DNA of 64,000 nucleotides from Halovivax cerinus (GTDB lineage Archaea > Halobacteriota > Halobacteria > Halobacteriales > Natrialbaceae), in the NCBI RefSeq assembly GCF_024498195.1, contig NZ_CP101824.1, positions 3,100,001 to 3,164,000 of the forward strand. Reading direction: 5' to 3'. Made by a program: the position numbers and the translations under genes. The notes under the pieces are model-generated. The model was not told the DNA's origin and ran no database searches. It worked only from the letters and a program-made list of their open reading frames with translations. This document shows, one piece after another, positions 1 to 64,000 of this stretch (position 1 is the first letter of the stretch; each line of letters starts with the position of its first letter).

Positions 1-1
1 A

Positions 2-391
2 GTCCTGATCGACGTTGCCCTCTGTGCGTCTCAAAACGGCACCGTGACGACGGACCTCGCCGCAGTCGAGGGTATCGAACACGTGTTCATGACCTCCGAC
101 GCCCGCCTGCTCGCGGTCGGTACCCTCCAGAGCCAGGACGTCGGTCCCTCACTTCTCTCAGCACTCGACGCCGGACAGATCGAATCGTACCGCGTTCACC
201 TGATCCAGGAACGCGCCTGGGAGCCCTCTCTCGCCGACCGGTCGATAAACCTGACCTGCGAATCCTGTGGCGACGACGTCACCGAGAACGGTCGCTCCCT
301 CCGATTCGATGGCGGATTGTACCACTTCTGTGACCGTGAGTGCCGGTCTGCCTTCGAAGATCAGCAGACGCCCCTCGCCGAGTCCTCCTGA
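2..391 (+). CDS. C-terminal part of a TRASH-domain (metal-sensing) transcriptional regulator, cut by the window edge
   Basis: The reading frame is open from base 2, so the true start lies upstream and only about 129 residues are visible. The last third carries a C-x2-C ... C-x3-C set (TCESCG, then FCDREC) in the spacing of the TRASH domain, a treble-clef metal-binding module that haloarchaea often fuse to a Lrp/AsnC-type DNA-binding protein. The part before it (DARLLAVGTL and following) fits the end of an AsnC effector-binding domain. In known cases such proteins respond to copper or other metals, but the HTH and the target genes are outside the window, so the ligand is inference. Confidence 0.7.
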   Translation, partial: VLIDVALCASQNGTVTTDLAAVEGIEHVFMTSDARLLAVGTLQSQDVGPSLLSALDAGQIESYRVHLIQERAWEPSLADRSINLTCESCGDDVTENGRSLRFDGGLYHFCDRECRSAFEDQQTPLAESS

Positions 392-555
392 CCCTGGCTG
401 GTCACCCGAGCACGAACGTCCCCGCGTGAGACGGCGACCACCCTCGTGCATCGACCGATCCTGCGCATCGTCGTCCCGCTCATCGGTCGGGTCCGCGCAT
501 CGACGCCCCGCACTGCACCCGTCTCACGGAGTCGAGATCGGAAATCGAGGCCGTT

Positions 556-1215
556 ATGCGATCGGCGAACCTTCCGTTCGCCGTGACGCACCTGACCGAT
601 CGTCGGTCGAACCCGTTCGGACTGACGCCGCCGTTCGACCGCAGTGACGAATCGGCCGTCCCCGCCGTCTTCGGATACGGCGATCCCAACGCGGATTTTC
701 ACGTGATCGGTGATCGTCCCGGCGTCCACGGCGGTTCGACGTCCGGGATTCCGTTCGCACTCGGGAGGCGGGAGACGCCGCTCACCTCGCTCCTTCGGTC
801 GGTCGACTTCCTGTCAGACGATGCGGACGGACCCCACCTCGACGATTGTTTTCTGAGCTACATCCACATGTGTACCCTTCCAGCCGGCACGGAGCCGACC
901 GCGGACTCGTACGCACGACTCGAACGCTTCTTCGACGCGGAACTTCGGGCGGTCAACGCGCACGTCCTCGTCCCGATCGGACGGCGTGCAACGGCACGCG
1001 TCGTCGAATCGTACACGACCCGACGAACACGAATCGAACTGGACATGGACGCGCTGCACGCGACGGAGATACGCGGTCGAGGCTTTCTCGTCGTTCCGTT
1101 GGCGGATCCTGATCGGTGGGACGAGTCCCTGGTGGCGAGAGCGTCCGATCGATTCGAGTCGATCCTGTCCAGCGACTACCGTCAGACGAAGGGAGTCGCC
1201 ACCACGGTCGGGTGA
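556..1215 (+). CDS. Uracil-DNA glycosylase superfamily protein
   Basis: A 219-residue protein with the overall layout of the UDG fold: an N-terminal DFHVIGDRPGVHGG segment where family 4/5 enzymes have GxAPG, a GIPFALG segment where they have GxPFVG, and HVLVPIGRRAT at the position of the (V/I)xxLG motif. The acidic catalytic residue of classical family 4/5 motif A is not obvious. It is therefore safer to call it a superfamily member, as commonly found in haloarchaea, than a proven uracil glycosylase. The start ATG at 556 follows a spacer in which I see no clear TATA box. It is convergent with the J-domain gene downstream. Confidence 0.6.
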   Translation: MRSANLPFAVTHLTDRRSNPFGLTPPFDRSDESAVPAVFGYGDPNADFHVIGDRPGVHGGSTSGIPFALGRRETPLTSLLRSVDFLSDDADGPHLDDCFLSYIHMCTLPAGTEPTADSYARLERFFDAELRAVNAHVLVPIGRRATARVVESYTTRRTRIELDMDALHATEIRGRGFLVVPLADPDRWDESLVARASDRFESILSSDYRQTKGVATTVG

Positions 1216-1285
1216 CGCGGACGAGGCAACCGATCGGTCACACGTCGCGACGAGGAGTGAGCGGACGGTGACCGTTGTCGCCGGC

Positions 1286-2428
1286 TCAGACGCCGATACG
1301 GCGCCGGACGACAATCCTGACGGGGAGTCCGAGCGCACCGAGGAGGGGAACGACGACGAGCGCCACCAGTTCGATCGGTCCGAAGGCGAGCTCTATCGTG
1401 CCGGCGACGAGGACGGCGACCGGCGCCGAGACCAGGAGCAGATAGACGTAGGACGGAGACCAGCCTGGCAACCGACGTGAGTGATAGATCACCACGCCGA
1501 AGAGCAGTGGAAGGAGGAGCGATCCGGCGAGTAAGACGCCGCCAGCGAGTGTGCTGGTTACGCCCACGACGAGTGCGAGGAGGATCGTCTCGTCGATCGT
1601 CACCGGTCCGAGGAGGCTGCCACGTCGTGTGTGGCGCCACCCGAGGAGCAGCGCAATCGTCCCGACGATCGCTCCGGCGAGTACGGCGTACCAGAGCTGG
1701 CGAGCGATCGGTGGCGTGACCGGCTCCGTGGCCCCTACGTACGAAATTGCGCCGGTAAGACCGTCGCTGGCGGAGACGAGTGCGTCGTAGTCGACCCCCG
1801 ATGTGCGAAGCGTCTCCCAGATATCGCCGAACGCGTCACTGTTGGCGCGACCGTACTGAATCAGCCCGAGCAGGTACACCAGCGTGCCAGTCCAGAGGAG
1901 CGGGCCGGCGACGTTTATAGAGCGCCACCACCGGAGGAGCTCTGAAAGACGATCGTGCGGAGATCGGACGACGCGGCGGCCGATGCCCGTGGAGGAGCCG
2001 ATGCCCGCGGAAGACCCGACGTTCGAACCCGAACCGCGTCCAGATCCGGTCGACGAGGCGGATGCGTCGCCAGTTCGAGCATCTGCCCCGGCCGATGACC
2101 CCCACGAGGTCGATTCGGTCCGAACGGTGGAGTCGCCAACCGACGACGATCCGTCTGCGTCGTCGGTCGCCCACTTGTCGGGAGAGGGTAATCCGGAGGT
2201 GCGCTTTGCGACGTAGTCGACGTGGCCCAGTCGATCGTACGCTCGTCGTTCGACGGGGTCGCCGAGGACGTCGTACGCCGTCTTGAGGGCCGTAAATTGC
2301 GCTTGCGCACGTTCGTCGTCGTTCAGATCCGGATGGTAGATGCGCACCTGTTCACGAAAGGCAGCCTTGATCTCGTCCTGCGTGGCGTCCGGCGGTACGT
2401 CGAGAAGATCGTAGAAGTCCTCGGTCAT
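1286..2428 (-). CDS. J-domain (DnaJ-like) membrane protein
   Basis: Residues 4-66 form a complete J domain including the HPD tripeptide at 32-34, the element that stimulates Hsp70 ATPase. Instead of the G/F region, zinc fingers and substrate domain of true DnaJ, a Ser/Gly/Thr-rich acidic linker follows (about 75-160). After that come about six hydrophobic segments, for example LLWTGTLVYLLGLIQYG, LWYAVLAGAIVGTIALLLGW and further stretches to the C-terminus. It is thus probably a membrane-anchored J protein that recruits cytosolic DnaK to the membrane; its client is unknown. At 380 residues it is one of several J-domain architectures in haloarchaea and should not be named dnaJ. Confidence 0.8.
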   Translation of the reverse strand: MTEDFYDLLDVPPDATQDEIKAAFREQVRIYHPDLNDDERAQAQFTALKTAYDVLGDPVERRAYDRLGHVDYVAKRTSGLPSPDKWATDDADGSSSVGDSTVRTESTSWGSSAGADARTGDASASSTGSGRGSGSNVGSSAGIGSSTGIGRRVVRSPHDRLSELLRWWRSINVAGPLLWTGTLVYLLGLIQYGRANSDAFGDIWETLRTSGVDYDALVSASDGLTGAISYVGATEPVTPPIARQLWYAVLAGAIVGTIALLLGWRHTRRGSLLGPVTIDETILLALVVGVTSTLAGGVLLAGSLLLPLLFGVVIYHSRRLPGWSPSYVYLLLVSAPVAVLVAGTIELAFGPIELVALVVVPLLGALGLPVRIVVRRRIGV

Positions 2429-2580
2429 GGCGTCACACTACTGGGCGGTCGTGGTACCTCGATTATCTATTCCTCTCCCGTATAATTCTGCTGTTCGGGA
2501 GGCGTCTGTCGATCATCCGCAACCAAGTGGGTTGAGCGTTGTGGCCGATTCCGCCGCGGCGTTGCACACCGACGCAGGTA

Positions 2581-2618
2581 TACACGGTCGCTGGAGGTGT
2601 TCACGGTCGCTGGGGTAC
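2581..2618. repeat. Two-copy 18-20 bp tandem repeat
   Basis: Two adjacent copies of a unit built on cacggtcgctgg (2581-2600 and 2601-2618) lie in the 227-base spacer between the J-domain gene start and the dinB stop codon. No gene is visible in this spacer. Confidence 0.6.
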
Positions 2619-2655
2619 TCGATGCGTAACACACGGGCGAGGACAGTGAGAGGCA

Positions 2656-4254
2656 TCAGTTTCCGACGAACTCCGACAGCGTCGTCTGATCGGGATGGCG
2701 GCGTACCGAGGTGATCGGACCGGTCCCGGCGGATCGATTTGCGTCGCGTCGGTCCGGCCCCGCGTCGACGGAAGCGCCGTCGCCGTCGAACGCCGAAAGG
2801 GGCACCACCACGTCTGTCGAACCGTCGCCGGCGTTCACCACCGCTGTTCGAGACGAAGGCGACGTTGGCGATCGATCGGCCGACCGGGTCCCGCCCTCGA
2901 CGAGAGCGTCGAGCGTTCGCTGATCGGCTGGCAGCGTGTCCCCAGCGGCGTCCGATGTCTCGCCCGTATCGTCGGGCGATGGGTCGGGAGTGGTCCTCGA
3001 CGAATCGGTTGCTGGTTTCCCTCCCGACACGTCCAGCGGGTTGTCGACACCGTCTCCGTCCGAACCCGCCCCGTTCGTGTTCCCTGGTTCCGTAGCGTCG
3101 CCCCAGCCGTCGAGGTTCGACTGGTTCGCCGCGTCGAACTCCAGGTTCGCCACTTTGACACCCAGTTTCCGGACCCGATCCTCGTCGAACTCCCGAAAGA
3201 GGTCCGTCGCGATCTCGACGACGAGCCCCGGATCGTCCACCGGCCCGGAGAGCGATCGCTCCCGTGTGTTGACGTCGTACGGCGGCGTGACGGCCTTGAC
3301 GCCGACCGTTCGGTACAGCGCCCCTTCGCGCGTCGCGCGATCGGCAACGGCCTCGGCCAGCGTGTGCAACGTCTCGCGTTTTCGTTCCCACGCTGCGACG
3401 GGGGAGCCGAACGCGGATTCACGTGAGAAGCTCTTCGGGAGGCCGCGCGGCGTGACTGGCCGGTCGTCGGCGCCGCGCGAGTAGTCGTAGAGTTCTCGGC
3501 CTCGCTCGCCGAACGCCTCGACGAGCGCGTCGGGATCGGCGTCGGCGACGTCGCCGGCGGTCTCGAGTCCCATCTCGCGGAGGGTACGGGCCGTGACCGG
3601 TCCGACGCCGTGTATCTCGTCGACGTCGAGCGGACCGAGGAACGATCGGACCTCGTCCGGTTCGACGACGGTCAACCCGTCGGGTTTGTCGAAGTCACTC
3701 GCGATCTTGGCCGCACTCATCGATGGGGCGACGCCGATACTGACGGTGACGCCGACCTCACGGGCGATACGCTCTTTGACGTGTCTCGCGAACCCCTCCG
3801 CGACCGACCAGTCCGTCCGCTCGGTCACGTCGAGGTAGGCTTCGTCGATGCTCACCTCCCGAACGACGTCTGCGCTCTCGTGGAGGATAGACCGTACGTC
3901 CTCGCTCACAGATTCGTAGTACGCCATGTCGACGGGGCGGTAGACGCCCGTTTCGGAGACGTCCAGGTCCGAGTCCGAATCGGCGTCGACGCGTCGAGGA
4001 AGGTTCTCCAGGGCCTGACTGATCGCCATGGCGCTCTCGACGCCGAACTCGCGCGCCTCGTAACTCGCAGTCGCGACGGCGCCGACGGAGTCGCCCGGTT
4101 CGTAGCCCATCCCGACGACGACCGGTTCGCCACGCAATTCCGGCTCGCGGAGACGCTCACAGGCCGCGTAGAAGCAATCGGCGTCGACGTGCAGGACGAT
4201 GGGGTCCTCGTCGGACTCCGTCTCGACGCCCGGGAGTCGCGCCTCGTCCGCCAT
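2656..4254 (-). CDS. dinB: DNA polymerase IV (Y-family translesion polymerase)
   Basis: Lesion-bypass polymerase. The palm holds the catalytic motif HVDADCFYA near the N-terminus and VSIDEAYLDVT, the second acidic motif. The thumb contains the helix-hairpin-helix segment IHGVGPVTARTLREMG, followed by the little-finger domain to about residue 375. I start at ATG 4254; an upstream in-frame start at 4398 would add 48 residues with no family similarity and overlap the ggt start. At 532 residues it is about 100-130 longer than typical archaeal DinB. The extra part is an acidic, Asn/Gly/Ser/Thr-rich disordered tail. It ends in QTTLSEFVGN, a plausible PCNA-interacting (PIP) peptide that would tether the enzyme to the sliding clamp. 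It is divergent from ggt. Confidence 0.95.
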   Translation of the reverse strand: MADEARLPGVETESDEDPIVLHVDADCFYAACERLREPELRGEPVVVGMGYEPGDSVGAVATASYEAREFGVESAMAISQALENLPRRVDADSDSDLDVSETGVYRPVDMAYYESVSEDVRSILHESADVVREVSIDEAYLDVTERTDWSVAEGFARHVKERIAREVGVTVSIGVAPSMSAAKIASDFDKPDGLTVVEPDEVRSFLGPLDVDEIHGVGPVTARTLREMGLETAGDVADADPDALVEAFGERGRELYDYSRGADDRPVTPRGLPKSFSRESAFGSPVAAWERKRETLHTLAEAVADRATREGALYRTVGVKAVTPPYDVNTRERSLSGPVDDPGLVVEIATDLFREFDEDRVRKLGVKVANLEFDAANQSNLDGWGDATEPGNTNGAGSDGDGVDNPLDVSGGKPATDSSRTTPDPSPDDTGETSDAAGDTLPADQRTLDALVEGGTRSADRSPTSPSSRTAVVNAGDGSTDVVVPLSAFDGDGASVDAGPDRRDANRSAGTGPITSVRRHPDQTTLSEFVGN

Positions 4255-4396
4255 TGTCGCCAGTCCGGACCGAACCACCGTGAACGTTGCGACGGCTGCC
4301 CGACGATCGGCTTCGCGCCACTTCGGTCCGGCATCGGTACCTGTCACGCCTGCCGGGAGGGGTCGCTTTTTGTCCGTGCGGCCGGGAGACGGTAGC

Positions 4397-6064
4397 ATGG
4401 ACTACGATCTGGATCGGTTCACCTCACGGCAGTCGACCGTCCGCGCGAATCGCGGGCTGGTCGCGACGAGTCAACCGCTCGCCGCGCAGGCGGGCGTGGA
4501 ACTGCTTCGAAACGGCGGTAACGCCTTCGACGCCGCCGTAGCGACCGCCGCGGCGCTCAACGTGGTCGAACCGACTTCGACGGGAATCGGCGGCGACGTC
4601 TTCGCCCTGTATCGAACCGCCGACGGCGAGGTTGGCGCGATGCGATCATGCGGCGGGGCGCCCGCCGATGCGACGATCGAGAACGTCCGAGCGGCCCTCT
4701 CCGACGCCGACCCCGACGAGCGCGCGTCGTACTACCCCGAGTCTCGCGGCTACGCCGTCGACGCTGGTGGCGACCCGGACACCCTCGAGATGCCGTTTCT
4801 CGGTCCCCACGCGGTGACCGTTCCCGGGACGGCTCGCGGGTGGGAAGCGACCGTCGAGGAATTCGGCCGCACGTCACTCGCAGACGCACTGGCTCCGGCG
4901 ATTCGCTACGCGACCGAGGGCTACCCCGTCTCTGACGTGATCTCGTACTACTGGCAGGGGGCGGAGACCCTCTTTACCGACGAACACGCTCGCGAGGCGT
5001 ACCTCTTCGACGGCGAAGCCCCGGCCCCGGGACAGACGGTCACGCTCCCCCGACTCGGCGGGTCTATGCAACAAATCGCCGACGAGGGCGCCGACGTCGT
5101 CTACGAAGGGGAGATCGCCGACGCGATCGCGTCCGAGATCCAGGACGCCGGCGGCTTCATGACCGTCGACGATCTGGCGTCGTTCGAACCCGAGTTCGTC
5201 GACCCCGTCAGCACTACCTACAACGGGACCGAGATCTTCGAACTGCCGCCGAACAACCAGGGGTTGATCGCGCTCGAAGCGCTCAACATCGCCGAGGAGA
5301 TCGGTGCGGGCGACCACGCCTACGACTCGCCGGAGCGCGTCCACGCCTTCGCCGAGGCGATGAAACTGGCGTTCGTCGACGGCCACCACTACATAACCGA
5401 TCCGGCGTACGAAGAGATCCCGGCGCTCGCGTCGAAATCCTACGCGGAGACGCGGGCCGAAGAGATCGGCCAGGCACCGATTTCGGACCCGGACATCGGC
5501 GTGCCGAACGCCAACGCCGAGGACGCGGACACGGTCCTCCTCACGGTCGGCGACGAGGCCGGCAATCTCGTTTCCTTCATCAACTCACGGTTCGCCGGGT
5601 TCGGAAGCGGGCTCGTCGCCGGCGATACGGGCATCGCCCTCCAGAACCGCGGGGCGTCGTTCTCGCTCGACCCCGACCACCCGAACAGCCTCGAACCGGG
5701 CAAGCGCCCGTTCCACACGCTCGTCCCGGCACTCGCGAAGTTCGACGAGGACGACTGGGCCGCCTTCGGCGTCATGGGCGGCTACATGCAACCGCAGGGC
5801 CACGTTCAGGTGCTCTCGAACGTCGTCGACTACGGTATGGGACTGCAGGAGGCGCTCGACGCGCCGCGCTGGCGGGTACGCGAAGATGGCACGCTCGGCG
5901 TGGAAGAGCGCCTGCCGAACAGCGGTGCACTCGCACGCACGGGTCACGACGTCCGCGTGCTCCCGCCGGTCCAGTTCGGCGGCGCGCAGATCGTTCGTCG
6001 ACGTGACGGCAGCCTCGCCGGGGCCAGTGAACCACGCAAGGACGGACAGGCCACCGGGTTCTGA
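4397..6064 (+). CDS. ggt: Gamma-glutamyltransferase family protein
   Basis: A 555-residue Ntn-hydrolase of the gamma-glutamyltranspeptidase family, which cleaves gamma-glutamyl bonds (glutathione or gamma-glutamylcysteine type substrates) after self-processing. Family signatures include the N-terminal AGVELLRNGGNAFDAAVA block, GGDVFALY, and the late block SRFAGFGSGLVAGDTGI. The candidate autocatalytic nucleophile is Thr379 in DADTVLL; classical enzymes have T-T-H there, so substrate preference may differ. There is no signal peptide, which suggests a cytoplasmic protein. Haloarchaea use gamma-glutamylcysteine as a thiol, so a role in its turnover is reasonable but inferred. ATG 4397 is 142 bases from the divergent dinB start. 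Confidence 0.88.
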   Translation: MDYDLDRFTSRQSTVRANRGLVATSQPLAAQAGVELLRNGGNAFDAAVATAAALNVVEPTSTGIGGDVFALYRTADGEVGAMRSCGGAPADATIENVRAALSDADPDERASYYPESRGYAVDAGGDPDTLEMPFLGPHAVTVPGTARGWEATVEEFGRTSLADALAPAIRYATEGYPVSDVISYYWQGAETLFTDEHAREAYLFDGEAPAPGQTVTLPRLGGSMQQIADEGADVVYEGEIADAIASEIQDAGGFMTVDDLASFEPEFVDPVSTTYNGTEIFELPPNNQGLIALEALNIAEEIGAGDHAYDSPERVHAFAEAMKLAFVDGHHYITDPAYEEIPALASKSYAETRAEEIGQAPISDPDIGVPNANAEDADTVLLTVGDEAGNLVSFINSRFAGFGSGLVAGDTGIALQNRGASFSLDPDHPNSLEPGKRPFHTLVPALAKFDEDDWAAFGVMGGYMQPQGHVQVLSNVVDYGMGLQEALDAPRWRVREDGTLGVEERLPNSGALARTGHDVRVLPPVQFGGAQIVRRRDGSLAGASEPRKDGQATGF

Positions 6065-6108
6065 CGGTCGCCGATCAAAGCCGATCTTCGGTGACCTGGC
6101 GGCAGTTC

Positions 6109-6759
6109 TCAGGGAGCGTACTCGTCTTCGGTCAGTCGGACGACGACCGTTTCGGAGACGTCGCGGAGGTCGTACTCGGGGATTTCGCCGTCAGTTCGCC
6201 TGACGTACAGCGGTTCGACGAGGCGACCCCGGTCCGTCTCGCCACCCGTTCGGCCGGTCGCATCGTCCGGATCGGACGTCCCGGCGTCCGGATCGTCGAT
6301 CGTCGCATCGTCCGGGTCGTCGACCGTCCCGCCGGTCGGGTCGTCTGTCGTCGCTCCGTCCACCAGCGCCGGATCGACGCCCGCAGGCGGCCCCGAATCG
6401 CGGTCGTTCTGCCGACGATCGTCCGGATACTCGACGCCGTATATCTTCAGATAGTCGCCGGTCTCGGCCGGCTCCATCTCGTCGTTACGCATCGCGCGGG
6501 CGAGCGGCCGAGAGAGCCACTCCGTCTCGTGGACACTCGGATCTCGAACCAGGATCGTATCGACGAATCGAACCACGTACCACTGCAGGTCGTTACACAA
6601 CGCCATCGCCGCGCCGAGGCTCACCGTATCGAGGGCGATCGAGTTCTCGAACGGCCGTCGCAGATCGTACGTCGAGAGTGCTTCGCGGGAGGTCTCCCGC
6701 GAGAGGAGTTCGTACTGCAGGGTGACGTCCTCGTCGCCGACGAAGCAGACCCGGGTCAC
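6109..6759 (-). CDS. Conserved haloarchaeal protein (DUF5804-like)
   Basis: A 216-residue acidic soluble protein, probably of the haloarchaeal DUF5804 group (recognised from the N-terminal MTRVCFVGDEDVTLQYELLS block; family name from memory). A conserved N-terminal half (about 1-110) and a short conserved C-terminal strand region (LVEPLYVRR to VVVRLTEDEYAP) flank a low-complexity Asp/Thr/Gly insert of about 70 residues (DDPTGGTVDDPDD and similar units) that looks disordered and repeat-expanded. It lies 93 bases downstream of thiI on the same strand. Function is unknown, and I see no catalytic motif. Confidence 0.65.
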   Translation of the reverse strand: MTRVCFVGDEDVTLQYELLSRETSREALSTYDLRRPFENSIALDTVSLGAAMALCNDLQWYVVRFVDTILVRDPSVHETEWLSRPLARAMRNDEMEPAETGDYLKIYGVEYPDDRRQNDRDSGPPAGVDPALVDGATTDDPTGGTVDDPDDATIDDPDAGTSDPDDATGRTGGETDRGRLVEPLYVRRTDGEIPEYDLRDVSETVVVRLTEDEYAP

Positions 6760-6852
6760 GTTCCGAAGGTGGGGTCGGACGAATAATGGTGGTTTCGGTC
6801 CGACTGGCCGCAGTCGACGTCGAACCGGACAGACTCGGGATCGAGTGCGTAC

Positions 6853-8040
6853 TCACCGGCCACGAGGGTCGATGAGCGTCGCCTCGGAGGTGGCAGACGC
6901 CGCCCGCTCGTAGAGGTCGTCGGGTTCGACCGCCAGCAGCTGTTCGACCCGGCCGTTCGTCTCGACGCGATCGGGGGCAATGCGGTTACACCCGGCGGGG
7001 ATGGTCGAGTCGCGGTACGTCCCGATGTTTCGGGCGCGCTCGACGATGGTCTCTTTGTCCATCGCGAGGAGCGGCCGGTGGATCGGCAGGTCCGTCGCCC
7101 GACTCGTCACCGCGAGATTCTGGGCCGTCTGGCTCGACTTTTGCCCGAGGGCTTCACCGGTGACGATCCCCTGGGCGTCTGTCTTCGCTGCGACGTGTTC
7201 GGCGATGCGGTAGAAGAACCGACGCAGTGAGAGCATCCGGCCCTGCTCCATGGTCTCGGCGAGGTGGGAGACGGTGTCGCCCCCCGGCACCCGATAGACG
7301 GTCAGGTCCCGGGTCGGCGCGTAGCGGGCGAGGGATCGAACGGTCTCGATCGCCCGTGCCTCGTGGTCGGGTCCGCCGTACTCGCCGAGGGCCACGTAGA
7401 CGGGAACGATGGGACTTCCGCGTCGCATCACCTCGTACGCGGCGACGGGCGAGTCGATGCCGCCGCTGATCAGGGCGACCATGGGGGCCTGCGACCCGAG
7501 CGGGAGTCCGCCCGGTCCGGCGACGGTGTCGGTGTAGAGGTAGGCCGCATCGCTGCGAACTTCGACGCCGAACGTGTGGTCCGGATCGTCCAGATCGACC
7601 GTCGGGTCGAACGCGTCCTCGACGGCCTCCCAGATCGCCGTTCCGCCCGCTTTGGCCAGCTCCTGGCTCGTAAAGGGTAGGTCCTTGTCGGCCCGCCGGG
7701 CGTCGACCGCGAAACTCCCGCCGTCGTACGCCTCCGGGGCGATCTCGGCGAGCGCGTCGACGATCGGCTCGAACGCTGGCTCGACGGTTACGCACGGACT
7801 CGCCGAGACGACGCCGAACGTATCCGTCGCCGCGTCGAGGGCGTCGGCGACGGCACCTTCGGTCGTCTCGATTCGGGGCCGGTTCCACTCCCTGACCACC
7901 GAACCCGGGACCGATCGGTCCGCCATGAGCGCCTCCAGGTGCTCGACGAGTAGGCCCTCCATGTAGCGCTTGACCGACGTGCTCTTCGTGTTGATGTCGC
8001 CGTGGCGAACGAGCACGGTGTCGGCTCCCGGCGGATGCAT
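6853..8040 (-). CDS. thiI: tRNA 4-thiouridine / thiazole synthesis sulfurtransferase ThiI
   Basis: ThiI adenylates U8 of tRNA and transfers sulfur to make 4-thiouridine; in other organisms it also feeds thiazole synthesis. The 395-residue protein has an N-terminal ferredoxin-like region (VLVRHGDINTKS), a THUMP domain (about 65-175) and the PP-loop ATP-pyrophosphatase domain with SGGIDS at 192-197. The C-terminal rhodanese domain of the Escherichia coli enzyme is absent, as usual in archaea, so sulfur must come by another route. The start ATG at 8040 fits the family N-terminus. It is upstream of and co-directional with the DUF5804-like gene. Confidence 0.93.
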   Translation of the reverse strand: MHPPGADTVLVRHGDINTKSTSVKRYMEGLLVEHLEALMADRSVPGSVVREWNRPRIETTEGAVADALDAATDTFGVVSASPCVTVEPAFEPIVDALAEIAPEAYDGGSFAVDARRADKDLPFTSQELAKAGGTAIWEAVEDAFDPTVDLDDPDHTFGVEVRSDAAYLYTDTVAGPGGLPLGSQAPMVALISGGIDSPVAAYEVMRRGSPIVPVYVALGEYGGPDHEARAIETVRSLARYAPTRDLTVYRVPGGDTVSHLAETMEQGRMLSLRRFFYRIAEHVAAKTDAQGIVTGEALGQKSSQTAQNLAVTSRATDLPIHRPLLAMDKETIVERARNIGTYRDSTIPAGCNRIAPDRVETNGRVEQLLAVEPDDLYERAASATSEATLIDPRGR

Positions 8041-8121
8041 GGCTCTCGCTAGCGACTGGTCCGTATAAGGAGGTTGTTATCGGCGAGCGGCGACGTTGGC
8101 GGCGTGAGCCACGAACGCGAC

Positions 8122-9327
8122 CTAAAACGTCGTCAGTTCGCCGTCGATGACGCGACGGGTGAGTTCGGAGACGTCGCCGAGTTCACGATCGACGATGGCC
8201 TCGACGGCGTCCGCTACGTCGGCGATCGCCACGCCATCGGCAGTGACGACGTGGACGTCGGCGACGTGCGGGTGGTCGATCGGGCGGCCGATCTGGCTCA
8301 ACAGGCGCACGCGAAGATCGGTGACGCCGTCGACCTCGGCGACGACGGCCTGGGCGATCTGCGTCGAGAGGAGGTTGTAGATCTTGCCGATGTGATTGAC
8401 GGGGTTCTTGCCGCTCGTCGCCTCCATCGACATCGACCGGTTGGGCGTGATGAGGCCGTTCGCCCGGTTGCCCCGGCCGACGGACCCGTCGTCGCCCTGC
8501 TCGGCCGAGGTGCCAGTGACGGTGAGGTAAATCGAGCCCGCGTCGTAGTCGTCGGCCGTGTTCACGTGCACGCGGACGGTCCGATCGGTGTGTTCGGCGG
8601 CGACATCGGAGACGAACGCACGAACGTCTTCGACGGCGTCGCGGTATGCGTCTAGATCTGGCACGTACTCGTCGATCATTGCCGCCGCGACCGTGACGTC
8701 GATCTCGTCACCCTCACGCTTTCCCATTATCTTGACGTCGGTACCGAGTTCCGGGTGGTCGGCCGAATACGGGCCGTTGAGCCGACGCTCGGCCTCGCGG
8801 ACGATCTCCTCGGTCTCCGAGAGCGGTGCGTGTCCCACGCCGTAACTCGTGTCGTTGGCCATCGGGACGCTGACGTCGTCATCGCCGAAGACCGACTGGA
8901 GGTCGCCGCTCCCCTCGCCGAGTTTGACGTCGACGATGACGTCCTCGCCGAACGTGAGTTCGGGGATCGTCTCGGCCAGGTACTCTCGGGCGGCTCGCAA
9001 GGCGATGGTCTCCGTGGGAATCGTCTGGCCGTCGTAGTGTTTGGTCGCTCGTCCGACGATCAGGAGGTAGATCGGGTCGACGACCTCGCCCCCGCCGAAC
9101 GCCGGTGCCGCCTCACCGGCGACGAGTTGCGTCTCGTCGGTGTTGAAGTGCAGTACCGTCCCAACCCGGTCGAGATAGGTCTGTGCGAGCGCCTGCGAGA
9201 CGTGTTCGGCGATACCGTCGCAGATCGAGTCCGGGTGACCGATCCCCTTTCGCTCGACGATCTCGATCTCCTGGTCGTCGACCGCTCGCCGCTCGAACGG
9301 TTCGATCCGTACGTTCCGGTCAGTCAT
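8122..9327 (-). CDS. mat: S-adenosylmethionine synthetase, archaeal type
   Basis: Makes AdoMet from methionine and ATP. The 401-residue sequence is of the archaeal MAT class, which is very divergent from bacterial MetK. Typical blocks are [17 protein letters not shown] near the N-terminus, [31 protein letters not shown] in the middle, and [14 protein letters not shown]. Length is normal for the family. It supplies the methyl donor for several enzymes in this window (KsgA, HemK-type, TrmJ), and methionine synthase is encoded further along. It is a single gene with an 81-base gap to thiI. Confidence 0.95.
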
Positions 9328-9432
9328 TACACACGCCTTGCGGAGGCCCGGTCCTATAACTTGCGAAAATGAATTATCTCGCCGTGATTACTCAGACACC
9401 GTTCGATGGGCCGACGTCGGTTATCGATCGAG

Positions 9433-9531
9433 CGGACGTGTCCCATCGTGGACCTGTAGTACTCCCGGACGTGTCGGGCTCTCGGACGTGTCGGGCCCAT
9501 CGGACAAACACTCGGTGACGTGTCGGGCTCT
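9433..9531. repeat. Degenerate tandem repeat with a cggacgtgtcgggct core
   Basis: Two direct adjacent copies at 9466-9482 and 9483-9500, then a partial copy and another (gacgtgtcgggctct) ending at 9531. A further related start (cggacgtgtccc) lies at 9433. The array fills most of the spacer right behind the stop codon of the CYTH-domain gene. Confidence 0.7.
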
Positions 9532-9535
9532 CGGA

Positions 9536-10099
9536 CTACTCCGACGGCCCGTCCGTCTCGATACCATCGTCCAGCAGGAGACCGAGGTACGACGTCCGAA
9601 TCTGGTCGGTCGGATCGAGTCCGAGTCGATCGAGGACGTCGAACGCGCCGCGACGGACCGCCTCGACGTCCGACTCCGTCGTTCCACGCTCGACCTCGAC
9701 GTACTCGCCGACGTCCGCGACGACGTCGAGCGTGACTGCGTAGCCCTCCACGTCGTAGACGGTCCGCTCCTTGCGGACGGTCGCGGTCGGCGTAAATCCG
9801 AGTCGCTCGAAAATTTCTGCCAGTTCGGAGTCGCTGTCGACGCTCGTCTCGAACTCCTCTCGCGTCTTCGACTCGTCGTCGACGAGCGGACCCTTGTAGG
9901 TCACGTTCACGACCGTTTCGTCCGCCGTCAGTTCCCGGCGTATTCGGAGCGCTTCGTCCGTCTCACCGAACGACCGGTGTGGAGCGTCGTAGTAGACGTC
10001 GACCTGCGTCAGCGACCGATTCGCTTCGAATCCGAGGCGGTCCAGCCGGTCCCTCACGACGTCGAGATCGGCGGGTACCTTCACTTCGACTTCGTACAT
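9536..10099 (-). CDS. CYTH-domain protein, class IV adenylate cyclase-like (CyaB)
   Basis: A 187-residue CYTH (CyaB-thiamine triphosphatase) protein. The N-terminal EVEVKVP strand contains the signature ExExK acidic/basic motif. A triphosphate-binding tunnel pattern follows: LRIRREL, VNVTYKGP, and VTLDVVADVGEYVEVE near the end. Members are annotated class IV adenylate cyclase, but the archaeal ones may act on other triphosphates, so the reaction is not proven. I choose ATG 10099; a GTG at 10111 would add four residues. Confidence 0.85.
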   Translation of the reverse strand: MYEVEVKVPADLDVVRDRLDRLGFEANRSLTQVDVYYDAPHRSFGETDEALRIRRELTADETVVNVTYKGPLVDDESKTREEFETSVDSDSELAEIFERLGFTPTATVRKERTVYDVEGYAVTLDVVADVGEYVEVERGTTESDVEAVRRGAFDVLDRLGLDPTDQIRTSYLGLLLDDGIETDGPSE

Positions 10100-10346
10100 A
10101 CTCGCGTACACGTCCGGCGGTCAAAAGTATCGGTCGTTTCACGAACGGCGGACGTGGCAGTCGGGTTTCGAACGATACCGACAGCGATTCGTCGAAATAT
10201 CGTCCATCCCACGAACCGTGAAGATGGTCAGTCGATACCGCACACGGACGCCATCGGCGCGAATCGATCCGTGACCCCCTGTCGCCCCCCAGCATCGTAG
10301 TGGTGTCGGTCGCGGATACCCACGAACGTGGGGGCAAAACGTGTTC

Positions 10347-10353
10347 CTTAAAT
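10347..10353 (+). promoter_or_regulatory. TATA box of the FKBP gene
   Basis: CTTAAAT at 10347-10353 lies 24 bases before the ATG at 10377, so transcription would start at or next to the initiation codon (leaderless mRNA). Confidence 0.6.
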
Positions 10354-10376
10354 GTGGACGGGGAAACGTACAACGT

Positions 10377-11381
10377 ATGACCGATGAAGCAGAGCGGGAG
10401 GCTGAGACGGCAGCCGACGACGCCGAGGAAGAACCGGACGCCGAAGCCGAGGCGACCCAGGAGAGCGGGCTGCAAGACGGCGACTTCGTGAAGATCGCCT
10501 ATACGGCCCGAACGATCGAGGACGGACAGCTCGTCGACACGACCGATCAGGAGGTCGCCGAGGAAGAGGGCGTCGCAGACCAGGAGCGCGAGTTCGCGCC
10601 GCGGACGATCGTCGTCGGAGAGGGGCACATCTTCGAGGCGGTCGAAGACGCCGTACGCGGGAACGAAGTCGGCACCAGCGACACGGTCACCGTCGCCGCC
10701 GAGGAGGCCTTCGGCGAGTACGATCCCGACGCCGTCGAGACCGTAAGCTCCGAGAAGATCGACGAGGACGATCGGTACCCGGGTGCCCAGGTCCAGCTCG
10801 ACGGCCGTCAGGGCTTCGTCGAGACGATCGTGGGCGGCCGTGCCCGCGTCGACTTCAACCACCCGCTCGCCGGAGAGGACGTCGAGTACGACTTCGAAGT
10901 GATCGAGGAGGTGGACGACCGCGAGCAACAGGCCGCCGGTCTGTTCGAGATGTACATCGACGTCGAACCCGAGGTCCACATCGAGGTCGACGAGGTCGAA
11001 GAGGAGGTACTCGTCGAACCGGACGACGACGCGGACGAAGACGACTCGGCGGACGAAAGCGACGAGCCAGAGCCGGAGTACGAGACGGAGATCGTCGAGA
11101 AAGAGACGCTCTACGTCGAGTCGACGCCCCAGCTGACGATGAACCAGCAGTGGATGTTCTCCAAGCAGCAGATCGCCCAGGACGTCATGGACAAGGTCGG
11201 CGTCGACCGCGTGATCGTCCAGGACATCATCGACGGCAGCGGCATGGGCATGCCCGGTATGATGGGTGGCATGGGCGGTATGGGCGGCATGGGTGACGGG
11301 GACCTAGAAGACGCGCTCGAGGACGCCGACGTGGACGCCGACGAGCTCGTCGAAGAGCTCGAAGCCGAAACCGACGAGTAA
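10377..11381 (+). CDS. FKBP-type peptidyl-prolyl isomerase (SlyD-like, with C-terminal extension)
   Basis: Proline isomerase/chaperone. An acidic leader of about 35 residues precedes the FKBP core (DGDFVKIAYTARTIEDG) with a flap/IF insertion (GAQVQLDG ... GGRARVDFNHPLAGEDVEYDFEV), the layout of long archaeal FKBPs. A second domain follows an acidic linker and ends in a helical block (LTMNQQWMFSKQQIAQDVM). After that comes a Gly-Met-rich stretch (GMGMPGMMGGMGGMGG) and an acidic tail. ATG 10377 is chosen because of the TATA box and because upstream residues are not family-like. The Gly/Met run resembles chaperonin tails and could bind client proteins or metal (inference). Confidence 0.9.
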   Translation: MTDEAEREAETAADDAEEEPDAEAEATQESGLQDGDFVKIAYTARTIEDGQLVDTTDQEVAEEEGVADQEREFAPRTIVVGEGHIFEAVEDAVRGNEVGTSDTVTVAAEEAFGEYDPDAVETVSSEKIDEDDRYPGAQVQLDGRQGFVETIVGGRARVDFNHPLAGEDVEYDFEVIEEVDDREQQAAGLFEMYIDVEPEVHIEVDEVEEEVLVEPDDDADEDDSADESDEPEPEYETEIVEKETLYVESTPQLTMNQQWMFSKQQIAQDVMDKVGVDRVIVQDIIDGSGMGMPGMMGGMGGMGGMGDGDLEDALEDADVDADELVEELEAETDE

Positions 11382-11745
11382 CCACCCAGGTCGCTCTCGA
11401 TCAGTTTCGAAGTCGAAACCGACGGGAACTCTTCCCGTTCGGTCGCTCCCATACCGACCCTCGTAGTACCGACCACGTCGGTACACTCCGTCGCGATTCG
11501 CTCGCGTTCGACGGACCGACTTGTTCCTCGAACGAATCCGTCGTCGTTTCGTCGAGAGCGTCCGTCGTCTCCTCGAACGCATCCGTCTGCGGCCCAATTC
11601 TAGTCGCTATAGAAGCGTTCCTGTCGCGATGACGACGGTCGACAGGCCGTTCCATGCTCCCTCTGGCACCCGCCACACCGGGAATCGACGCTGAGGTCGA
11701 CATCGTGTCGAACGGTTGTGACAGAAGAGCCACCGTCCTGATCGT
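11382..11745. other. Spacer between convergent genes, no gene seen
   Basis: The 364 bases between the FKBP stop and the RecA-fold protein stop hold no plausible ORF. There are short inverted pairs (taccgac...gtcggta near 11451-11484) and two related stretches containing gaacg(a/c)atccgtc near 11530-11590 that may act as terminator-type sequence. Confidence 0.4.
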
Positions 11746-12372
11746 TCAGGCGATGTCTCGGCTCGTGTCGATCGCCATCTCGTCTGCCATCTCCAGTTTG
11801 ATCCGTTCGGTCGGGGCACCGCCAGCCCTGAACTTGGGAATCGTGAGGAAGTTCTCCAGTTCCGTCGCTCCGATGTTGGTCTCCAGATCGAAGACCGCGT
11901 CGGCCATGTGCAGGGTTGCGGTCCGATTGTCGGGAATGGTCTCTCGCTTGAGGCAGTGGAGAACGGCGATGCTGCCGGTCTCTAGCATCTGGGTCTTGAG
12001 CTCGTTCAGGAAGACGCGATACTCCTCGACGGGCGTTTCCTCGAGAACGTCCATCGTGTCGACGATCAGGTTAGCGCCATCCGGGAGCGCGCCGACCAGG
12101 CGGCGCGCGTCGGTAACGGGATCGTCGCCCGTAATCTGTCGAATAGTCGGGCTTCCGACGCGCGCCTGTGACGTCTCCAGGCAGTGTCGAATCGCGTCGT
12201 CAGACCGTTCCGTCGAGATGTACAGGGTACCACGGGCGGCGGTGAGTTCGTACAGGAGCAGTTCCGACTGGCTGGCTGGCGAGGCCGTGAAGGCGACGAT
12301 GCACCCAGGCGGAAGCCCGCCATCGAGCTTCCGATCGAGGACGTCGATACCGGTTTCTAACCGACCAGCCAT
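11746..12372 (-). CDS. RAD55/KaiC-like RecA-fold protein with degenerate Walker A
   Basis: A 208-residue protein with the RecA/RAD55 fold start (TGIDVLDRKLDGGLPPG) seen in KaiC and RadB-like proteins. The Walker A position (residues about 28-38) reads FTASPASQSEL instead of GxxGxGK(T/S), so the lysine needed to hold ATP phosphates is missing. A Walker B-like strand is present (NLIVDT, 101-106). This degenerate form is recurrent in haloarchaeal paralogues, which are annotated RAD55-family ATPases or regulators. It is probably a non-hydrolysing structural or regulatory RecA-fold protein (inference). It stands alone, divergent from pyrB. Confidence 0.7.
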   Translation of the reverse strand: MAGRLETGIDVLDRKLDGGLPPGCIVAFTASPASQSELLLYELTAARGTLYISTERSDDAIRHCLETSQARVGSPTIRQITGDDPVTDARRLVGALPDGANLIVDTMDVLEETPVEEYRVFLNELKTQMLETGSIAVLHCLKRETIPDNRTATLHMADAVFDLETNIGATELENFLTIPKFRAGGAPTERIKLEMADEMAIDTSRDIA

Positions 12373-12626
12373 GTACGCCTGAAATAATGCACCACGGCGG
12401 CTATAACTCTTTGGCTTCGAGTAGTTTCCGTCGGTAACGAGCTCCAGACCCGGCGGGCGAGACCGTGATACGTCGCAGTGCCGTGCCGAATTGGCCGGGG
12501 CTGGAGAGTGAGGGGAGTGACTCGCACACGATGAGACACGAACACACTCGTCGGGTTCGATGGGACCGAACCGACCTCGGTCAGGATGGGGAGATTGAAG
12601 GGCACGCCACGCACACGTGCGAGTAG

Positions 12627-13544
12627 ATGCGTCACGGAAATATTCTCACGAGCAAACAACTGTCTCGGGCGGACATCGAAGCGGTCCTCGACCACGCGGC
12701 CGCGATCGAATCCGACGGATCGGCGGCCGTCGAGGACCGCTCCGAGACGGTGCTCGGCTTGCTATTTTTCGAGCCGAGTACGCGAACGAAGATGAGTTTC
12801 GAGACGGCGATCAAGCGCCTCGGCGGCGACGTCGTCGACATGGGGTCGGTCGACGCCTCGAGCGTCAAGAAGGGTGAGAGCCTCGCCGACACCGTTCGCG
12901 TGATAGAAGGCTACGCGGACGGTATCGTCCTCAGGCACCCGCGACAGGGGGCGGCGAAGCTAGCCAGCGAGTACGTCGACGTGCCGGTCATCAACGCCGG
13001 TGACGGGGCCGGTCACCATCCGACGCAGACCCTCCTCGATCTATACACCATCCGAGAGAACGCCGGTCTCGACGATCTCACCATCGGGATCATGGGCGAT
13101 CTCAAATACGGTCGGACCGTCCACTCGCTCGCGTACGCCCTCTCGAATTTCGACACGCGACAGCACTTCGTCAGCCCGGAGAGCCTCCAACTTCCGCGGG
13201 AGGTCGTCTTCGACTTACACCAGGAGGGTGCATCGGTGAAAGAACACGAATCGCTCGACCCGATCCTCCCGGAACTCGACGTTCTCTACGTGACGCGAAT
13301 CCAGCGCGAGCGCTTCCCCGACGAGAACGAGTACCAGAAAGTCGCCGGCGAGTACTGCATCACGACGGAGACCCTCGAGGCCGCGAGCGACGAACTCTCG
13401 GTGATGCACCCGCTGCCGCGCGTCGACGAGATCGCCCCTGGTGTCGACACGACGGACCACGCGACGTACTTCGAACAGGCTCACAACGGCGTCCCGGTTC
13501 GAATGGCCCTCCTGGACCTCCTGCTGGGTGATTCCGATGAGTGA
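12627..13544 (+). CDS. pyrB: Aspartate carbamoyltransferase catalytic chain
   Basis: Condenses carbamoyl phosphate and aspartate in pyrimidine synthesis. The 305-residue sequence has the carbamoyl-phosphate loop [12 protein letters not shown] (S51-T-R-T54) near the N-terminus, then [26 protein letters not shown] and the C-terminal HPLPRVDEI block. Length is standard. The stop overlaps the pyrI start by 8 bases (13537-13544), so both chains are co-translated in the ratio needed for the catalytic trimer / regulatory dimer complex. Confidence 0.97.
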
Positions 13545-13998
13545 GAACCACGAACTCCGGGTCAGCAAGATCAAGAACGGGACCGTGATCGATCACGTCC
13601 ACGCCGGCCAGGCCCTCAACGTCCTCGCCATCCTCGGCATCGACGGATCGGACGGCGAGGGAGTCTCCATCGGGATGAACGTCCCGTCCGACCGCCTCGC
13701 CACCAAGGACATCGTAAAGGTCGAGGGACGTGAACTGAGCCAGGAAGAGGTCGACGTCCTCTCGTTGATCGCCCCCGAAGCCACCATCAACATCGTCCGC
13801 GAGTACGACGTCGTCGAGAAACACCGCGTCGAGCGACCGGATTCCGTCGAAGGGATTCTCAGTTGCCCGAACGCCGGGTGTATCACCGCAGCCGACGAAC
13901 CGGTCACGTCCCGGTTCGACGTCCTCGACGATGGCGTCCGGTGTGTCTACTGCGAACGGATCGTTCGTGACGGGATTCCAGCCTTGATCGAACGCTAA
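13537..13998 (+). CDS. pyrI: Aspartate carbamoyltransferase regulatory chain
   Basis: A 153-residue regulatory subunit. The N-terminal allosteric domain ([16 protein letters not shown]) binds CTP/ATP in known homologues. The C-terminal zinc domain has Cys110, Cys115, Cys136 and Cys139 (CPNAGC and CVYC), which bind Zn and contact PyrB. ATG 13537 lies inside the end of pyrB. End-product control by CTP is expected from the family. Confidence 0.97.
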
Positions 13999-14058
13999 TT
14001 TCTCTCACAATATACTCCTCCAAAAGGGTTAATAGGGAGCGTCAGGTAGATCCGCTGT

Positions 14059-14181
14059 ATGTCACGAACGACGAAAGTCATCCTCGCGCTGGTCGCGGTC
14101 GTCGCCCTCTGGAAACTGTACAGCACCGTCTCACCATCCCCCATCGAGTACGAGCCCGAACCGGAGACGCAGACGGCGTAA
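14059..14181 (+). CDS. 40-residue single-span membrane protein
   Basis: A 40-residue ORF starting at 14059 (MSRTTKVILALVAVVALWKL...) and ending with TAA at 14179-14181. It consists of a short positive N-terminus, one hydrophobic helix (about 7-19) and an acidic Pro/Glu tail. The support is a TTAATA TATA-like box at 14029-14034, correctly spaced for a leaderless transcript, and its own stop codon well inside an otherwise empty spacer behind pyrI. I recognise no family. Confidence 0.6.
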   Translation: MSRTTKVILALVAVVALWKLYSTVSPSPIEYEPEPETQTA

Positions 14182-14240
14182 GACCGACCGAACCGGTCGG
14201 TGAACGAACGCCTTAACCCGTCCGGACCGAACGGTGATAC

Positions 14241-15074
14241 ATGGTCGGCGTCGTCACCCGAAACGAGCCAGAAGTCAACTGGGCGGAGTTCGATCGTGCG
14301 TTCTACGAAGTCAAAGACGTCACCGGCCGGTCGGCGGAACCGCTCCCGTCGGCCATCAACATGGTCTCGTGTTTCGGTGACAACGCGGCAGCCGACGCCG
14401 ACCCCTCGCTAGTCGCGGTCGACGACGGCGGAACGCGTGCGACCCGCGAGCAACCGTACTTCGACTGGGCGTACATCTGTCCGTCTCGAACGGCCTACCA
14501 GGACGGACTCTTCGAGATCGTCGACGACTGCGTGGCCGCGAACGAAGACGTCAGACTCGACGACGTGGGGTTTCCACGAGCCGAATACTGTCGCTGTCAG
14601 GCCTGCGAGACGGCGTTTCGGGAACACGAGTCCGACGACTGGATGACGTGGCGCGCCGACGTCATCACGGACTTCGTCGCTCGAGCGGCCGACCGGATCC
14701 CCGGCCGTGTGTATCTGACCCTGTACCCGGATCCGTATCCCGGGCACCTCTACGAACGGTCGGGTCTCGACCTCTCCGCGCTCGACCCCTACGTCGACGA
14801 ATTCGTCGTCCCGCTGTACGACACACACTACGGGACGACCTACTGGCTCGAATCGCTCGCGAAGGGGTTCGAGAGCGCGCTCGAAACGCCGTTCAGCGTC
14901 GAACTGTACGCGGTCGACGTCGCGATCGACGACCTCGCCCACGCGGCCCAGGTCGCCGAAACGTACGCGAGCGACGTCTACTTCGGCTACGACGCGAGCA
15001 ACGCGCGAGCCACCGTCAGGCGCATGCGAGCGGACGACCGACAGGGGGAGACGTTCGGTGCGCCCGACTCCTGA
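14241..15074 (+). CDS. Conserved haloarchaeal protein, possible TIM-barrel glycosidase-like fold
   Basis: A 277-residue cytosolic protein without membrane segments. Alternating strand/helix pattern with short motifs such as VGFPRAEYCRC, VYLTLYPDPYPGHLYE and FVVPLYDTHYG suggests a TIM-barrel, perhaps related to glycoside-hydrolase-like putative enzymes. A C-x-C-x2-C cluster (YCRCQAC) could bind a metal. A CTTAACC promoter-like box at 14212-14218 sits 23-29 bases before ATG 14241. Function unknown; it follows the pyr genes but its own promoter argues against an operon. Confidence 0.55.
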   Translation: MVGVVTRNEPEVNWAEFDRAFYEVKDVTGRSAEPLPSAINMVSCFGDNAAADADPSLVAVDDGGTRATREQPYFDWAYICPSRTAYQDGLFEIVDDCVAANEDVRLDDVGFPRAEYCRCQACETAFREHESDDWMTWRADVITDFVARAADRIPGRVYLTLYPDPYPGHLYERSGLDLSALDPYVDEFVVPLYDTHYGTTYWLESLAKGFESALETPFSVELYAVDVAIDDLAHAAQVAETYASDVYFGYDASNARATVRRMRADDRQGETFGAPDS

Positions 15075-15157
15075 CCGGTAGCCGATCGACAGCACGACGG
15101 CTCGACGTGGTCCTGTCAGCGCCCGTCACGGACGAAACCCGATCGAACGGTCGGCGG

Positions 15158-16009
15158 TCAGGACCGATCGGAGTCGCTATCGGAGTCGGTGTCCCGATCG
15201 TGGAGCCCCCGGTCGTCGTCGCTATCGGAGTCGGTGTCCCGGTCTCGCACCTCGCGTTCGGCGTCCGTCAGTTCGTCGTCTGTGCCGCCGACGCGGTCGC
15301 CGTCGCCGACGTCCGGATCCATCGCTTCTCCCTCCGATCCCCTGTGAGCCGAGGACGAGCTTCGACCCCGGTCACTCCGCTCCGACCCGGAGAGTCCCGC
15401 GTCGGTGGTACCCGGGTCGTCGTCCATCGGCCGATCGTCCGGCCCGCCGGATCCACTCGACTCCGTTCGTCCACCGGCGACGTCGCGCTCCGGGACACTG
15501 CGGTTGGTTCGGTCGTCTGAATCGGAACGCTCACGCTGGTCGACGTCGCCGACGGGTCCCGTTTCGGTCCCCATCGACTCCTCCGCTCCCAGTTCGCTCC
15601 CCCGGTCACGGCCCCCGTGGTCGCCCGTCGCGTCTCCTCGGCCCGTCCGATCCTCCGGCGTCGACTCGGAATCGTCCCGTCGACCGGTCTCCGCGGACTC
15701 GGTACTCGTACCCGCGTCGCGACCGCTCGACACGTCCTGATCCATCGTCCCCGCCGTCGTGTCGCCGTGGAGTTCTCCACTGAGGTGGATCTCGTCCCCG
15801 GTGATGCGATCGATCGCGTCCTCCTGTAACGGATACGTGTCGTCGCCGGTGTCTTCCCACCCGAGCGCCGCTTTGATACTGTCCGTGAGACCCGGATCCG
15901 GGTTGATACGAGCGGTCCCGTGTTCGACTGCCGTCACCATCCCGACTTCCTCGCCGCTCGCGTTCACCACGGTCTTTCCCACGTCGTCGTCGCCGAATGC
16001 TGCGCACAT
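15158..16009 (-). CDS. PRC-barrel-like N-terminal protein with long disordered acidic tail
   Basis: The start is ATG 16009 (MCAAFGDDDVGKTVV); an in-frame extension to 16081 is not conserved-looking. Residues 1-85 resemble a PRC-barrel/DUF2171-type beta domain (GKTVVNASGEEVGMVTAVE ... LGWEDTGDDTYPLQEDAIDRIT). The other ~200 residues are Ser/Asp/Arg/Gly/Thr-rich and disordered, and end in a repeated RDTDSDSD-type unit (encoded by DNA repeats near 15165-15240). The tail probably arose by repeat expansion. The role is unknown; PRC-barrels elsewhere sit in ribosome maturation and cell-division proteins. Confidence 0.6.
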   Translation of the reverse strand: MCAAFGDDDVGKTVVNASGEEVGMVTAVEHGTARINPDPGLTDSIKAALGWEDTGDDTYPLQEDAIDRITGDEIHLSGELHGDTTAGTMDQDVSSGRDAGTSTESAETGRRDDSESTPEDRTGRGDATGDHGGRDRGSELGAEESMGTETGPVGDVDQRERSDSDDRTNRSVPERDVAGGRTESSGSGGPDDRPMDDDPGTTDAGLSGSERSDRGRSSSSAHRGSEGEAMDPDVGDGDRVGGTDDELTDAEREVRDRDTDSDSDDDRGLHDRDTDSDSDSDRS

Positions 16010-16155
16010 AGCAACGATACTGTCGACGATGTCGTGTATGCCAGTGGTGCTTGCACAGACCGGGACGGAAACGATCCCCACACGCTGACCAAATTAGCAG
16101 TCTCCTCCATCCGACTACAGACTCCTCAATCCCTCGAACACACACCCTGACCCAC

Positions 16156-17355
16156 CTACTCCTCGTCGTGCCACAGCTGTCCGTCCTCGGGGATGGTCGA
16201 CAGTCCCAGCAGTTGGGCGTGGACGCTCGGCTCGTCGGGAGCGTCCATCCTGTAGAGGTCGAGCGAGAGATCGCCCTCGTAGGCAGTCCCGACGGCCAGC
16301 GAGATCATTTCCTCGTCGGGCGGCACGTCCGCCGGTAACTCGCCGATCGGCAGGCCGTCCTCGTCGACGAGTCGGCGGATGAACGTCTCCGAGTTCACCT
16401 CCCAGAGCCTGTCGTCGCGACGACGAACGCAGAAGACGTGACACCTGTCGCCGTAGTCCAGATCGTCCGGGAACGTCCCGTAGTCCATCCCCTCGAACTC
16501 GAACGGTGCGTGGGCCTCGCACACAACCGGGTCGCTCGCCAGTTCGCCCGGTTCGAGTTCGCGGAACGGATCGACGAACGTCGACCGCTTCCTGTCGATC
16601 TCCGCACGCAGCTCCGTGACAGATCGGCCCTCGAACAGGTACTCGTACGCCGACACCTCGTGATCGCCCGAGAGGTCCGGCCGTACGTGGCCAGGGACCG
16701 GATCGGTGCGGAGAAACACGGCGCCGGTGTCGAGTTCTGCCGCCTTCCAGACCGGCGCGTCGAGCACCCTGTCGCGGCCGCCGAAGCCCGGGAACCACTC
16801 CTCCGAGAAGACGGTCATCCACCCCAGTTCCTCGAGACCGCTGTTCGGCGGGTGCTCGTCCGGGTGTAACCCCATCAACTCATCGATGTGACGGATCGAG
16901 ACGGTCAGGTACCACGGATCCAGGGCTTCGGCGAGGGCAACGACAGCCTCCTCCACGGTCTCCGCCCGCTCCCGGGCTGGCTCCGCCGATACCTCGTTCG
17001 ACTCGAACGCGCGTTCGGTGATCCCGTCGACGTGGACGACCGGAGCGAGTTCGTCGTACCGCTCGTCAGCATCGAGCGTGAACGTCACGAGCGCGTACCG
17101 GTCGGCGAACTCGGTCCTGACGACACCGGACTTGGCCGCCGCGATCTCCGCTCCCACGGTGTCGAACGACGAGTCGTTCCTGGTCTCCCGCCCGTCCTCG
17201 AACGACCCCACCTCGTACCAGTGTACCTGATCGGCTGCTCTGTTCCAGTCCGTCTCGAATCCGGACTCGTGGAGTCGTTCGATCGCGCGGCGAACGAGAT
17301 TGTCCGTCGGATCGTCGACGAAGGCGGACACCTGCAACTTCCTGGGATCGCTCAT
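16156..17355 (-). CDS. Hypothetical protein, no recognised family
   Basis: A 399-residue acidic soluble protein starting at ATG 17355 (MSDPRKLQVSAFV). I recognise no domain. Residues 1-130 look like an alpha/beta domain with ligand-binding style strands (YALVTFTLDADERYDEL). The middle has WYLTVSIRHIDELMG. The C-terminal half carries EFEGMDYGTFPDDLDYGDRCHVFCVRRRDD. There are no membrane helices, signal peptide or nuclease/helicase motifs. It sits beside the tRNA-Lys gene and its duplicated 3' ends, so it may be cargo of a former integrated element (inference). Confidence 0.6.
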   Translation of the reverse strand: MSDPRKLQVSAFVDDPTDNLVRRAIERLHESGFETDWNRAADQVHWYEVGSFEDGRETRNDSSFDTVGAEIAAAKSGVVRTEFADRYALVTFTLDADERYDELAPVVHVDGITERAFESNEVSAEPARERAETVEEAVVALAEALDPWYLTVSIRHIDELMGLHPDEHPPNSGLEELGWMTVFSEEWFPGFGGRDRVLDAPVWKAAELDTGAVFLRTDPVPGHVRPDLSGDHEVSAYEYLFEGRSVTELRAEIDRKRSTFVDPFRELEPGELASDPVVCEAHAPFEFEGMDYGTFPDDLDYGDRCHVFCVRRRDDRLWEVNSETFIRRLVDEDGLPIGELPADVPPDEEMISLAVGTAYEGDLSLDLYRMDAPDEPSVHAQLLGLSTIPEDGQLWHDEE

Positions 17356-17519
17356 GCGATCCGATCGTGAGGGAACGGATATAATTTCCTGCGCTCCGAA
17401 TCGAACTATCGAAGGCCCACGGCCGCGACGAGAGTGTCGACCTCGCAGAGAGACCGACATCAGAGGCATCCAGATTCGTGTAGACGTACCTGAACCAGGT
17501 CGTGACCGACACTCCTGAC

Positions 17520-17753
17520 CGGGCACGATTTGAACGACGCCCAGAACAGCCCGCTTCGCTGCGCCGTTCTGGTCTACTTCAATCGCGGCGGCCGTCCCAC
17601 TCCTCACGTCCGTTCGTCGTGTAACCGGGCCGGGCGCGATTTGAACCGAAACCAGACGTTCCTGCTCGGGCCACTGGCCCTGCGCGGGCTGCGACTGGTA
17701 GGGCTCAAATCGCTGGTGACCGCTTTGCTCGTCACGTCCGTTCCTCGCAAAAG
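17520..17753 (-). repeat. Two degenerate copies of the tRNA-Lys 3' end with flanks
   Basis: The 20-mer formed by the acceptor 3' strand and T arm of tRNA-Lys (17755-17774) recurs perfectly at 17627-17646. It recurs with one mismatch over 16 bases at 17520-17535. A second shared block (cacgtccgttc) precedes the copies at 17627 and 17755. The segments are about 110-130 bp apart. No full tRNA can be folded from the two upstream copies. They look like old attachment-site duplicates or relics left at the tRNA gene by integrated elements. Confidence 0.65.
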
Positions 17754-17827
17754 CGGGCCGGGCGCGATTTGAACACGCGACCGTCTGATTAAGAGTCAGA
17801 CGCTCTGCCTAACTGAGCTACCGGCCC
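17754..17827 (-). tRNA. tRNA-Lys (anticodon CUU)
   Basis: On the minus strand a complete 74-base cloverleaf can be drawn. It has a 7-bp acceptor (GGGCCGG / CCGGCCC), D arm GCTC...GAGC, anticodon stem TCTGA/TCAGA with loop CTCTTAA (anticodon CTT, reads AAG), a five-base variable loop, and T arm GCGTG/CGCGC around TTCAAAT. The discriminator base is G. CCA is not encoded. There is no intron. Confidence 0.95.
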
Positions 17828-17961
17828 TACACCTCCGAGTTTTCGTCGGGCATTGAAATACATTTCCCTTGGCGCGTCCGGCCGGGAACGCGGAGCGTCG
17901 CGACGAGCCCGGTCGTACCCTCCATAAAAATCGACGCTGACTGACCGGCCAATCCCCGCAC

Positions 17962-18120
17962 CTACCCTCGCAACTCCTGGACTTGCGCGAGCGAGAGCCA
18001 GCAGCCGCACGGACTCGCTGCGTGCGAGTGCGGTCCAGACGACGTGATACGGACGACTGGTCTGTCGCAGAGCGGACACAGCGGAAACGGACAGTCCGCC
18101 GGATCGGGGACGTCGCTCAT
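17962..18120 (-). CDS. Small zinc-finger protein (52 residues)
   Basis: A 52-residue micro-protein starting at ATG 18120. It carries CPLC near residue 15, and then HSHAASPCGC, so three to four cysteines plus two histidines could bind zinc. It aligns over its whole core with the C-terminal part of the upstream gene (CPxC-x-P-V-[IV], GP-x-[LS]-HAA-x-PCGC). Its start overlaps the stop of that gene (ATGA), which implies translational coupling. It belongs to the broad class of haloarchaeal small CPxCG-type zinc proteins, most of unknown function. Confidence 0.65.
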   Translation of the reverse strand: MSDVPDPADCPFPLCPLCDRPVVRITSSGPHSHAASPCGCWLSLAQVQELRG

Positions 18121-18476
18121 CGGTTCGCCCCGCCGAGCATGGACGCGACAGTGTCGGCCTCCAGCGGGCAGCCGCACGGGTCGGCGGCGTGGAGGTGCGG
18201 CCCGAGCGTCCGAATCGTGATCACGGGCTCGCTGCAATGTGGACAGTGCGGGTACTGCTCGCGCGGGACGACGCCGATGCGATTCGGGTCGACCGGTTTG
18301 TCGATCTCGACGCGGAGCGGGTCCTCGGGGGAACCGGTAGTGGCCGAGTGAATGCGTGGGAACGGGACGGAGTCGGAGCGCGGAGTGCTCGGACGGAGAA
18401 ACGCGTAGCTGGCCGTATCCTGCAGGTAGGCGGGCTGTGCGCGGGGTTTATGGTGGTCTGGTGTATAGCGTGTCAT
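18117..18476 (-). CDS. Zinc-finger protein paralogous to its downstream neighbour
   Basis: A 119-residue ORF from ATG 18476 (or 131 from 18512; no later ATG, GTG or TTG is in frame). The first ~70 residues are disordered. The C-terminal ~45 residues hold CPHCSEPV ... HLHAADPCGC, matching the next gene's motif. The two genes overlap by four bases, so they arose by tandem duplication and are probably co-translated. A folded sequence element (18486-18579) ends 10 bases before ATG 18476. The start is the uncertain part, because the N-terminal third overlaps that unusual region. Confidence 0.5.
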   Translation of the reverse strand: MTRYTPDHHKPRAQPAYLQDTASYAFLRPSTPRSDSVPFPRIHSATTGSPEDPLRVEIDKPVDPNRIGVVPREQYPHCPHCSEPVITIRTLGPHLHAADPCGCPLEADTVASMLGGANR

Positions 18477-18485
18477 GGCTTGCAA

Positions 18486-18579
18486 AACCCATCCTGTGGG
18501 TTCGGAAGCCACGTCTCGGGTGTCCTCAGCACCCGGGGCATTTCTGCCCGCTCTGGAGTTCCAGAGCCAGTGGCTTCCG
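18486..18579. ncRNA. Candidate structured RNA: five-helix multi-branched element
   Basis: A hairpin at 18486-18502 (6 bp) abuts a perfect 10-bp stem pairing 18503-18512 with 18570-18579. That stem closes a junction of three perfect hairpins at 18517-18535 (6 bp), 18536-18549 (5 bp) and 18551-18566 (6 bp). TATA-like boxes exist on both sides: 18603-18612 for the minus strand, predicting a start near 18582, and TTTATGG at 18447-18453 for the plus strand, predicting a start near 18475. The strand is therefore open. Possible identities are a cis-regulatory leader of the zinc-finger genes, a free small RNA, or the remnant 3' (omega-RNA) end of an IS1341-type tnpB. On the plus strand the element is also inside a 40-codon ORF (18475-18597). 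Confidence 0.45.
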
Positions 18580-18978
18580 CGTGAGAAGACGGCCTAGTGC
18601 ATATTATATTTATTGGATATTAGTTTGTTTTTGGAACAGGGAGTTTGTCACGGCGGCGTTTCCAGAAAGTTAGGATTCAGTGGCATTTCGTGGCGGTCCC
18701 GTAGACGACAGAGCCAGTTGGTTTGGACCGAGTTGGTTTGACCGGTCGATGACGGACCCGTGTCGCCACGCCGACGTTCCTCCGGGTCGACTCTCTCGAA
18801 ACGAGGAGGCGCGAGCGACCGCCACCGATTCCAGACATCGGGGCAGGCGCACCCAGTAGCCACGGTAGATCCGATAGGCGATCGGTACGGTCGAACGGCC
18901 GATACCGTTGCTAACGACCGATCCACCGTCTGTCACTCTCCGGGAGGGTTAAGTGGAGTGACCCCGACCACACGCCCA
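18580..18978. other. Spacer with an AT-rich island and the DHH gene promoter
   Basis: Bases 18597-18650 are strikingly AT-rich for this genome (atattatatttattgg, gtttgttttt) and hold TATA-like or T-rich terminator-like signals. The rest, to 18978, shows no convincing gene. GTTAAG at 18948-18953 is the likely TATA box for the TrkA_N-DHH gene, 26 bases before its ATG. Confidence 0.5.
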
Positions 18979-20427
18979 ATGAACGCTGGGGCCTCCATCT
19001 CCTCTACATCGAGCTACGCGATACTCGGGTGCGGTAGTGTGGGATACGCCGTCGCAGAGGAGATCGCCGAACAGGGGAAGGACGTACGGATCATCGACCG
19101 CGACGAGAGTCGGGTCGAATCGCTCAGAGACCAGGACTTGGACGCCCGCGTCGCCGATATCAGCGAGCCCGGCATCGTCGACCTGGTCGCAGACCGCGAC
19201 GTCGTCCTGATCCTCGCCTCGGACGTCGACGCCAACGAGGCCGCCGTCGAACACGTGCGAGGGGCCGACTCCGACCAGTTCATCATCGCCCGCGCGAGCG
19301 ATCCCGTCTCCGGTGACGAGCTCTCGGCGCTCGGCGCCGACGTAGTGATAAACCCGTCGACCGTCATCGCGGACTCCGCCCTTCGCGCGCTCGAATCCGG
19401 GGAACTCGAACACAACGCCCAGTCGCTCGCCGCGATCATCGACGACGCGACGGAGCGCATCGCGATCCTGACGAAGCGCAATCCCGACCCGGACTCGATC
19501 GCGAGCGCCGTCGCGTTACAGGCCATCGCGGAACATCGGGGTGCCGACGCCGATATCATCTACTTCGGCGACCTCGGCCACCAGGAGAATCGCGCGTTCG
19601 TCAACCTCCTCGGCATCGAGTTACACCTCTGGGAGGACGTCGCCGACGAGAACGACTACGATACGGTCGCGCTCGTCGACCACACGAGCCACCCGGAGAT
19701 GGACCTCCCCATCGACGTCGTCATCGACCACCACGACGCGGACACCGAGGCCGACCCCGAATTCGCCGACGTCAGACCGAGTATGACCTCGACGTCGACG
19801 ATCATGACGAAGTACATCCAGGAGTTCGATCTGAACGTCTCCGAGGAGGTCGCCACCGCGTTGCTCTACGGGATCAGGGCCGAGACTCTCGACTTCAAAC
19901 GAGAGACGACGCCCGCCGACCTCACCGCAGCTGCGTACCTCTATCCGTTCGCGAACCACGACACCCTGGAGCAGGTCGAATCCCCGTCGATGTCGCCGGA
20001 GACCCTCGACGTGCTCGCGGAAGCGATCGCCAACCGGGACGTCCAGGGGAGCCACCTGGTCTCGAACGCCGGCTTCGTCCGCGACCGCGAGGCGCTCTCG
20101 CAGGCGGCGAATCACCTCCTCAACTTGGAAGGTGTCACGACCACGGCCGTCTTCGGCGTCGCCGAGGAGACGATCTTCCTCTCCGCCCGCTCGAAGGACA
20201 TCAGGATCAACATCGGGAAAGTGCTCGCCGACGCCTACGACGAAATCGGCGAGGTCGCGGGCCACTCGACCCAGGCGAGCGCCGAGATTCCCCTCGGTAT
20301 CTTCACCGGTATCGAGATCACCGAGGGGACGAGAGAGACGCTCCTCGAACTGACCGAAGAAGCCGTCAAACAGACGCTCTTCGACGCGATGGGCGTCGAG
20401 GGATCGGAAGGATCGAACGGAAACTAG
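18979..20427 (+). CDS. TrkA_N (RCK)-DHH phosphoesterase fusion
   Basis: A 482-residue protein. Residues 12-130 form a TrkA_N/RCK Rossmann domain with GCGSVG (17-22) and an acidic strand end (IIDRDE), which binds NAD(H) or nucleotides in potassium-channel regulators. From about 145 follows a DHH phosphoesterase domain with NPDPDSIASA, VDHTSHPE and DHH at 250-252, then a DHHA1-like domain with SARSKDIRINIGKVL. DHH enzymes of this type cleave cyclic di-AMP, pApA or nano-RNA. The fusion suggests a nucleotide-sensing phosphodiesterase, perhaps coupling c-di-AMP and potassium or redox state (inference). ATG 18979 is set by the TATA box at 18948. Confidence 0.85.
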   Translation: MNAGASISSTSSYAILGCGSVGYAVAEEIAEQGKDVRIIDRDESRVESLRDQDLDARVADISEPGIVDLVADRDVVLILASDVDANEAAVEHVRGADSDQFIIARASDPVSGDELSALGADVVINPSTVIADSALRALESGELEHNAQSLAAIIDDATERIAILTKRNPDPDSIASAVALQAIAEHRGADADIIYFGDLGHQENRAFVNLLGIELHLWEDVADENDYDTVALVDHTSHPEMDLPIDVVIDHHDADTEADPEFADVRPSMTSTSTIMTKYIQEFDLNVSEEVATALLYGIRAETLDFKRETTPADLTAAAYLYPFANHDTLEQVESPSMSPETLDVLAEAIANRDVQGSHLVSNAGFVRDREALSQAANHLLNLEGVTTTAVFGVAEETIFLSARSKDIRINIGKVLADAYDEIGEVAGHSTQASAEIPLGIFTGIEITEGTRETLLELTEEAVKQTLFDAMGVEGSEGSNGN

Positions 20428-20452
20428 CGATCGGCGCGCGTGAGAGACCCCT

Positions 20453-20490
20453 GAGGAGATCGGGTCACGCCCGAAGAGATCGGGTCACGC
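20453..20490. repeat. Two-copy 20-bp-period repeat (ga(g/a)gagatcgggtcacgc)
   Basis: Copies at 20453-20470 and 20473-20490 fill most of the gap between the stop codons of the convergent DHH and PRC-barrel genes. They may be part of a bidirectional terminator or slippage debris. Confidence 0.6.
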
Positions 20491-20495
20491 GACGC

Positions 20496-20786
20496 TCAGG
20501 CGACGACTTCTTCTTCGTCGTCCGGTTCGCGGACGCGCTCTACGACGTCGGCGACGAGAATGACGTCGCCCACGGCTCGCACCCAGCGATAAGGGACGAC
20601 GACGCCCTGTCCCTGACTGGCTTCCTGTTCGAACAGTTCCGTGCTGAGACTCCCGACGGCGAGTCCCGTTACCGTTCGCACGTCGAGGTTGAGCTTGAGA
20701 TCTTCGACTTCACCGACGAAGACGCCGTTCTTCGTGTAGACTTCGCGTCCGACCAGGGACGTGATCTCCTGTGGTCGTTGCTCCAT
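20496..20786 (-). CDS. PRC-barrel domain protein
   Basis: A 96-residue protein that is almost entirely one PRC-barrel: ITSLVGREVYTKNGVFVGEV, a second strand set LKLNLDVRTVTGLAVG, then VVVPYRWVRAVGDVILV. It has an acidic C-terminus. Archaeal stand-alone PRC-barrel proteins (CdpB-type) act in cell division together with SepF and FtsZ in some haloarchaea. This gene is of the right size for that group, but I cannot tell which paralogue it is. It is convergent with the DHH gene and downstream of the long coiled-coil gene on the same strand (75-base gap). Confidence 0.8.
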   Translation of the reverse strand: MEQRPQEITSLVGREVYTKNGVFVGEVEDLKLNLDVRTVTGLAVGSLSTELFEQEASQGQGVVVPYRWVRAVGDVILVADVVERVREPDDEEEVVA

Positions 20787-20861
20787 GAGGAGGCCAAAGC
20801 GTGGTGGACTCTTAATTGTTGGTCAGACGCGTGACTGTCATCCCATCTATCGTCCGGGCCG

Positions 20862-23390
20862 TCACCGCGACCCAAGCACGCCGCCGATCCCCACGACGCC
20901 CAGGACGACGGCGGCGATTCCGACTTCGAACGCACCCGAGACGACGAGTGCGATCCCCGAGACCACGCCCGCACTGGCCCCGCCCGCGACGAGGCTGGCG
21001 ACGTCGACGCCCGATGCATCCTGGTCGGACGTCGCCGTCTCGTTCGATTCGGAACGCGACGCCGAGAGGTCGTGAACACGCCGATCGAGTTCGGCGATTC
21101 GATCGAGCGCGTCCGCCTCGACGTCGTCGTCTGTGCTCGATTCGAGCGTCTCGATTCGTGATTCGATCGACTCGAACCGTCGGTTCGCGTCGTCGAGACG
21201 ATCCAGTTCCTCCTCCAACGTATCCACCCGATCCAGGTCCCCTTCGAGGGTGATCAGTGACTCCTCGAGAGTCTCTACCCGGTCCAGGTCCGCTTCGATA
21301 CGATCCAGATCCTGTGCGAACACGTCGAGTCGATCGTCGACCGATCGCTCGATCGTCGAACGCTCGTCGTCGAGCGCCTGGACAGCCCCAGCGAGGGTAT
21401 CGACGGACAGATCGGTCGTCTCGAGCGTAGCATCCACGTCGCCGAGGTCGTCGGAGACTGTATCGACCGTGGTTCGTACGTCGTCGACGGTCGATTCGAG
21501 CGATTCGATCGCCGCGTCGTTCGCGTCGATGGCCGATTCGGCCGACTCGACGTCGGCGCGAACGGCAGCACCCTGGGCGTCGACGTCCGCCAGGTCGGAT
21601 TCGACCGACGTTAGCCCGGATCGAAGCGCTTCGACGTCGGATTCGATCGCTTCGACATCGGATTCGACCGCGTCAACATCGGACGCGGCCGCTTCGACGT
21701 CGGATTCGATCGCACCGTGTGTGTCCTCTAGCGCGTCGACGGTCTCGGTTAGCGCGGACGCGGTCGATTCGAGTTCGTCGATACGGGTCGAGAGTTCGTC
21801 GTCGTATTCGGAGACGTCAGATTCGAGGGTGTCGACGGCGTCGTCGAGTCTCTCGACGGCTGACTCGCGTGTCTCGATCGCCGTCTCGAGGCGATCGCTC
21901 ACCGAATCGATGTCGGCGGTGTGCGTCGTCCGAAGTTCGTCGATGTCGGTTTCGACGGTCGATTCGAACGTCTCGAGGGCCGCTGTTCGCTCGTCGCGGA
22001 CGCGCTCGATACTGGCTTCCGCGGCGTCGACGTCGTCGGAGAGCGCGTCGAGATCGCGCGCCAGTTCCTCGACGCGGTCTGCCGCGGCGAGGGTCTCGAT
22101 CGACTCCGAGACGTCGGTGAGGAGCGCCTCGGCATCGTCGATGCGTTCCGACATCGCGTCGACGTCTTCGGTCGATGCCGCCGAATCCCCGAGTGACTCG
22201 AGGTCGCCACGCAACCCGTCGAGGTCGGTTCGAACGCCGTCAACCGTCGATCGCAAGTCGTCGAGTTCGTCGTCGCGCGTGCCGAGACGATCGAACAGTC
22301 GCTCGATGGCGTCGTCCGCCACGTCGTCTCCGGCGAGACCGCCACTCGACCCGTCGTCGACGAAGTCGGTCAGTTGCCGATCAGTGCCTGATTCTGTCGA
22401 TTCGTCGTCGACGTGAGGAGACCACGTGACGTCTGTGAAGTCGTCGACGTCTTCCTGCGCGGCGGCGAGGGCACCGCGGACCGCACTCTCCGCCGGGTCG
22501 TCGGCCAGACGGACGCCTCTGATCGAAAACGGGAGCGAGGCGGCGTCGAACCGGCCCCCGAAGAGGTACTCGACGCCGTCGACTGCTCCGGACCCGGCGA
22601 CGGCGACGGGCACGGAGAGTCCGCGCTCGATATCCGCCGCGGCCGACTCCGCGTCGATTGCGTCGACCAGGGAGTCACAGAGGTCGTCGAAGGTCTGCGC
22701 GATGGCCCGATCGAGCCGTCCGCTCGCGTCGGGATCGAGCGAAAACTCGTCGAGCCGAGTCGAGACGGCATCGAGGTCAGTGTCGGCGGCGTTCGCAGCC
22801 CGTTCGATGAGCCACTCCTGCCCAATCGACAGGGAGAACGTGAATACTGGAACGCCGTAGTAGACGAGCGCGACGCCCGTCAGCGTACGGCCGACGTGGA
22901 TCCCGAGCCCGGTGACCGACTCGTCTCCGAGCTGGTCGGCGACGACCGCGTAGCCCGTGCTGACCGGCGTCGGGTCGTATCCGAGCGTGCGAATCGAGTC
23001 GTCGATCGCCGTCCGATGGTGCTCGGTTGGCCGTTCGGCGTCGACGATCGTCCCGGGAACGGTATAGCAGAGTCGAGAATCCGTTTCGTCCGAGAGAAGT
23101 GACTCGAGGAGCGCGTCGAGTGCCGGTTCGGCATACGGGTCGGTCGAGAGGATACCGCCGTCGAAGAGCGGGACCGGATCGGCGTCCGCCTCCGCCGCGG
23201 CCGTCCGTGCGAATTTCCCGACGGCGTACGTGTCACCATCGACGTCGATGGTGAGTCCGTTCCCGGCCTCGGACGCCGTGGACGTATCTATCGGAAAACA
23301 CATCGACTCGACGGTCTCGATAGCAGACTCGTCGAGTCCGTCACGTGCAACTCGCATCAGTGGAGAAGAAAGAGCGAGACCAGTGGCCAT
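20862..23390 (-). CDS. Actin-like domain / giant coiled coil / membrane-hairpin protein
   Basis: 842 residues in three parts. Residues 1-315 resemble an actin/Hsp70-fold ATPase: a PHOSPHATE-2-like strand pair at 161-176 (GLGIHVGRTLTGVALV, with His where Asp is usual), an upstream PTPVSTGYAVVAD block, and an ADENOSINE-type VPVAVAGSGAV at 260-270. PHOSPHATE-1 is not classical. Residues ~358-770 are an almost unbroken acidic coiled coil with repeats such as VESDVEA and IESDVEA. Residues ~794-842 are a Gly/Ala/Val-rich double hydrophobic segment that probably anchors the protein in the membrane. It could be a cytoskeletal or scaffold protein tethering structures to the membrane (inference). It is followed by a PRC-barrel gene. 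I know of no characterised protein with this build. Confidence 0.75.
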   Translation of the reverse strand: MATGLALSSPLMRVARDGLDESAIETVESMCFPIDTSTASEAGNGLTIDVDGDTYAVGKFARTAAAEADADPVPLFDGGILSTDPYAEPALDALLESLLSDETDSRLCYTVPGTIVDAERPTEHHRTAIDDSIRTLGYDPTPVSTGYAVVADQLGDESVTGLGIHVGRTLTGVALVYYGVPVFTFSLSIGQEWLIERAANAADTDLDAVSTRLDEFSLDPDASGRLDRAIAQTFDDLCDSLVDAIDAESAAADIERGLSVPVAVAGSGAVDGVEYLFGGRFDAASLPFSIRGVRLADDPAESAVRGALAAAQEDVDDFTDVTWSPHVDDESTESGTDRQLTDFVDDGSSGGLAGDDVADDAIERLFDRLGTRDDELDDLRSTVDGVRTDLDGLRGDLESLGDSAASTEDVDAMSERIDDAEALLTDVSESIETLAAADRVEELARDLDALSDDVDAAEASIERVRDERTAALETFESTVETDIDELRTTHTADIDSVSDRLETAIETRESAVERLDDAVDTLESDVSEYDDELSTRIDELESTASALTETVDALEDTHGAIESDVEAAASDVDAVESDVEAIESDVEALRSGLTSVESDLADVDAQGAAVRADVESAESAIDANDAAIESLESTVDDVRTTVDTVSDDLGDVDATLETTDLSVDTLAGAVQALDDERSTIERSVDDRLDVFAQDLDRIEADLDRVETLEESLITLEGDLDRVDTLEEELDRLDDANRRFESIESRIETLESSTDDDVEADALDRIAELDRRVHDLSASRSESNETATSDQDASGVDVASLVAGGASAGVVSGIALVVSGAFEVGIAAVVLGVVGIGGVLGSR

Positions 23391-23853
23391 ACTGGACGGA
23401 GTGACCGATCGATAATGGACGTTTCCCTCCGAATACCAGAACTGAAAATCGGCTCCGCAGGAATGGCTGTACAGGTGCCGACGATCGTCGGATCACCCTC
23501 GCGACTCGAACAGCGTAGACGCTACGTCGGGTGTCGACGCGATCGACCCATCAGCACCTGTGCCCGACCGTATGGGCTGTGACGAACGACTCGAGCACCT
23601 CCCGGACCGATTCAGGTTCGGCCGTCCTCCGCGGAGGTCGATCAACCGTCCAGGCCGCGGTGATCGATCATCCGTCCGGGGCGCGGTGCTCGCTCACTCG
23701 TCCAGGCCGCTGTGCTCGACCGGCAGGCACGCTCACGGGCCACCGACAGGCACGCTCACGGGTGCACCGACAGGCACGGCCACACGGCACACACCCGCAC
23801 GCCGAATCGGGAACCTCTACCGTTATAATAGGGGACCGAGAGAACTAGAATAC
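23391..23853. other. Long spacer upstream of pckA, repeat-bearing
   Basis: 463 bases between divergent genes. It holds two tandem-repeat arrays (listed separately) and, at 23823-23830, the TTATAATA box of pckA, 24-31 bases before its ATG, predicting a leaderless mRNA. An in-frame upstream extension of pckA to 23560 runs through the repeats and is rejected. No other gene is visible. Confidence 0.6.
23635..23787. repeat. Two adjacent tandem arrays: 3 x 26 bp and 2.7 x 23-24 bp
   Basis: Array 1 has units at 23635-23660, 23661-23686 and 23687-23712 (common core gatc-atc-cgtccaggccgcgg). Array 2 has units at 23724-23746, 23747-23770 and a partial one from 23771 (core caggcacgctcacggg..caccga). 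The two arrays are unrelated in sequence and lie 36-190 bases upstream of the pckA TATA box. Confidence 0.75.
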
Positions 23854-25365
23854 ATGTCCGAAACCGGGACAGAGCCGCCGACGTACGCACAGCGGCTCCC
23901 CGACCCTGCGAGCACGTCGAACGTTCGGTACAACCCGACACTCACGGTACTCCGCGAACTCGCACGCGACGACGAACGCCAGACCGAGTACGGTTCGCCC
24001 GCGTACGTCAGCGAGTACCGTTCCCGCAGTGCGGACCGCACCAAGAACGCGATCGACCACGATCTGACGGACGAGGATCACGAGCGGGTCCGCGACGCGA
24101 TCCGATCCGCCTCGGACCGTGAGCTGCTCTGTGTCGATCGACTCGTCGGTCGTCACCCCGACGCCACCTTCTGCTGTCGGCTGTACGTTCCGACCGAACA
24201 CGCACGAATCGCACTCACCTGGGCCAAACTCTTCGAACCGACGGACGGTCGCGAACCGGATTTCCACACCCTGCAACTTCCCGACCACGACGAGACGGCG
24301 ATACGCGTCTTTCCGGAGGAGGGTACGACCGTCGTCCTCGGCTCCGACTACACCGGCGAGGCGAAAAAGTCGTTCCTCCGACTGTTCATGTACCGTGCGA
24401 AACGAGCCGGCGGGCTCGGACTTCACGCCGGCAGTAAACGCGTGACAGTGTCGGACGCCGAGGGAACCCAACGAACCGTCGGACAGCTCTTTCTCGGCCT
24501 CTCTGCGACCGGCAAGTCGACGCTCACATCACACGGCTGCTGGTTAGAGGAGCCGGAACACGCGGCGATGTTACAGGACGACGTCTGCGCGTTACTCCCG
24601 GACGGCTCGGTCGCGGGAAGCGAAGGGCAGGGACTCTACATCAAGACGGACGGGTTGACGAAGTCCGAACAGCCAGCGCTGTACGAGGCCGCGACGGCAG
24701 ACTCCGCCGTCCTCGAGAACGTCGTGGTCGCGGACGACGGGACCGTCGACTTCGACGACGACCGTTACACCGCGAACGCGCGCGCGGTCGTCCAGCGATC
24801 CGAACTGTCGAGCGCCGCCGACGAGATCGATCTCCCGCACGTCGACCAGATCTTCTTCATCACGCGTAACCCCCTCATGCCGCCGGTCACCAGACTCGAC
24901 GATCGCCAGGCGGCGGTCGCGTTCATGCTCGGCGAATCGATCGAAACGAGTGCGGGGGATCCGTCGCGAGCCGGGGAGTCCATCCGCGTCGTGGGGACGA
25001 ACCCGTTCATCGTCGGCTCCGAAGGCGAGGAGGGGAACGTGTTCAGGGATCTCGTCCGATCGCTCGACGTCGACTGCTACGTCATGAACACGGGCTTCAT
25101 CGGAGACGAGTCCATCGACGTCGGCGTCTACGAGTCGGTGACGCTCCTGACCGAGATCGCGAGAGGGACGATCGAGTGGCGGGCGGACGATCGAATGGGA
25201 CTGACGATTCCCGACGAGGTCCCCGGCCTCGACATCGATCGGTACTACGTTCCCGACCACGTCGACGACTACGACGCGGCCAGCTCGGCGCTCAGAGACG
25301 ATCGCGCGTCGTATCTTGACTCGTTCCCGCACCTCGACGACGAGATCACGAACGCCGTCTACTAA
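23854..25365 (+). CDS. pckA: Phosphoenolpyruvate carboxykinase (ATP)
   Basis: Converts oxaloacetate and ATP to PEP, CO2 and ADP, the entry step of gluconeogenesis. The 503-residue sequence has the kinase-1a P-loop GLSATGKSTLTSH, the nearby metal-binding LQDDVCALL, and the FFITRNPLMPPVTRL block with catalytic arginine. It is somewhat shorter than bacterial PckA (about 530-540) and of the haloarchaeal type. ATG 23854 follows the TATA box at 23823. Confidence 0.93.
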   Translation: MSETGTEPPTYAQRLPDPASTSNVRYNPTLTVLRELARDDERQTEYGSPAYVSEYRSRSADRTKNAIDHDLTDEDHERVRDAIRSASDRELLCVDRLVGRHPDATFCCRLYVPTEHARIALTWAKLFEPTDGREPDFHTLQLPDHDETAIRVFPEEGTTVVLGSDYTGEAKKSFLRLFMYRAKRAGGLGLHAGSKRVTVSDAEGTQRTVGQLFLGLSATGKSTLTSHGCWLEEPEHAAMLQDDVCALLPDGSVAGSEGQGLYIKTDGLTKSEQPALYEAATADSAVLENVVVADDGTVDFDDDRYTANARAVVQRSELSSAADEIDLPHVDQIFFITRNPLMPPVTRLDDRQAAVAFMLGESIETSAGDPSRAGESIRVVGTNPFIVGSEGEEGNVFRDLVRSLDVDCYVMNTGFIGDESIDVGVYESVTLLTEIARGTIEWRADDRMGLTIPDEVPGLDIDRYYVPDHVDDYDAASSALRDDRASYLDSFPHLDDEITNAVY

Positions 25366-25463
25366 CGCCCGGGTCGAGCGCGCCCGTTACCGAGTCGTCG
25401 AGATACGTGCAAAAACCGCCGGTGACCGCGCAGGTTATCAGTGTCGACGACCGTGTGCCCACC

Positions 25464-25718
25464 ATGGCAACGAACGGGTCCGACCGAGACATTCACGTTC
25501 CGAATCGGCGGCGATGCGAACGGTGTGGACGAACCGAAGCCTGGGATAGCCCCGAGGGAGCGTGGACACTGATCGATTCCGACCGGGCTGGCAGCCGATT
25601 CTGCATTCACGAGTGGGACATCACCGGTTCGTTCTGTCCGGTTCCACCGGCCGACAGACGAGACGGAGCGTCGATGGTCGGGCCGCGGAAGGCCGTCTCG
25701 AACGAGAGCGGTGACTGA
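25464..25718 (+). CDS. HEWD-family small zinc-binding protein
   Basis: An 84-residue haloarchaeal protein with RCERCGRTEAWD near residue 17 and the eponymous HEWDITG motif followed by a further Cys (FCP). The Cys/His set suggests a small metal-bound fold. GTTATCA at 25434-25440 is a suitable TATA box, 24-30 bases before ATG 25464, so the upstream extension to 25407 is rejected. The tail after residue 65 is poorly structured. Function unknown. Confidence 0.75.
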   Translation: MATNGSDRDIHVPNRRRCERCGRTEAWDSPEGAWTLIDSDRAGSRFCIHEWDITGSFCPVPPADRRDGASMVGPRKAVSNESGD

Positions 25719-26041
25719 CGGCTGACGGACTCACAGGTCAGCCGCGACGTCGGGTTGTCACGTCCGCTTCGGTAGGGTCGTGTGCAGCTTCGGTACGGAC
25801 GTGTGCGGAACCACACTGGGACGTCGACTCGAAACGGTCGGACCGGGGCGAACACGGGGTGAGTGATGAGCGATTCCGCCGCACGTCGACGACCGTGTGA
25901 CTCACCGTATCCGCCGGCCGCGCGGGTGGAACGAGAATCCTCGAGTGAAACGTACCCAGACAGCGCGTGAAGCGAACACACGGCGGTGGTCGGCTGCGCC
26001 GAAAAGCAACCCTTAAAACTCGCGCAGTGATTTGATCCCGT
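25719..26041. other. Spacer with rpl11 promoter
   Basis: No gene is visible in these 323 bases. TTAAAA at 26013-26018 lies 24-29 bases upstream of the rpl11 ATG (26042), giving a leaderless or near-leaderless mRNA. Two related stretches containing tcggta(g/c)gg or tcggtacgg plus cgtgtgc lie around 25768-25806. Confidence 0.5.
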
Positions 26042-26530
26042 ATGGCTGGAACTATCGAAGTACTCGTTCCGGGCGGTGCGGCCAATCCGGGGCCGCCGCT
26101 CGGACCGGAACTCGGACCGACGCCCGTAGACGTCCAGGCCGTCGTCCAGGAGATCAACGACCAGACCGCCGCGTTCGACGGAACCGAAGTCCCCGTCACC
26201 GTCGAGTACGAAGACGACGGCTCCTTCGACATCGACGTGGGTGTCCCGCCGACGGCCGCCCTCGTCAAGGACGAGGCCGGATTCGAGACCGGAAGCGGCG
26301 TCCCGCAGGAAGAGTTCGTCGCCGACCTGTCGGTCGAACAGGTCAAGACGATCGCCGAGCAGAAACTGCCGGACCTCCTCGCGTACGATCTGAAGAACGC
26401 GACGAAAGAGGTCGTCGGCACGTGTACGTCCCTCGGAGTCACGATCGAGGGCGAGAATCCGCGCGAGTTCAAAGCGAAGATCGACGAGGGCGAGTACGAC
26501 GAGTTCTTCGCCGACGAAGCGGCCGCGTAG
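26042..26530 (+). CDS. rpl11: Ribosomal protein uL11
   Basis: A 162-residue L11, the base of the GTPase-associated stalk binding 23S rRNA helices 43/44. The N-terminal GGAANPGPPLGPELGP block contains the conserved proline-rich turn, and the C-terminal RNA-binding domain has LKNATKEVVGTCTSLGVT. It is transcribed alone here, separate from rpl1-rpl10-rpl12, as in other haloarchaea. Confidence 0.97.
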   Translation: MAGTIEVLVPGGAANPGPPLGPELGPTPVDVQAVVQEINDQTAAFDGTEVPVTVEYEDDGSFDIDVGVPPTAALVKDEAGFETGSGVPQEEFVADLSVEQVKTIAEQKLPDLLAYDLKNATKEVVGTCTSLGVTIEGENPREFKAKIDEGEYDEFFADEAAA

Positions 26531-26615
26531 TCGACGGACGACTCGCCACCGGCACGACCTGTTCTCACCGGACGTCGACGGACAGTGACGAGACTAACCC
26601 AGCGTACCGACTCGA

Positions 26616-27218
26616 TCAGATCTTGTTCGCAGGGGGGACGGATCGGTCGGATGGATCGGTCGCGGACCCACCCGATATCAGTACGCGAGCGCCGGCACCG
26701 GCGCCGTAGCAAACGAGTGTCCCGAATACGACGGCGAAGAGAAGCAACTGCGCGGACGCCAGACCGAGGAGCACAGCTCCACCGATGAGGCCGGCGGTGA
26801 ACCCGTCGGTGCCGAGACGAACGGAGAGGGCGTTTCCCACGGAGACGGCCGCCATGATAGCCCAGGCCGGCAGGAGCGTCAGACCAACCGTCACGAGCGG
26901 AATCGCGAAGAAGACGCCGAGGTCCGAGTGAGTGAGTCGGATGCCGACGTAGGAGAGGGCCACGACCGAGAGCGCTGCCGGGACACCGACGAGTATCGAG
27001 ATGACGGGACTCCGACGGGCCGTCTCGATCGTTCGGGAACTGTAGCCAGGGAGGAGTCCGAGGACCGTGAGCCCGGTGAGCAGCGTCGCACCGAAGACGA
27101 GTCCCGCCCGGAGCGCCGGTGACAGTTCGACGAGGATGTCGAACACCGCCTGCTGATCGGAGAGGGGAACCGGTGGATACTGGGGAAGTTCGTGCGCCGT
27201 CGGCGGGCCCAGTATCAT
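26616..27218 (-). CDS. Hypothetical polytopic membrane protein
   Basis: A 200-residue protein with about five hydrophobic segments (for example AGLVFGATLLTGLTVLGLLPG, SILVGVPAALSVVALSYVGI and AGLIGGAVLLGLASAQLLLFAVV). A conserved-looking basic loop SSRTIETARRSP sits between the first two. The layout resembles small haloarchaeal membrane proteins found next to bactofilin-like genes, but none is near here. It is inserted between rpl11 and rpl1 on the opposite strand and has no clear function. Confidence 0.6.
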   Translation of the reverse strand: MILGPPTAHELPQYPPVPLSDQQAVFDILVELSPALRAGLVFGATLLTGLTVLGLLPGYSSRTIETARRSPVISILVGVPAALSVVALSYVGIRLTHSDLGVFFAIPLVTVGLTLLPAWAIMAAVSVGNALSVRLGTDGFTAGLIGGAVLLGLASAQLLLFAVVFGTLVCYGAGAGARVLISGGSATDPSDRSVPPANKI

Positions 27219-27453
27219 CGTACAGGTAATACGAATGCGTCACAAAGAAGATATCGGTGCCGGAGGCGTCGAATCGATCGGGACCGGCCACGGCTCGTCG
27301 CCAGGAACGGACTCGACGATCCGATGGGGCGAGAGCGCTATCGGGGATGCGGCGAGTCCTCCCAGACGGACGCTCGTACCCGCTCTCATCGACGGACAGG
27401 GAATACGGGTCCGTCGAGCGCTGCAGCGGGAGCCAGAAGGGAGCTTCGACGGG
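27219..27453. other. Spacer upstream of the rpl1 promoter, no gene seen
   Basis: Divergent spacer between the membrane protein start and the rpl1 operon promoter. Only the short AT-richer patch at 27219-27250 (gtaatacgaatgcgtcacaaag), a possible promoter of the minus-strand gene, stands out. Confidence 0.35.
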
Positions 27454-27548
27454 TTTAAGTCCGGGTTAGCTCTGACAATAAGGTGAGACAGGCTTTGCCT
27501 GTTTCACTGACCCGTAGGAGCAGACCCTGCGTACTACGGAGGTGAACG
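27454..27548 (+). promoter_or_regulatory. rpl1 operon promoter and folded leader (probable L1 autoregulatory site)
   Basis: TATA box TTTAAG at 27454-27459 predicts a start near 27480 and a leader of about 70 bases. The leader opens with a hairpin of at least 10 bp (27484-27493 with 27497-27506, loop TTT). A second structure follows: CCGTAG 27512-27517 pairs with CTACGG 27534-27539, and inside it GCAG 27520-27523 pairs with CTGC 27527-27530, leaving an asymmetric internal loop (GA versus GTA). Two short helices around an asymmetric loop is the form of the L1 rRNA site and its mRNA mimics. The Shine-Dalgarno GGAGGTGA (27538-27545) overlaps the lower stem, so L1 binding could block translation. 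Confidence 0.75.
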
Positions 27549-28187
27549 ATGGCAGATTCGGATATCGAAACAGCAGTCACGCGCGCACTCGAGGAGTCAC
27601 CGGACCGGAACTTTACCGAGACGGTCGACCTCGCGATCAATTTGCGTGACCTAGATCTCGACGAACCGTCGAATCGCGTCGACGAGTCAGTCGTCCTCCC
27701 GGCCGGTACCGGCCAGGAGACGACGATCGTCGTCTTCGCCGAAGGGGAAACGGCGCTCAGAGCCGAGGACGTCGCGGACGACGTCTTAGACGGCGACGAG
27801 CTCGCAGACCTCGGTGACGACGACGATGCGGCCAAGGAACTGGCCGACGACACCGACTTCTTCATCGCCGAGGAGGCGATGATGCAGAACATCGGACGGT
27901 ACCTCGGTACCGTCCTCGGTCCGCGCGGGAAGATGCCGACGCCGCTCTCGCCGGACGACGACGTGGTCGAAACAGTAAACAGAATGAAAAACACCGTGCA
28001 ACTGCGCTCCGGTGACCGACGGACGTTCCACACGCGCGTCGGTGCCGAAGACATGGGCGCCGAGGACATCGCCGACAACGTCGACGTGATCCTCCGCCGA
28101 TTGCACGCGGACCTGGAGAAGGGTCCACAGAACATCGGTTCCGTCTTCGTGAAGACGACGATGGGCCCGTCCGTGGAGGTGGCCTGA
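27549..28187 (+). CDS. rpl1: Ribosomal protein uL1
   Basis: A 212-residue L1, which forms the mobile L1 stalk at the ribosomal E site and in archaea represses its own operon. The conserved block [11 protein letters not shown] and the C-terminal strand [10 protein letters not shown] match the family. An acidic segment ([16 protein letters not shown]) is a halophilic trait. It is the first gene of the L1-L10-L12 operon and has a strong Shine-Dalgarno, unlike most leaderless genes here. The rpl10 ATG follows one base after its stop. Confidence 0.97.
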
Positions 28188-28188
28188 G

Positions 28189-29223
28189 ATGAGCGCCGAG
28201 GCCACTCGCCAGACCGAGAACCTGCCGGAGTGGAAGCGCGAGGAGACCGACGAGATCGAGGCCCTCATCGAGGACCACGAGAACGTCGGCGTAGTCGGTA
28301 TCGCCGGCATCCCCTCGAAACAGCTGCAGGACATGCGCCGCGAACTGCACGGGACGGCCGTGCTTCGCGTGAGCCGCAACACGCTACAGCGCCGTGCACT
28401 GGAGGCGACCGACGTCGGCGAGCTCACGGAGTTCGTCGAGGGACAGGTCGGACTCGTCCTCACCGACGAGAATCCGTTCAGCCTCTATCGCGAACTCGAG
28501 GCCTCGAAGACGCCGGCACCGATCGGCGCGGGCGAGGTCGCACCGAACGACATCGTGATTCCCGAAGGGGACACCGGCGTCGATCCCGGACCGTTCGTCG
28601 GTGACCTCCAGCAGATCGGTGCGAACGCCCGGATCGAGGACGGCTCGATTCAGGTGATGGAGGACTCCACGGTACTCGAAGCCGGTGAGGAGGTTACGGC
28701 AGACATCGAGAACGTCCTCAACGAACTCGGTATCGAGGCGAAAGAGGTCGGTCTCGACCTGCGAGCGGCGTTCGCCGATGGCGTGGTCTTCGATCCAGAC
28801 GACCTCGACATCGACGTCGACGCCTACGAGCAGGACGTCTCGACGGCCGCCGTGCAGGCCCGAAACCTGTCGGTCAACGCCGTCTTCCCGACGGCGCAGA
28901 CTGCGCCGACGCTCGTCGCCAAAGCTACGGGCGAAGCCAAGAGCCTCGGGCTGCAGGCCGCCATCGAGGACGAAGAGCTGATGCCCGACCTCGTGGGCAA
29001 AGCCGACGCACAACTGCGCGCACTGGCTGCGCAGATCGACGATACCGACGCACTCCCCGAAGAACTCCAGGACGTCGAGGCGCCGGCCGAAACGGCGACC
29101 GAAGAGACGACGGAGACGGACGAATCGACCGACGAGCAAGACGAGACCGACGCCACCGAGGACGGCGACGACGATGACGACGACGAAGACGGCGCGGAAG
29201 GCCTCGGTGCGATGTTCGGCTGA
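28189..29223 (+). CDS. rpl10: Ribosomal protein uL10 (P0)
   Basis: A 344-residue stalk base protein that binds 23S rRNA and carries dimers of L12. The rRNA-binding N-terminal domain has [18 protein letters not shown] and [13 protein letters not shown]. The archaeal-specific middle domain and helical spine ([17 protein letters not shown]) follow. The end is a highly acidic hinge terminating in EGLGAMFG, the GTPase-recruiting tail shared with L12. Second gene of the operon. Confidence 0.97.
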
Positions 29224-29244
29224 TACCAACGGAGACACAGACCA

Positions 29245-29580
29245 ATGGAATACGTATACGCTGCACTCATCCTGAACGAAGCGGACGCAGAGATCAACGA
29301 AGACAACCTGACCGACGTGCTCGACGCAGCAGGCGTCGACGTCGAGGAGTCCCGCGTGAAGGCGCTCGTCGCCGCACTCGAGGACGTCGACATCGACGAA
29401 GCCGTCGCCGACGCCGCTGCCGTGCCCGCCGCAGGTGGCGCCGCTGCCGCGCCGGCCGAGGAGGGCGGCGAGGACGAAGACGAAGAAGTCGAAGAGACCA
29501 GCGACGTCCCGGACACGACGGACGACGATGACGACGAAGACGAGGCCAGCGGTGAGGGTCTCGGCGAACTCTTCGGCTGA
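29245..29580 (+). CDS. rpl12: Ribosomal protein P1/L12 (archaeal)
   Basis: A 111-residue acidic stalk protein. The helical dimerisation domain ([20 protein letters not shown]) is followed by an Ala/Gly/Glu/Asp-rich hinge and the C-terminal GEGLGELFG element, which recruits elongation factors. It ends the rpl1-rpl10-rpl12 operon, with a 21-base gap to rpl10. Confidence 0.97.
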
Positions 29581-29799
29581 GCCAGAAGACGCGACACTTT
29601 CTCCGTTTCTTTTCCCGGCGTAGCGGCTGCGCTCGGCGCCGTACGCGACACGGGTGGCGTCTCTGTGGACGCGGTCGACTCGCCCGTCGGTACCCAGGTA
29701 GTCCACGGTCGGTCCCCACTCAGTCGACGGTGACGACACGGACCGACGGACCCGACACGGGCGAACCATTATAACCGATCACGCGGCCAGGGTGCCCGG

Positions 29800-31053
29800 A
29801 TGAGTGGGATAGATCTGGTCGTCGATCCGGGGGTGTCGATTCGGATCGGCTGCTGGATCGGCGTGGGTGTTCTGCTCGGGGCGATCAGCGGGTCGATTCC
29901 CGGATTGCACGCGAACAACGTCGCGTTCGTGCTGGCAGGGGTCGCGCCGCAGATACCGGGACCACCGCTGCTCGTCGGCGTAGCGATGCTCGCGGCGGGC
30001 GTCGTGCACACGTTCGTCAACGCGATCCCGGCGATGGCGATCGGTGTTCCGGACGCCGAGATGGCGTTGACGACGTTGCCCGGCCACCGTCTCGTTCTCG
30101 CCGGCCGGGGACACGAGGCGATCCAGCTGTCCGCAGTCGGGAGCCTGCTCGCGGTCGTCTTCGCGGTTCCCATCGCGGTGCCGCTCACCTGGATCGTCGT
30201 TCGGGTCTACCCGTTCGTGATCGACCACCTCGGGCTCGTCCTCGCCTGCGTGGTCTGCGGACTGCTCATCGGCGAGCGGACACCACGCCGTGTACTCGGC
30301 GGCGCGCTCACGGTTGCCCTCGCCACCGGACTCGGCCTGACTGTGTTAGACGTCGACCCGGCCGCGCCGCTACACGCAGGAGGAGTGCTCGCGCCGATCT
30401 TCGCGGGACTCTTCGGCGCCCCCGTGTTGATCGACGCAGTCGACGCAGGCGGAGTCCCCAAGCAGGACGACGCACGGATCCGGCGTCCGCGCTGGGCCGT
30501 CGGTTCGACAGCGTTCGCCGGGACCGTCGCCGGCGCGATCGTCGGGTTCCTCCCCGGCGTGTCGGCGGCCATCGCCGCCGTCGCAGTCCTCTCCGTCGTG
30601 CCGGGAACGAGTGGTATCGGTTCGACCGACGATCGCGAGTATATCGTGGCCACGAGCGGCGTCGACACGGCGAACGCGGTGTTCGCGCTGATCGCGCTGG
30701 TCGTGCTGGGTCAACCCCGGACCGGCGTGATGGTCGCGTTCGACGCGACGGGTGCACCCGTCGTCGTCCCGGTGGTGCTCGCGAGCGTCCTCGTCGCCGG
30801 AACCTGCGGCTTCGCGATCGTGGTCCTCGGCGGTTCGTACTATCTGGAATTCGTCGGCCGAGCGAACTATGCGGTCCTCTCGATCGGCGTACTCGCGCTA
30901 CTCGTCGGGCTCTCGTGGCTGTTCGCCGGTCCGCTCGGTGTGGTCGTCTTCTGCGTTTCGAGCGTTATCGGTCTGGTCCCAGTCCGACTCGGTGTTCGAC
31001 GCGTTCACCTGATGGGCGTCCTGCTCGGACCGCTCATCCTCTCGGCGTGGTGA
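29800..31053 (+). CDS. TctA/DUF112-type membrane permease
   Basis: A 417-residue integral membrane protein with 10-12 hydrophobic segments. The N-terminal GAISGSIPGLHANN and central GFLPGVSAAIAAVAV segments are the duplicated G-x-x-P-G-[LV] loops typical of the large permease of tripartite tricarboxylate transporters, in the shorter archaeal form. No periplasmic binding protein (TctC) or small subunit (TctB) is nearby, so the substrate and energy coupling are unknown. TTATAA at 29769-29774 gives a leaderless transcript from ATG 29800. Confidence 0.8.
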   Translation: MSGIDLVVDPGVSIRIGCWIGVGVLLGAISGSIPGLHANNVAFVLAGVAPQIPGPPLLVGVAMLAAGVVHTFVNAIPAMAIGVPDAEMALTTLPGHRLVLAGRGHEAIQLSAVGSLLAVVFAVPIAVPLTWIVVRVYPFVIDHLGLVLACVVCGLLIGERTPRRVLGGALTVALATGLGLTVLDVDPAAPLHAGGVLAPIFAGLFGAPVLIDAVDAGGVPKQDDARIRRPRWAVGSTAFAGTVAGAIVGFLPGVSAAIAAVAVLSVVPGTSGIGSTDDREYIVATSGVDTANAVFALIALVVLGQPRTGVMVAFDATGAPVVVPVVLASVLVAGTCGFAIVVLGGSYYLEFVGRANYAVLSIGVLALLVGLSWLFAGPLGVVVFCVSSVIGLVPVRLGVRRVHLMGVLLGPLILSAW

Positions 31054-31097
31054 CGAAGAATCCGACGTGTATTGCCCACACCGATCAGAGATCCGAT

Positions 31098-31277
31098 ATG
31101 TGTCACGCGGAGTCGTCGGTCGCAGCGCTGCTGGTCGCCGTCGCCGCCGGTTCGCTCGTGGGCGTCACGACGACGAAGTCGACGCTACTCTGGCTCGGCT
31201 GGGCGGTCGCCACCGTCGTGGCCGCTGGCGCAGTGCTCCTGTGGTCGAACTGGGGACACGAACCGCAGATCGACTAA
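31098..31277 (+). CDS. 59-residue two-span membrane protein
   Basis: A small ORF starting at ATG 31098 with two predicted membrane helices (VAALLVAVAAGSLVGV and LLWLGWAVATVVAAGAVLLW) and a short acidic C-terminus. It begins 44 bases after the permease stop and could be co-transcribed with it. No family recognised; support is composition and context only. Confidence 0.5.
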   Translation: MCHAESSVAALLVAVAAGSLVGVTTTKSTLLWLGWAVATVVAAGAVLLWSNWGHEPQID

Positions 31278-31502
31278 CCCGAACGTACCGGACGATCCGC
31301 GGTCGTGGTCGCGAGACGATCGGCCGTTCCCGTGCACGGGCGGTGCTGTTCCGGTGGGACCGTCGAGACGTCTGTGGACTCGTGGGACGCACGGACGACC
31401 GGCGGGTAAGCGAGCCCGTCTTCGGACGTGGTCCGTCCGACTGGTGTGCCTCGCGGCGGCCGAAAGACAACCGTTAAAAGCAACGGACGGGAATCCTCTC
31501 GT

Positions 31503-31682
31503 ATGAGTACGACGGACGACCGCGGAGACCGCGCGTGCGTGTCCTGCGGGATCAACGTCTCCGGAACCAACGCGGCTCGGTTCAAGTGCCCCGACTGTGG
31601 TGCGACGATCCACCGCTGTGCAACCTGCCGCAAGCAGAGCAACCTCTATGAGTGTCCCGACTGCGGATTCACCGGACCGTAA
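31503..31682 (+). CDS. Small zinc-ribbon protein of the HVO_2753 type
   Basis: A 59-residue protein with four C-x2-C knuckles (CVSCG, CPDCG, CATCR, CPDCG), enough for two zinc sites. Its size, motif set and position directly before aEF1-beta match a small protein characterised in Haloferax volcanii (HVO_2753), reported to affect swarming and biofilm (from memory). TTAAAA at 31474-31479 fits a leaderless start at ATG 31503. The stop is two bases before the next ATG, so the pair is an operon. Confidence 0.88.
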
Positions 31683-31684
31683 CC

Positions 31685-31951
31685 ATGGGTAAAGTAGCAG
31701 CTGCGATCAAGGTCATGCCGAACAGCCCGGACATCGACCTGGACGACCTCCAGGAGCGTCTCGAAGCGACCCTCCCCGAGGGGGCGAAGATCAACGGCGT
31801 CGAACGCGAGGACGTCGCGTTCGGTCTCGTCGCGCTCGTCCCGACCGTCATCGTTCCCGACGGTGCCGGCGGTACCGAGGCCGTCGAGGACGCATTCACC
31901 GAAGTCGACGGCGTCGAGAGCGTCGACGTCCAGAACGTCGGTCGTATCTGA
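31685..31951 (+). CDS. ef1b: Translation elongation factor 1-beta (archaeal)
   Basis: An 88-residue nucleotide exchange factor for aEF1A. It is the compact archaeal form, consisting only of the ferredoxin-like catalytic domain ([19 protein letters not shown] ... [17 protein letters not shown] ... [15 protein letters not shown]). It lies two bases behind the zinc-ribbon gene, a pairing that hints at a translation-linked role for that protein. Confidence 0.95.
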
Positions 31952-32141
31952 GACGACGTCAGTTTTCAGCCGGTATCCACCGTTTTCGAGCGAGAGCCGT
32001 CGGGTTCGACACCGACGAGCGCTGCCGCGACGACTGCGAGGACGTATCGGTGACGAGTTCGGGGTACGGTCACCGCAAAAGCGGACGGGAATGGCCGAAC
32101 GGAATCGATACCGGGCCCGAACGACCGTATCGACAGACCGA

Positions 32142-32576
32142 TCAGGAGTCGGCCGGCGCGCCCCAGGTCGACGGTTTCGACGCGAGGAGTTCGGAACCCG
32201 CCTCCGAGAGCTCGACCGAGACGTCCCGGTCGAGTCCCGTGCTAATCTCGTCGATGTTCTTCGCGAGGACGGTGAGGATATCCGGCGGGTTAGGGTAGAC
32301 GAGCATGGTGCCGTCTTGACCCTCCGTCGCGAGTTGTGTGTCGTTGATCGCCACCTGATCGTCGACGATCGACGCCGTGACGACCGGGAGCGCCTCGGGT
32401 TTCCCCGGTTCGTCCTCCCGGACTTTGCGGATGTGAACGGCGTCGAGGTCGATGACGTCTTTGTGTTCTCGGATTCGTTCGGCACATCGAACCATATCGC
32501 GAACGACGTCCTGTCGACCCTCGTCACCGTGTTCGCGGGCGTAACAGTGCGCACAGACGCGCAACTCGAGTCGCAT
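32142..32576 (-). CDS. Conserved haloarchaeal protein with N-terminal CxxC
   Basis: A 144-residue soluble protein starting RLELRVCAHCYAREHG, with a single Cys pair plus His that might bind metal. An alpha/beta region with IDDQ-like strands and LVYPNPPDILTVLAKNIDEI follows. I do not recognise the family. It is downstream of and co-directional with the metallo-beta-lactamase-fold gene (37-base gap). Confidence 0.55.
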   Translation of the reverse strand: MRLELRVCAHCYAREHGDEGRQDVVRDMVRCAERIREHKDVIDLDAVHIRKVREDEPGKPEALPVVTASIVDDQVAINDTQLATEGQDGTMLVYPNPPDILTVLAKNIDEISTGLDRDVSVELSEAGSELLASKPSTWGAPADS

Positions 32577-32613
32577 ACACGACGTAGCCGGCCGGGACGG
32601 ATGAGATTTCCGT

Positions 32614-33300
32614 TCAGTCGCCGGTCTCGAACGTCGTCGCGATTTCTTGAATGCGGTCGGTACCGAGCGGCACGTACCCGCCGTGGTGGCAGATCACGTG
32701 ATCGACGTCGAGTTCCGCGAGAGTCGCCACGGAGTCGGCCGCCCGTTCCTCGTCTATCGTGTAGGCCGGTTTCGGCCCCGAGAGTGGCTCGTCCTCGTCG
32801 GCGACGAGAGCGTCACCGGCCAGGAGGAGGCGCTCATCGGGGAGATAGAGGGAGACGTGCCCGGCGGTGTGACCGGGCGTCTCCACGACGCGAAGGGGTC
32901 CGGCGCGGGTCGAATACGTCGCACCGTCCGCCAGTTCCTCGTCCACCTCGGCCGGCGGGTATCGATCGTCGTCCGGGCCCTTCACCGGCATCTCGTCGCC
33001 GTTTACGTGCGGTCGCTCCGCGGGGTGGGCGGCGATCGTGACGTCCGTTCGCTCTCGGAGTGTCGCGAGCCCGCCCGCGTGGTCGGCGTCGTGGTGCGTG
33101 AGGATGACGCGGTCGACGTCGTCGAACCCGAATCCGACGTCCGCGAGTGCGGTCGCCAGGCGATCGGTCGCCGGTTCGGGTCCCACGTCGACCAGGACGA
33201 GTCCGTCGTCGGTTTCGACCGCAGTCGGGGTGATCGAGACCGTTCGATCACCGAACTCGATCGGAATCGTGAGCGCGTGCACGCTGGTGTCGTCGGGCAT
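32614..33300 (-). CDS. Metallo-beta-lactamase-fold hydrolase
   Basis: A 228-residue MBL-fold protein of the glyoxalase-II-like type. The metal motif reads THHDADHAGG (68-77), with Asp at the second histidine position of HxHxDH, a variant frequent in this subfamily. Further ligands fit HTAGHVSLYL, AGDALV and the terminal CHHGG. The substrate cannot be told; candidates are thioesters, lactones or small phosphoesters. It has no signal peptide. Confidence 0.88.
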   Translation of the reverse strand: MPDDTSVHALTIPIEFGDRTVSITPTAVETDDGLVLVDVGPEPATDRLATALADVGFGFDDVDRVILTHHDADHAGGLATLRERTDVTIAAHPAERPHVNGDEMPVKGPDDDRYPPAEVDEELADGATYSTRAGPLRVVETPGHTAGHVSLYLPDERLLLAGDALVADEDEPLSGPKPAYTIDEERAADSVATLAELDVDHVICHHGGYVPLGTDRIQEIATTFETGD

Positions 33301-33363
33301 CGATCCGGATTTACTCGTGCCGACTCGAAAGCGTTCCGACGACGTGGTCCCGACGCGTGTCCG

Positions 33364-34281
33364 TCACCCGGAGGCGTTCGCGTCGCCAGTCTCTGCGACG
33401 GCGAGGTAGCCGGCCCCGCCGTCGTACGTCTCGACGACCCGTACCCGCTCGAACGTCTCCCGCAGTAACTCGAGCGTGTCGACGCCGCGCTGGTGATTCA
33501 CCATCCACTCGATGACCCGCTCGTACACCGGGTTGATGCGGCTGGCCAGCCCGTCGGTCAGCGGGCGCGAATCGAGCACGACGAATCGGCCGTCGGGCGC
33601 CAGCGCGTCGTGGACGGTCTCGAGTGCACCCGCCGCGTCGGGAAACGTGTGGAGTGCGAACGTCGTGACGACGGCGTCGAACGCGTCGTCGGGACCGCAG
33701 GTCACCGAGGCGTCCGCCTGGACGACGTGGACGTTCTCCCAGCCCCGTTCGTCGACCTGTGTTCGCGCCGACTGCACCATCCCGGGCGAGTAGTCGAGGC
33801 CCACGACGGTCCCGTCGGGGCCGACAGCCTCGCGGAGGACCTCGAAGTTCGTCCCGGGCCCGCACGCGAGGTCGAGGACGGTCTCGCCGGGTTCGAGGGC
33901 GAGCGCGTCGAACGTATCGTCCCGCAGCGATCCTGCCAGCCCAATGACAGCGTCGTACAACCAGTCGCGATCGCTCCACCAGTCGTACAGGGAGCGACCG
34001 CGATCGTGCGCTGTCGGATCGAGCGCCGCGACGTCGTCACGCGAGACGACCGTCGCCCCATCGGCTCGGAACGCATCTAGAAGGTCCGGATCGGCGGAGT
34101 TCGTGCCAGCCATCCCCACGTCGTCTGCGTCCATCGAGGACGGCCGACTCCCGCCTTCGGCGCCGCTCGACTCTCGCTCCCGTTCCGGCCGCGCTCGGTT
34201 GTCCATGTTCGATGTCATTCGCTCTCGATCGTCGATTCGATCGCCGACTCCCTTAGCCCACTGACGATCCCTTTCGGCCAT
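33364..34281 (-). CDS. Class I SAM-dependent methyltransferase (UbiE/COQ5-like)
   Basis: A 305-residue protein. A disordered N-terminal 60 residues precede the Rossmann methyltransferase core: motif I VLDLACGPGTNFEVL, motif II VVGLDYSPGMV, QADAS, and FDAVVTTFALHTF. This is the pattern of UbiE-like enzymes acting on quinones or other small molecules. The ATG at 34281 is immediately adjacent to the stop of the upstream gene (TAA-ATG). A start at 34218 (MTSNMDN) is equally possible and would remove the first 21 residues. Substrate unknown. Confidence 0.8.
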   Translation of the reverse strand: MAERDRQWAKGVGDRIDDRERMTSNMDNRARPERERESSGAEGGSRPSSMDADDVGMAGTNSADPDLLDAFRADGATVVSRDDVAALDPTAHDRGRSLYDWWSDRDWLYDAVIGLAGSLRDDTFDALALEPGETVLDLACGPGTNFEVLREAVGPDGTVVGLDYSPGMVQSARTQVDERGWENVHVVQADASVTCGPDDAFDAVVTTFALHTFPDAAGALETVHDALAPDGRFVVLDSRPLTDGLASRINPVYERVIEWMVNHQRGVDTLELLRETFERVRVVETYDGGAGYLAVAETGDANASG

Positions 34282-35241
34282 TTATGTGTCCCGACACGAT
34301 CGCATCGATGCCTCTCGACGCACTCGCCAGGTTCGCGGCCGGTTCGATCCGACCGCGTGGACGAGCAGTTCGTTCTCAGCGGGTAGCGGTCGTTCGAGAA
34401 TGCGTTCTGGACGATCGAGCAGGCGTTTCATCGCGAACGCCGTCCCGCGCGCCATCGGGTTCCACGTGTTCGTGTACGCCTCGAATACCCGTTCGAAGGA
34501 ATCGGCTTCCATGAATTGCAGGAGTCGGACGCCGTCGGCGGTGCGGTCGAGGAAGATCGTCTCGGTGTACATGCCTTCGGCCCGGATGATCGCCTCTTCC
34601 CAGCCCGTCGTCGATCGCTCGATCCACCCGCCGCTGCTCCCGTGCGAGCGCGTCGCCAGCCACTCGACGAACCAGGACGCGACCCCCGGTTTGACGCGCG
34701 CCTCGACGAGCGCGACCTCGACCGAAGGATCGTCCGACGACGCCGACGGGACCACCGGTTCGTCCCGATCGGCGACGGCAACCGACCCACGCGGACGTTC
34801 CGGATGCCACGCGTGGGTGAAGACGTCCTCGCTCGAGAGGGGCCCGCCGATCGCCCGCGGTCGATCCGACGAGGCCAGGAATTCGTCTATCCCGGCGTCG
34901 TACAGCGGTGACTGCGTTCTGAGGTGTTGGGCGCCAGACGTCCCTGTGGAGTCCTTTTCGGCGACCGACCGATCGACCTCCAGGTACCAGGTGAGCGTCG
35001 GGTCGTGACTCGACTCGTCGAGAAAGAGCGCTGCCGTGTAGACCCCGTCGATCCCCGTCAACGCGCTCGGATCGTCGACCGACCGATCCCTCACTACATC
35101 CGCGACCACGTCGCGGACGGATCGTGCGGCGTCGGAGCGAATCGGTTCCTGGACGAGATAGGCGGACGCCAGTCGTTCGAATGGGTTTGCTGGTGGCGTC
35201 CCGTCGGCAGCACCGTCGGCGTCGCGCGTGCTGGCTTCCAT
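34282..35241 (-). CDS. DUF6176-like protein with two related domains
   Basis: A 319-residue protein. Two segments share the pattern ...(G)(I/M)YT(A/E)(A/T)(L/I)FLD...LxWYLExD / LLQFMEAD (about 65-95 and 225-255), each preceded by a helix. This suggests a duplicated ABM/dimeric alpha-beta-barrel-like fold as in haloarchaeal DUF6176 proteins (family name from memory). No catalytic motif is visible. It ends directly against the methyltransferase start, so the two are an operon. Confidence 0.55.
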   Translation of the reverse strand: MEASTRDADGAADGTPPANPFERLASAYLVQEPIRSDAARSVRDVVADVVRDRSVDDPSALTGIDGVYTAALFLDESSHDPTLTWYLEVDRSVAEKDSTGTSGAQHLRTQSPLYDAGIDEFLASSDRPRAIGGPLSSEDVFTHAWHPERPRGSVAVADRDEPVVPSASSDDPSVEVALVEARVKPGVASWFVEWLATRSHGSSGGWIERSTTGWEEAIIRAEGMYTETIFLDRTADGVRLLQFMEADSFERVFEAYTNTWNPMARGTAFAMKRLLDRPERILERPLPAENELLVHAVGSNRPRTWRVRREASMRSCRDT

Positions 35242-35324
35242 ACCGCACCTACTGGCTTCAGTCGCGAGAACGTGTACACGATAGTGTTCACGGATTTATA
35301 TGGTCCCGGTGAAAAACGAGGGCT

Positions 35325-35972
35325 GTGAAGTCTCTCAGGATCGCGATCACGCCGGATCAGGAGCTCGTGGCGGCCGAAGGGAACATGGCCGTCGCCTCGT
35401 CGGCCGTCGACAGACACCTGATTCTGGGTGGCGCAGTCCTCGACGGTCGAGAGACGACGATCTCGTACGTCGAGGGCGACCCCGACGCCATCGAGTCTAT
35501 CCTCGACGCGTCGACTGCCGTCGACGAGTACGACGTGACAGCGACCGACGGCGGCTGCTTTCTGTACTGTCGGCAGGCGTTGACCGAGTCGGCGCTGACG
35601 CTGTTCGACGCGTTCTTCCAGGAGACGATCGTCGTGGTACCGCCCTACGAGTGCCGATCCGACGGCTCGATCCACATGACCGTCGTCGGGGCACCGTCGG
35701 AGGTCCAGGCCGTCCTCCAGGAGTTCCCGGACGACGTTGGCGTCGAGGTGCTTCGGGTCGGAGACACCGTCGGCGGCGCGGTGACCGAACTCTCCGACCG
35801 CCAGCGGGAGGCGGTCGCCGCCGCGTGGGAGTGTGGCTACTACGAGGTGCCGCGAGACGATGGTATCGACGCCGTCGCCGACGAACTGGACTGTGCCGTC
35901 TCGACGGCGTCGGACCTGCTCAGACGGGCCGAGTCGCGCCTGGTCGCGAACGCGCTCGACGTCCAGCGATAG
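35325..35972 (+). CDS. Bat-type HTH transcriptional regulator
   Basis: A 215-residue haloarchaeal regulator. The N-terminal ~150 residues form the Bat/GAF-like associated domain (FLYCRQALTESALTLFDAFF). The C-terminal 55 are the HTH_10 domain (TELSDRQREAVAAAWECGYYEVPR ... ADELDCAVSTASDLLRRAE). The frame opens with GTG at 35325, and TTTATA at 35295-35300 places the transcription start at that codon, so a leaderless GTG-initiated mRNA is likely. The target genes are unknown. Confidence 0.85.
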   Translation: MKSLRIAITPDQELVAAEGNMAVASSAVDRHLILGGAVLDGRETTISYVEGDPDAIESILDASTAVDEYDVTATDGGCFLYCRQALTESALTLFDAFFQETIVVVPPYECRSDGSIHMTVVGAPSEVQAVLQEFPDDVGVEVLRVGDTVGGAVTELSDRQREAVAAAWECGYYEVPRDDGIDAVADELDCAVSTASDLLRRAESRLVANALDVQR

Positions 35973-35999
35973 GAGACGCCCGGCGGACGGTCGCACCGA

Positions 36000-37163
36000 T
36001 CAGGACAGGGCTGCGTCGATCGCGGTTTCGAGGTCGGCGAGCAGGTCGTCGACGTGCTCGATGCCGACGCTGATGCGAACGAGGCCGTCGGTCAGACCGG
36101 CGGCGAGACGGTCCTCGCGGGGCACGGCGGCGTGGGTCATCGGGGCCGGCTGTTCGATGAGACTCTCGACGCCGCCCAGGCTCTCCGCGAGGGTAAACAC
36201 CTCCGTGTTCGAGACGACGGCGCTCGCCTCGTCCAACGTCGCGTCCAGTTCGAAGCTCAGCATGCCGCCGAAGTCGTCCATCTGGCGCGCCGCGAGGTCG
36301 TGACCCGGGTGGGACTCGAGTCCCGGATAGTACACCGTCTCGACGTCCGGGTGGTCGTCGAGCCACGCGGCGATAGCCCGGGCGTTCTCGCAGTGGCGGT
36401 CCATCCGGACGGGGAGCGTCTTCGTCCCGCGGAGGACGAGGAAACTCTCGAATGGACCAGGGGTCGCGCCCACGGCGTTCTGGTAGAAGCCGAACTGCTC
36501 GTCGAGATCGGGATCGTTCGTCACCAGCGCGCCGCCGACGACGTCGGAGTGTCCGCCGAGGTACTTCGTCAGCGAGTGCGAGACGACGTCGGCACCGAGG
36601 TCGAGTGGTCGCTGCAGATACGGCGTCGCGAACGTATTGTCGATCGCGCAGATGGCGTCGTGGTCGTGCGCGATCGCCGCCGCGCCCTCGATGTCGACGA
36701 TCGACATGAGCGGGTTGGTCGGCGTCTCGAGCCAGAGCAGTTCGGTGTTCTCGCGAAATCCGGCCTCGATGGCCTCGAGGTCGGTCATATCGACGAACGT
36801 AAACTCGATATCGTAGTCCTCGTACACCTGCGTAAAGATGCGATGCGTCCCGCCGTAGACGTCGGTGCCGGTGACGACGTGGTCGCCGGCCGAAAGCGTG
36901 TTGAGGACGGTGTTGATCGATCCCATCCCGCTCGAGAAACAGCGTCCGTACTCGCCGTTCTCCAGGCTGGCTAGATTCGCCTCGAGGTCGCTTCTCGTCG
37001 GGTTGCCCGTCCGGGAGTACTCGTACCCTCGATGCTCCCCCGGACCGTCCTGTTCGTAGGTCGAGTTGGCGTGGATCGGCGTCATCACCGCTCCAGTCTC
37101 CGGATCCGGCTCCTGTCCCGCGTGAATCGATCGCGTCTCGAACCGGAAGTGGTCGTCGTCCAT
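36000..37163 (-). CDS. metB: Cystathionine gamma-synthase / lyase (PLP enzyme)
   Basis: A 387-residue Cys/Met-metabolism PLP enzyme. The PLP lysine lies in SHSLTKYLGGHSDVVGG. Other signatures are the N-terminal TRSIHAGQEPDPETGAV, YEYSRTGNPTR, and the C-terminal AESLGGVESLIEQPAPMTHA. The sequence does not separate gamma-synthase, gamma-lyase and O-acetylhomoserine sulfhydrylase firmly; metB is the usual haloarchaeal name. It provides cystathionine or homocysteine upstream of the methionine synthase encoded at 41.8-43.9 kb. Confidence 0.88.
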   Translation of the reverse strand: MDDDHFRFETRSIHAGQEPDPETGAVMTPIHANSTYEQDGPGEHRGYEYSRTGNPTRSDLEANLASLENGEYGRCFSSGMGSINTVLNTLSAGDHVVTGTDVYGGTHRIFTQVYEDYDIEFTFVDMTDLEAIEAGFRENTELLWLETPTNPLMSIVDIEGAAAIAHDHDAICAIDNTFATPYLQRPLDLGADVVSHSLTKYLGGHSDVVGGALVTNDPDLDEQFGFYQNAVGATPGPFESFLVLRGTKTLPVRMDRHCENARAIAAWLDDHPDVETVYYPGLESHPGHDLAARQMDDFGGMLSFELDATLDEASAVVSNTEVFTLAESLGGVESLIEQPAPMTHAAVPREDRLAAGLTDGLVRISVGIEHVDDLLADLETAIDAALS

Positions 37164-37361
37164 GCGCGGGTAGACACGCTCTACGCCCCTTACCCTTACC
37201 GTCTCGATTGGCTGACTGTCATAGTATTGTTATTACGGTGCCGGTATCGGGGCGACCGGTCGCGGATCGATGCGGTGGTACCGTCGGACCGGAATTCGAC
37301 GAGAGAGCGAACACAGAACGTGTCTTTTATAACTGTCACGGGGTAACGGGACGGTACGACT

Positions 37362-37655
37362 ATGCCCAAATCGAACGGCCCTCGCCAGGGAACGCGGAAC
37401 AAGCTCCGTAACGACCCCCGAAACCGTGGGACGTCCCCGCCACAGCGTGCGATTCAGGAGTACGACGTGGGGCAGAAGGTCCACCTGAAGATCGACCCGA
37501 GCGTCCAGGACGGTCGGTTCCACCCGCGCTTCGACGGTCGAACGGGAGAGGTCGTCGGCACGCAGGGGACGGCCTTCACGGTCGAGGTGACAGACGGCGG
37601 GTCGTCGAAGACGCTCATCGTCACGGCCGCCCACCTCCGCGCACAGGACGAATGA
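37362..37655 (+). CDS. rpl21e: Ribosomal protein eL21
   Basis: A 97-residue archaeal/eukaryotic-type L21e with the basic start [20 protein letters not shown] and the SH3-like core [36 protein letters not shown] at 37324-37332 is the TATA box, about 30 bases ahead of ATG 37362. Its stop overlaps the rpoF ATG by four bases. Confidence 0.96.
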
Positions 37656-38008
37656 CCATCTTCAAGGAGATCGTCGACGAGGAGTACCTGACCGTCTCCG
37701 AGACCAAAGAACTCCTCGCGGACATCGAAGCCGAGCGCGCCCTGGACGAGGACCGTGAGCTCCGCTACGAACTCGCGCGAGCGATCGAACACGCGAACCG
37801 GTTCGCCGTCCTCGATCCCGACGAATCCCGTGAACTGGTCGCCGACCTCGAAGCCCACGAGAAGATCGACGAGGCGACGGCCTACAAGATCGCCAATCTG
37901 TTACCCAGAGATCGGGACGAGCTTCGGGCCGTCTTCGCACAGGAGCGCTACTCGCTCTCCGGAGACGAACTCGACGACGTACTCGACACCGTCGCGAAGT
38001 ACGCCTGA
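37652..38008 (+). CDS. rpoF: DNA-directed RNA polymerase subunit Rpb4 (RpoF)
   Basis: A 118-residue helical subunit ([20 protein letters not shown] ... [44 protein letters not shown]). It pairs with RpoE to form the stalk of archaeal RNA polymerase that helps open promoters and bind nascent RNA. It overlaps rpl21e by four bases (ATGA), which couples their translation. Confidence 0.95.
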
Positions 38009-38133
38009 CCGGCGGTATCGGGGCAGATCATCCTCTTCAGACACCCGTACCTTCGATCCGCACCGTCCGTCCGACCGGCTCCGACGACCGGCGCTCACGA
38101 CGGTCCGTGAAGACCGCGATCACCATCGGTTCC

Positions 38134-38183
38134 GACGACCGTGATAGCCAGTGTCTCCAACCACCGTGATAGCCAGTGTCTCC
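38134..38183. repeat. Two-copy 25-bp tandem repeat
   Basis: Units 38134-38158 and 38159-38183 (core ccgtgatagccagtgtctcc) are identical except for three bases at the start. A third beginning (gacgaccg) follows. It interrupts the rpoF-DUF655 spacer (270 bases), which also contains the DUF655 TATA box TTTAAG at 38247-38252. Confidence 0.75.
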
Positions 38184-38278
38184 GACGACCGCCGGTCTCG
38201 ACCGTCGGGTCCTGGTCGGACCCAGCGATCGAGAGGTGGCCGATCGTTTAAGTGTTCGCTTGGCGTACCTAGCAGGTG

Positions 38279-38872
38279 ATGAGTGAATCCGAACGTGACG
38301 AGTCGGCGCAGCGGCGCGCGGTCGTGCTGGATTATCTGGCGCACGGTCTCTCCTCGAGTGGCCGGCCGCAGTACGAACGCTCCCCCGCCGGGTACGCGAT
38401 GGATGTCGACGATTTCGGACTCTACGAGGTTGCGTTCGACGAGGACGAACGGTTGACGATCGGAACGCAGGTCGTTCTCGAACCGGTAGACGCGCGAACG
38501 ATCGTCGAAGACGCCAGACCGGCGTCGTACGACGATCTCTCATCCGGCGCCCACTCGGAACTCGAGTACGTGATCCGGGACCTCGTCGAGGACGACGAGC
38601 GACGGTTCGTCGACTTCTACAACGAGGCCCAGCCGATCACGTTGCGGCTCCACCAGCTGAACCTCCTACCGGGAATCGGGAAGAAACTGCGGAACTCGAT
38701 CCTCGAAGAGCGAAAGCGAAAACCCTTCGAGAGCTTCGAGGAACTCGAAGAGCGCGTCTCGGGGTTACACGATCCGGACGACATCCTCGTCGAGCGGATC
38801 TTAGAGGAGATCAGAGACGACGACCTGAAGTACCGAACGTTCGTCGGCCGGCAGGCCGAAGACGCCCGGTGA
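38279..38872 (+). CDS. DUF655 family nucleic-acid-binding protein
   Basis: A 197-residue archaeal protein. The N-terminal OB-like region (YAMDVDDFGLYEVAF ... LTIGTQVVLEP) is followed by a helix-hairpin-helix pair (LLPGIGKKLRNSILEERKRKPFESFEEL and the DPDDILVERILEEI helix), so nucleic-acid binding is expected. The neighbourhood rpl21e-rpoF-DUF655-ksgA is conserved in archaea and suggests an RNA or ribosome-assembly role. A GTG precedes the ATG at 38276; I use ATG 38279 in line with the TATA box. Confidence 0.9.
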   Translation: MSESERDESAQRRAVVLDYLAHGLSSSGRPQYERSPAGYAMDVDDFGLYEVAFDEDERLTIGTQVVLEPVDARTIVEDARPASYDDLSSGAHSELEYVIRDLVEDDERRFVDFYNEAQPITLRLHQLNLLPGIGKKLRNSILEERKRKPFESFEELEERVSGLHDPDDILVERILEEIRDDDLKYRTFVGRQAEDAR

Positions 38873-38953
38873 CGGACGGCCCATCGATTTTTCGACCGAT
38901 CGGCGAGGTCCGGAACGGTGCGTTTACCCAGCGTCGGTTCGAACCGAGGCACA

Positions 38954-39838
38954 ATGAGAGATCCGGACGAACTCCTGGTCAGGGCTGGTGTCCGCGGTAA
39001 CCCCGACCGGGATCAGCATTTCCTCGTCGACGATCGCGTCCTGGATCGGTTGCCGACGTACCTCGACGCGGTCGACACGACCGACGGTGACGACGGGCCT
39101 GCCGTCGACCCGACCGCGCTGGCGGGCGAACACCTCCTCGAGATCGGGCCCGGAACGGGAGCGCTGACGGATCGATTGCTCGCGACTGGTGCGTCGGTCA
39201 CCGTCGTCGAGCGCGACCGCGACCTGGTTGCGTTCCTGAAACGAGAGTTCGCCGACGAGGTCGACGCCGGACGACTCACGGTGATCGAGGGGGACGCCCT
39301 CGACGTCGAGTTCCCGGACGTCTCGGCGTCCGTCTCGAACCTCCCGTACAGCGTCTCGAGCGGGGTGGCGTTCCGTCTACTGCCGCTCGGCGTTCCGCTG
39401 GTCTGTATGTTCCAGAAGGAGTTCGCCGAACGGATGGTCGCCGAACCCGGAACGTCGGCCTACGGCCGGCTCTCGGTCTCGACACGCCACTACGCGGCAC
39501 CCGAGATCGTGGAGACGGTGCCGCCGGAAGCGTTCTCGCCGCCACCCGCCGTCGAGAGTGCCGTCGTCCGAACGCGGCCGCGGACGCCGTCGTACGAGGT
39601 GGCCGACGACGCGTTCTTCTTGCGGTTCGTGAAAGCGCTGTTCACGCAGCGGCGCAAGACCGTTCGCAACGGGATCCGAAACACGGCACACATCTCCGGT
39701 CTCGACGACCCAGACGCCGTGGTGGACGCTGCCCCCGAGGCTCTGTGTTCGAAGCGTCCTGACGCCCTGGCGCCGGCCGAGTTCGCCGAACTGGCGACGA
39801 TCGCTCGATCGATCGAGGGGAACGACCGTGACGACTGA
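38954..39838 (+). CDS. ksgA: 16S rRNA dimethyladenosine transferase KsgA/Dim1
   Basis: Dimethylates the two adjacent adenines of the 3' terminal 16S rRNA hairpin during small-subunit maturation. The 294-residue sequence has the SAM-binding LLEIGPGTGALTDRLL, acidic VVERDRDLVAF, catalytic NLPYSVSS (the N-L-P-Y motif), and MFQKEFAERM. The HQHFL-type N-terminal signature is DQHFLVDD. ATG 38954 is chosen over an in-frame 38918 start. It follows DUF655 by 81 bases. Confidence 0.95.
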   Translation: MRDPDELLVRAGVRGNPDRDQHFLVDDRVLDRLPTYLDAVDTTDGDDGPAVDPTALAGEHLLEIGPGTGALTDRLLATGASVTVVERDRDLVAFLKREFADEVDAGRLTVIEGDALDVEFPDVSASVSNLPYSVSSGVAFRLLPLGVPLVCMFQKEFAERMVAEPGTSAYGRLSVSTRHYAAPEIVETVPPEAFSPPPAVESAVVRTRPRTPSYEVADDAFFLRFVKALFTQRRKTVRNGIRNTAHISGLDDPDAVVDAAPEALCSKRPDALAPAEFAELATIARSIEGNDRDD

Positions 39839-39901
39839 GCCCGGCCGGACGAACGATCGACGAATTATCAAGGGAGAACCCCCAACACCCCACGGAGACT
39901 G

Positions 39902-41104
39902 ATGGACGCCTCGATCACCGCGCTCGACGGGCTGGGGACGATATTCGAGACGACGACGCAGCGCCTCGTCGTTACCGCGCTCGTCACTGCCAGTTTCGTC
40001 TACGGACTCAGGGTCGGCCGACGAGCGCTGAAGCGTCTCGACGATCACGTCCGCCCGGTCTACAGGGACGTCGTCGGCGCACTCGTGTTTCTCGCCGGCT
40101 CCGGACTCGCGTCCGGCATCGTCGTCGGGACCTGGCAGCAGACGACACACGTCACGACGGTGGTGAACGGGAACGGTCTGGGCGGAGAGACGATCGCCCG
40201 GTTGATCGTCTCGACCATCCTCGTCGTCACCGGCGTCATCGGCACGCGATTCCTCAGACGCCTCATCAGGAACATCCTCGGATCGGCCTCGTCGGTCACG
40301 GACCACCAGAAGGAAGTCACGTACCGACTGACGCAGGTCATCGTCTACGCGATGGTGTCGATCATCGTGCTCGGTATCTGGGTGGAGGATATCGGTGCGA
40401 TCCTCGTCGGCGCCGGGTTCCTCGGTATCGTCCTCGGCATGGCTGCCCAGCAGACGCTCGGGTCGGTGCTATCCGGCTTCGTCCTCATGTTCTCCCGCCC
40501 GTTCGAGATCGGCGACTGGGTGCTAATCGGCGACGTTCACGAAGGCGTGGTGACGGACATCTCCATCGTCGACACGCGCCTCAGAACGGTCGACGGCGAG
40601 TACATCGTTCTGCCGAACGACGTCGTCGGGTCGTCGGCGGTGACGAACCGGTCGCACGCCGGACGACTACGGCTCGAAGTTGAGGTCGGCGTCGACTACG
40701 CGGCCGACGTCGAGCGGGCCGCGGCGCTTGCGACGGAGATCGCGGAGTCGGTGGACATCGTCCTGAACGCCCCGTCACCGCGCGTGGCGACGAAGTCGCT
40801 CGGTGACTCGTCGGTCGTCCTCGGCGTTCGATTCTGGATCGACCGACCGCGCGCACGTCGGGCCGCGGAAGCGAGGACGGCGGTCACGAACGCGATCAAG
40901 GCCGGCTTCGACGACGCCGACGTCAAGATCCCCTTCCCACAGCGAGAACTCTCCGGAGCCGTCGACGCGACGGCCGATCCGCACGCGGTCGACGAGTCCG
41001 AGGCGGTGGTCGCGTACGAGGAGACGGACGAAACGGGTCCGGCGACGTCCGATAACGGGACCGGTGGGGCCCAGAACGGCGACGGCACGTCCGGTGACAG
41101 CTGA
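39902..41104 (+). CDS. MscS-family mechanosensitive ion channel
   Basis: A 400-residue small-conductance mechanosensitive channel-like protein. About four N-terminal membrane helices end in the pore helix GAGFLGIVLGMAAQQTLGSVLSGF, with the Gly/Ala-rich face of TM3. The beta domain follows (FEIGDWVLIGDVHEGVVTDISIVDTRLRT ... IVLPNDVVG), then the alpha/beta vestibule and a long acidic disordered tail. Its job would be to release solutes on hypo-osmotic shock, a real hazard for halophiles. It sits between ksgA and hemK, with its stop overlapping the next start by one base. Confidence 0.9.
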   Translation: MDASITALDGLGTIFETTTQRLVVTALVTASFVYGLRVGRRALKRLDDHVRPVYRDVVGALVFLAGSGLASGIVVGTWQQTTHVTTVVNGNGLGGETIARLIVSTILVVTGVIGTRFLRRLIRNILGSASSVTDHQKEVTYRLTQVIVYAMVSIIVLGIWVEDIGAILVGAGFLGIVLGMAAQQTLGSVLSGFVLMFSRPFEIGDWVLIGDVHEGVVTDISIVDTRLRTVDGEYIVLPNDVVGSSAVTNRSHAGRLRLEVEVGVDYAADVERAAALATEIAESVDIVLNAPSPRVATKSLGDSSVVLGVRFWIDRPRARRAAEARTAVTNAIKAGFDDADVKIPFPQRELSGAVDATADPHAVDESEAVVAYEETDETGPATSDNGTGGAQNGDGTSGDS

Positions 41105-41682
41105 TGGATCTGGCATCCCGTCGCGGCCTCGAAACCGACGTCTACCAACCAGCCGAGGACTCACACCTCCTCGCCGAAACAGCGGTCGAGCGCCTCTCGT
41201 CGCGATCGCCGGGTCGGTTGCTCGAGGTCGGAACTGGATCGGGCTACATCGGGGCGCACCTTGCGGACGAACTGGCGTGGGACGTGGTCGTCTCGGATCT
41301 GAATCCACACGCCTGTCGGCAGGCTCGTGACCGGGGTCTGGACGCGGTGCGCGCCGACCTCGTCGAGCCCTTCGCGACCAGTTCGTTCGACGCCGTCGTC
41401 TTCAACCCGCCGTACCTGCCCACCGATCCCGACGACGAACGCGACGACTGGATGGAAGTGGCGCTGTCCGGCGGTCACTCCGGCCTGGTAGTCATCGAGC
41501 CGTTCGTCGAGACGGTCGGTCGCGTCCTCGCGACCGACGGCGTCGCCGTCCTCCTCGTCTCCAGTCTCACCGGTGTCCCGTCGGTCGTCGGACTCGCCGC
41601 CGAGGCGGGCTTCAGTGCGATCGCCGTCGCCGACGAGTCGTTCCCCTACGAGACGCTGACGGTTCTCGAACTGGTCCGGTGA
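41104..41682 (+). CDS. HemK2/Mtq2-type release factor glutamine methyltransferase
   Basis: A 192-residue SAM methyltransferase of the eukaryotic-archaeal HemK2 group, which modifies the GGQ glutamine of aRF1. The start DVYQPAEDSHLLAETA is diagnostic. Motif I is LLEVGTGSGYIG and the catalytic NPPY is in VVFNPPYLPTDPDD. It overlaps the MscS stop by one base (TGATG), implying co-translation. Confidence 0.9.
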   Translation: MDLASRRGLETDVYQPAEDSHLLAETAVERLSSRSPGRLLEVGTGSGYIGAHLADELAWDVVVSDLNPHACRQARDRGLDAVRADLVEPFATSSFDAVVFNPPYLPTDPDDERDDWMEVALSGGHSGLVVIEPFVETVGRVLATDGVAVLLVSSLTGVPSVVGLAAEAGFSAIAVADESFPYETLTVLELVR

Positions 41683-41841
41683 AACGCCACGGCCGAACGT
41701 AGCGAGGGTTGCGTTCGCACGGGCCGCAGGGCCGTGTCCGTCGGGGCGTTCGCGACCGGCGACGTCCCCCGGTAGATTACCCCCAAACATGATTCGAGAT
41801 AGCAAATATTAAACAGCGTCATAGCGTTGTGTCCGGTACGG

Positions 41842-42846
41842 ATGACACGTTACATCTCGACCCAGACGGGACTCGCCCCCCTTCCCGATCGGGCGAAAGC
41901 CGATCTATCGGACCTCAAGGGTCATCAGAAACACGACCTCGTCGACGGGACCGAGGGACCGGAGATCCGGGACCGGTACGACGACGCGCGAGCCGACGTC
42001 GTCGACCACCAGCTCGCGGTCGGACTCGACCGCGTCACCGAGGCCCAGCTTCGCTGGGACGACATGCTCGCCCATCCACTCGCCGTGTCAGACGCGGTCG
42101 AAACGCGCGGGATCGTCCGGTACTACGACAACAACAACTTCTATCGCGAGCCCGTGATCACCGGGGAGCTATCCGCTACCGGGGATCTCGCGACGGAGTT
42201 CGCCCCGTTCGCAGACGCGGTCGAACCGGAGGCGAGGCAGGTCGTCTTGCCGGGACCGTACACGCTCGCCGAACTCGCCACCGACGAGTACTACGGCGAC
42301 GACGCGTCGCTGCTCTCCGGCGTGACCGACCTGCTCGTCGGTGAACTCGAGTCGATCGAGTCGTTCGCGACGCTCCTCTTGCTCGATCCCTCGCTCGTCA
42401 CGGACCCGCCGAGTGACGGCCACGACGAACGGGTGAGCGACGCGATCGATCGCCTCGCAGCGGCCACGGACGCCGACGTCGTCGTCCACAGTTACTGGGG
42501 AGCGCTCGAAGAGAAGGTGTACGCACACCTGCTCGACGCCGACGTCGACGCCGTCGGGTTCGACTTCGTCACCGAGCGCGACGACAATCTCTACCTCGTC
42601 CAGGAGTACGGCTGTACCGACGACATCTACCTCGGACTCGTCGACGGGCAGAACACGCTTCTCGAGGAACCGGAGGCCGTTCGCGACCGCGTCGACTGGG
42701 TGTTCGACCGCCTCCCCGTCTCCGACTTCGAGACGGCCTATCTCGGGCCGAACACGGAGACGTTCTACCTCCCCTACGAGACGTACGAGGCGAAACTCGA
42801 GACCGTATCCGAGGCCGCATCGCTCGCGGAGGTGCGTGCCGCATGA
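41842..42846 (+). CDS. MetE N-terminal-domain-like protein, first half of a split methionine synthase
   Basis: A 334-residue protein of the MetE/UROD-like barrel family (VVLPGPYTLAELATDEYYGDD aligns with GPYTL blocks of MetE). It lacks the full zinc set; the region where the partner has H-x-C (GLHVC) reads VVHSYWG here. It is probably the folate-domain-like or accessory half. AATATTAAAC around 41806 serves as TATA box. The stop overlaps the next ATG (42843-42846), so the two halves are made together. Confidence 0.8.
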   Translation: MTRYISTQTGLAPLPDRAKADLSDLKGHQKHDLVDGTEGPEIRDRYDDARADVVDHQLAVGLDRVTEAQLRWDDMLAHPLAVSDAVETRGIVRYYDNNNFYREPVITGELSATGDLATEFAPFADAVEPEARQVVLPGPYTLAELATDEYYGDDASLLSGVTDLLVGELESIESFATLLLLDPSLVTDPPSDGHDERVSDAIDRLAAATDADVVVHSYWGALEEKVYAHLLDADVDAVGFDFVTERDDNLYLVQEYGCTDDIYLGLVDGQNTLLEEPEAVRDRVDWVFDRLPVSDFETAYLGPNTETFYLPYETYEAKLETVSEAASLAEVRAA

Positions 42847-43913
42847 GCGACACCAAAGCGCAGTTTCGGCCCGAAAACCACCCGAACGACCACTTCATCA
42901 TGACGACCGTCGTCGGCAGTTACCCGAAACCGAAGTGGCTCAACCGGGCGAAAGCGCTGTACGAGGACGACGACGTCGACTTCGACGACGGTGACTGGCA
43001 GGAAGCGAAAGACGACGCCGCTCGCGTGATCACGGACGAACACCAGCGCGCCGGTCTGGACGTGGTGGTCGACGGCGAGATGCGCCGGAACGAGATGGTC
43101 GAGTACTTCGCCCATCGCATCGATGGCTACGAGTTCAACGGACCCGTCAAGGTCTGGGGACACAACTACTTCGACAAGCCATCCGTAGTCGACGACGTCG
43201 CCTACGACGAGCGATGGCTCGTCGAGGAGTACGAGTTCACGGCGAGCGTCGCCGACCGTCCGGTCAAGGTTCCGATCACAGGCCCGTACACGCTCGCCAG
43301 CTGGTCGTTCAACGAGGCCTACGACGACGACGCATCGCTCGCGTACGACCTCGCAGACCTCGTCAACCAGGAGATCGAGAAACTCGTCGACGCCGGGGCC
43401 CGGTACATCCAGATCGACGAACCGGCGCTGGCCACGACACCGGACGACCACGCGATCGTGGGCGAGGCCATAGAGCGCATCGTCGCCGACGTTCCAGACG
43501 ACGTCCGTATCGGCCTCCACGTCTGCTACGGCGATTACTCGCGTATCTACCCCGAGATCCTCGAGTTCCCCGTCGACGAGTTCGACCTGGAACTCGCAAA
43601 CGGCGACTACGAACAGCTCGACGTGTTCGAAGACCCCGCCTTCACGGCCGACCTCGCCCTCGGCGTGACCGACGCTCACGTCGCCGAGGTCGAATCCGTC
43701 GAGCAGATCGAACGCAACATCGAGAAAGGTCTCGAAGTCGTCCCACCGGACCAGCTCGTTGTCTCGCCCGACTGCGGGGTCAAACTCCTCCCCCGGGACG
43801 TCGCCTACGGCAAACTCGAGAACATGGTAACGGCGGCCCGAAACGTCGAGGCGAAACTCGACGACGGCGACGTAGACGTCCGCGGACGGACCGCCTCGCC
43901 GGCAGACGACTGA
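42843..43913 (+). CDS. metE: Methionine synthase, MetE catalytic-domain type
   Basis: A 356-residue protein matching the C-terminal catalytic barrel of cobalamin-independent methionine synthase. Features are TTVVGSYPKPKWL near the start, VVDGEMRRNEMVEYF, VPITGPYTLASWSFNE, and the zinc ligands in GLHVCYGDY (His, Cys) and VVSPDCGVKLL (Cys). It would methylate homocysteine. As it lacks the N-terminal folate domain of bacterial MetE, the methyl donor is uncertain: a folate, a pterin or a corrinoid protein, perhaps delivered through the upstream partner. Confidence 0.88.
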   Translation: MSDTKAQFRPENHPNDHFIMTTVVGSYPKPKWLNRAKALYEDDDVDFDDGDWQEAKDDAARVITDEHQRAGLDVVVDGEMRRNEMVEYFAHRIDGYEFNGPVKVWGHNYFDKPSVVDDVAYDERWLVEEYEFTASVADRPVKVPITGPYTLASWSFNEAYDDDASLAYDLADLVNQEIEKLVDAGARYIQIDEPALATTPDDHAIVGEAIERIVADVPDDVRIGLHVCYGDYSRIYPEILEFPVDEFDLELANGDYEQLDVFEDPAFTADLALGVTDAHVAEVESVEQIERNIEKGLEVVPPDQLVVSPDCGVKLLPRDVAYGKLENMVTAARNVEAKLDDGDVDVRGRTASPADD

Positions 43914-43983
43914 TCGGACAACTACGAGTTCCTGCGGGGCAGAGAGAGTCGCCAGATCGACACCGGGCGTATTCGGTCGTCGC

Positions 43984-44253
43984 TCACTCGAGCTCGACTC
44001 GCCCGTCGCTGTAAGCGGTCACGGTGTAGCCGGCGTATTCGAACCTGACGGAACCGTTCGAGCGTCCGTCTCCGGATGGCGCCGGTGCGAAGACGGTGTC
44101 GAGTGCGTCCGGATCCACGACGGAGTACAGCGGCGGATAGGCGGGTGGCTCCAGTTCGGTGACGTCGATGCCTTCCCGCTCAGCGATGGTCTCGATGACG
44201 ACGTGACTCAGCGAGACGTCCGTCGCACCGGGGCGATGCTGGGAGAGTCCCAT
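43984..44253 (-). CDS. HalOD1 output-domain protein
   Basis: An 89-residue protein that is one HalOD1 domain: VVIETIAEREGIDVTELEPP, then LYSVVDPDALDTVF, and terminal FEYAGYTVTAYSDGRVELE. HalOD1 is a haloarchaea-specific module found alone or at the end of signalling proteins; its activity is not established. The start is ATG 44253; the longer frame to 44352 crosses the divergent promoter region. It faces away from the F420 enzyme gene. Confidence 0.85.
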   Translation of the reverse strand: MGLSQHRPGATDVSLSHVVIETIAEREGIDVTELEPPAYPPLYSVVDPDALDTVFAPAPSGDGRSNGSVRFEYAGYTVTAYSDGRVELE

Positions 44254-44450
44254 ACGAATCCCTTCCCGCTCGGTCGTATAAGCTTGGTGGCCAGTTCCCA
44301 CGCGACGGGCTATTACCCGGCGAACGCGCGACGTCACGAACGCGGTCGGCATGAATCAATTTTAATAGAGTTGAAAGTGTCCTCCCGATAGCGACCGCGG
44401 GCCCCACGGGCGCGACGGACCCGGCGGTCGGCATCGAAAGACCACAACCG

Positions 44451-45455
44451 ATGACATCGAGAACGCTGCACCTGCCGGTCTCGGCACCGGACCACGTCGA
44501 ATCGTTCGTCGAATACGCCTCGCTGGGCGAAGCGGTCGGATACGATCACGTCTGGCTCCCGGAGACGTGGGGCCGTGACGCGGTGTCCGTCCTCACGCGG
44601 ATCGCGAGCGAGACGGACGAGATCGGGATCGGACCGAGCGTCCTCAACGTCTACTCCCGCTCACCCGCGCTCGTCGGCCAGACGGCCGCGACGCTCCAGG
44701 AACTCTCCGCCGGCCGACTCAGACTCGCCGTGGGGCCGAGCGGACGAGCGGTCATCGAGGGCTGGCATGGTGCGTCCTTCGACCGTCCGCTCCGTCGGAC
44801 GCGGGAGTTCATCGACGTCGTCCGCGCGGTGCTCTCCGGTGACGTCGTCGACTACGACGGGGATATCTTTTCCCTCGGCGGGTTCCGCCTCCGCTGTGAC
44901 CCGCCCGAGACGCCGGTCCCGATCGAAGCCGCCGGCATGGGACCGACGTCCGTCGAACTCGCCGGCCGGTTCGCAGACGGCTGGCACGCGATCGTGTTCA
45001 CACCGGACGGGTTCCGCGAGCGCATGGCGGATCTCGAACGCGGTATCGAGCTCGGCGGTCGTACTCGCGGCGACGTGACGACCACCCTCTCGTTGACCGC
45101 ATCCGTCCACGAGGACGGAGAACACGCCAGACGACGCTGCCGAAATCACCTCGCGTTCTACGTCGGCGCGATGGGTACGTACTACCGAGAATCGCTCGCC
45201 AGACAGGGATACGAAGACGAGGCCACGGCCATCGCGGCCGCGTTCGCCAACGACGACCGCGACCGCGTCCACGAGATCGTCGACGACGAGATGCTCGCCG
45301 ACCTCGCAATCGCGGGAACGCCGGCGGAGGCCCGCGAACAACTCGCCCGGTGGGAAGCCATCGACGGACTCGACGAACTCGCGATCAGCTTTCCGCGCGG
45401 CGCGACCGACGACGAAGTACGCCAGACCATCCGAACGCTCGGACCGGACACCTAG
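44451..45455 (+). CDS. Luciferase-like (LLM) F420-dependent oxidoreductase
   Basis: A 334-residue TIM-barrel of the bacterial-luciferase family, subgroup annotated as F420-dependent or 5,10-methylenetetrahydromethanopterin reductase-like. Motifs are HVWLPETWGRDAVSVLTRIA, IGIGPSVLNVYSRSPALVGQTAATLQELS, RLRLAVGPSG, and PIEAAGMGPTSVELAGRFADGW. Coenzyme F420 is expected from the family and from the organism; the substrate is unknown. TTTTAATA near 44359-44366 is a plausible TATA box with a leader of about 60 bases. Confidence 0.85.
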   Translation: MTSRTLHLPVSAPDHVESFVEYASLGEAVGYDHVWLPETWGRDAVSVLTRIASETDEIGIGPSVLNVYSRSPALVGQTAATLQELSAGRLRLAVGPSGRAVIEGWHGASFDRPLRRTREFIDVVRAVLSGDVVDYDGDIFSLGGFRLRCDPPETPVPIEAAGMGPTSVELAGRFADGWHAIVFTPDGFRERMADLERGIELGGRTRGDVTTTLSLTASVHEDGEHARRRCRNHLAFYVGAMGTYYRESLARQGYEDEATAIAAAFANDDRDRVHEIVDDEMLADLAIAGTPAEAREQLARWEAIDGLDELAISFPRGATDDEVRQTIRTLGPDT

Positions 45456-45497
45456 TTACCCCCGGCCTCGATTTTGAAGGATCGATCGTCGAACCGG

Positions 45498-45935
45498 TCA
45501 GGACGAACGGTCAGTGCCTACCAGTCCGTGCAGGACTGTACGAAAGCCCGGGCTCGACCGGTACCAGACCCAACCGCCGACGAGCGAGCCGATGAGCGTG
45601 ACGACGAACAGACCAGCGACACCCATCGCGTACGCCGGCCGTCCGGATCCGGTCACTGCGAAGACCGAAGCCGGGTTGTCGTGTACGACGAAGAAGTACG
45701 CGACGAACCAGCTCGTCGAGACCATCGACAGGGTGTACAGCGCCGATCCGTAGACGTAGTTACGGAACCAGAGGAGGACGAGACCGACGAATGACCCACC
45801 GAAGCCGACACCGGCGACGAACGCGTCTTGCCCCGACGTAAACGTCACGTCCGACGCCACCGCCCCGCCCGCGAAGATGGCGCCCGCGACGAGCGCGGCG
45901 ACGAACGAGGCCGTAACGACGAGTCGAGTGTCCAC
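45498..45935 (-). CDS. Hypothetical four-helix membrane protein
   Basis: A 145-residue membrane protein with four hydrophobic segments (VVTASFVAALVAGAIFAGG, FVGLVLLWFRNYVYGSAL, TLSMVSTSWFVAYFFVV and VAGLFVVTLIGSLVGGWVW). No family recognised. It is convergent with the LLM oxidoreductase gene and 63 bases downstream of mptE on the same strand. Confidence 0.6.
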   Translation of the reverse strand: MDTRLVVTASFVAALVAGAIFAGGAVASDVTFTSGQDAFVAGVGFGGSFVGLVLLWFRNYVYGSALYTLSMVSTSWFVAYFFVVHDNPASVFAVTGSGRPAYAMGVAGLFVVTLIGSLVGGWVWYRSSPGFRTVLHGLVGTDRSS

Positions 45936-45998
45936 GCCACATCGTCTCGTCGTTTTCGCCTTAACTGTTGCTGCCGGCCCCGCAACACGCTGGTTCGG

Positions 45999-46703
45999 TC
46001 AGTCGATCGGCAGCGAAGATGTGTCGATGGCGTCTCGCCGGCCGTCGAGAACCGAAAATCGGTCCCCCCGGCGGCGTTCGAGCCAGTAGAGCAGCCGCTC
46101 GGCCCAGACGAGTTTCCGGGACTTGCTCGCGGTGACCGATCGATCGTCGAAGTCCCACCCGACGAACGTGAGTCGGTCGGCACCGAGGGCGTCGGCGAGA
46201 AACGCTGCACGATCGCCGTCCGTGAACCCCCCGACGTTGACGACGTGGCCTCGCGGCGCGACCTGCGTCGTGGGGAGGATCGACCCGTCCGGACAGTCGG
46301 GGACGACGCGTTCGATCGCCTCGACGTTGTCGCCGTGGGCGTGGACGGCGACGGGCGTTCCACGCGCCGTCAGCCGGCGGACTGTATCCGGATTCTTGTC
46401 GAGGTCGGTCACCATCCAGTCGACGGTCACGTCGCGGGCCTCGAGCGCGTCGACGGCGGTCGACGCGGCGACGATCCCATCCGCCCGTCTCGCCCCGTCG
46501 ATCGCAGCGTCGTCCGTGATCGACGGACCGCCACCTGCGATGGCCACCGTCGAACCCGGTTCGACGAAATTCGATCGGTCGTCGAACGGGCGGGTGAGTG
46601 CGAACAACCGATCACGCGCTCGCGCATCGGCTGTCCGATCGTACCCGAAATCCGCGCGGATCGCCTCGTAGACGGGTTTCCACGCGTCGAAGTCTGTGCC
46701 CAT
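45999..46703 (-). CDS. mptE: 6-hydroxymethyl-7,8-dihydropterin pyrophosphokinase MptE (DUF115)
   Basis: The archaeal replacement for FolK, activating 6-hydroxymethyl-dihydropterin with ATP for (methano)pterin or folate synthesis. The 234-residue protein has VAIAGGGPSITDDAAI, VDWMVTDLDKNP, VAVHAHGDN, NVGGFTDGDRAAFLA and VGWDFDD, the family pattern. The start is ATG 46703; a GTG at 46712 would add three residues. folP is the next gene on this strand, so product and enzyme are neighbours, but a repeat-bearing 0.5-kb spacer separates them. Confidence 0.92.
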   Translation of the reverse strand: MGTDFDAWKPVYEAIRADFGYDRTADARARDRLFALTRPFDDRSNFVEPGSTVAIAGGGPSITDDAAIDGARRADGIVAASTAVDALEARDVTVDWMVTDLDKNPDTVRRLTARGTPVAVHAHGDNVEAIERVVPDCPDGSILPTTQVAPRGHVVNVGGFTDGDRAAFLADALGADRLTFVGWDFDDRSVTASKSRKLVWAERLLYWLERRRGDRFSVLDGRRDAIDTSSLPID

Positions 46704-47206
46704 AGCTGTCACTCTGCAGGATGTGGGTCAATAAGTGAATGGTTCGCCGGGCATCCTCCAAGTACCCCTACCCGAGAGGTTTCCCGGCTTCCATCAGGTC
46801 TTTCAGATGCCTCCGGTATAAGCTTTCTCTTCAACAGGCATATCGTGGTAGTGACAGACACACACGGACGACGGACGTTCCCGACGAGAGAATCGTCGAA
46901 CGGCGACCGTGTCGTGACCGACGCGAGGGTCGTACCCACCTACAACGGGTGCGTTCGAAACCCACCGACGCGACCAGAATCTGAACCCAGGTGACGCGAC
47001 CTATATCCAACGCCCACCGGTCGACGCGACCCGATTCCGACGCCCACCCGTCCACACGACCCGATTCCGACGCCCGCCCGTCCACACGACCTGTATCCGA
47101 CGCCCGCCCACACGACCCGATTCCGATACCCGCCGACTCGGCCACGTATCGGAGAGGGATCGTCTCGCGTGGCCGCACCCGACGGCAATCACGAATCGAC
47201 GGAGTC
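46704..47206. other. Repeat-bearing spacer between folP and mptE
   Basis: About 500 bases without a convincing gene. Bases 46996-47141 are a tandem array (listed separately). The AT-richer stretch 46720-46740 (tcaataagtg) may hold the mptE promoter. ORFs that read through the array encode only decapeptide repeats and have no similarity I know. Confidence 0.6.
46996..47141. repeat. 30-bp tandem array, five units
   Basis: Units at 46996-47025, 47026-47055, 47056-47085, 47086-47111 (4 bp shorter) and 47112-47141. The consensus is (g/a)cgacccgattccgacgcc followed by cgcccgtccac. The second and third units differ at only two positions. The array lies within the folP-mptE spacer. Confidence 0.85.
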
Positions 47207-48076
47207 TTATCGCCGAGTGTCTCCGAACCGATCACCCACGAGTGCCGCATCACGCGTGGCCGCGACGTCGTGTGTCCGAAGTACGTCGGCTCCCCGCTCG
47301 ACGGCCAGCGCAGTGGCACCGAGGCTCACCGGGAGTCTGTCTGCGGTCTCGCGGTCGACGAGGTCGCCGAGGAAGTTCTTCCGGTTGATCGAGACGAGGA
47401 CCGGCCCACCGAGCGCCCGAAACTCGTCGAGGCGCTCGAACGTCGCCCGGTCGTCGGCGAGCGTCTTCGCCTCGCTCCAGCCGCCGAACGCCGGATCGAC
47501 GATCGTCTTTTCTGTCAGCGGCGTCTCCTCGAGTGCCGCGAGCAGTCTGTCGACGTACTCCGCCTCGGCGGCCCACTCCGGCGACCGACGCGCCGCCCAG
47601 TCGACGTCGGAGACGGCGCCTGGTCGGTCGAGATCCGGCGGGCTCGCCATCTTGACGACAGCTGCGTCGTAGGCCGCACACACCTCCGGCATCACCGGGT
47701 CCGCGAACCCGCAGATGTCGTTGACCATGTCGAACCCTCGCGTCAACGCCTCTTCGGCGACGGCGGCGTAGCGCGTCTCGATGGAGAAGACGGCGTCACC
47801 CGCGACGCGGTCGATCGTTTCGACGGCCACGTCGAGCCGATCGAGTTCCTCCTCGGCCGAGAGCACCTCGAAGCGCTTGTTCGCCGACTCGAGCCCGACG
47901 TCGACGATGTCGGCACCCTCGCCGATCAGCGCATCGTCTACGTATCGGGCGGCCTCGTCGGGATCGTCGAAGACGCTCGGGTCGTACGGCGACTCCTCGC
48001 TGACGTTCAACACACCCATGATCCGCGGCGGGTGTCCGTCGCCGATCCCGAGTCCGGCCGCGTCCACAGTGTTCAT
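47207..48076 (-). CDS. folP: Dihydropteroate synthase
   Basis: Joins activated hydroxymethyl-pterin to an aminobenzoate-type partner. The 289-residue TIM-barrel has RIMGVLNVSEESPYDPSVF, GADIVDVGLESA, DMVNDICGFADPVM, VVKMASPPD, and VLVSINRKNFLG. It is the pathway step after MptE (encoded downstream). ATG 48076 matches the family start. Confidence 0.92.
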   Translation of the reverse strand: MNTVDAAGLGIGDGHPPRIMGVLNVSEESPYDPSVFDDPDEAARYVDDALIGEGADIVDVGLESANKRFEVLSAEEELDRLDVAVETIDRVAGDAVFSIETRYAAVAEEALTRGFDMVNDICGFADPVMPEVCAAYDAAVVKMASPPDLDRPGAVSDVDWAARRSPEWAAEAEYVDRLLAALEETPLTEKTIVDPAFGGWSEAKTLADDRATFERLDEFRALGGPVLVSINRKNFLGDLVDRETADRLPVSLGATALAVERGADVLRTHDVAATRDAALVGDRFGDTRR

Positions 48077-48326
48077 ATCCCGTCTGTGGAGTCGAACCAG
48101 TTAGCGCCCACGGTTCCGGGGTCCGATGGCCGGTTTCGGTGACGGCACCGTCGCCGATATCGGACCGGTGGGAGAGCGCACACCTTTTGGCCGGGCCGCA
48201 CCCAACAGTGTCCATGGAACGTCCCGCGCCAGTTCGGCCGACCCAACCGGTCGGTCATCAGGTCCGATCGGCAACCGCGCCCGTAGCGCAGCGTCCGCAG
48301 ACCCCCCGTCCGCGAACGGCCTGGCC

Positions 48327-49112
48327 ATGACGGCCGACGCGGGATCGAGCCGGGAGGACGCACACACCGTCGAGCGACGCGAGACGCCGGCCGTCGCCGT
48401 CGTCGACGCCGAGACACCGGGAAACGTCGGGACGATCGCCCGTGCCATGAAGAACTTCGGCTTCGCTGACCTGCTGCTCGTCGACCCGCCGGCTCTCGAT
48501 CCGGACGGCGAGGCGTACGGGTTCGCCGGCCACGCTCGCGAGGACGTCCTACCGAACGCGAGCGAACTGTCGTTCGAGGAGCTCGTCGACACGTACCACA
48601 CGGTCGGCTGTACGGCGGTGACCAACGAGGACGATCGCGGACACGTCCGTTATCCGTTCTCCACGCCGGCCGAGCTCGCCGAGCGGCTGGCGTCGGTCGA
48701 CTCGCGGACGGCCATCGTCTTCGGACGTGAAGGCGTCGGCCTGACGAACGAGGAACTCGCCCGGATCGACGAGATCTGTACGATCCCGGCAAATCCCGAG
48801 TATCCGGTCCTCAACCTCGGCCAGGCCGCCACCATCACCCTCTACGAACTCCAGGACCTGGCGCTAGAAGAGACGCAGCTTCCCGACGTCGAGCGAACTC
48901 GCGCCCCCGAACCCCTGCTGGAACGGTGTTTCGACGCGTGGGCAGGCCTCCTGGGTGAGATCAACCATCCAGAGCCGAAACGGGCGAAAGCCGACCGACT
49001 GTTCCGCCGGCTCGTCGGTCGGGCGGATCCGACCGAAGGTGAAGCGAACACGCTCCTCGGCATCCTCAAACGGGCCAGAGACAGACCAGATCGGACGGAC
49101 GATTCGGACTGA
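48327..49112 (+). CDS. trmJ: TrmJ/SpoU-type tRNA ribose methyltransferase
   Basis: A SPOUT-class enzyme predicted to 2'-O-methylate position 32 of tRNAs. The 261-residue protein has VAVVDAETPGNVGTIARAMKNFGF, TAIVFGREGVGLTNEEL, and PVLNLGQAATITLYE, the three knot motifs. The C-terminal helical extension (EINHPEPKRAKADRLFRRL) is typical of TrmJ. An in-frame extension to 48126 has no family similarity, so I choose ATG 48327. Confidence 0.9.
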   Translation: MTADAGSSREDAHTVERRETPAVAVVDAETPGNVGTIARAMKNFGFADLLLVDPPALDPDGEAYGFAGHAREDVLPNASELSFEELVDTYHTVGCTAVTNEDDRGHVRYPFSTPAELAERLASVDSRTAIVFGREGVGLTNEELARIDEICTIPANPEYPVLNLGQAATITLYELQDLALEETQLPDVERTRAPEPLLERCFDAWAGLLGEINHPEPKRAKADRLFRRLVGRADPTEGEANTLLGILKRARDRPDRTDDSD

Positions 49113-49187
49113 CGGGCCGGCGGCGGGAACGTGCTCTCGGCCCGTAGCGGGAACTGATCCCGACCGAACTTACAGCGATACGAGGAG

Positions 49188-49220
49188 AACGCCCACGGCT
49201 TCAGCCGTGGGAGGATGTCA
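49188..49220 (-). mobile_element. Solo IS200/IS605-like terminus joined to the gatE stop codon
   Basis: Read on the minus strand the sequence is TGACATCCTCC followed by an 8-bp stem CCCACGGC, TGAA loop, GCCGTGGG, the recognisable right-end pattern of haloarchaeal IS200/IS605 (IS1341-type) elements. The element's TGA coincides with the gatE stop codon. No transposase gene adjoins, so it is a relic or a non-autonomous end. The hairpin could now act as a terminator for gatE. Confidence 0.6.
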
Positions 49221-51125
49221 AGACGAGCGCTTGCCGATCTCTTCTCGCAGGATCTCGCTCACCTGATCGCCGTCGGCCTGGCCGCGAAGGGCACCCATGC
49301 ACTCGCCCATGAGGCCCGAGAAGGCCTGCATCCCCTCCTCTGAGACCTGCTCGGCGTTTCGCTCGACGACCTCGACGACGGCGTCTCTGACCGCGTCCTC
49401 GTCGGCACCGCCGAGGTCCTCGGCGTCGGCAGCCGCGACCGCCGTCCGGTCCGGGTCGGCGGCGAGTGCAGTGAGCAGTTCTGGAATCGCCTCGTTGGGG
49501 ATCTCCCCCTCGTCTGCCAGTGCGAGCGTGTCGGCGAGGTGACTGTCGGTGAGGACGTCGACGGCGACGTCGTCTCGGCGCAGTTCGGTCAGCGTCGACT
49601 CGAGGGTGCTCGCCGCGAGCGTGGGATCGACACCTTGCGTCGTCACTGACCCGTCTTCGGTCTCGACGCCCTCCTCGACGACGGATTCGAACAGCGGCAT
49701 GTACACACCGTAGGCGACCTGTTCGGCCAGACCAGCGTCGAGATCGTGTTCGGCCTGGTAGCGGTCGACCGTCGCCGTGAGCAGTTCCGGGACCGGAACG
49801 TCGCTCGGATCGGGTTCGACCGGCGGGACGTCGGTCTCGGGGTACATCCGCGCCGCGCCGGGGAGCGGCCGGAGGTAGCGCGTCGTTCCGTCCTCGTTCG
49901 CCCCGCGGGTCTCCTCGGGGACGCCCGAGATGGCGGTCTCGGCCCGCTCGGCCGCGGCCTCGATGGCACCCGGTGCGACGTCCTCCGTTGCGGCGACGAG
50001 TGCGACGGCGTCGTCCGCGTCGGCGTCGACCGCCGCTCTGAGTGACGCGACTTCGGTTTCGGTCACGCCGTAGGCCGGCAACTCGTCGGTGTGGAAGATG
50101 CCACCCGCGCCGTGGCGCTTCGCGTGATCGGACAGTTCGGTCCCGAGCCGACGATCGGAGGCGATCTCGCGGCCGACGAGTCCGTCGAAGCCGGCGAGTC
50201 GCACCGCGTACACGGCGCCGCCGTCGGTCAGGGCACCGGCGATCACGCCGCTGTCGGTGTCCTCGAAGACCGCAGTGACGTCCATCGGCTCGCCGACGGC
50301 CGCGTCGCGCGCGTCGAGTTCGGCCGCGATGTCGACGAGTTCGGCCTGTCGCTCGACTTCGGTACGAACGATGTCGTCGATGTCGTCCAGACTCTGGACG
50401 CCCTTGATCTCGACGCGAGCACCGGCCTCGATGGAGACGTTGACGTCCTGGCGAATCGTCCCCAGCCCGCGTTTGACCTTCCCCGTCGAGCGCAGCAACA
50501 TCCCGATTCGTTCGGCCGCCTCGCGGGTCTGTTCGGGCGTCCGCAGATCCGGCTTCGTCCCGATCTCGACCAGCGGGACGCCCAGCCGATCGAGGCTGTA
50601 CCGAACGCCATCGTCCGTCTCGGTGACGCGCTGGGCGCTCTCCTCTTCGAGCATCAGATCCTCGATGCCGACCGGTCCCGCGTCGGTCTCGATCTCGCCC
50701 TCGGTCGCGATCAGCGCCGATCGCTGAAAGCCCGCCGTGTTCGAGCCGTCGACGACGAGCTTTCGCATGACGTGGGCCTGATCCACCGGATCCATGTCGA
50801 GCAACTGAGCTATCTCGAGGACCGTCTCCAGCGCCTCGTCGTCGAGTCGGCGCGGCGGTTCGTCGTCCTCCTCGACGAGACAGGTCGAGTCGTACGCCAG
50901 GTACTCGAACTCGCGGTCGACGCGGCTCTCCTCCAGGGCCGCCTCGTCGATCTCACCGAGTTCACTCCGGGTCGGGTGGAGGTACCGGGTGAACCGACGC
51001 GTCGACTCCTCCGGTTCTCGGACCGTCGTCGGACAGGGACAGAACAGTTTCGTCTCGGTGTCGAGTTGCTGGTGGATCTCCAGACCAGCGACCAGCCCGA
51101 GGTCGGCGTAGTCGTCTTCGTCCAT
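49218..51125 (-). CDS. gatE: Glu-tRNA(Gln) amidotransferase subunit E
   Basis: With GatD it converts Glu-tRNA(Gln) to Gln-tRNA(Gln) in archaea. The 635-residue protein has the GatB/E cradle (GLVAGLEIHQQLDTETKLFCPCP, VDGSNTAGFQRSALIA, RLGVPLVEIGTKPDLRTPEQ, RQDVNVSIEAGARVEIKGVQ), an AspRS-like insertion (VTAVFEDTDSGVIAGAL to about 430) and the helical tail with a YqeY-type end (GLMGECMGALRGQADGDQVSEIL). ATG 51125 is the family start. Its stop codon lies in the IS605-like terminus. Confidence 0.95.
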   Translation of the reverse strand: MDEDDYADLGLVAGLEIHQQLDTETKLFCPCPTTVREPEESTRRFTRYLHPTRSELGEIDEAALEESRVDREFEYLAYDSTCLVEEDDEPPRRLDDEALETVLEIAQLLDMDPVDQAHVMRKLVVDGSNTAGFQRSALIATEGEIETDAGPVGIEDLMLEEESAQRVTETDDGVRYSLDRLGVPLVEIGTKPDLRTPEQTREAAERIGMLLRSTGKVKRGLGTIRQDVNVSIEAGARVEIKGVQSLDDIDDIVRTEVERQAELVDIAAELDARDAAVGEPMDVTAVFEDTDSGVIAGALTDGGAVYAVRLAGFDGLVGREIASDRRLGTELSDHAKRHGAGGIFHTDELPAYGVTETEVASLRAAVDADADDAVALVAATEDVAPGAIEAAAERAETAISGVPEETRGANEDGTTRYLRPLPGAARMYPETDVPPVEPDPSDVPVPELLTATVDRYQAEHDLDAGLAEQVAYGVYMPLFESVVEEGVETEDGSVTTQGVDPTLAASTLESTLTELRRDDVAVDVLTDSHLADTLALADEGEIPNEAIPELLTALAADPDRTAVAAADAEDLGGADEDAVRDAVVEVVERNAEQVSEEGMQAFSGLMGECMGALRGQADGDQVSEILREEIGKRSS

Positions 51126-51168
51126 TAGGCGGGTGTGGGTGGCGCGGGGGTAAAAAACCGTTCAGTTC

Positions 51169-51288
51169 GGGCGCCGGGTCGGCCGGATGGCTCCGGTTGG
51201 GACGACGGGCCGGCCGGTTGGCTCCGATTGGGACGCCGGGTCGGCCGGAAGACTCCGATTGGGACGACGGGCCGGCCGGATGGTTCGT
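51169..51288. repeat. 30-bp tandem array, four units
   Basis: Four units of exactly 30 bp (51169-51198, 51199-51228, 51229-51258, 51259-51288) with consensus gggacg(a/c)cgggccggccgg followed by atggctccgatt. Units 2 and 3 are most alike. It fills the spacer between fumC (stop) and gatE (start) and ends 23 bases before the fumC stop. Confidence 0.85.
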
Positions 51289-51311
51289 CGAGGACGACTC
51301 GATCGCCCGCG

Positions 51312-52718
51312 TCAGTCTTGCCCGAGGATGCCGCGCTCGGCCATCTTCCGCGGATCGAGTACCTCGTCGGCCTCGTCTTCGTCGAGGTACCCCTTCTCCA
51401 GGACGACTTCGCGAACCGTCTTGTCCTCCTTGAGGGCAGTCTTGGCCACCTCGCTGGCCTTGTCGTAGCCGATGTGGACGTTGAGCGACGTGGCCATCGC
51501 CATCGACTGTTCGACGCGGTCGGCGCAGTAGTCTTCGTTCGCCTCTAGCTTCCGGACGAACCGCTCGGCGAAGACCTGGCTGGCGTTCGAGATGAGTTCG
51601 GCAGACTGGAGGAAGTTGTGCGCGAGGACGGGCTTGTAGAGGTTGAGGTCGATCTGGCCCTCCGCGGCGCCCGCGGCGACCGCGGCGTCGTTCCCCACGA
51701 CTTGCTTGTGGACCTGGTTGACCGCTTCGGCGACGACGGGGTTGATCTTGCCGGGCATGATCGACGACCCCGGCTGGTTCTCGGGCTGTTCGATCTCGCC
51801 GAGCCCGTTGCGCGGTCCGGAGGCGAGTAGCCGGAGGTCGTTGGCGATCTTGTTGAGAGACCCGGCGACGACGCGCAGGGCGCCGTGGGCCTCACTCATC
51901 GCGTCGTGAGCGGCCTGGGCCTCGAAGTGGTCGTCCGCCTCGCGGAACTGGACGCCGGTCTCCTTGGTGATGTACTCGGCCGCGCGACCGGGGAACTCGG
52001 GGTGGGTGTTCAGACCCGTCCCGGTCGCCGTGCCACCGAGTGCGAGTTCGGCGAGGTGCTCGCGGGACTTGTCGACCCGGGAGAGGCCCTTCTCGATCTG
52101 GGTTCGATAGCCGCCGAACTCCTGGCCGAGCGTGACCGGCGTCGCGTCCTGGAGGTGCGTTCGACCCGTCTTGACGACGTCGTCGAACTCGTCGGCTTTC
52201 GACGCGAGCGCCTCACGGAGCGTATCGAGCGCCGGGATGACGTCCTTCTCTACGGCCTCTAGGGCGGCAACGTGCATCGCGGTCGGAATCACGTCGTTCG
52301 AGGACTGGCCGTAGTTGACGTGGTCGTTGGGGTGGACGACGCGGTCGCCGATCGTCGCGCCCATCAGTTCCGCCGCCCGGTTGGCGATCACTTCGTTCGC
52401 GTTCATGTTCGAGGACGTCCCCGAACCCGTCTGGAAGACGTCGACGGGGAACTGGGCGTCGTGCTCGCCGGCGATGACCTCGTCGGCCGCCTCGACGATG
52501 GCCGCCGCGACCTCCTCGTCTATCAGGTCCAGATCGCGGTTGGCCTGAGCCGCCGCCTTCTTGACGACGCCGAGTGCACGGACGAACCGCCGGCCGAAGC
52601 TGATACCCGAGATGGGGAAGTTCTCCACCGCCCGCTGGGTCTGGGCACCCCAGTAGGCGTCCGCCGGCACCTGCATCTCGCCGAGACTGTCCGATTCCGT
52701 TCGAAACTCCTCTACCAT
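51312..52718 (-). CDS. fumC: Fumarate hydratase class II
   Basis: A TCA-cycle fumarase of the iron-independent class. The 468-residue sequence has the superfamily signature GSSIMPGKINPV, the substrate-binding GSGTSSNMNANEV, TGRTHLQDATPVTLG, and HPNDHVNYGQSSND. ATG 52718 (MVEEFRTESDSLGEMQVP) matches the family start; the extension to 52814 does not. Confidence 0.96.
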   Translation of the reverse strand: MVEEFRTESDSLGEMQVPADAYWGAQTQRAVENFPISGISFGRRFVRALGVVKKAAAQANRDLDLIDEEVAAAIVEAADEVIAGEHDAQFPVDVFQTGSGTSSNMNANEVIANRAAELMGATIGDRVVHPNDHVNYGQSSNDVIPTAMHVAALEAVEKDVIPALDTLREALASKADEFDDVVKTGRTHLQDATPVTLGQEFGGYRTQIEKGLSRVDKSREHLAELALGGTATGTGLNTHPEFPGRAAEYITKETGVQFREADDHFEAQAAHDAMSEAHGALRVVAGSLNKIANDLRLLASGPRNGLGEIEQPENQPGSSIMPGKINPVVAEAVNQVHKQVVGNDAAVAAGAAEGQIDLNLYKPVLAHNFLQSAELISNASQVFAERFVRKLEANEDYCADRVEQSMAMATSLNVHIGYDKASEVAKTALKEDKTVREVVLEKGYLDEDEADEVLDPRKMAERGILGQD

Positions 52719-52819
52719 GTGTCGTCGTTCTCCGTGCGAGGGGTAAAAAACACCGAATCCGGGCTCGGCGCCACCGGGTACGTTCATGGACCGCGGACAC
52801 GGACGACGCGGCAACCGGG

Positions 52820-54496
52820 TTACAGGCCGTCACCGATGCTCGCCGATCCTTCGTCGCGAGCCGTCAGTGCGTCCTGCAGCCGGTCTCGACCCGTCACGTG
52901 GACGTCGCGGGCGATCGGCAGATCGACGTCGTAGATCGTGGGGTTCGATCGAGCGAAGGTCTGCGAGCTCGCCGTGTCGACGACGACCGACGCCAGCCCC
53001 AGCCGCCGCTGGAAGATCGACCGCCGCGTCGATATCGTCTGAATGCGGTAGTACGGGACCACCGACGTCGTTCGCGACCAGAACCCCTCGCGGATGACGA
53101 TGGCCTCGTCGCCGACGTAGTACCCGAGGTGCGCCCACCGGAGGTGGGCGGCCGGCGGAACAGCGAGGTAAACAGCGAGCGCGACGTACCACGCCTCGAA
53201 CGCGGTCACGCGCGTGAGTGCGTAGGCGCCGACGACGGGGATCGTGGCCACCAGCGCGTAGCGAACGAGGTATCGGCGTCTCGCGACCGTCGTCGGTCGA
53301 TCGAACGTTGGCGGTTCGACGCCCGAAAGCCGTTCGGCGAACGTCTGCGCCCGTGGTCGCCTGGCGAAGGGGACGGCCGACTGGCTCCCACTGTCGCTGT
53401 CCGGACCGTAGCCCGCCGTCTCGACGCGGAGACCGGCGTACCCGATCAGCCGCTGTACCGGATTGTCCGTGATCGTCACCGACTGCACTTTCTCGAGGGG
53501 GATGCTCCCGCTGTAGCGTTGCAACAGGCCGCGTTCGTACACCAGATCGTCGCCGGCCCGGCCGAGGCGAAACCCGTAGTACGAGACGAACGTGTACGCG
53601 ATGCTCACCGCGTACGTCACGGCGACGGCGTGGGCCACCGATACCGTACCGAAGACGAGCGAACGCGTCGGCATCCCCCCACCGGTCGCGGATCCCTGCG
53701 TGACGGCATCGGTCACCGAGAGGAGGTACTCGACGACGAAGTCCATCCCGAACAGCGTCAGAAAGCCCAGTGCGGCGACCGCCGCTTTCCGGAACGAGGC
53801 GAACGAGTACAGGAGCAACTCGCGCATCTCGAGTGCGAAGAGTTGGCGCGGTCGGTACGCCGTTCCATCGGGAGCCGATTCGGGGCGCTGATCTCGGGCG
53901 GACGACTCCGGGCGTGTGTCGACGGGAGCGCCCGAAGGGGTCACGTCGGCCCCCGAATCCGACGCGGTTTGGGACGGATCACCACTGACGGGGGCGCGCT
54001 CGTCGGCCGACGGGTCGACACCGTCCTCGCGACGGGTGGGTCGATCCCTGGCCGCCGTCCGTCGGCGAATCTCTCGCTGGAGCCGAGCGGCTTCGTCGTC
54101 GCTGACGAACGAGAGCGTCGCCTCACTCGACCCCCCACCGGCCGTCTCGATCGTGACGACGGCGATCCCGAGGATTCTGGAGACGACGCCCTGCCGCACG
54201 TCGACGTTCTGTACGCGACCGAACGGGATCTCCCGGTCGCGTCGGGAGAGGACGCCGGAGGCGATGTCGAACGTGTCCTCGGTCAACTCGTACTCGAACC
54301 GGTAGTAGTAGGCGACGGCGTATCCGACCCCGACGAGAAAGCCGAGCGGCGAGAGTACGAACGCCCAGGACACCTCGACCATGGAGACCATCCCCGAGAG
54401 GATCGAGACGAGAAAGAACATGACCGATCCGCCCACGACGCCCCGCTGGACGGCGTTCGTAACGGCGCTTAGCGGGTGGAGGCGATTCGTGGTCAT
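52820..54496 (-). CDS. Bacterial-PH (bPH2/YdbT-like) membrane protein
   Basis: A 558-residue protein with three bPH2 domains, each preceded by paired membrane helices. The first domain is around 73-140 (FDIASGVLSRRDREIPFGRVQNVDVRQG), the second about 305-385 (LVYERGLLQRYSGSIPLEKVQSVTITD), and the third about 465-545 (IVIREGFWSRTTSVVPYYRIQTISTRRS). An acidic disordered insert sits at 145-225. This is the YdbT architecture. Its start overlaps the stop of the YdbS-like gene (ATGA), so the two form a membrane complex of unknown role. Confidence 0.85.
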   Translation of the reverse strand: MTTNRLHPLSAVTNAVQRGVVGGSVMFFLVSILSGMVSMVEVSWAFVLSPLGFLVGVGYAVAYYYRFEYELTEDTFDIASGVLSRRDREIPFGRVQNVDVRQGVVSRILGIAVVTIETAGGGSSEATLSFVSDDEAARLQREIRRRTAARDRPTRREDGVDPSADERAPVSGDPSQTASDSGADVTPSGAPVDTRPESSARDQRPESAPDGTAYRPRQLFALEMRELLLYSFASFRKAAVAALGFLTLFGMDFVVEYLLSVTDAVTQGSATGGGMPTRSLVFGTVSVAHAVAVTYAVSIAYTFVSYYGFRLGRAGDDLVYERGLLQRYSGSIPLEKVQSVTITDNPVQRLIGYAGLRVETAGYGPDSDSGSQSAVPFARRPRAQTFAERLSGVEPPTFDRPTTVARRRYLVRYALVATIPVVGAYALTRVTAFEAWYVALAVYLAVPPAAHLRWAHLGYYVGDEAIVIREGFWSRTTSVVPYYRIQTISTRRSIFQRRLGLASVVVDTASSQTFARSNPTIYDVDLPIARDVHVTGRDRLQDALTARDEGSASIGDGL

Positions 54497-54954
54497 ACGG
54501 CGTCGTCTGCCTCGCTGGCGACGGCGAGGTCCCGGAGCGTGTCCTGGAGTGTTCGTGCGCGGTCAGGCGTCAATCCCGGAATCCGAACGTCGGCGTTGCG
54601 CGAGCCGGCGGTGTAGACGACCACACTCGAGAGCCCGAGCGCGCGTTCGATCGGACCGAACTGTGTGTCGACGTGCTGGACGCGGACGAACGGGACGGCC
54701 GTCTCGACGAACGTGACGACACCGCGTTCGAGGTAGAGCGCGTCGTCCTGTAGCTCGAACCGCCATCGGCCGTAGTGGACGACGGCGTGGGCGACGCCGA
54801 GGACGACGACGATCGCGACGACGCCGACCGCGGCGGCGACCGGAAGCGAGACGAGCCACGCATCGACGGCCAGAAGCGCGAATCCGAGCACGGCCGCTCC
54901 GAGCACGGCCCGGCCGACCCAGACGAGCCGAATGCGCGAGTGGAGCGTTTCCAT
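54493..54954 (-). CDS. Bacterial-PH (YdbS-like) membrane protein
   Basis: A 153-residue partner of the YdbT-like protein. Two hydrophobic helices (AVLGAAVLGFALLAVDAWLV and AVGVVAIVVVLGVAHAVVHY) are followed by one bPH2 domain (LYLERGVVTFVETAVPFVRVQHVDTQFGPIERALGLSSVVVYTAG). The start is ATG 54954; the frame to 55020 adds a non-conserved leader. It overlaps the next gene by four bases. Confidence 0.85.
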   Translation of the reverse strand: METLHSRIRLVWVGRAVLGAAVLGFALLAVDAWLVSLPVAAAVGVVAIVVVLGVAHAVVHYGRWRFELQDDALYLERGVVTFVETAVPFVRVQHVDTQFGPIERALGLSSVVVYTAGSRNADVRIPGLTPDRARTLQDTLRDLAVASEADDAV

Positions 54955-55193
54955 ATGCGCAGTCGTAACAGTCCAACTGTAAACGTACCGGTTATCGCCA
55001 CGGGAAGCGAGCCGATCCACGTCTCGAGAGGCGTCGAACCGACCGGTCTGCGAATCGGGACGAGGACGGGGTCGAAAACGAGTCGTATCGACTCTCCTCC
55101 AGTGCAGCCTCGTCGACCATCACCACGCGTGCACACGCTGACCGGTCGACAGTACGACGGGCGAACGCTATCCTCGACGGGCCCTCCGATGGG

Positions 55194-55439
55194 TCAGTCG
55201 TCGTACTCGTCGGGCGTGTACGTCGAGAGTTCGAGCGCGTGGATGTCCGTCGTCATGTGTTCGCCGAGGGCGTCGTAGACGAGCTGGTGCTGATCGACGA
55301 GCGACCGGCCTTCGAACGCCGGCGACACAACGGTCGCCGCGAGGTGGTCGTCGTCGTGGTGTCCGCGTGCCCGTCCGACGGTCGCCTCGGCGTCAGGGAG
55401 GTTCTCCTCGATCAGCTGCGCGACTGCGTCCGGTTCCAT
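55194..55439 (-). CDS. BolA family protein
   Basis: An 81-residue BolA/YrbA-type protein with the class II KH-like fold: LIEENLPDAEATV, the loop HHDDDHLAATVVSPAFEGRSLVDQHQLVYDALGEHM, then the terminal helix. The C-terminal His-containing region (IHALEL) is where homologues bind [2Fe-2S] with monothiol glutaredoxins. A role in iron-sulfur handling is inferred from the family. Confidence 0.9.
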   Translation of the reverse strand: MEPDAVAQLIEENLPDAEATVGRARGHHDDDHLAATVVSPAFEGRSLVDQHQLVYDALGEHMTTDIHALELSTYTPDEYDD

Positions 55440-55597
55440 AGCAAGTCAGTGGACCGGGGGCGGCAAAAGTCACGCGATCCCGACCGATCAGGTTCGACCG
55501 CTGATTCGGGTGCCTCGTCGTCACGGGCTGCCGGTCGTGTGTGACGACAGTATCGGGGACCAGCGCCTTTAAGCGGGTTCCCTGCCCGGTGTCGGAC

Positions 55598-56095
55598 ATG
55601 TCACTCGCGGCAGCGACACGGGATGCGGTGGACGAGCGCCCCTTTCTCGCGGACGCCCTTCGGGCAGGCCTCTGTAACTTCACGGCGGTCGCCAGATTCC
55701 TCGACGTCGACGGCGACGTGGAGGCGGTGGCGACGGCGCTGCGGCGGTACGCCGAAGAGTTACAGCCGTACGAGACAGGCAGCCGATCGGTCCGGGTCAC
55801 GATGGAGAGCGGTATCGAACCCGTCGACGAACCGAGCGATGCGATCCTCCAGGTCGGCGAGACGTCGCTCGGGACGGGTCGTGGCGATCGGACGGCTATC
55901 GTCGCGACCGGGGCGGTCGACGCCGCGAGCGTCGCACACGCGATGGAGCGGTGTCGGGTCGCCGAAATCGCCCTGACCGCCGTCTCGTTCGTCGACGACA
56001 CAGCCGCAGTCTTCGTCGTCGGTCGCCGCGACGGTGCGAACGCGCTCAGGGAGATCGAAGCGTCGTTCGCCGACGCGCCGCTCGTCGATGACTGA
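55598..56095 (+). CDS. Conserved haloarchaeal protein, possible ACT-like regulatory protein
   Basis: A 165-residue soluble protein. The N-terminal ~55 residues look like a helical DNA-binding-like region (PFLADALRAGLCNFTAVARFLDVDGDVEAVATALRRYAEEL). The rest has two beta-alpha-beta units (IVATGAVDAASVAHAMERCR; AVFVVGRRDGANALREIEAS) compatible with an ACT/regulatory fold. TTTAAG at 55568-55573 supports ATG 55598. Function unknown; it is divergent from bolA. Confidence 0.65.
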   Translation: MSLAAATRDAVDERPFLADALRAGLCNFTAVARFLDVDGDVEAVATALRRYAEELQPYETGSRSVRVTMESGIEPVDEPSDAILQVGETSLGTGRGDRTAIVATGAVDAASVAHAMERCRVAEIALTAVSFVDDTAAVFVVGRRDGANALREIEASFADAPLVDD

Positions 56096-56121
56096 CGAGC
56101 TGCCTGCGGAACACACACCGT

Positions 56122-56258
56122 GGGCGACCACTCACCACGGCGTAGGGCGTCAACTCACCACTGCGTGGGACGTCCACTCACCACGGCGTAGGGCGACCAC
56201 TCACCACGGCGTAGGGCGTCAACTCACCACTGCGTGGGACGTCCACGCACGACGGATG
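56122..56258. repeat. 23-bp tandem array with 69-bp higher-order period
   Basis: Six units: A 56122-56144, B 56145-56167, C 56168-56190, A' 56191-56213, B' 56214-56236, C' 56237-56258. All share gg(g/a)cg(t/a)c(c/a)actcaccac(g/t)gcgt(a/g). A and A' are identical, and so are B and B', so an A-B-C block of 69 bp was duplicated as a whole. The array is in the spacer between the unknown gene and cysS. Confidence 0.85.
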
Positions 56259-56327
56259 GGACGCCACCAGACGCCGGTGGCCCCAGATCCGGGTCGGTTC
56301 CACGCTCGCCCGGACTGCATCCAACGC

Positions 56328-56333
56328 TTTATC
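56328..56333 (+). promoter_or_regulatory. TATA box of cysS
   Basis: TTTATC at 56328-56333, 26 bases before ATG 56359, predicts a leaderless cysS mRNA. Confidence 0.55.
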
Positions 56334-56358
56334 TGTTACCCGCGGGTATCACCCGCCA

Positions 56359-57846
56359 ATGACCCTGCACGTGACGAACACGTTGACGGGCGAACCGGAA
56401 CCCTTCGAGCCACAGGACCCCGACGACGTCACTCTCTACTACTGTGGCCTGACGGTCTCCGACCCGCCTCACCTCGGCCACGCCCGGTCGTGGGTCCACG
56501 TCGACGTCATGCACCGATGGCTCGCACACCTCGGTTACGGTGTCCGCCACGTGGAGAACTTCACCGACGTCAACGAGAAAATCGTCGCCCGCGTGGGCGA
56601 AGACGACCTCGGCGACTCCGAGGCCGAGGTGGCCCACAGCTACGTCGCCCGGACAATCGACGACATGCGGTCGCTCAACCTCCTCCGGGCCGAGGTGTAT
56701 CCGCGCGTCTCTGAACACGTCCCGGAGATCCTCGATCTGATCGAGACGCTCGTCGAGAAGGGCTACGCCTACGAGTCGAACGGCTCGGTCTACTTCGACG
56801 TGACGACGTTCGACGACTACGGGGCACTCTCGAACCAGTCGATCACGGACATCGAATCCCAGGGTGACCCCGACGAGCGCTCGGAGAAGCGCCACCCCGC
56901 CGACTTCGCCCTCTGGAAGGCCGACGGCGTCTCGCCGGCTGCCGTCGAAGAGCATCGACACGAGGGGGCCGCGCCGGCGAGCGACTCCTGCGAGACCGCC
57001 CAGACCTGGGACTCGCCGTGGGGCGAGGGGCGCCCCGGCTGGCACATAGAGTGCTCGGCGATGAGCATGACACACCTCGGCGAGACCATAGACCTCCACG
57101 TCGGCGGCCGCGACCTCGTCTTCCCCCACCACGAGAACGAGATCGCCCAGTCCGAGGCGGCGACGGACCAGCAGTTCGCCCGATACTGGCTCCACTGCGA
57201 GCTCTTCGAACTCGACGAGGAGAAGATGTCCTCGAGCCTCGGCAACTTCGTCACCGTCGCCGACGCGGTCGATCGGTGGGGGCCGAACGTCGTCCGGACG
57301 TTCCTCACGGCGGGTGCGTACAACAGCTCGCAGATCTACAGCGAGGAGGCGATCGACGAAGCGGAGCGACGGTGGGAACGCCTCGCACGCGCACACGAGG
57401 ACGCGATCGACGCTCTCGACTCGCCCGACGCGCACGCGAAGGTGACCGACGACGACCTTCGGGCGGTGATCGACGACACCGTCGCTGCCTTCAGCGCGGC
57501 GATGAACGACGACTTCAACACGCGCGAGGCGCAGACGGCCCTCCTCGATCTGGCGAGCGCGCTCAACCGTCACCGCGAATCGACCGACGCCTTCGATTAC
57601 GTCGGGCTTCGACGCGGCGTCGACGCGCTCGAAACGTACGGGTCGATCCTCGGCCTCTCGTTCGACGGCGACGCAACCGGCGACGTCTCACTCGCCGGCG
57701 AGCTGGTCGAACTGCTCCTGTCCGTCCGCGAGCAGGAACGAGCTGCCGGGAACTACGAGCGCGCGGACGAACTTCGCGACGAACTCGGAGCGCTGGGCGT
57801 CGACGTCCAGGATAGCGACGACGGACCGAGCTACCGGCTCCCCTGA
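56359..57846 (+). CDS. cysS: Cysteinyl-tRNA synthetase
   Basis: A 495-residue class I synthetase. It shows the zinc/substrate Cys in TLYYCGLTV, the HIGH-type motif PPHLGHARS, the second metal region GRPGWHIECSAMS with HVGGRDLVFPHHENE, and the KMSKS-type loop EEKMSSSLGNF. A normal helical anticodon-binding domain and DALR-like end follow (VELLLSVREQERAAGNYERA). Length and start agree with the family. Confidence 0.97.
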   Translation: MTLHVTNTLTGEPEPFEPQDPDDVTLYYCGLTVSDPPHLGHARSWVHVDVMHRWLAHLGYGVRHVENFTDVNEKIVARVGEDDLGDSEAEVAHSYVARTIDDMRSLNLLRAEVYPRVSEHVPEILDLIETLVEKGYAYESNGSVYFDVTTFDDYGALSNQSITDIESQGDPDERSEKRHPADFALWKADGVSPAAVEEHRHEGAAPASDSCETAQTWDSPWGEGRPGWHIECSAMSMTHLGETIDLHVGGRDLVFPHHENEIAQSEAATDQQFARYWLHCELFELDEEKMSSSLGNFVTVADAVDRWGPNVVRTFLTAGAYNSSQIYSEEAIDEAERRWERLARAHEDAIDALDSPDAHAKVTDDDLRAVIDDTVAAFSAAMNDDFNTREAQTALLDLASALNRHRESTDAFDYVGLRRGVDALETYGSILGLSFDGDATGDVSLAGELVELLLSVREQERAAGNYERADELRDELGALGVDVQDSDDGPSYRLP

Positions 57847-57910
57847 CCGGTCGCACGCCACGCAGCCCGACCGTCCGCGAGTCGGCCGACGTGACGAACC
57901 CGGCCAAGAC

Positions 57911-58921
57911 CTACAGTCCGAGGGCGGTCGCCACCGAAAGTCCTGCTGCGATCGCACCCAGGAGGTAGCCGGCGATCGCCCCACCGTTCAGGAGGGGAAG
58001 GCCCGCGTGTGGTTTGCCCTTCAGTACCATCGAGAGCAGTATCGCGAGCCCGGCGGTCGTTCCGACGATCGCACCGAGGGCCGGAAGCGTCAGCGTGAAC
58101 ACTGGAACATCGAGGAGCGGCGCGTCGAGGAACGTGACGCTACTCGCGACGAGGATCGTGGGGATGACGGCGTCGCCGAGACCGACGAACAGCGCGTCTC
58201 GATCGAGGGGGTCGGGCTCACCGGCGCCGTCGGTCGCGGGTGGCGCTTCCGGTTCGTTCGACGCCTGTTCGGACGCGACGTTGGCACCGTTCGCCGACCC
58301 GTCCGGACGCGGCCCGTCGTCGAGATACGAGTACCCGAGCGACGTGGGAACGACGAAGACGACCGGGATCTTCAGGTCGAGCACCCCGTCTGCCAGCGAG
58401 AGCATGTGCTCGGTCCGATAGACGCTGATCGCGTCGTAGACGGCGAGGACGACGAGAAAGAGCAGCGCCGGGAGGAGACCGAAACTGATGCCGAACAGCG
58501 CGGCCGCACCGGCAGCCATCAAGACGCCTGCGGCGTCGACGACGTACCACTCCGGATAGACCAGTACCCCGAGGCCGAGCGCACCCGCCGCCAGACCGGC
58601 GATCGCGTTGACTCCGCCTACCGTCACGACGGGTGGAATCAGGACGACGAAGACGTACCACGAGAGTAGCACGCTCACACCGACGATGAGCCAGCGGATG
58701 AATCGATCCGCGTCGTACCGGAATGCGGCGAGCATTATGGCTGTCGCGACGAGAATGACGCCGAAGAAGACGCCGCTATTCGCCGGATCCTGCGGATCCT
58801 CGACGGCGGGACCGTGCGTCGACTGAAACGGTTCGACGAGCGCCAGCGCCCCGAACTGCACGGCGAGGAAAATCGCGACGACCCCTGCGGCCGACAGTCC
58901 GATTCGAGCGCGGTCGTTCAT
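57911..58921 (-). CDS. Presenilin-type intramembrane aspartyl protease (family A22)
   Basis: A 336-residue protein with about nine membrane helices. The two catalytic aspartates lie in the YD motif (LAVYDAISVYRTEHM) and the GxGD motif (FVGLGDAVIP). A PAL-like segment GLPLLNGG is near the C-terminus. This is the layout of archaeal presenilin/signal-peptide-peptidase homologues that cut within membranes. A disordered acidic loop between the two catalytic helices is longer than needed. Substrates are unknown. Confidence 0.92.
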   Translation of the reverse strand: MNDRARIGLSAAGVVAIFLAVQFGALALVEPFQSTHGPAVEDPQDPANSGVFFGVILVATAIMLAAFRYDADRFIRWLIVGVSVLLSWYVFVVLIPPVVTVGGVNAIAGLAAGALGLGVLVYPEWYVVDAAGVLMAAGAAALFGISFGLLPALLFLVVLAVYDAISVYRTEHMLSLADGVLDLKIPVVFVVPTSLGYSYLDDGPRPDGSANGANVASEQASNEPEAPPATDGAGEPDPLDRDALFVGLGDAVIPTILVASSVTFLDAPLLDVPVFTLTLPALGAIVGTTAGLAILLSMVLKGKPHAGLPLLNGGAIAGYLLGAIAAGLSVATALGL

Positions 58922-58956
58922 TTAGACGCCTTTCGAACGGACCCGGTATCTGTGTT

Positions 58957-59024
58957 GTGATTACCCGATCTCGTCGGCCGTGAGTGAGTTGTGAGTACCC
59001 GATCTCGTCGGCCGCGAGTGTGGA
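58957..59024. repeat. Two-copy 34-bp tandem repeat
   Basis: Units 58957-58990 and 58991-59024 share gtga(t/g)tacccgatctcgtcggccg(t/c)gagtg. They lie upstream of the presenilin-type gene and downstream of the gar1 stop, within a 239-base spacer with no gene. Confidence 0.8.
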
Positions 59025-59160
59025 GGGAACGGTCCGTCCGCCCGACTCGGGAGTGTGGAAACCGAATCGTCCGAGCGAGAGAATACGTCGACGTCCGGTC
59101 CTGAAACCGATTCGACCCTCGGCAGAAACGCTCGACCACCGTTTCGATCCCACGCCGTGC

Positions 59161-59385
59161 TCACCGAACGTAGACGTGCTCGCCGACGAGTCTCGGTGGG
59201 TGTACGTCGTCCGACGGGGATATCGCGGCGAACGGTTCCGTCACCGGACCGAACACGTCGACCACGCGCCCGACCTCCGTGAGCGAGTCGTCGAGGATCA
59301 TCGCGCCGAGGTCGACGTCTTCGTCGGCCATCCGGCAGACGAGGACTCCCTGTGCCACCTCGACGACGGTTCCTGCGCGACGCAT
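59161..59385 (-). CDS. gar1: H/ACA RNP protein Gar1
   Basis: A 74-residue protein with the Gar1/Naf1 beta-barrel: RRAGTVVEVAQGVLVCRM, then LDDSLTEVGRVVDVFGPVTEPFAAI. It binds Cbf5 and helps guide-directed pseudouridylation of rRNA. Its ATG overlaps the stop of srp19 by one base (TAATG), an archaeal pairing seen repeatedly. Confidence 0.92.
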   Translation of the reverse strand: MRRAGTVVEVAQGVLVCRMADEDVDLGAMILDDSLTEVGRVVDVFGPVTEPFAAISPSDDVHPPRLVGEHVYVR

Positions 59386-59666
59386 TAGCTACGCATCGCC
59401 CCGACGTACGCGGCGACGGCCTGTACCAGGTCGTTCTTCGTCGAGTCGTCCGCGCCACGGACGACGACACGACCGCGGTGGGTCCACGGCTCGCGCGAGT
59501 AGGCTTTGTCGCGCTCGACCGAGGCGTCGTACCCCACTTGCTGTACCGCCTTCGCGATCTCCTCGACCGTCGGTTCGGGGACGGCGATGTCCCGCGGAAC
59601 CCGCCGACCCTCGTTCCGGCTTCGGTCGGCGTCGAGGTAAGCGGGCCAGATCACGTTCTCGACCAT
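59385..59666 (-). CDS. srp19: Signal recognition particle protein SRP19
   Basis: A 93-residue SRP19 that folds 7S RNA so that SRP54 can bind. The start [22 protein letters not shown] is diagnostic, and the basic C-terminal half ([24 protein letters not shown]) contacts the RNA tetraloops. First gene of the srp19-gar1 pair. Confidence 0.95.
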
Positions 59667-59823
59667 ACCGGATGCTGGTGGTGAACGGAGTAAACCCTTC
59701 GCAAATTCGACCGAAACCGGTTCCGCGGAGTGGCGTCACGGACCGGGTGTTCGATACACAACTCGTACCCGATCGGGTCAGACACGAAACCGTAACCGAC
59801 CGATCGGGAACTGGCCGATCCGC

Positions 59824-60981
59824 TCAGCTGCGCCGGGTGCTCAGGAGCGCGACCGAGAGGACCGCCAGGAGGGAAACGGCGACCCCGAATCCGGGGATCA
59901 CCGCCGCGTCGTCCGACGTGTCCGATCCGGTCGAATCGGCCGTCTCCGACCCGGTAGCTGAACCCGCCGATTCGTTCTCCGATACCTCGGCGTAGGCGTC
60001 CGCGTGCACCGTCGACGCGATCTGCTCGATCACCGTCACCACGAGCGGACCGGGTTGGCTCATCGCATTGTCGTTCACCACGACGAACTGGTCGTCCGTC
60101 CACGCGGTCGTCGTTTCGAGGGCCCGATCGACGGGTGGTGACTCGAACGAATCGCCGTAGACGATCCACTCGGGGTCTTCGGCCACGATGACCTCGTTGC
60201 TGAGCTCTCCCCACCCGGTGACGTTCGCACGCGCCGCGACGTTTTCCAGGCCGGCCCTGGTGAGGATTTCGTGCTGGAACGTTCCCTCACCGGGTGTGAC
60301 GTCCGTGTTCGGCCCCATCGAGTAGTACGCGAGGGGCCGATCCCGGTCCTCCACGGCGGCGTCGATCACATCTAACGACTCGTTCATCTCGGTAATCGTC
60401 CGGTCTGCACCCGCACACTCCCCGGTGAGGCGCCCGGCGAGGCGGACGTTGGCTCGGACGTCTGCAATTGAGGACGCCGCGTCGTAGACGTAGACGGTCT
60501 GTCCGGCGTTTCGAAGCTGTTCGACGAACCCGTCGTGGTACGTGACGGTGTTGGCCGCGAGGACGATATCCGCGTCCAGATCGATCACCTTCTCGGCGAC
60601 CGGCGTCGAGCCGTCGTCGGCCGACACGTCGCTGACGTTCGCGGGCGCGTCCAGATACGACGTGTACGGTCCGACCGGCATACCGGCGAGTTTCGACGTC
60701 GCCCCCAGCTCCGTCACGAGCTGGGCGTCACTCGGCTGGACGGCCACGACGGATCCCGGCTCTTCGTCGATCGTGACCGACGTTCCAGTCGCGTCCGTGA
60801 CCGTTAGTGGATAGGTACAGGCTGTACCGGACTCGGAGGGTTGGGTCTGGATCGGGTGGACCGGCTCTGAGGGCGGCGCGTCGGTCGGTCCCACCGGATC
60901 GTCCACGGCTGCCGTGACACCAGGTGCAACGGTGCCGACGATCACCAGCAGTGCGAGCAACGTGAGTAGTCGATGGCGCAT
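59824..60981 (-). CDS. btuF: PGF-CTERM-anchored ABC substrate-binding protein (BtuF-like)
   Basis: A 385-residue surface lipoprotein-like receptor of the FecB/BtuF family. It has an N-terminal signal peptide (RLLTLLALLVIVGTVAPGVTA), then the binding fold (TVTDATGTSVTIDEEPGSVVAVQPSDAQLVTELG). A Ser/Thr/Glu-rich linker follows, and it ends in the archaeosortase signal PGF with a hydrophobic helix and arginines. Divergent from btuC-btuD. Cobamide is the usual assignment in haloarchaea; a siderophore or heme substrate cannot be excluded. ATG 60981 is used; an upstream GTG adds one residue. Confidence 0.88.
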   Translation of the reverse strand: MRHRLLTLLALLVIVGTVAPGVTAAVDDPVGPTDAPPSEPVHPIQTQPSESGTACTYPLTVTDATGTSVTIDEEPGSVVAVQPSDAQLVTELGATSKLAGMPVGPYTSYLDAPANVSDVSADDGSTPVAEKVIDLDADIVLAANTVTYHDGFVEQLRNAGQTVYVYDAASSIADVRANVRLAGRLTGECAGADRTITEMNESLDVIDAAVEDRDRPLAYYSMGPNTDVTPGEGTFQHEILTRAGLENVAARANVTGWGELSNEVIVAEDPEWIVYGDSFESPPVDRALETTTAWTDDQFVVVNDNAMSQPGPLVVTVIEQIASTVHADAYAEVSENESAGSATGSETADSTGSDTSDDAAVIPGFGVAVSLLAVLSVALLSTRRS

Positions 60982-61041
60982 CACCCGGTCATCACCACCA
61001 ATTCAATAAATACTTATCTAAAGCAATCCTACTTTCCTTCG
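60982..61041. promoter_or_regulatory. Divergent btuF / btuC promoter region
   Basis: Sixty AT-rich bases. The stretch 60999-61016 (attcaataaatacttatc) contains TATA-like boxes for both directions. There is no room for a long leader, so no cobalamin riboswitch is present. Control, if any, must be by a DNA-binding repressor or activator in this short interval. Confidence 0.6.
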
Positions 61042-62139
61042 ATGGACGTTCGACGTCGAGCGGTCGGCTGGTCCGTCACGTTGACGGGAGCCCTCGTGGC
61101 GACCGTCGTGGTCAGCGCCGCGATCGGACCGATCCGCATCGAGTACGTCGACGTCGGGAAGGCGATACTCAACGCACTCGCCGTGCCGACCGGCGTCGAA
61201 ATCGACTCAGTCTCGATGCCACCGTTCTGGTGGGACGTGCCGCGGCCGACGCTGTCGCTTCGCCCCCTGTTCGGCTTCGACGTACACGGCCCGCACGAGT
61301 CGATCGTCGTCGACCTTCGGCTCCCGCGAATCGCTCTCGCCGCGACGGTCGGGACTGGCCTGGCGACCGCCGGAGCGGTCATGCAGGGATTTTTCAGGAA
61401 CCCGCTCGCGGATCCGTCGATCATCGGGGTGTCCTCGGGGGCCGCCGCGGGCGCGGTGGCGATGCTGGCATTCCCGCATCTCCTCCCGTTCGCCCAGTTA
61501 CGGTGGGCCGCGTTCGTCGGGGCTCTCGGCGCGGCCGGACTCGTATACGCGATCGCAACCGACGGTGGGAAGACCCCAGTCGCCACACTGCTCCTCGCCG
61601 GCGTCGCCGTCCAGACGTTCCTCGGTGCGGTCATCTCCTACTTGCTCGTGCACAGTGGGGACGGCCTCCGGGCGGCCGTCTACTGGATGATGGGCCGACT
61701 CACGAACGGCGCCTGGAACGACGTCGGATTCGCGTTGCCGTTCGTCCTCGTCGGAGTTGGGATACTGTTTACGTACGCACGTGACCTCAACGTCCTCCTC
61801 CTCGGGGAAGGAGACGCACATCACCTCGGTATCGACGTCGAGCGAACCAAACTCGTCTTGCTGGTCGTATCGACCGTCGTCACCGCGGCCGGCGTCGCCG
61901 TGGCGGGCGTCATCGGGTTCGTCGGCCTCGTCGTCCCGCACATGATGCGCCTCGTCGTCGGCCCGGACCACCGAATACTCCTCCCGACGAGTGCCCTCTC
62001 CGGGGCGATCTTTCTCGTCGTCACGGACACGATCGCCCGATCGGGCCCCGTCGAGGTTCCGGTCGGTATCGTAACCGCGGCCGTCGGTGCACCGTTCTTC
62101 CTCTTCCTGCTCGCTCGAAAGGAGGTGCACGCCCTGTGA
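61042..62139 (+). CDS. btuC: BtuC/FecCD-family ABC permease
   Basis: A 365-residue permease with about ten membrane helices of the iron-siderophore/cobalamin class. Signatures are RLPRIALAATVGTGLATAGAVMQG, FRNPLADPSIIGVSSGAA, WMMGRLTNGAW, HHLGIDVERTKL, and GFVGLVVPHMMRLVVGPDHR, the cytoplasmic coupling loop. ATG 61042 is chosen over a frame opening at 60973, which would overlap btuF. The stop overlaps the btuD GTG. Confidence 0.92.
   Translation: MDVRRRAVGWSVTLTGALVATVVVSAAIGPIRIEYVDVGKAILNALAVPTGVEIDSVSMPPFWWDVPRPTLSLRPLFGFDVHGPHESIVVDLRLPRIALAATVGTGLATAGAVMQGFFRNPLADPSIIGVSSGAAAGAVAMLAFPHLLPFAQLRWAAFVGALGAAGLVYAIATDGGKTPVATLLLAGVAVQTFLGAVISYLLVHSGDGLRAAVYWMMGRLTNGAWNDVGFALPFVLVGVGILFTYARDLNVLLLGEGDAHHLGIDVERTKLVLLVVSTVVTAAGVAVAGVIGFVGLVVPHMMRLVVGPDHRILLPTSALSGAIFLVVTDTIARSGPVEVPVGIVTAAVGAPFFLFLLARKEVHAL
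62121..62127 (+). promoter_or_regulatory. Strong Shine-Dalgarno deciding the btuD GTG start
   Basis: GGAGGTG at 62121-62127, eight bases before GTG 62136, inside the end of btuC. The GTGA overlap (62136-62139) explains coupled translation. Confidence 0.7.
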
Positions 62140-63395
62140 TCGACGTCGAGTCCCTCCGGGTGTCCTACGGCGAAGCGGTGGTATTCGACGACTTCGAAAC
62201 CAGCGTACCCGGCGGAACGTTCGTCGGACTCGTGGGGCCCAACGGCGCCGGGAAATCGACGCTTCTCCGGACGATCAGCGGATCACTGTCTCCGGATTCG
62301 GGTCGCATCACGATCGACGGAACGCCCGTCGAAACGCTGCGTTCGCGCGAACAGAGCCGGCTCGTCTCGGTCGTCCCCCAGGACACGTCGCCGGCGTTTT
62401 CGTTCACCGTCGGGCACTTCGTCGAGATGGGACGAACACCCTACCGGTCACGGTTTTCGCCCCCAGACGAGACGGACCGTCGGCTCGTGGACGAGGCGCT
62501 CGACCGAACGAACACGGCACGATTCGAATCCCGTGCGATCGACGAACTGAGCGGCGGCGAACGCCAGCGAGTCGTCCTCGCGCGTGCGCTCGCACAGGAT
62601 ACGCCGGTGATTCTGCTCGACGAACCGACTGCGAGCCTCGACATCAACCATCAAGTCGAAATCCTCTCGCTCGTCGCGGATCTCGCCGCGTCCGGGAAGA
62701 CGATCGTCGCTGCGATTCACGACCTGGACCTCGCCGCGCGGTTCTGTGACGAACTCCGCCTCCTCGCCGACGGATCGATCGTCGATCGGGGTCGACCGGA
62801 CGCAGTCCTCGACGCAGAAACGGTCGAACGAGCGTTCGAAACCGAGGGCGTCGTCACGCGAAATTACGCGACTGGCACTCCATCGGTGACCGCACACCCC
62901 TCGGACACCGATTCACCGGCGATACCCGACCGAGTGCACGTTCTCGGGACCGGGCCGGCGGCAGCGAGAGTACTCTCAATTCTCTCTAGGACGGACAGTG
63001 ACGTTTCGATCGGACCCGCCCCAGCCGGCGACGTGGCAGCTGTGACGGCGACCGAGCTGGGAGTGCGCAGTCACGACATTCAGGCGTTTGCCGGGGTAGA
63101 TGCCGACGGAATACGGACGCTTCGGATCGCGCTCCACGAGGCAGACGCGACTGTCGTTACGGATGATTGTGCGCTTCTCGACGATGACCGAGTACTGTCG
63201 GCTCTCTCAGAGCAGCCGACGATCGCTGTCGCGACGGCGGCGATCGGCGGAGATCGCCACAATTCGAACCCTGCGACCGGCCCGTTCGACAGAACGTCAG
63301 ATCCAGACTCTCTCCTCGAAACGCTGGCGACCATCGGTGCTCGAGAAGACGACGAGACGCGAGCGTCGCCGAACCCTCGATACCCACCTTTGTGA
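62136..63395 (+). CDS. btuD: BtuD-type ABC ATPase with C-terminal extension
   Basis: Residues 1-250 are a complete ABC ATPase: Walker A GPNGAGKSTL, Q-loop VVPQDTS, signature LSGGERQR, Walker B VILLDEPT, and H-loop AAIHDLD. About 155 further residues form an extra alpha/beta domain (IPDRVHVLGTGPAAARVLSIL ... EADATVVTDDCALL) that begins like a Rossmann nucleotide-binding fold. This tail is seen in haloarchaeal BtuD and may sense ligand or couple to cobamide metabolism (inference). It forms the importer with BtuC and BtuF. Confidence 0.9.
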   Translation: MIDVESLRVSYGEAVVFDDFETSVPGGTFVGLVGPNGAGKSTLLRTISGSLSPDSGRITIDGTPVETLRSREQSRLVSVVPQDTSPAFSFTVGHFVEMGRTPYRSRFSPPDETDRRLVDEALDRTNTARFESRAIDELSGGERQRVVLARALAQDTPVILLDEPTASLDINHQVEILSLVADLAASGKTIVAAIHDLDLAARFCDELRLLADGSIVDRGRPDAVLDAETVERAFETEGVVTRNYATGTPSVTAHPSDTDSPAIPDRVHVLGTGPAAARVLSILSRTDSDVSIGPAPAGDVAAVTATELGVRSHDIQAFAGVDADGIRTLRIALHEADATVVTDDCALLDDDRVLSALSEQPTIAVATAAIGGDRHNSNPATGPFDRTSDPDSLLETLATIGAREDDETRASPNPRYPPL

Positions 63396-64000
63396 CAATT
63401 CAAATATGATTGGCGGGACCAGATTCGCTGCTCGAACGATATAGCGATATACGATATACAAGACCGAGACGCGCCATCCGATGTTGTAGTATAGTGTCAT
63501 ATTTGGCAACGATCAGAGCGAAATTGGTAGGGAGACCACCAGCAACGAGACACCAGGACGACAGCGCGACGATCGGCTGTGATCGTGCATCACCGATCGT
63601 ACGCACGGATCGTTCGATAATCGGCTCGCCCCGGTTAGATACGCACCGACTTGCACACGAATCGGTCGATAGAGACCGATCGACGTGACTGGTCGGTATT
63701 TCGATGGTTCTACTGGCGAAGCGGTTCGCACCGCCTCTACAAACAGCTTCAGAGCTAGTCGAGTCGCAGCGACCGACCAGACGTACAGCAATTGCTCTCG
63801 AGAACCGCTCGATCCATTCACTGTATCACCACCTCCCGAGATAGATCCGCGAACCGGACTGCCGCATGACACAATCTCCGGTGGTGGTCGAACCCACCGA
63901 CGGTAGCTAACAGAGGCAGGCCGGGCAGAAACTGACAGGCACAGACTGTGACCTGCCCAACTCAGTACGGGCAGTCGGTACGAGTGACGATCCACCTAAT
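63396..64000. other. Gene-poor, AT-richer end of the window
   Basis: Six hundred bases with no credible gene. Bases 63394-63520 are clearly AT-rich (caaatatgatt, cgatatagcgatatacgatataca, gtcatatttgg), with a short inverted pair caaatatga (63401) / tcatatttg (63498) about 95 bases apart. ORFs beyond 63500 on both strands have unlike codon use and no recognisable motifs. This may be the edge of an accessory region continuing past the window. Confidence 0.5.

Follow-up and report, generated by a model that had tools for sequence, protein, structure and literature searches.

A candidate two-state leader RNA upstream of small zinc-finger-type genes in haloarchaea

A folded element at positions 18486–18579 of a 64,000-nucleotide stretch of the Halovivax cerinus genome (hereafter ‘the window’) very likely belongs to a cis-acting, two-state 5ʹ leader RNA, read from the minus strand, that controls translation of a small zinc-finger operon. 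One strand of its closing stem can pair either within the leader or with the bases at the start codon, and the preservation of both pairings through changes on three strands (33 versions) gives the RNA the appearance of a translational switch with two states. Dozens of copies in this genome, together with relatives across the haloarchaea, make it probable that the element represents a natural gene-switch class not described before. The original prediction, made from the window alone, included neither the alternative pairing of the start codon nor the pseudoknot, the family of ~31 copies or the dispersal of the cassette.

Fold, copies and covariation of the element

The original prediction described a perfectly paired five-helix fold of 33 base pairs, which chance could hardly produce. 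This fold was reproduced by minimum free energy (MFE) calculations for 18486–18579, which yield five helices with 36 pairs (7 + 10 + 7 + 5 + 7), slightly more than had been claimed. The plus-strand energy of -57.4 kcal/mol was equalled by none of 200 shuffled sequences (mean -31.9 kcal/mol; z -6.71), and that of the minus strand is -56.6 kcal/mol (z -6.82). The folded element is genuine, and the full unit exceeds this interval by a promoter (~18600–18614), a start-codon strand (18474–18483) and two open reading frames (ORFs).

On the minus strand, the order of parts is TATA box, P1 5ʹ strand, a variable part, S2, H2, P1 3ʹ strand, H1, GNAAGCC-AUG and ORF, such that P1 encloses a hairpin or a putative H-type pseudoknot plus a second hairpin. 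The TATA box of the window leader (AATAAATATAATATG, 18600–18614) lies ~24–29 nt before the start of P1, at the family-wide TATA position. It is followed by the P1 5ʹ strand (CGGAAGCCAC, 18570–18579), assigned by the covariation of P1, and the 5ʹ end of the RNA would fall at this strand or a few nucleotides upstream. Window-type copies then carry an extra hairpin (GCUCUGG/CCAGAGC, 18550–18567), in place of which most other copies have one strand of a pseudoknot stem. The S2 hairpin (GGGCAGAAAUGCCC, 18536–18549), which in most copies is the second stem of this putative pseudoknot, presents a conserved GAA in its loop (58 of 72 rows), and the adjacent H2 hairpin (CGGGUG...CACCCG, 18517–18535) is nearly invariant in the alignments. 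One copy (L068:2464-2632) has long extra hairpins inside the loop before the S2 3ʹ strand.

Beyond H2 lies the P1 3ʹ strand (GUGGCUUCCG, 18503–18512), for which two predicted conformers compete according to the swap test and folds described below. A hairpin found by folding (H1, 18486–18502) separates this strand from the start-codon strand (GCAAGCCAUG, 18474–18483; start codon at 18474–18476), whose partner in the predicted closed conformer is the P1 3ʹ strand. ORF1 (18117–18476) encodes a zinc-finger-type protein of 119 aa with a CPHC...PCGC pattern, and ORF2 (17962–18120) one of 52 aa with CPLC...PCGC; the ATG of ORF2 overlaps the ORF1 stop codon as ATGA. The first ORF of most Natrialbaceae copies is a leader peptide of 30–50 aa whose stop codon overlaps or adjoins the start of the zinc ORF. 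The window copy differs in that ORF1, which occupies the leader-ORF position, is itself of the zinc-finger type.

Searching the same genome at the DNA level alone revealed four near-full-length relatives (79–86% identity over ~185 bp) and some two dozen partial matches, and many more were obtained from congeners and other Natrialbaceae. Among the matches listed (at least 80 loci, with 5 bacterial ones left out) are Halovivax asiaticus, Natrinema, Natrialba, Halopiger, Halostagnicola and Haladaptatus. Read side by side, 28 copies from the H. cerinus genome exhibit a fixed core and covarying hairpins. A covariance model built from 9 Natrialbaceae copies (R1) identifies 31 copies in this genome at E <= 1e-7 and two more near 1e-3, and it matches 78 of 121 Natrialbaceae genomes (E <= 0.01), each of which carries 1 to 31 copies; these genomes represent 23 of 29 genera. 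Weaker matches in other families keep the whole layout with different stems.

A second model (R2), for which 48 sequences from several families were used, extends to the whole order the search for this fold that had originally been proposed. At E <= 0.001, relatives occur in 163 of 392 genomes, representing 58 of 95 genera and 11 families, and the other 229 genomes give no match. In a sample of the phylum, the 13 matching genomes (out of 294) all belong to the same order. The Rfam part of the proposed search returned nothing for the element: with Rfam 15, tRNA alone exceeds its gathering threshold in the window, where the best sub-threshold score is 15.2 bits vs 36.2 needed, and six other copies have no match within the element. 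An Rfam hit to DUF3800-VII (E 6.9), being below its cut-off, was taken as chance.

For these comparisons, parsing failed for 3 of 51 copies, which were dropped, a degenerate copy at 3249627 was excluded from later comparisons, and 4 of 40 loci (L076 and L078–L080) were removed as duplicates of L030, L022, L015 and L027. Two input sets, of 47 and 71 loci, consist of chosen representatives and are non-random.

Covariation was evaluated with alignments that were fitted to the P1/S2/H2 structure, and thus the pair counts lean towards that structure. In the Natrialbaceae alignment (88 rows), 96.7% of cells are paired and 9 of 21 pairs have changed on both sides (0 of 500 shuffles). For 48 sequences of mixed families, two-sided changes are seen at 17 of the 21 pairs of P1, S2 and H2, with 126 such cells vs 46.9 after shuffling, and for 72 sequences at 19 of 21 pairs, with 217 cells vs 61.3; neither value was reached in 500 shuffles, and slid controls were far lower for both sets. 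Compensatory base changes at homologous loci, whose lack, together with that of any transcript, was named at the outset as telling against the element, are present. The pseudoknot stem S1, which is missing in the window copy, is 84.5% paired, and its covariation score was matched by 14 of 500 shuffles. Taken across families, the alignments point to a conserved, aptamer-like fold that is supported by covariation.

Strand, promoter and alternative pairings

Among 84 family members, TATA letters are present at positions -30, -29, -28 and -27 before P1 in 77, 75, 77 and 79 cases, respectively. When read on the minus strand, P1 contains 49 G-U cells vs 1 A-C cell. The part enclosed by P1 folds better on the minus strand in 35 of 48 rows; for the stretch that runs from H1 up to the start codon, the plus strand gives the lower energy in 43 of 48 (mean -17.1 vs -15.0). 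Such strand asymmetries must be read cautiously because each helix has one conserved strand, and transitions opposite to it create wobbles on one reading only; the G-U signal of P1 could be explained in part by this transition bias. From the sequence comparisons as a whole, we assign the RNA to the minus strand and place the element in the 5ʹ leader of a gene, with a TATA box before P1 and a start codon after it. The original prediction had offered just such a leader ending shortly before the ATG of overlapping zinc-finger genes, and the order-wide covariation, the conserved promoter and the recurrent zinc-protein neighbour agree with it.

TATA-like boxes had also been predicted on both strands. 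Both are present, but only the minus-strand box upstream of P1 is promoter-like across the family, whereas the A/T-rich ‘box’ on the other side consists of codons of the leader ORF. This bears on a free plus-strand RNA, which the original prediction offered as an alternative. We initially favoured one as well, in the form of a small RNA that would start from the TTTATG/CTTTTTG box, point away from the zinc gene and be independent of it. The box is conserved ~28 nt before a plus-strand ATGG, and the better plus-strand folding between start codon and P1 would suit such a transcript. However, the box corresponds to codons K10/R11 of the leader ORF and is no part of the minus-strand architecture that other families keep. 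Because the plus side has no recurrent gene comparable to the zinc genes and the wobbles of P1 favour the minus strand 49 to 1, a plus-strand RNA is unsupported; we dropped it on the leader-ORF and P1 evidence and regard it as very unlikely.

The start codon used here for a Haladaptatus copy agrees with the NCBI annotation, in which a SWIM zinc-finger gene begins at locus position 1589. A coding test of the leader ORF gave a weak, mixed signal (entropy averaging 1.00, 0.98 and 1.12 at the three codon positions; K10 in 75 of 76), and therefore we do not claim that the leader peptide is functional. Codons 8–13 of the Natrialbaceae leader ORFs contain an inverted repeat (CGRGAC, an A/T centre, GTCYCG) that is perfect over at least 5 bp in 25 of 60 distinct rows, and its A/G and T/C letters covary in a manner that alters amino acids; it may be an operator or form a hairpin in the RNA. 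Outside the Natrialbaceae, three loci (L133, L137 and L288) carry inverted repeats between the TATA box and P1, for example TACCATGTACT..AGTACTTGGTA, which are possible operators.

The P1 3ʹ strand is complementary not only to its partner in P1 but also to the bases directly upstream of the start codon. Thus GGCUUCC can pair with GAAGCC-AUG, and equivalent pairings are formed by GGUCUUCC with GAAGACC-AUG in Haladaptatus, by GGUUGUC with GACAACC-AUG at L289 and by UGCUUCC with GAAAGC-AUG at L062. Because the register of the alternative helix shifts by one across families, we used a swap test instead of column-wise counts. For 33 distinct P1 3ʹ strands, pairing with the strand’s own pre-AUG segment gives -9.24 kcal/mol vs -6.52 kcal/mol with foreign segments, and pairing in its own P1 gives -16.36 vs -9.55 kcal/mol; in each case, none of 20000 permutations was as good. 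Two of 72 rows were excluded from this test for having no AUG, and an earlier version used 12 types. Within the Natrialbaceae, the alternative helix by itself has only one pair that changed on both sides.

Constrained folds of the window leader give -58.7 kcal/mol with P1 formed and -56.2 kcal/mol with the start codon hidden. Across 84 Natrialbaceae rows, P1 is favoured by a median of 4.65 kcal/mol, the two states lie within 5 kcal/mol of each other in 46, and the closed state pairs two or more AUG bases in 79. The wider set of 70 rows has a median gap of 6.0, and in 35 of these rows the closed state pairs two or more of the three AUG bases; in the remaining rows, the closed-state stem ends at or before the AUG. 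These comparisons support a mutually exclusive pairing of the kind expected for an expression platform.

Transcription of the leader and its switching, including the direction of the switch, would then proceed as follows. Transcription from the TATA box at ~18605 would begin near the point where P1 starts. With the switch open, P1 (GGAAGCCAC/GUGGCUUCC) would close a junction with H2 and the hairpin or pseudoknot, leaving the start codon free. In the closed state, the P1 3ʹ strand would leave its partner and pair across H1 with GNAAGCC-AUG, and the start codon would be covered or lie flush against the stem. A shared signal that stabilizes the P1 domain would thereby open translation of ORF1, and of ORF2 as well through the ATGA overlap.

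Two conformers so close in energy might also serve as a ligand-free RNA thermometer or ionic-strength sensor, and haloarchaeal hosts do live at variable salt. We consider this improbable, since the conserved, unpaired GAA and the near-invariant H2 exceed what melting alone would need.

Dispersal of the cassette

The whole cassette spans 17962–18636 on the minus strand. Homology among dispersed window-type cassettes ends at the second stop codon, that of ORF2, and just past the promoter, and no terminal repeats were seen at these limits. In four congeners, the tRNA-Lys gene and the gene beyond the cassette are directly adjacent with no cassette between them, at sites whose divergence obscures any target duplication. 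Comparison of the 31 H. cerinus copies with 24 copies in another genome (G002) found no pair with both flanks homologous and five with one, although only 1.5 kb of flank was available for G002.

Several further observations concern the surroundings of these copies. A piece of the tRNA-Lys gene, CGGGCRCGATTTGAAC, occurs as three direct repeats in the window (17520–17535, 17631–17646 and 17759–17774), and the four congeners carry tRNA pieces of 24–29 nt beside the same tRNA; the repeats look like scars of repeated integration at the tRNA. An identical 979-bp stretch lies directly beside two leader cassettes elsewhere in the genome (L047:1334-2312 and L061:2811-3789) and is probably a recent insertion or segmental copy. 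Elsewhere in the window, a tRNA-Arg (acg) reported by ARAGORN at 49672–49743 is below the Rfam tRNA cut-off and may be degenerate.

The original prediction also allowed that the element is a relic of the structured 3ʹ end of an IS1341-type tnpB gene (omega-RNA), and an IS200/605 end was considered along with it. The genome does contain five tnpB-type genes, and the copies of the element are dispersed. Yet R1 gives a significant match at only one of the five tnpB loci (L058), where the copy lies ~450 bp beyond the PF07282 domain and has its own zinc gene, and none of the five has an element overlapping or directly following the tnpB 3ʹ end. With 31 copies against 5 tnpB genes, this origin is extremely unlikely.

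The ~31 copies, the site that is empty in four congeners, the shortage of shared flanks between the two genomes and a near-identical tandem pair could instead reflect a selfish dispersed cassette, MITE-like or toxin–antitoxin-like, in which the RNA keeps a costly small protein silent pending a signal and host regulation is secondary. The tandem pair is formed by cassettes at L052:2446-2551 and L052:3589-3694 in the H. cerinus genome, ~1.14 kb apart and 96% identical over 447 bp, and neither has a zinc-type ORF by the motif used. We judge a selfish cassette unlikely: homology that stops at a stop codon, with no terminal repeats seen, speaks against it, as do the many families that carry single copies. 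Likewise, the phages and viral contigs searched contain no match to the element, and PADLOC returned no match for two Natrialbaceae zinc proteins and weak PDC-S62 matches for two SWIM proteins (0.00052 and 0.035).

Downstream genes, candidate signals and known systems

When the flanking proteins were compared all against all, the neighbours that recurred most were small proteins of the zinc-finger type encoded on the opposite strand, in clusters of 16 and 7 (the next has 5). A zinc-type ORF follows 34 of 36 sampled Natrialbaceae copies. With a wider Cys/His zinc motif, a downstream match is found in 80 of 87 Natrialbaceae rows (one of the 88 alignment rows being too short) and in 36 of 51 rows of other families (too-short or f1 rows excluded). 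On the antisense side the counts are 2 of 87 and 1 of 51, and 182 of 4000 stretches of random DNA match (4.6%). A stricter motif is present at 26 of 33 copies in the H. cerinus genome and misses one further SWIM protein (L268; PF04434, E 4.5e-6). At L292 and L295, the first ORF after the leader encodes a 101-aa protein without a zinc motif, and the one submitted to Pfam has no match.

The proteins behind the leader, judging from their sequences, are not one family. Of ten submitted to Pfam, four match SWIM, two of them above the cut-off, one marginally below and one weakly; the others have no match above the cut-off. Other families carry unrelated zinc proteins downstream, including SWIM and CxxC types. 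This diversity bears on the nature of the signal. Leaders of ribosomal-protein genes are bound by the encoded protein, which thereby autoregulates, and the same switch could be triggered in this way, by binding of the zinc-finger protein encoded downstream or of a single RNA-binding protein shared by the copies. We hold this to be a possible but not a favoured trigger. Small putative nucleic-acid-binding proteins follow the leader in nearly every Natrialbaceae copy, and ~31 paralogous RNAs and proteins coexist within one genome, as this trigger would suggest. However, the same RNA core also precedes unrelated SWIM proteins (PF04434, E 4.5e-6 and 4e-5), as well as CPxC...PCGC and CYRC...CCxxC types without Pfam matches. 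A shared signal is more economical, because otherwise each unrelated protein must separately recognize one RNA fold. Autoregulation by each protein is the main rival, and a translational switch that responds to a shared signal is the parsimonious reading.

A common ligand, rather than each protein, would then act on the leader. Tentatively, the element may be a haloarchaeal riboswitch class that senses zinc, another metal or a linked metabolite and opens translation of unrelated small zinc-binding proteins, on cassettes that relocate between species. Metal sensing had been raised as a possibility by the original prediction; naming zinc or another metal as the signal is our boldest guess, prompted by the kind of genes controlled.

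Several known RNAs offer parallels. SAM-II and preQ1 riboswitches form an H-type pseudoknot with a short L1 and an A-rich L3 and hide the translation start by alternative pairing, and the present RNA, with its putative pseudoknot and predicted start-codon pairing, would resemble them in these respects; unlike them, its contested stem is the long P1, the region covered is that of the start codon rather than the Shine-Dalgarno sequence, and its signal is a putative ligand. The fluoride (crcB) riboswitch is likewise a compact, pseudoknot-type RNA, and the two have in common their archaeal 5ʹ leader location and presumed translational control. The element differs from it in having no Rfam match above threshold, in its associated genes and in its many copies per genome. 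Orphan riboswitch candidates such as yjdF, in the partial descriptions covered here, are also linked to genes without assigned functions, whereas the present class is order-wide in haloarchaea, precedes unrelated zinc-type genes and sits on dispersed cassettes.

A literature search of partial coverage found no description of this RNA. Passages of a 2021 paper name the fluoride riboswitch as the only natural archaeal riboswitch to be experimentally determined (PMC8241225), and those of a 2016 start-site study describe structured-leader control as atypical in haloarchaea (PMC4983044). The passages of PMC2864571 that were examined yielded no entry on haloarchaea or zinc. Haloferax C(P)XCG zinc-finger micro-proteins, which like those studied here are small haloarchaeal CPxC-type proteins, appear in passages of another paper that describe no structured leader (PMC11241148).

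A bistable leader found in 163 of 392 genomes of the order, with up to ~31 copies in a genome, would make natural RNA switching testable in genetically tractable haloarchaea. Since the leader is common to unrelated zinc proteins, it may also provide a common handle on many small proteins whose functions are unassigned.

Follow-up and report, generated by a model that had tools for sequence, protein, structure and literature searches.

The window, the whole stretch of 64,000 nucleotides analysed here from Halovivax cerinus, contained at 20862-23390 on the minus strand a single open reading frame with an ATG start, encoding 842 aa followed by a stop codon. In order, the chain comprised an actin-fold head (residues 1-316), a nearly uninterrupted acidic coiled coil (about 355-749) and, at the C-terminus, a double hydrophobic segment, so that the three elements named in the original prediction were all found in the product. 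The features of the locus were the following:

20496..20786, minus strand: downstream neighbour, a PRC-barrel protein of 96 aa (PF05239, E 3e-10), not a conserved partner
20862..23390, minus strand: the whole gene, a long volactin paralogue (coiled-coil and probably membrane-anchored), supported by orthologues and by purifying selection among them
20865..21008, minus strand: Gly/Ala/Val-rich double hydrophobic segment, residues 795-842, from hydropathy and conservation in orthologues
21144..22328, minus strand: acidic coiled-coil rod, residues 355-749, from composition, heptad periodicity and modelled helix
22263..22316, minus strand: conserved neck motif at the start of the rod, residues 359-376, DDAIxxLFDRLxxRDxEI (28 of 38 long forms)
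22329..22442, minus strand: low-confidence linker between head and rod, residues 317-354 (AlphaFold2 pLDDT below 50 over 318-358)
22443..23390, minus strand: volactin/actin-fold head, residues 1-316, from PF25216, AlphaFold2, Foldseek and the profile match to short volactin
22575..22613, minus strand: ADENOSINE position, residues 260-272, eroded, VPVAVAGSGAVDG, aligned with VPVVVTGGTSSPxG of short volactin
22878..22913, minus strand: PHOSPHATE-2 position, residues 160-171, TGLGIHVGRTLT, aligned with TGLGISFGAGMT of short volactin
23358..23381, minus strand: PHOSPHATE-1 position, residues 4-11, degenerate, GLALSSPL, against GLDVGTMN in short volactin
23560..25365, plus strand: ATP-type PEP carboxykinase (pckA), divergent, upstream, the most often conserved neighbour

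The linker is probably disordered, as judged from the model. A Ser/Arg-rich open reading frame of 427 codons lay antisense within the rod (21133-22416, plus strand); it is most likely no gene but an artefact produced by the D/E-rich heptads of the opposite strand. The NCBIfam match of the pckA frame started at residue 107, and the true start of this gene is probably downstream of the listed one. Elsewhere in the window (15158-16081, minus strand), a 307-aa protein was encoded that consisted of an N-terminal domain of ~75 residues and a long, acidic tail of low complexity, with a Halovivax asiaticus orthologue at 52% identity.

The head matched the Pfam Volactin family (PF25216) at residues 1-311 with an E-value of 8e-92 (308.6 bits vs. 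a cut-off of 35) over the full profile (1-321 of 321), and its profile-profile comparison with short volactins gave 1.6e-57 over 320 columns. AlphaFold2, run on an alignment of 30 heads, modelled residues 1-325 as a two-lobed actin fold (pLDDT 89.1, pTM 0.89). A Foldseek search of the PDB with this model returned 628 matches at E<=0.001, actin, PilM and FtsA among them, headed by MamK (5ljv, 8e-13) and MreB (4czl, 9e-13) at TM ~0.65-0.68 and ~15% identity. MamK and MreB chains are not known to carry a coiled coil or a membrane hairpin. The actin/Hsp70 fold proposed for the N-terminal domain was thus borne out by structure prediction and structural search; the suggestion of a new actin class was not, as the head is a member of the known volactin family, on a paralogous branch of it. 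The match also shows that the members of PF25216 are not all single-domain volactins.

A short volactin was encoded in the same genome outside the window (344 aa; G000:C1:3171887-3172738, open reading frame L002:1357-2391; 457.6 bits vs. PF25216) and was 35% identical to the long protein. Short volactins are highly conserved single domains of ~340 aa with no rod and no membrane segment, from which the long form differs by an added linker, the neck motif, a coiled coil of 100-900 residues, the probable membrane hairpin and eroded nucleotide motifs. When 38 long and 39 short heads were placed in one tree, a single split (support 99/94) divided the two sets. Given its 842 aa and its place outside the short group, the window protein is a paralogue and not the volactin orthologue, for which L002:1357-2391 is the candidate.

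Volactin matches were present in 217 of the 392 genomes of the window's order. Of 96 sampled Natrialbaceae genomes with any volactin match, about 73 (counted by hand from the table) had two or more, the extra match being the long form, in open frames of ~650-1560 residues where listed. About 23 had no long form, including one single-contig genome (G024), and the long form is therefore dispensable. Every sampled long-form genome had at least two volactin matches, i.e. canonical volactin too, but short volactin is nearly universal in Natrialbaceae and the co-occurrence therefore says little on partnership. The Halovivax asiaticus orthologue was 60% identical. Outside the Natrialbaceae, long forms were detected in Halorubellus salinus (L063), three genomes of family f7 and two of f10; among 295 genomes sampled from the phylum, short volactins extended well beyond the window's order and long frames were present in f1 and f7 only. 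The long forms of f7 and f10 were long-branched and fell between those of the Natrialbaceae and the short forms, a placement which makes a single origin of the long forms possible, not proven.

A viral origin was rejected: the search of IMG/VR viral contigs returned no encoded relative and PHROG contained no family for the head. A plasmid origin was likewise rejected, with four distant plasmid matches only (37-38% identity, query coverage 24-25%); these (H1-H4) were volactin-like genes carried by large Natrinema thermotolerans and Haloarcula plasmids and annotated as hypothetical proteins. One Rhizobium match (L065, E 2e-4) was set aside as chance. The C-terminal portion of the Volactin profile gave weak matches (E 1e-6 to 5e-4; for example G080:C1:243311-243574, G043:C1:253282-253542 and G422:C1:1055266-1055658), mostly in frames of ~350-390 residues, across many haloarchaeal genomes and some further members of the phylum; these possibly represent the salactin family. 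One genome (G162; L103, L104, L115, L120, L130) encoded the identical short volactin protein twice, on separate contigs, and had a third copy, broken into two frames at the end of a contig, which is probably decaying.

The long heads evolved fast: in three genome pairs the short volactins were 92-93% identical and the long heads 38-46%, and 91 of the 141 columns invariant in short volactins were not kept in the Natrialbaceae long forms. The head is therefore probably not simply another copolymerising subunit. In six close pairs, dN/dS was 0.17-0.35 for the head, 0.27-0.41 for the rod and 0.10-0.44 for the tail; all three parts are under purifying selection and the long-volactin genes thus look functional. 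Together with the orthologues found throughout the Natrialbaceae, the head values indicate that the long volactin is more than a chance frame.

The nucleotide motifs lay where they had been predicted (PHOSPHATE-2 at about 160-171, ADENOSINE at about 260-272), and PHOSPHATE-1 was, as also stated beforehand, not classical in the window protein (GLALSSP). This loss (ALSS for DxGT) was peculiar to the window protein and its nearest Halovivax relatives, most long orthologues having GLDIGxxA, with DIG retained. At PHOSPHATE-2 the usual Asp was replaced by His in the window protein, which had been taken as a possible sign of lost hydrolysis; the same site was Ser in 39 of 39 short volactins examined, and this Ser stood opposite the MreB Asp in a profile alignment. 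Since short volactin forms dynamic filaments (PMC10869688), the substitution alone is no argument for lost hydrolysis. In the long forms the ADENOSINE motif had eroded from GGTSS to AGxGA (AGSG for GGT/S in the window protein), and PHOSPHATE-2 was eroded as well. The window protein thus lacked the three classical motifs of the ASKHA fold; its membership rests on structure and homology, and nucleotide binding is putative.

These features bear on the possibility that the long volactin is a second, self-assembling actin, with heads polymerising into a membrane-attached filament or ring of their own, resembling MreB except for an anchor and a bundling coiled coil within the chain. The structural closeness to the filament-forming MamK and MreB speaks for it, as does the retention, in most long orthologues, of DIG at PHOSPHATE-1 and Thr at PHOSPHATE-2. 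It appears unlikely nevertheless, given the erosion of the ADENOSINE and PHOSPHATE motifs, with the PHOSPHATE-1 Asp lost in the window protein and its nearest relatives, the linker and the rod, as long as 900 residues, that come after the head, and a rate of head evolution unusual for a polymer surface constrained by self-contacts.

The rod was strongly acidic (32% D/E, 8% K/R) and showed a hydrophobic periodicity of 3.515 residues with a power of 11.2 (at most 2.6 in 40 shuffles). The full-length AlphaFold2 model was helical over 355-749 with short breaks, at modest pLDDT (~40-74); periodicity and model agree with the earlier expectation of a helical coiled coil, not a disordered segment. If fully helical, the rod would measure ~59 nm. 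Across long forms its length varied from ~105 to 913 residues (~16-136 nm if helical). The neck motif was present in most Natrialbaceae long forms and in Halorubellus, with L365, R368 and D373 invariant in the alignment. Head, neck motif and Gly-rich hairpin were conserved in the Natrialbaceae long forms and the rod was variable; conserved ends joined by a rod of free length suggest a linker rather than a ruler.

In length the chain had originally been likened to SMC proteins, and a nucleoid- or chromosome-linked SMC-like tether would fit the sub-threshold similarity of the rod to SMC, Rad50 and ASRP rods as well as the role of salactin in DNA distribution in Halobacterium (PMC10746226). No SMC ATPase match was obtained above cut-off, however; the scores (ASRP 65 of 300 bits, SMC 58 of 567, Rad50 48 of 1087) were far under the curated cut-offs and came from coiled-coil stretches only, as is typical of coiled-coil cross-matching, so that these identities were rejected. 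The coiled coil is the sole likeness, and the strong acidity of the rod also argues against this explanation, which is very improbable and was ranked least likely. An EzrA-like septation regulator was discarded as well (Pfam EzrA, 25.6 bits vs. a gathering threshold of 39.6, over a coiled-coil stretch only), and so were arcadin-4, tropomyosin and similar coiled-coil cross-matches, the functionally interesting ones being under curated cut-offs.

The C-terminal segment (residues 795-842) had Kyte-Doolittle peaks of 1.91 and 2.33 and is, from its sequence, a probable membrane hairpin. Its extreme C-terminus was strongly conserved in orthologues (AGGGGAGVVAG...G...G....LG), and AlphaFold2 confidence for the tail was low. 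When 26 genomes were searched with a tail profile, the clear matches were long volactins, one of them (G634) in a frame of 329 residues at the edge of its contig. The hydropathy peaks and the retention of the tail in orthologues support the proposed membrane anchor as probable.

No co-directional conserved operon partner was found by synteny around the orthologues (32 loci). Upstream, the divergent pckA and beyond it the L11-L1-L10 ribosomal genes were conserved in ~18 of the 32 loci; the downstream neighbour was a convergent transporter-like gene. The PRC-barrel gene had been considered a link to division, and CdpB1 and CdpB2 are PRC-barrel proteins acting in Haloferax division (PMC12186497); two PRC-barrel matches were detected in the window genome and would fit as candidates for this pair. 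An orthologue of the neighbour was present in 10 of 10 genomes searched but adjoined the long volactin gene in Halovivax only; in the remaining long-form Natrialbaceae examined it lay 28-42 kb away. Gene order thus shows no conserved association with division, and conserved linkage to a PRC-barrel gene, as expected of a CdpB-type division complex partner, was rejected.

The same evidence weighs on the idea that a degenerate actin fold serves as a PilM/FtsA-like docking module, making the protein a scaffold that serves a membrane or division complex and acts independently of volactin filaments. PilM and FtsA were indeed among the structural matches, and the Halovivax gene adjoins a gene of the protein type of CdpB1 and CdpB2. 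With adjacency limited to Halovivax and no conserved co-directional partner gene, a docking scaffold of this kind is improbable. The long gene shared no operon with volactin. The short volactin of the window genome, ~48 kb from the long gene, lay directly 3' of a gene for a DUF7139 protein (PF23600; L002:337-1260) that has several hydrophobic segments, ends in a hydrophilic tail and is possibly a membrane partner of ordinary volactin.

Other archaeal and bacterial actins provide partial parallels. The archaeal actin crenactin is paired with a coiled-coil partner, arcadin-4 (Rkd4). A weak cross-match to Rkd4 was given by the long-volactin rod, but arcadin-4 is a separate SMC/Rad50-related chain (PMC9389158), whereas the coiled coil of long volactin is in the same chain. 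Mad28 of magnetotactic bacteria is a membrane-associated second actin beside MamK, studied with coiled-coil magnetosome proteins; unlike long volactin, it has no transmembrane region and the coiled-coil proteins are separate chains (PMC12713370). Salactin of Halobacterium salinarum, likewise a haloarchaeal actin homologue with dynamic filaments, has, compared by its description, an actin fold and a charged disordered N-terminal tail, with a coiled coil unmentioned (PMC10746226). Volactin itself (VolA, HVO_2015, PF25216), which the long head resembles over the full profile, is the only volactin with known dynamic filaments in vivo; in Haloferax these bridge the cytoplasm and touch the membrane by their tips, with no anchor named (PMC10869688). 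A limited search of the open-access literature turned up no account of a protein in which an actin-family head, a coiled coil and a membrane hairpin are fused, in keeping with the earlier statement that the same-chain actin/coiled-coil architecture is unprecedented.

From this architecture, the homology of the head to a filament subunit, the constant presence of the long subfamily beside short volactin and the published tip-membrane contact (PMC10869688), we infer a membrane tether which would link volactin filaments to the membrane by docking or nucleation, a reading with slightly less than an even chance. The C-terminal Gly-rich hairpin would sit in the cytoplasmic membrane, and the acidic coiled coil may dimerise or oligomerise the chain and project the head into the cytoplasm. 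The head, freed from the tight constraint on filament volactin, would dock on or nucleate canonical volactin filaments, most likely at their ends, and the long protein would thereby link them to the membrane. Absence from about a quarter of the Natrialbaceae, a position outside any operon with volactin and the low AlphaFold2 confidence for the tail count against this reading. The broader proposal, of a single-chain membrane-anchored actin acting as a second, fast-evolving part of the Natrialbaceae cytoskeleton by which volactin filaments are anchored or nucleated at the membrane, is put forward tentatively, at somewhat less than an even chance. Long volactin cannot be the general anchor, because Haloferax volcanii, reportedly with volactin as its one known actin homologue (PMC7617734), has filaments reaching the membrane.

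Degenerate nucleotide motifs, patchy presence and fast evolution could also be expected of a lineage-specific, largely dispensable regulator which sequesters or caps volactin subunits and damps filament formation. A conserved hairpin and a long rod are unneeded for simple sequestration, and both the tail and the rod are under purifying selection; such a regulator is quite unlikely.

If the single-chain anchored actin is correct, actin itself would have given rise to a separate class of actin-associated proteins in archaea. Long volactin is also an unusual case in which an actin was duplicated and rebuilt into an apparent actin-binding tether. The variable rod between conserved ends offers a natural experiment on the spacing between filament and membrane, and for the tip attachment of volactin filaments the long volactin is an explicit, testable linker candidate in one large haloarchaeal family.
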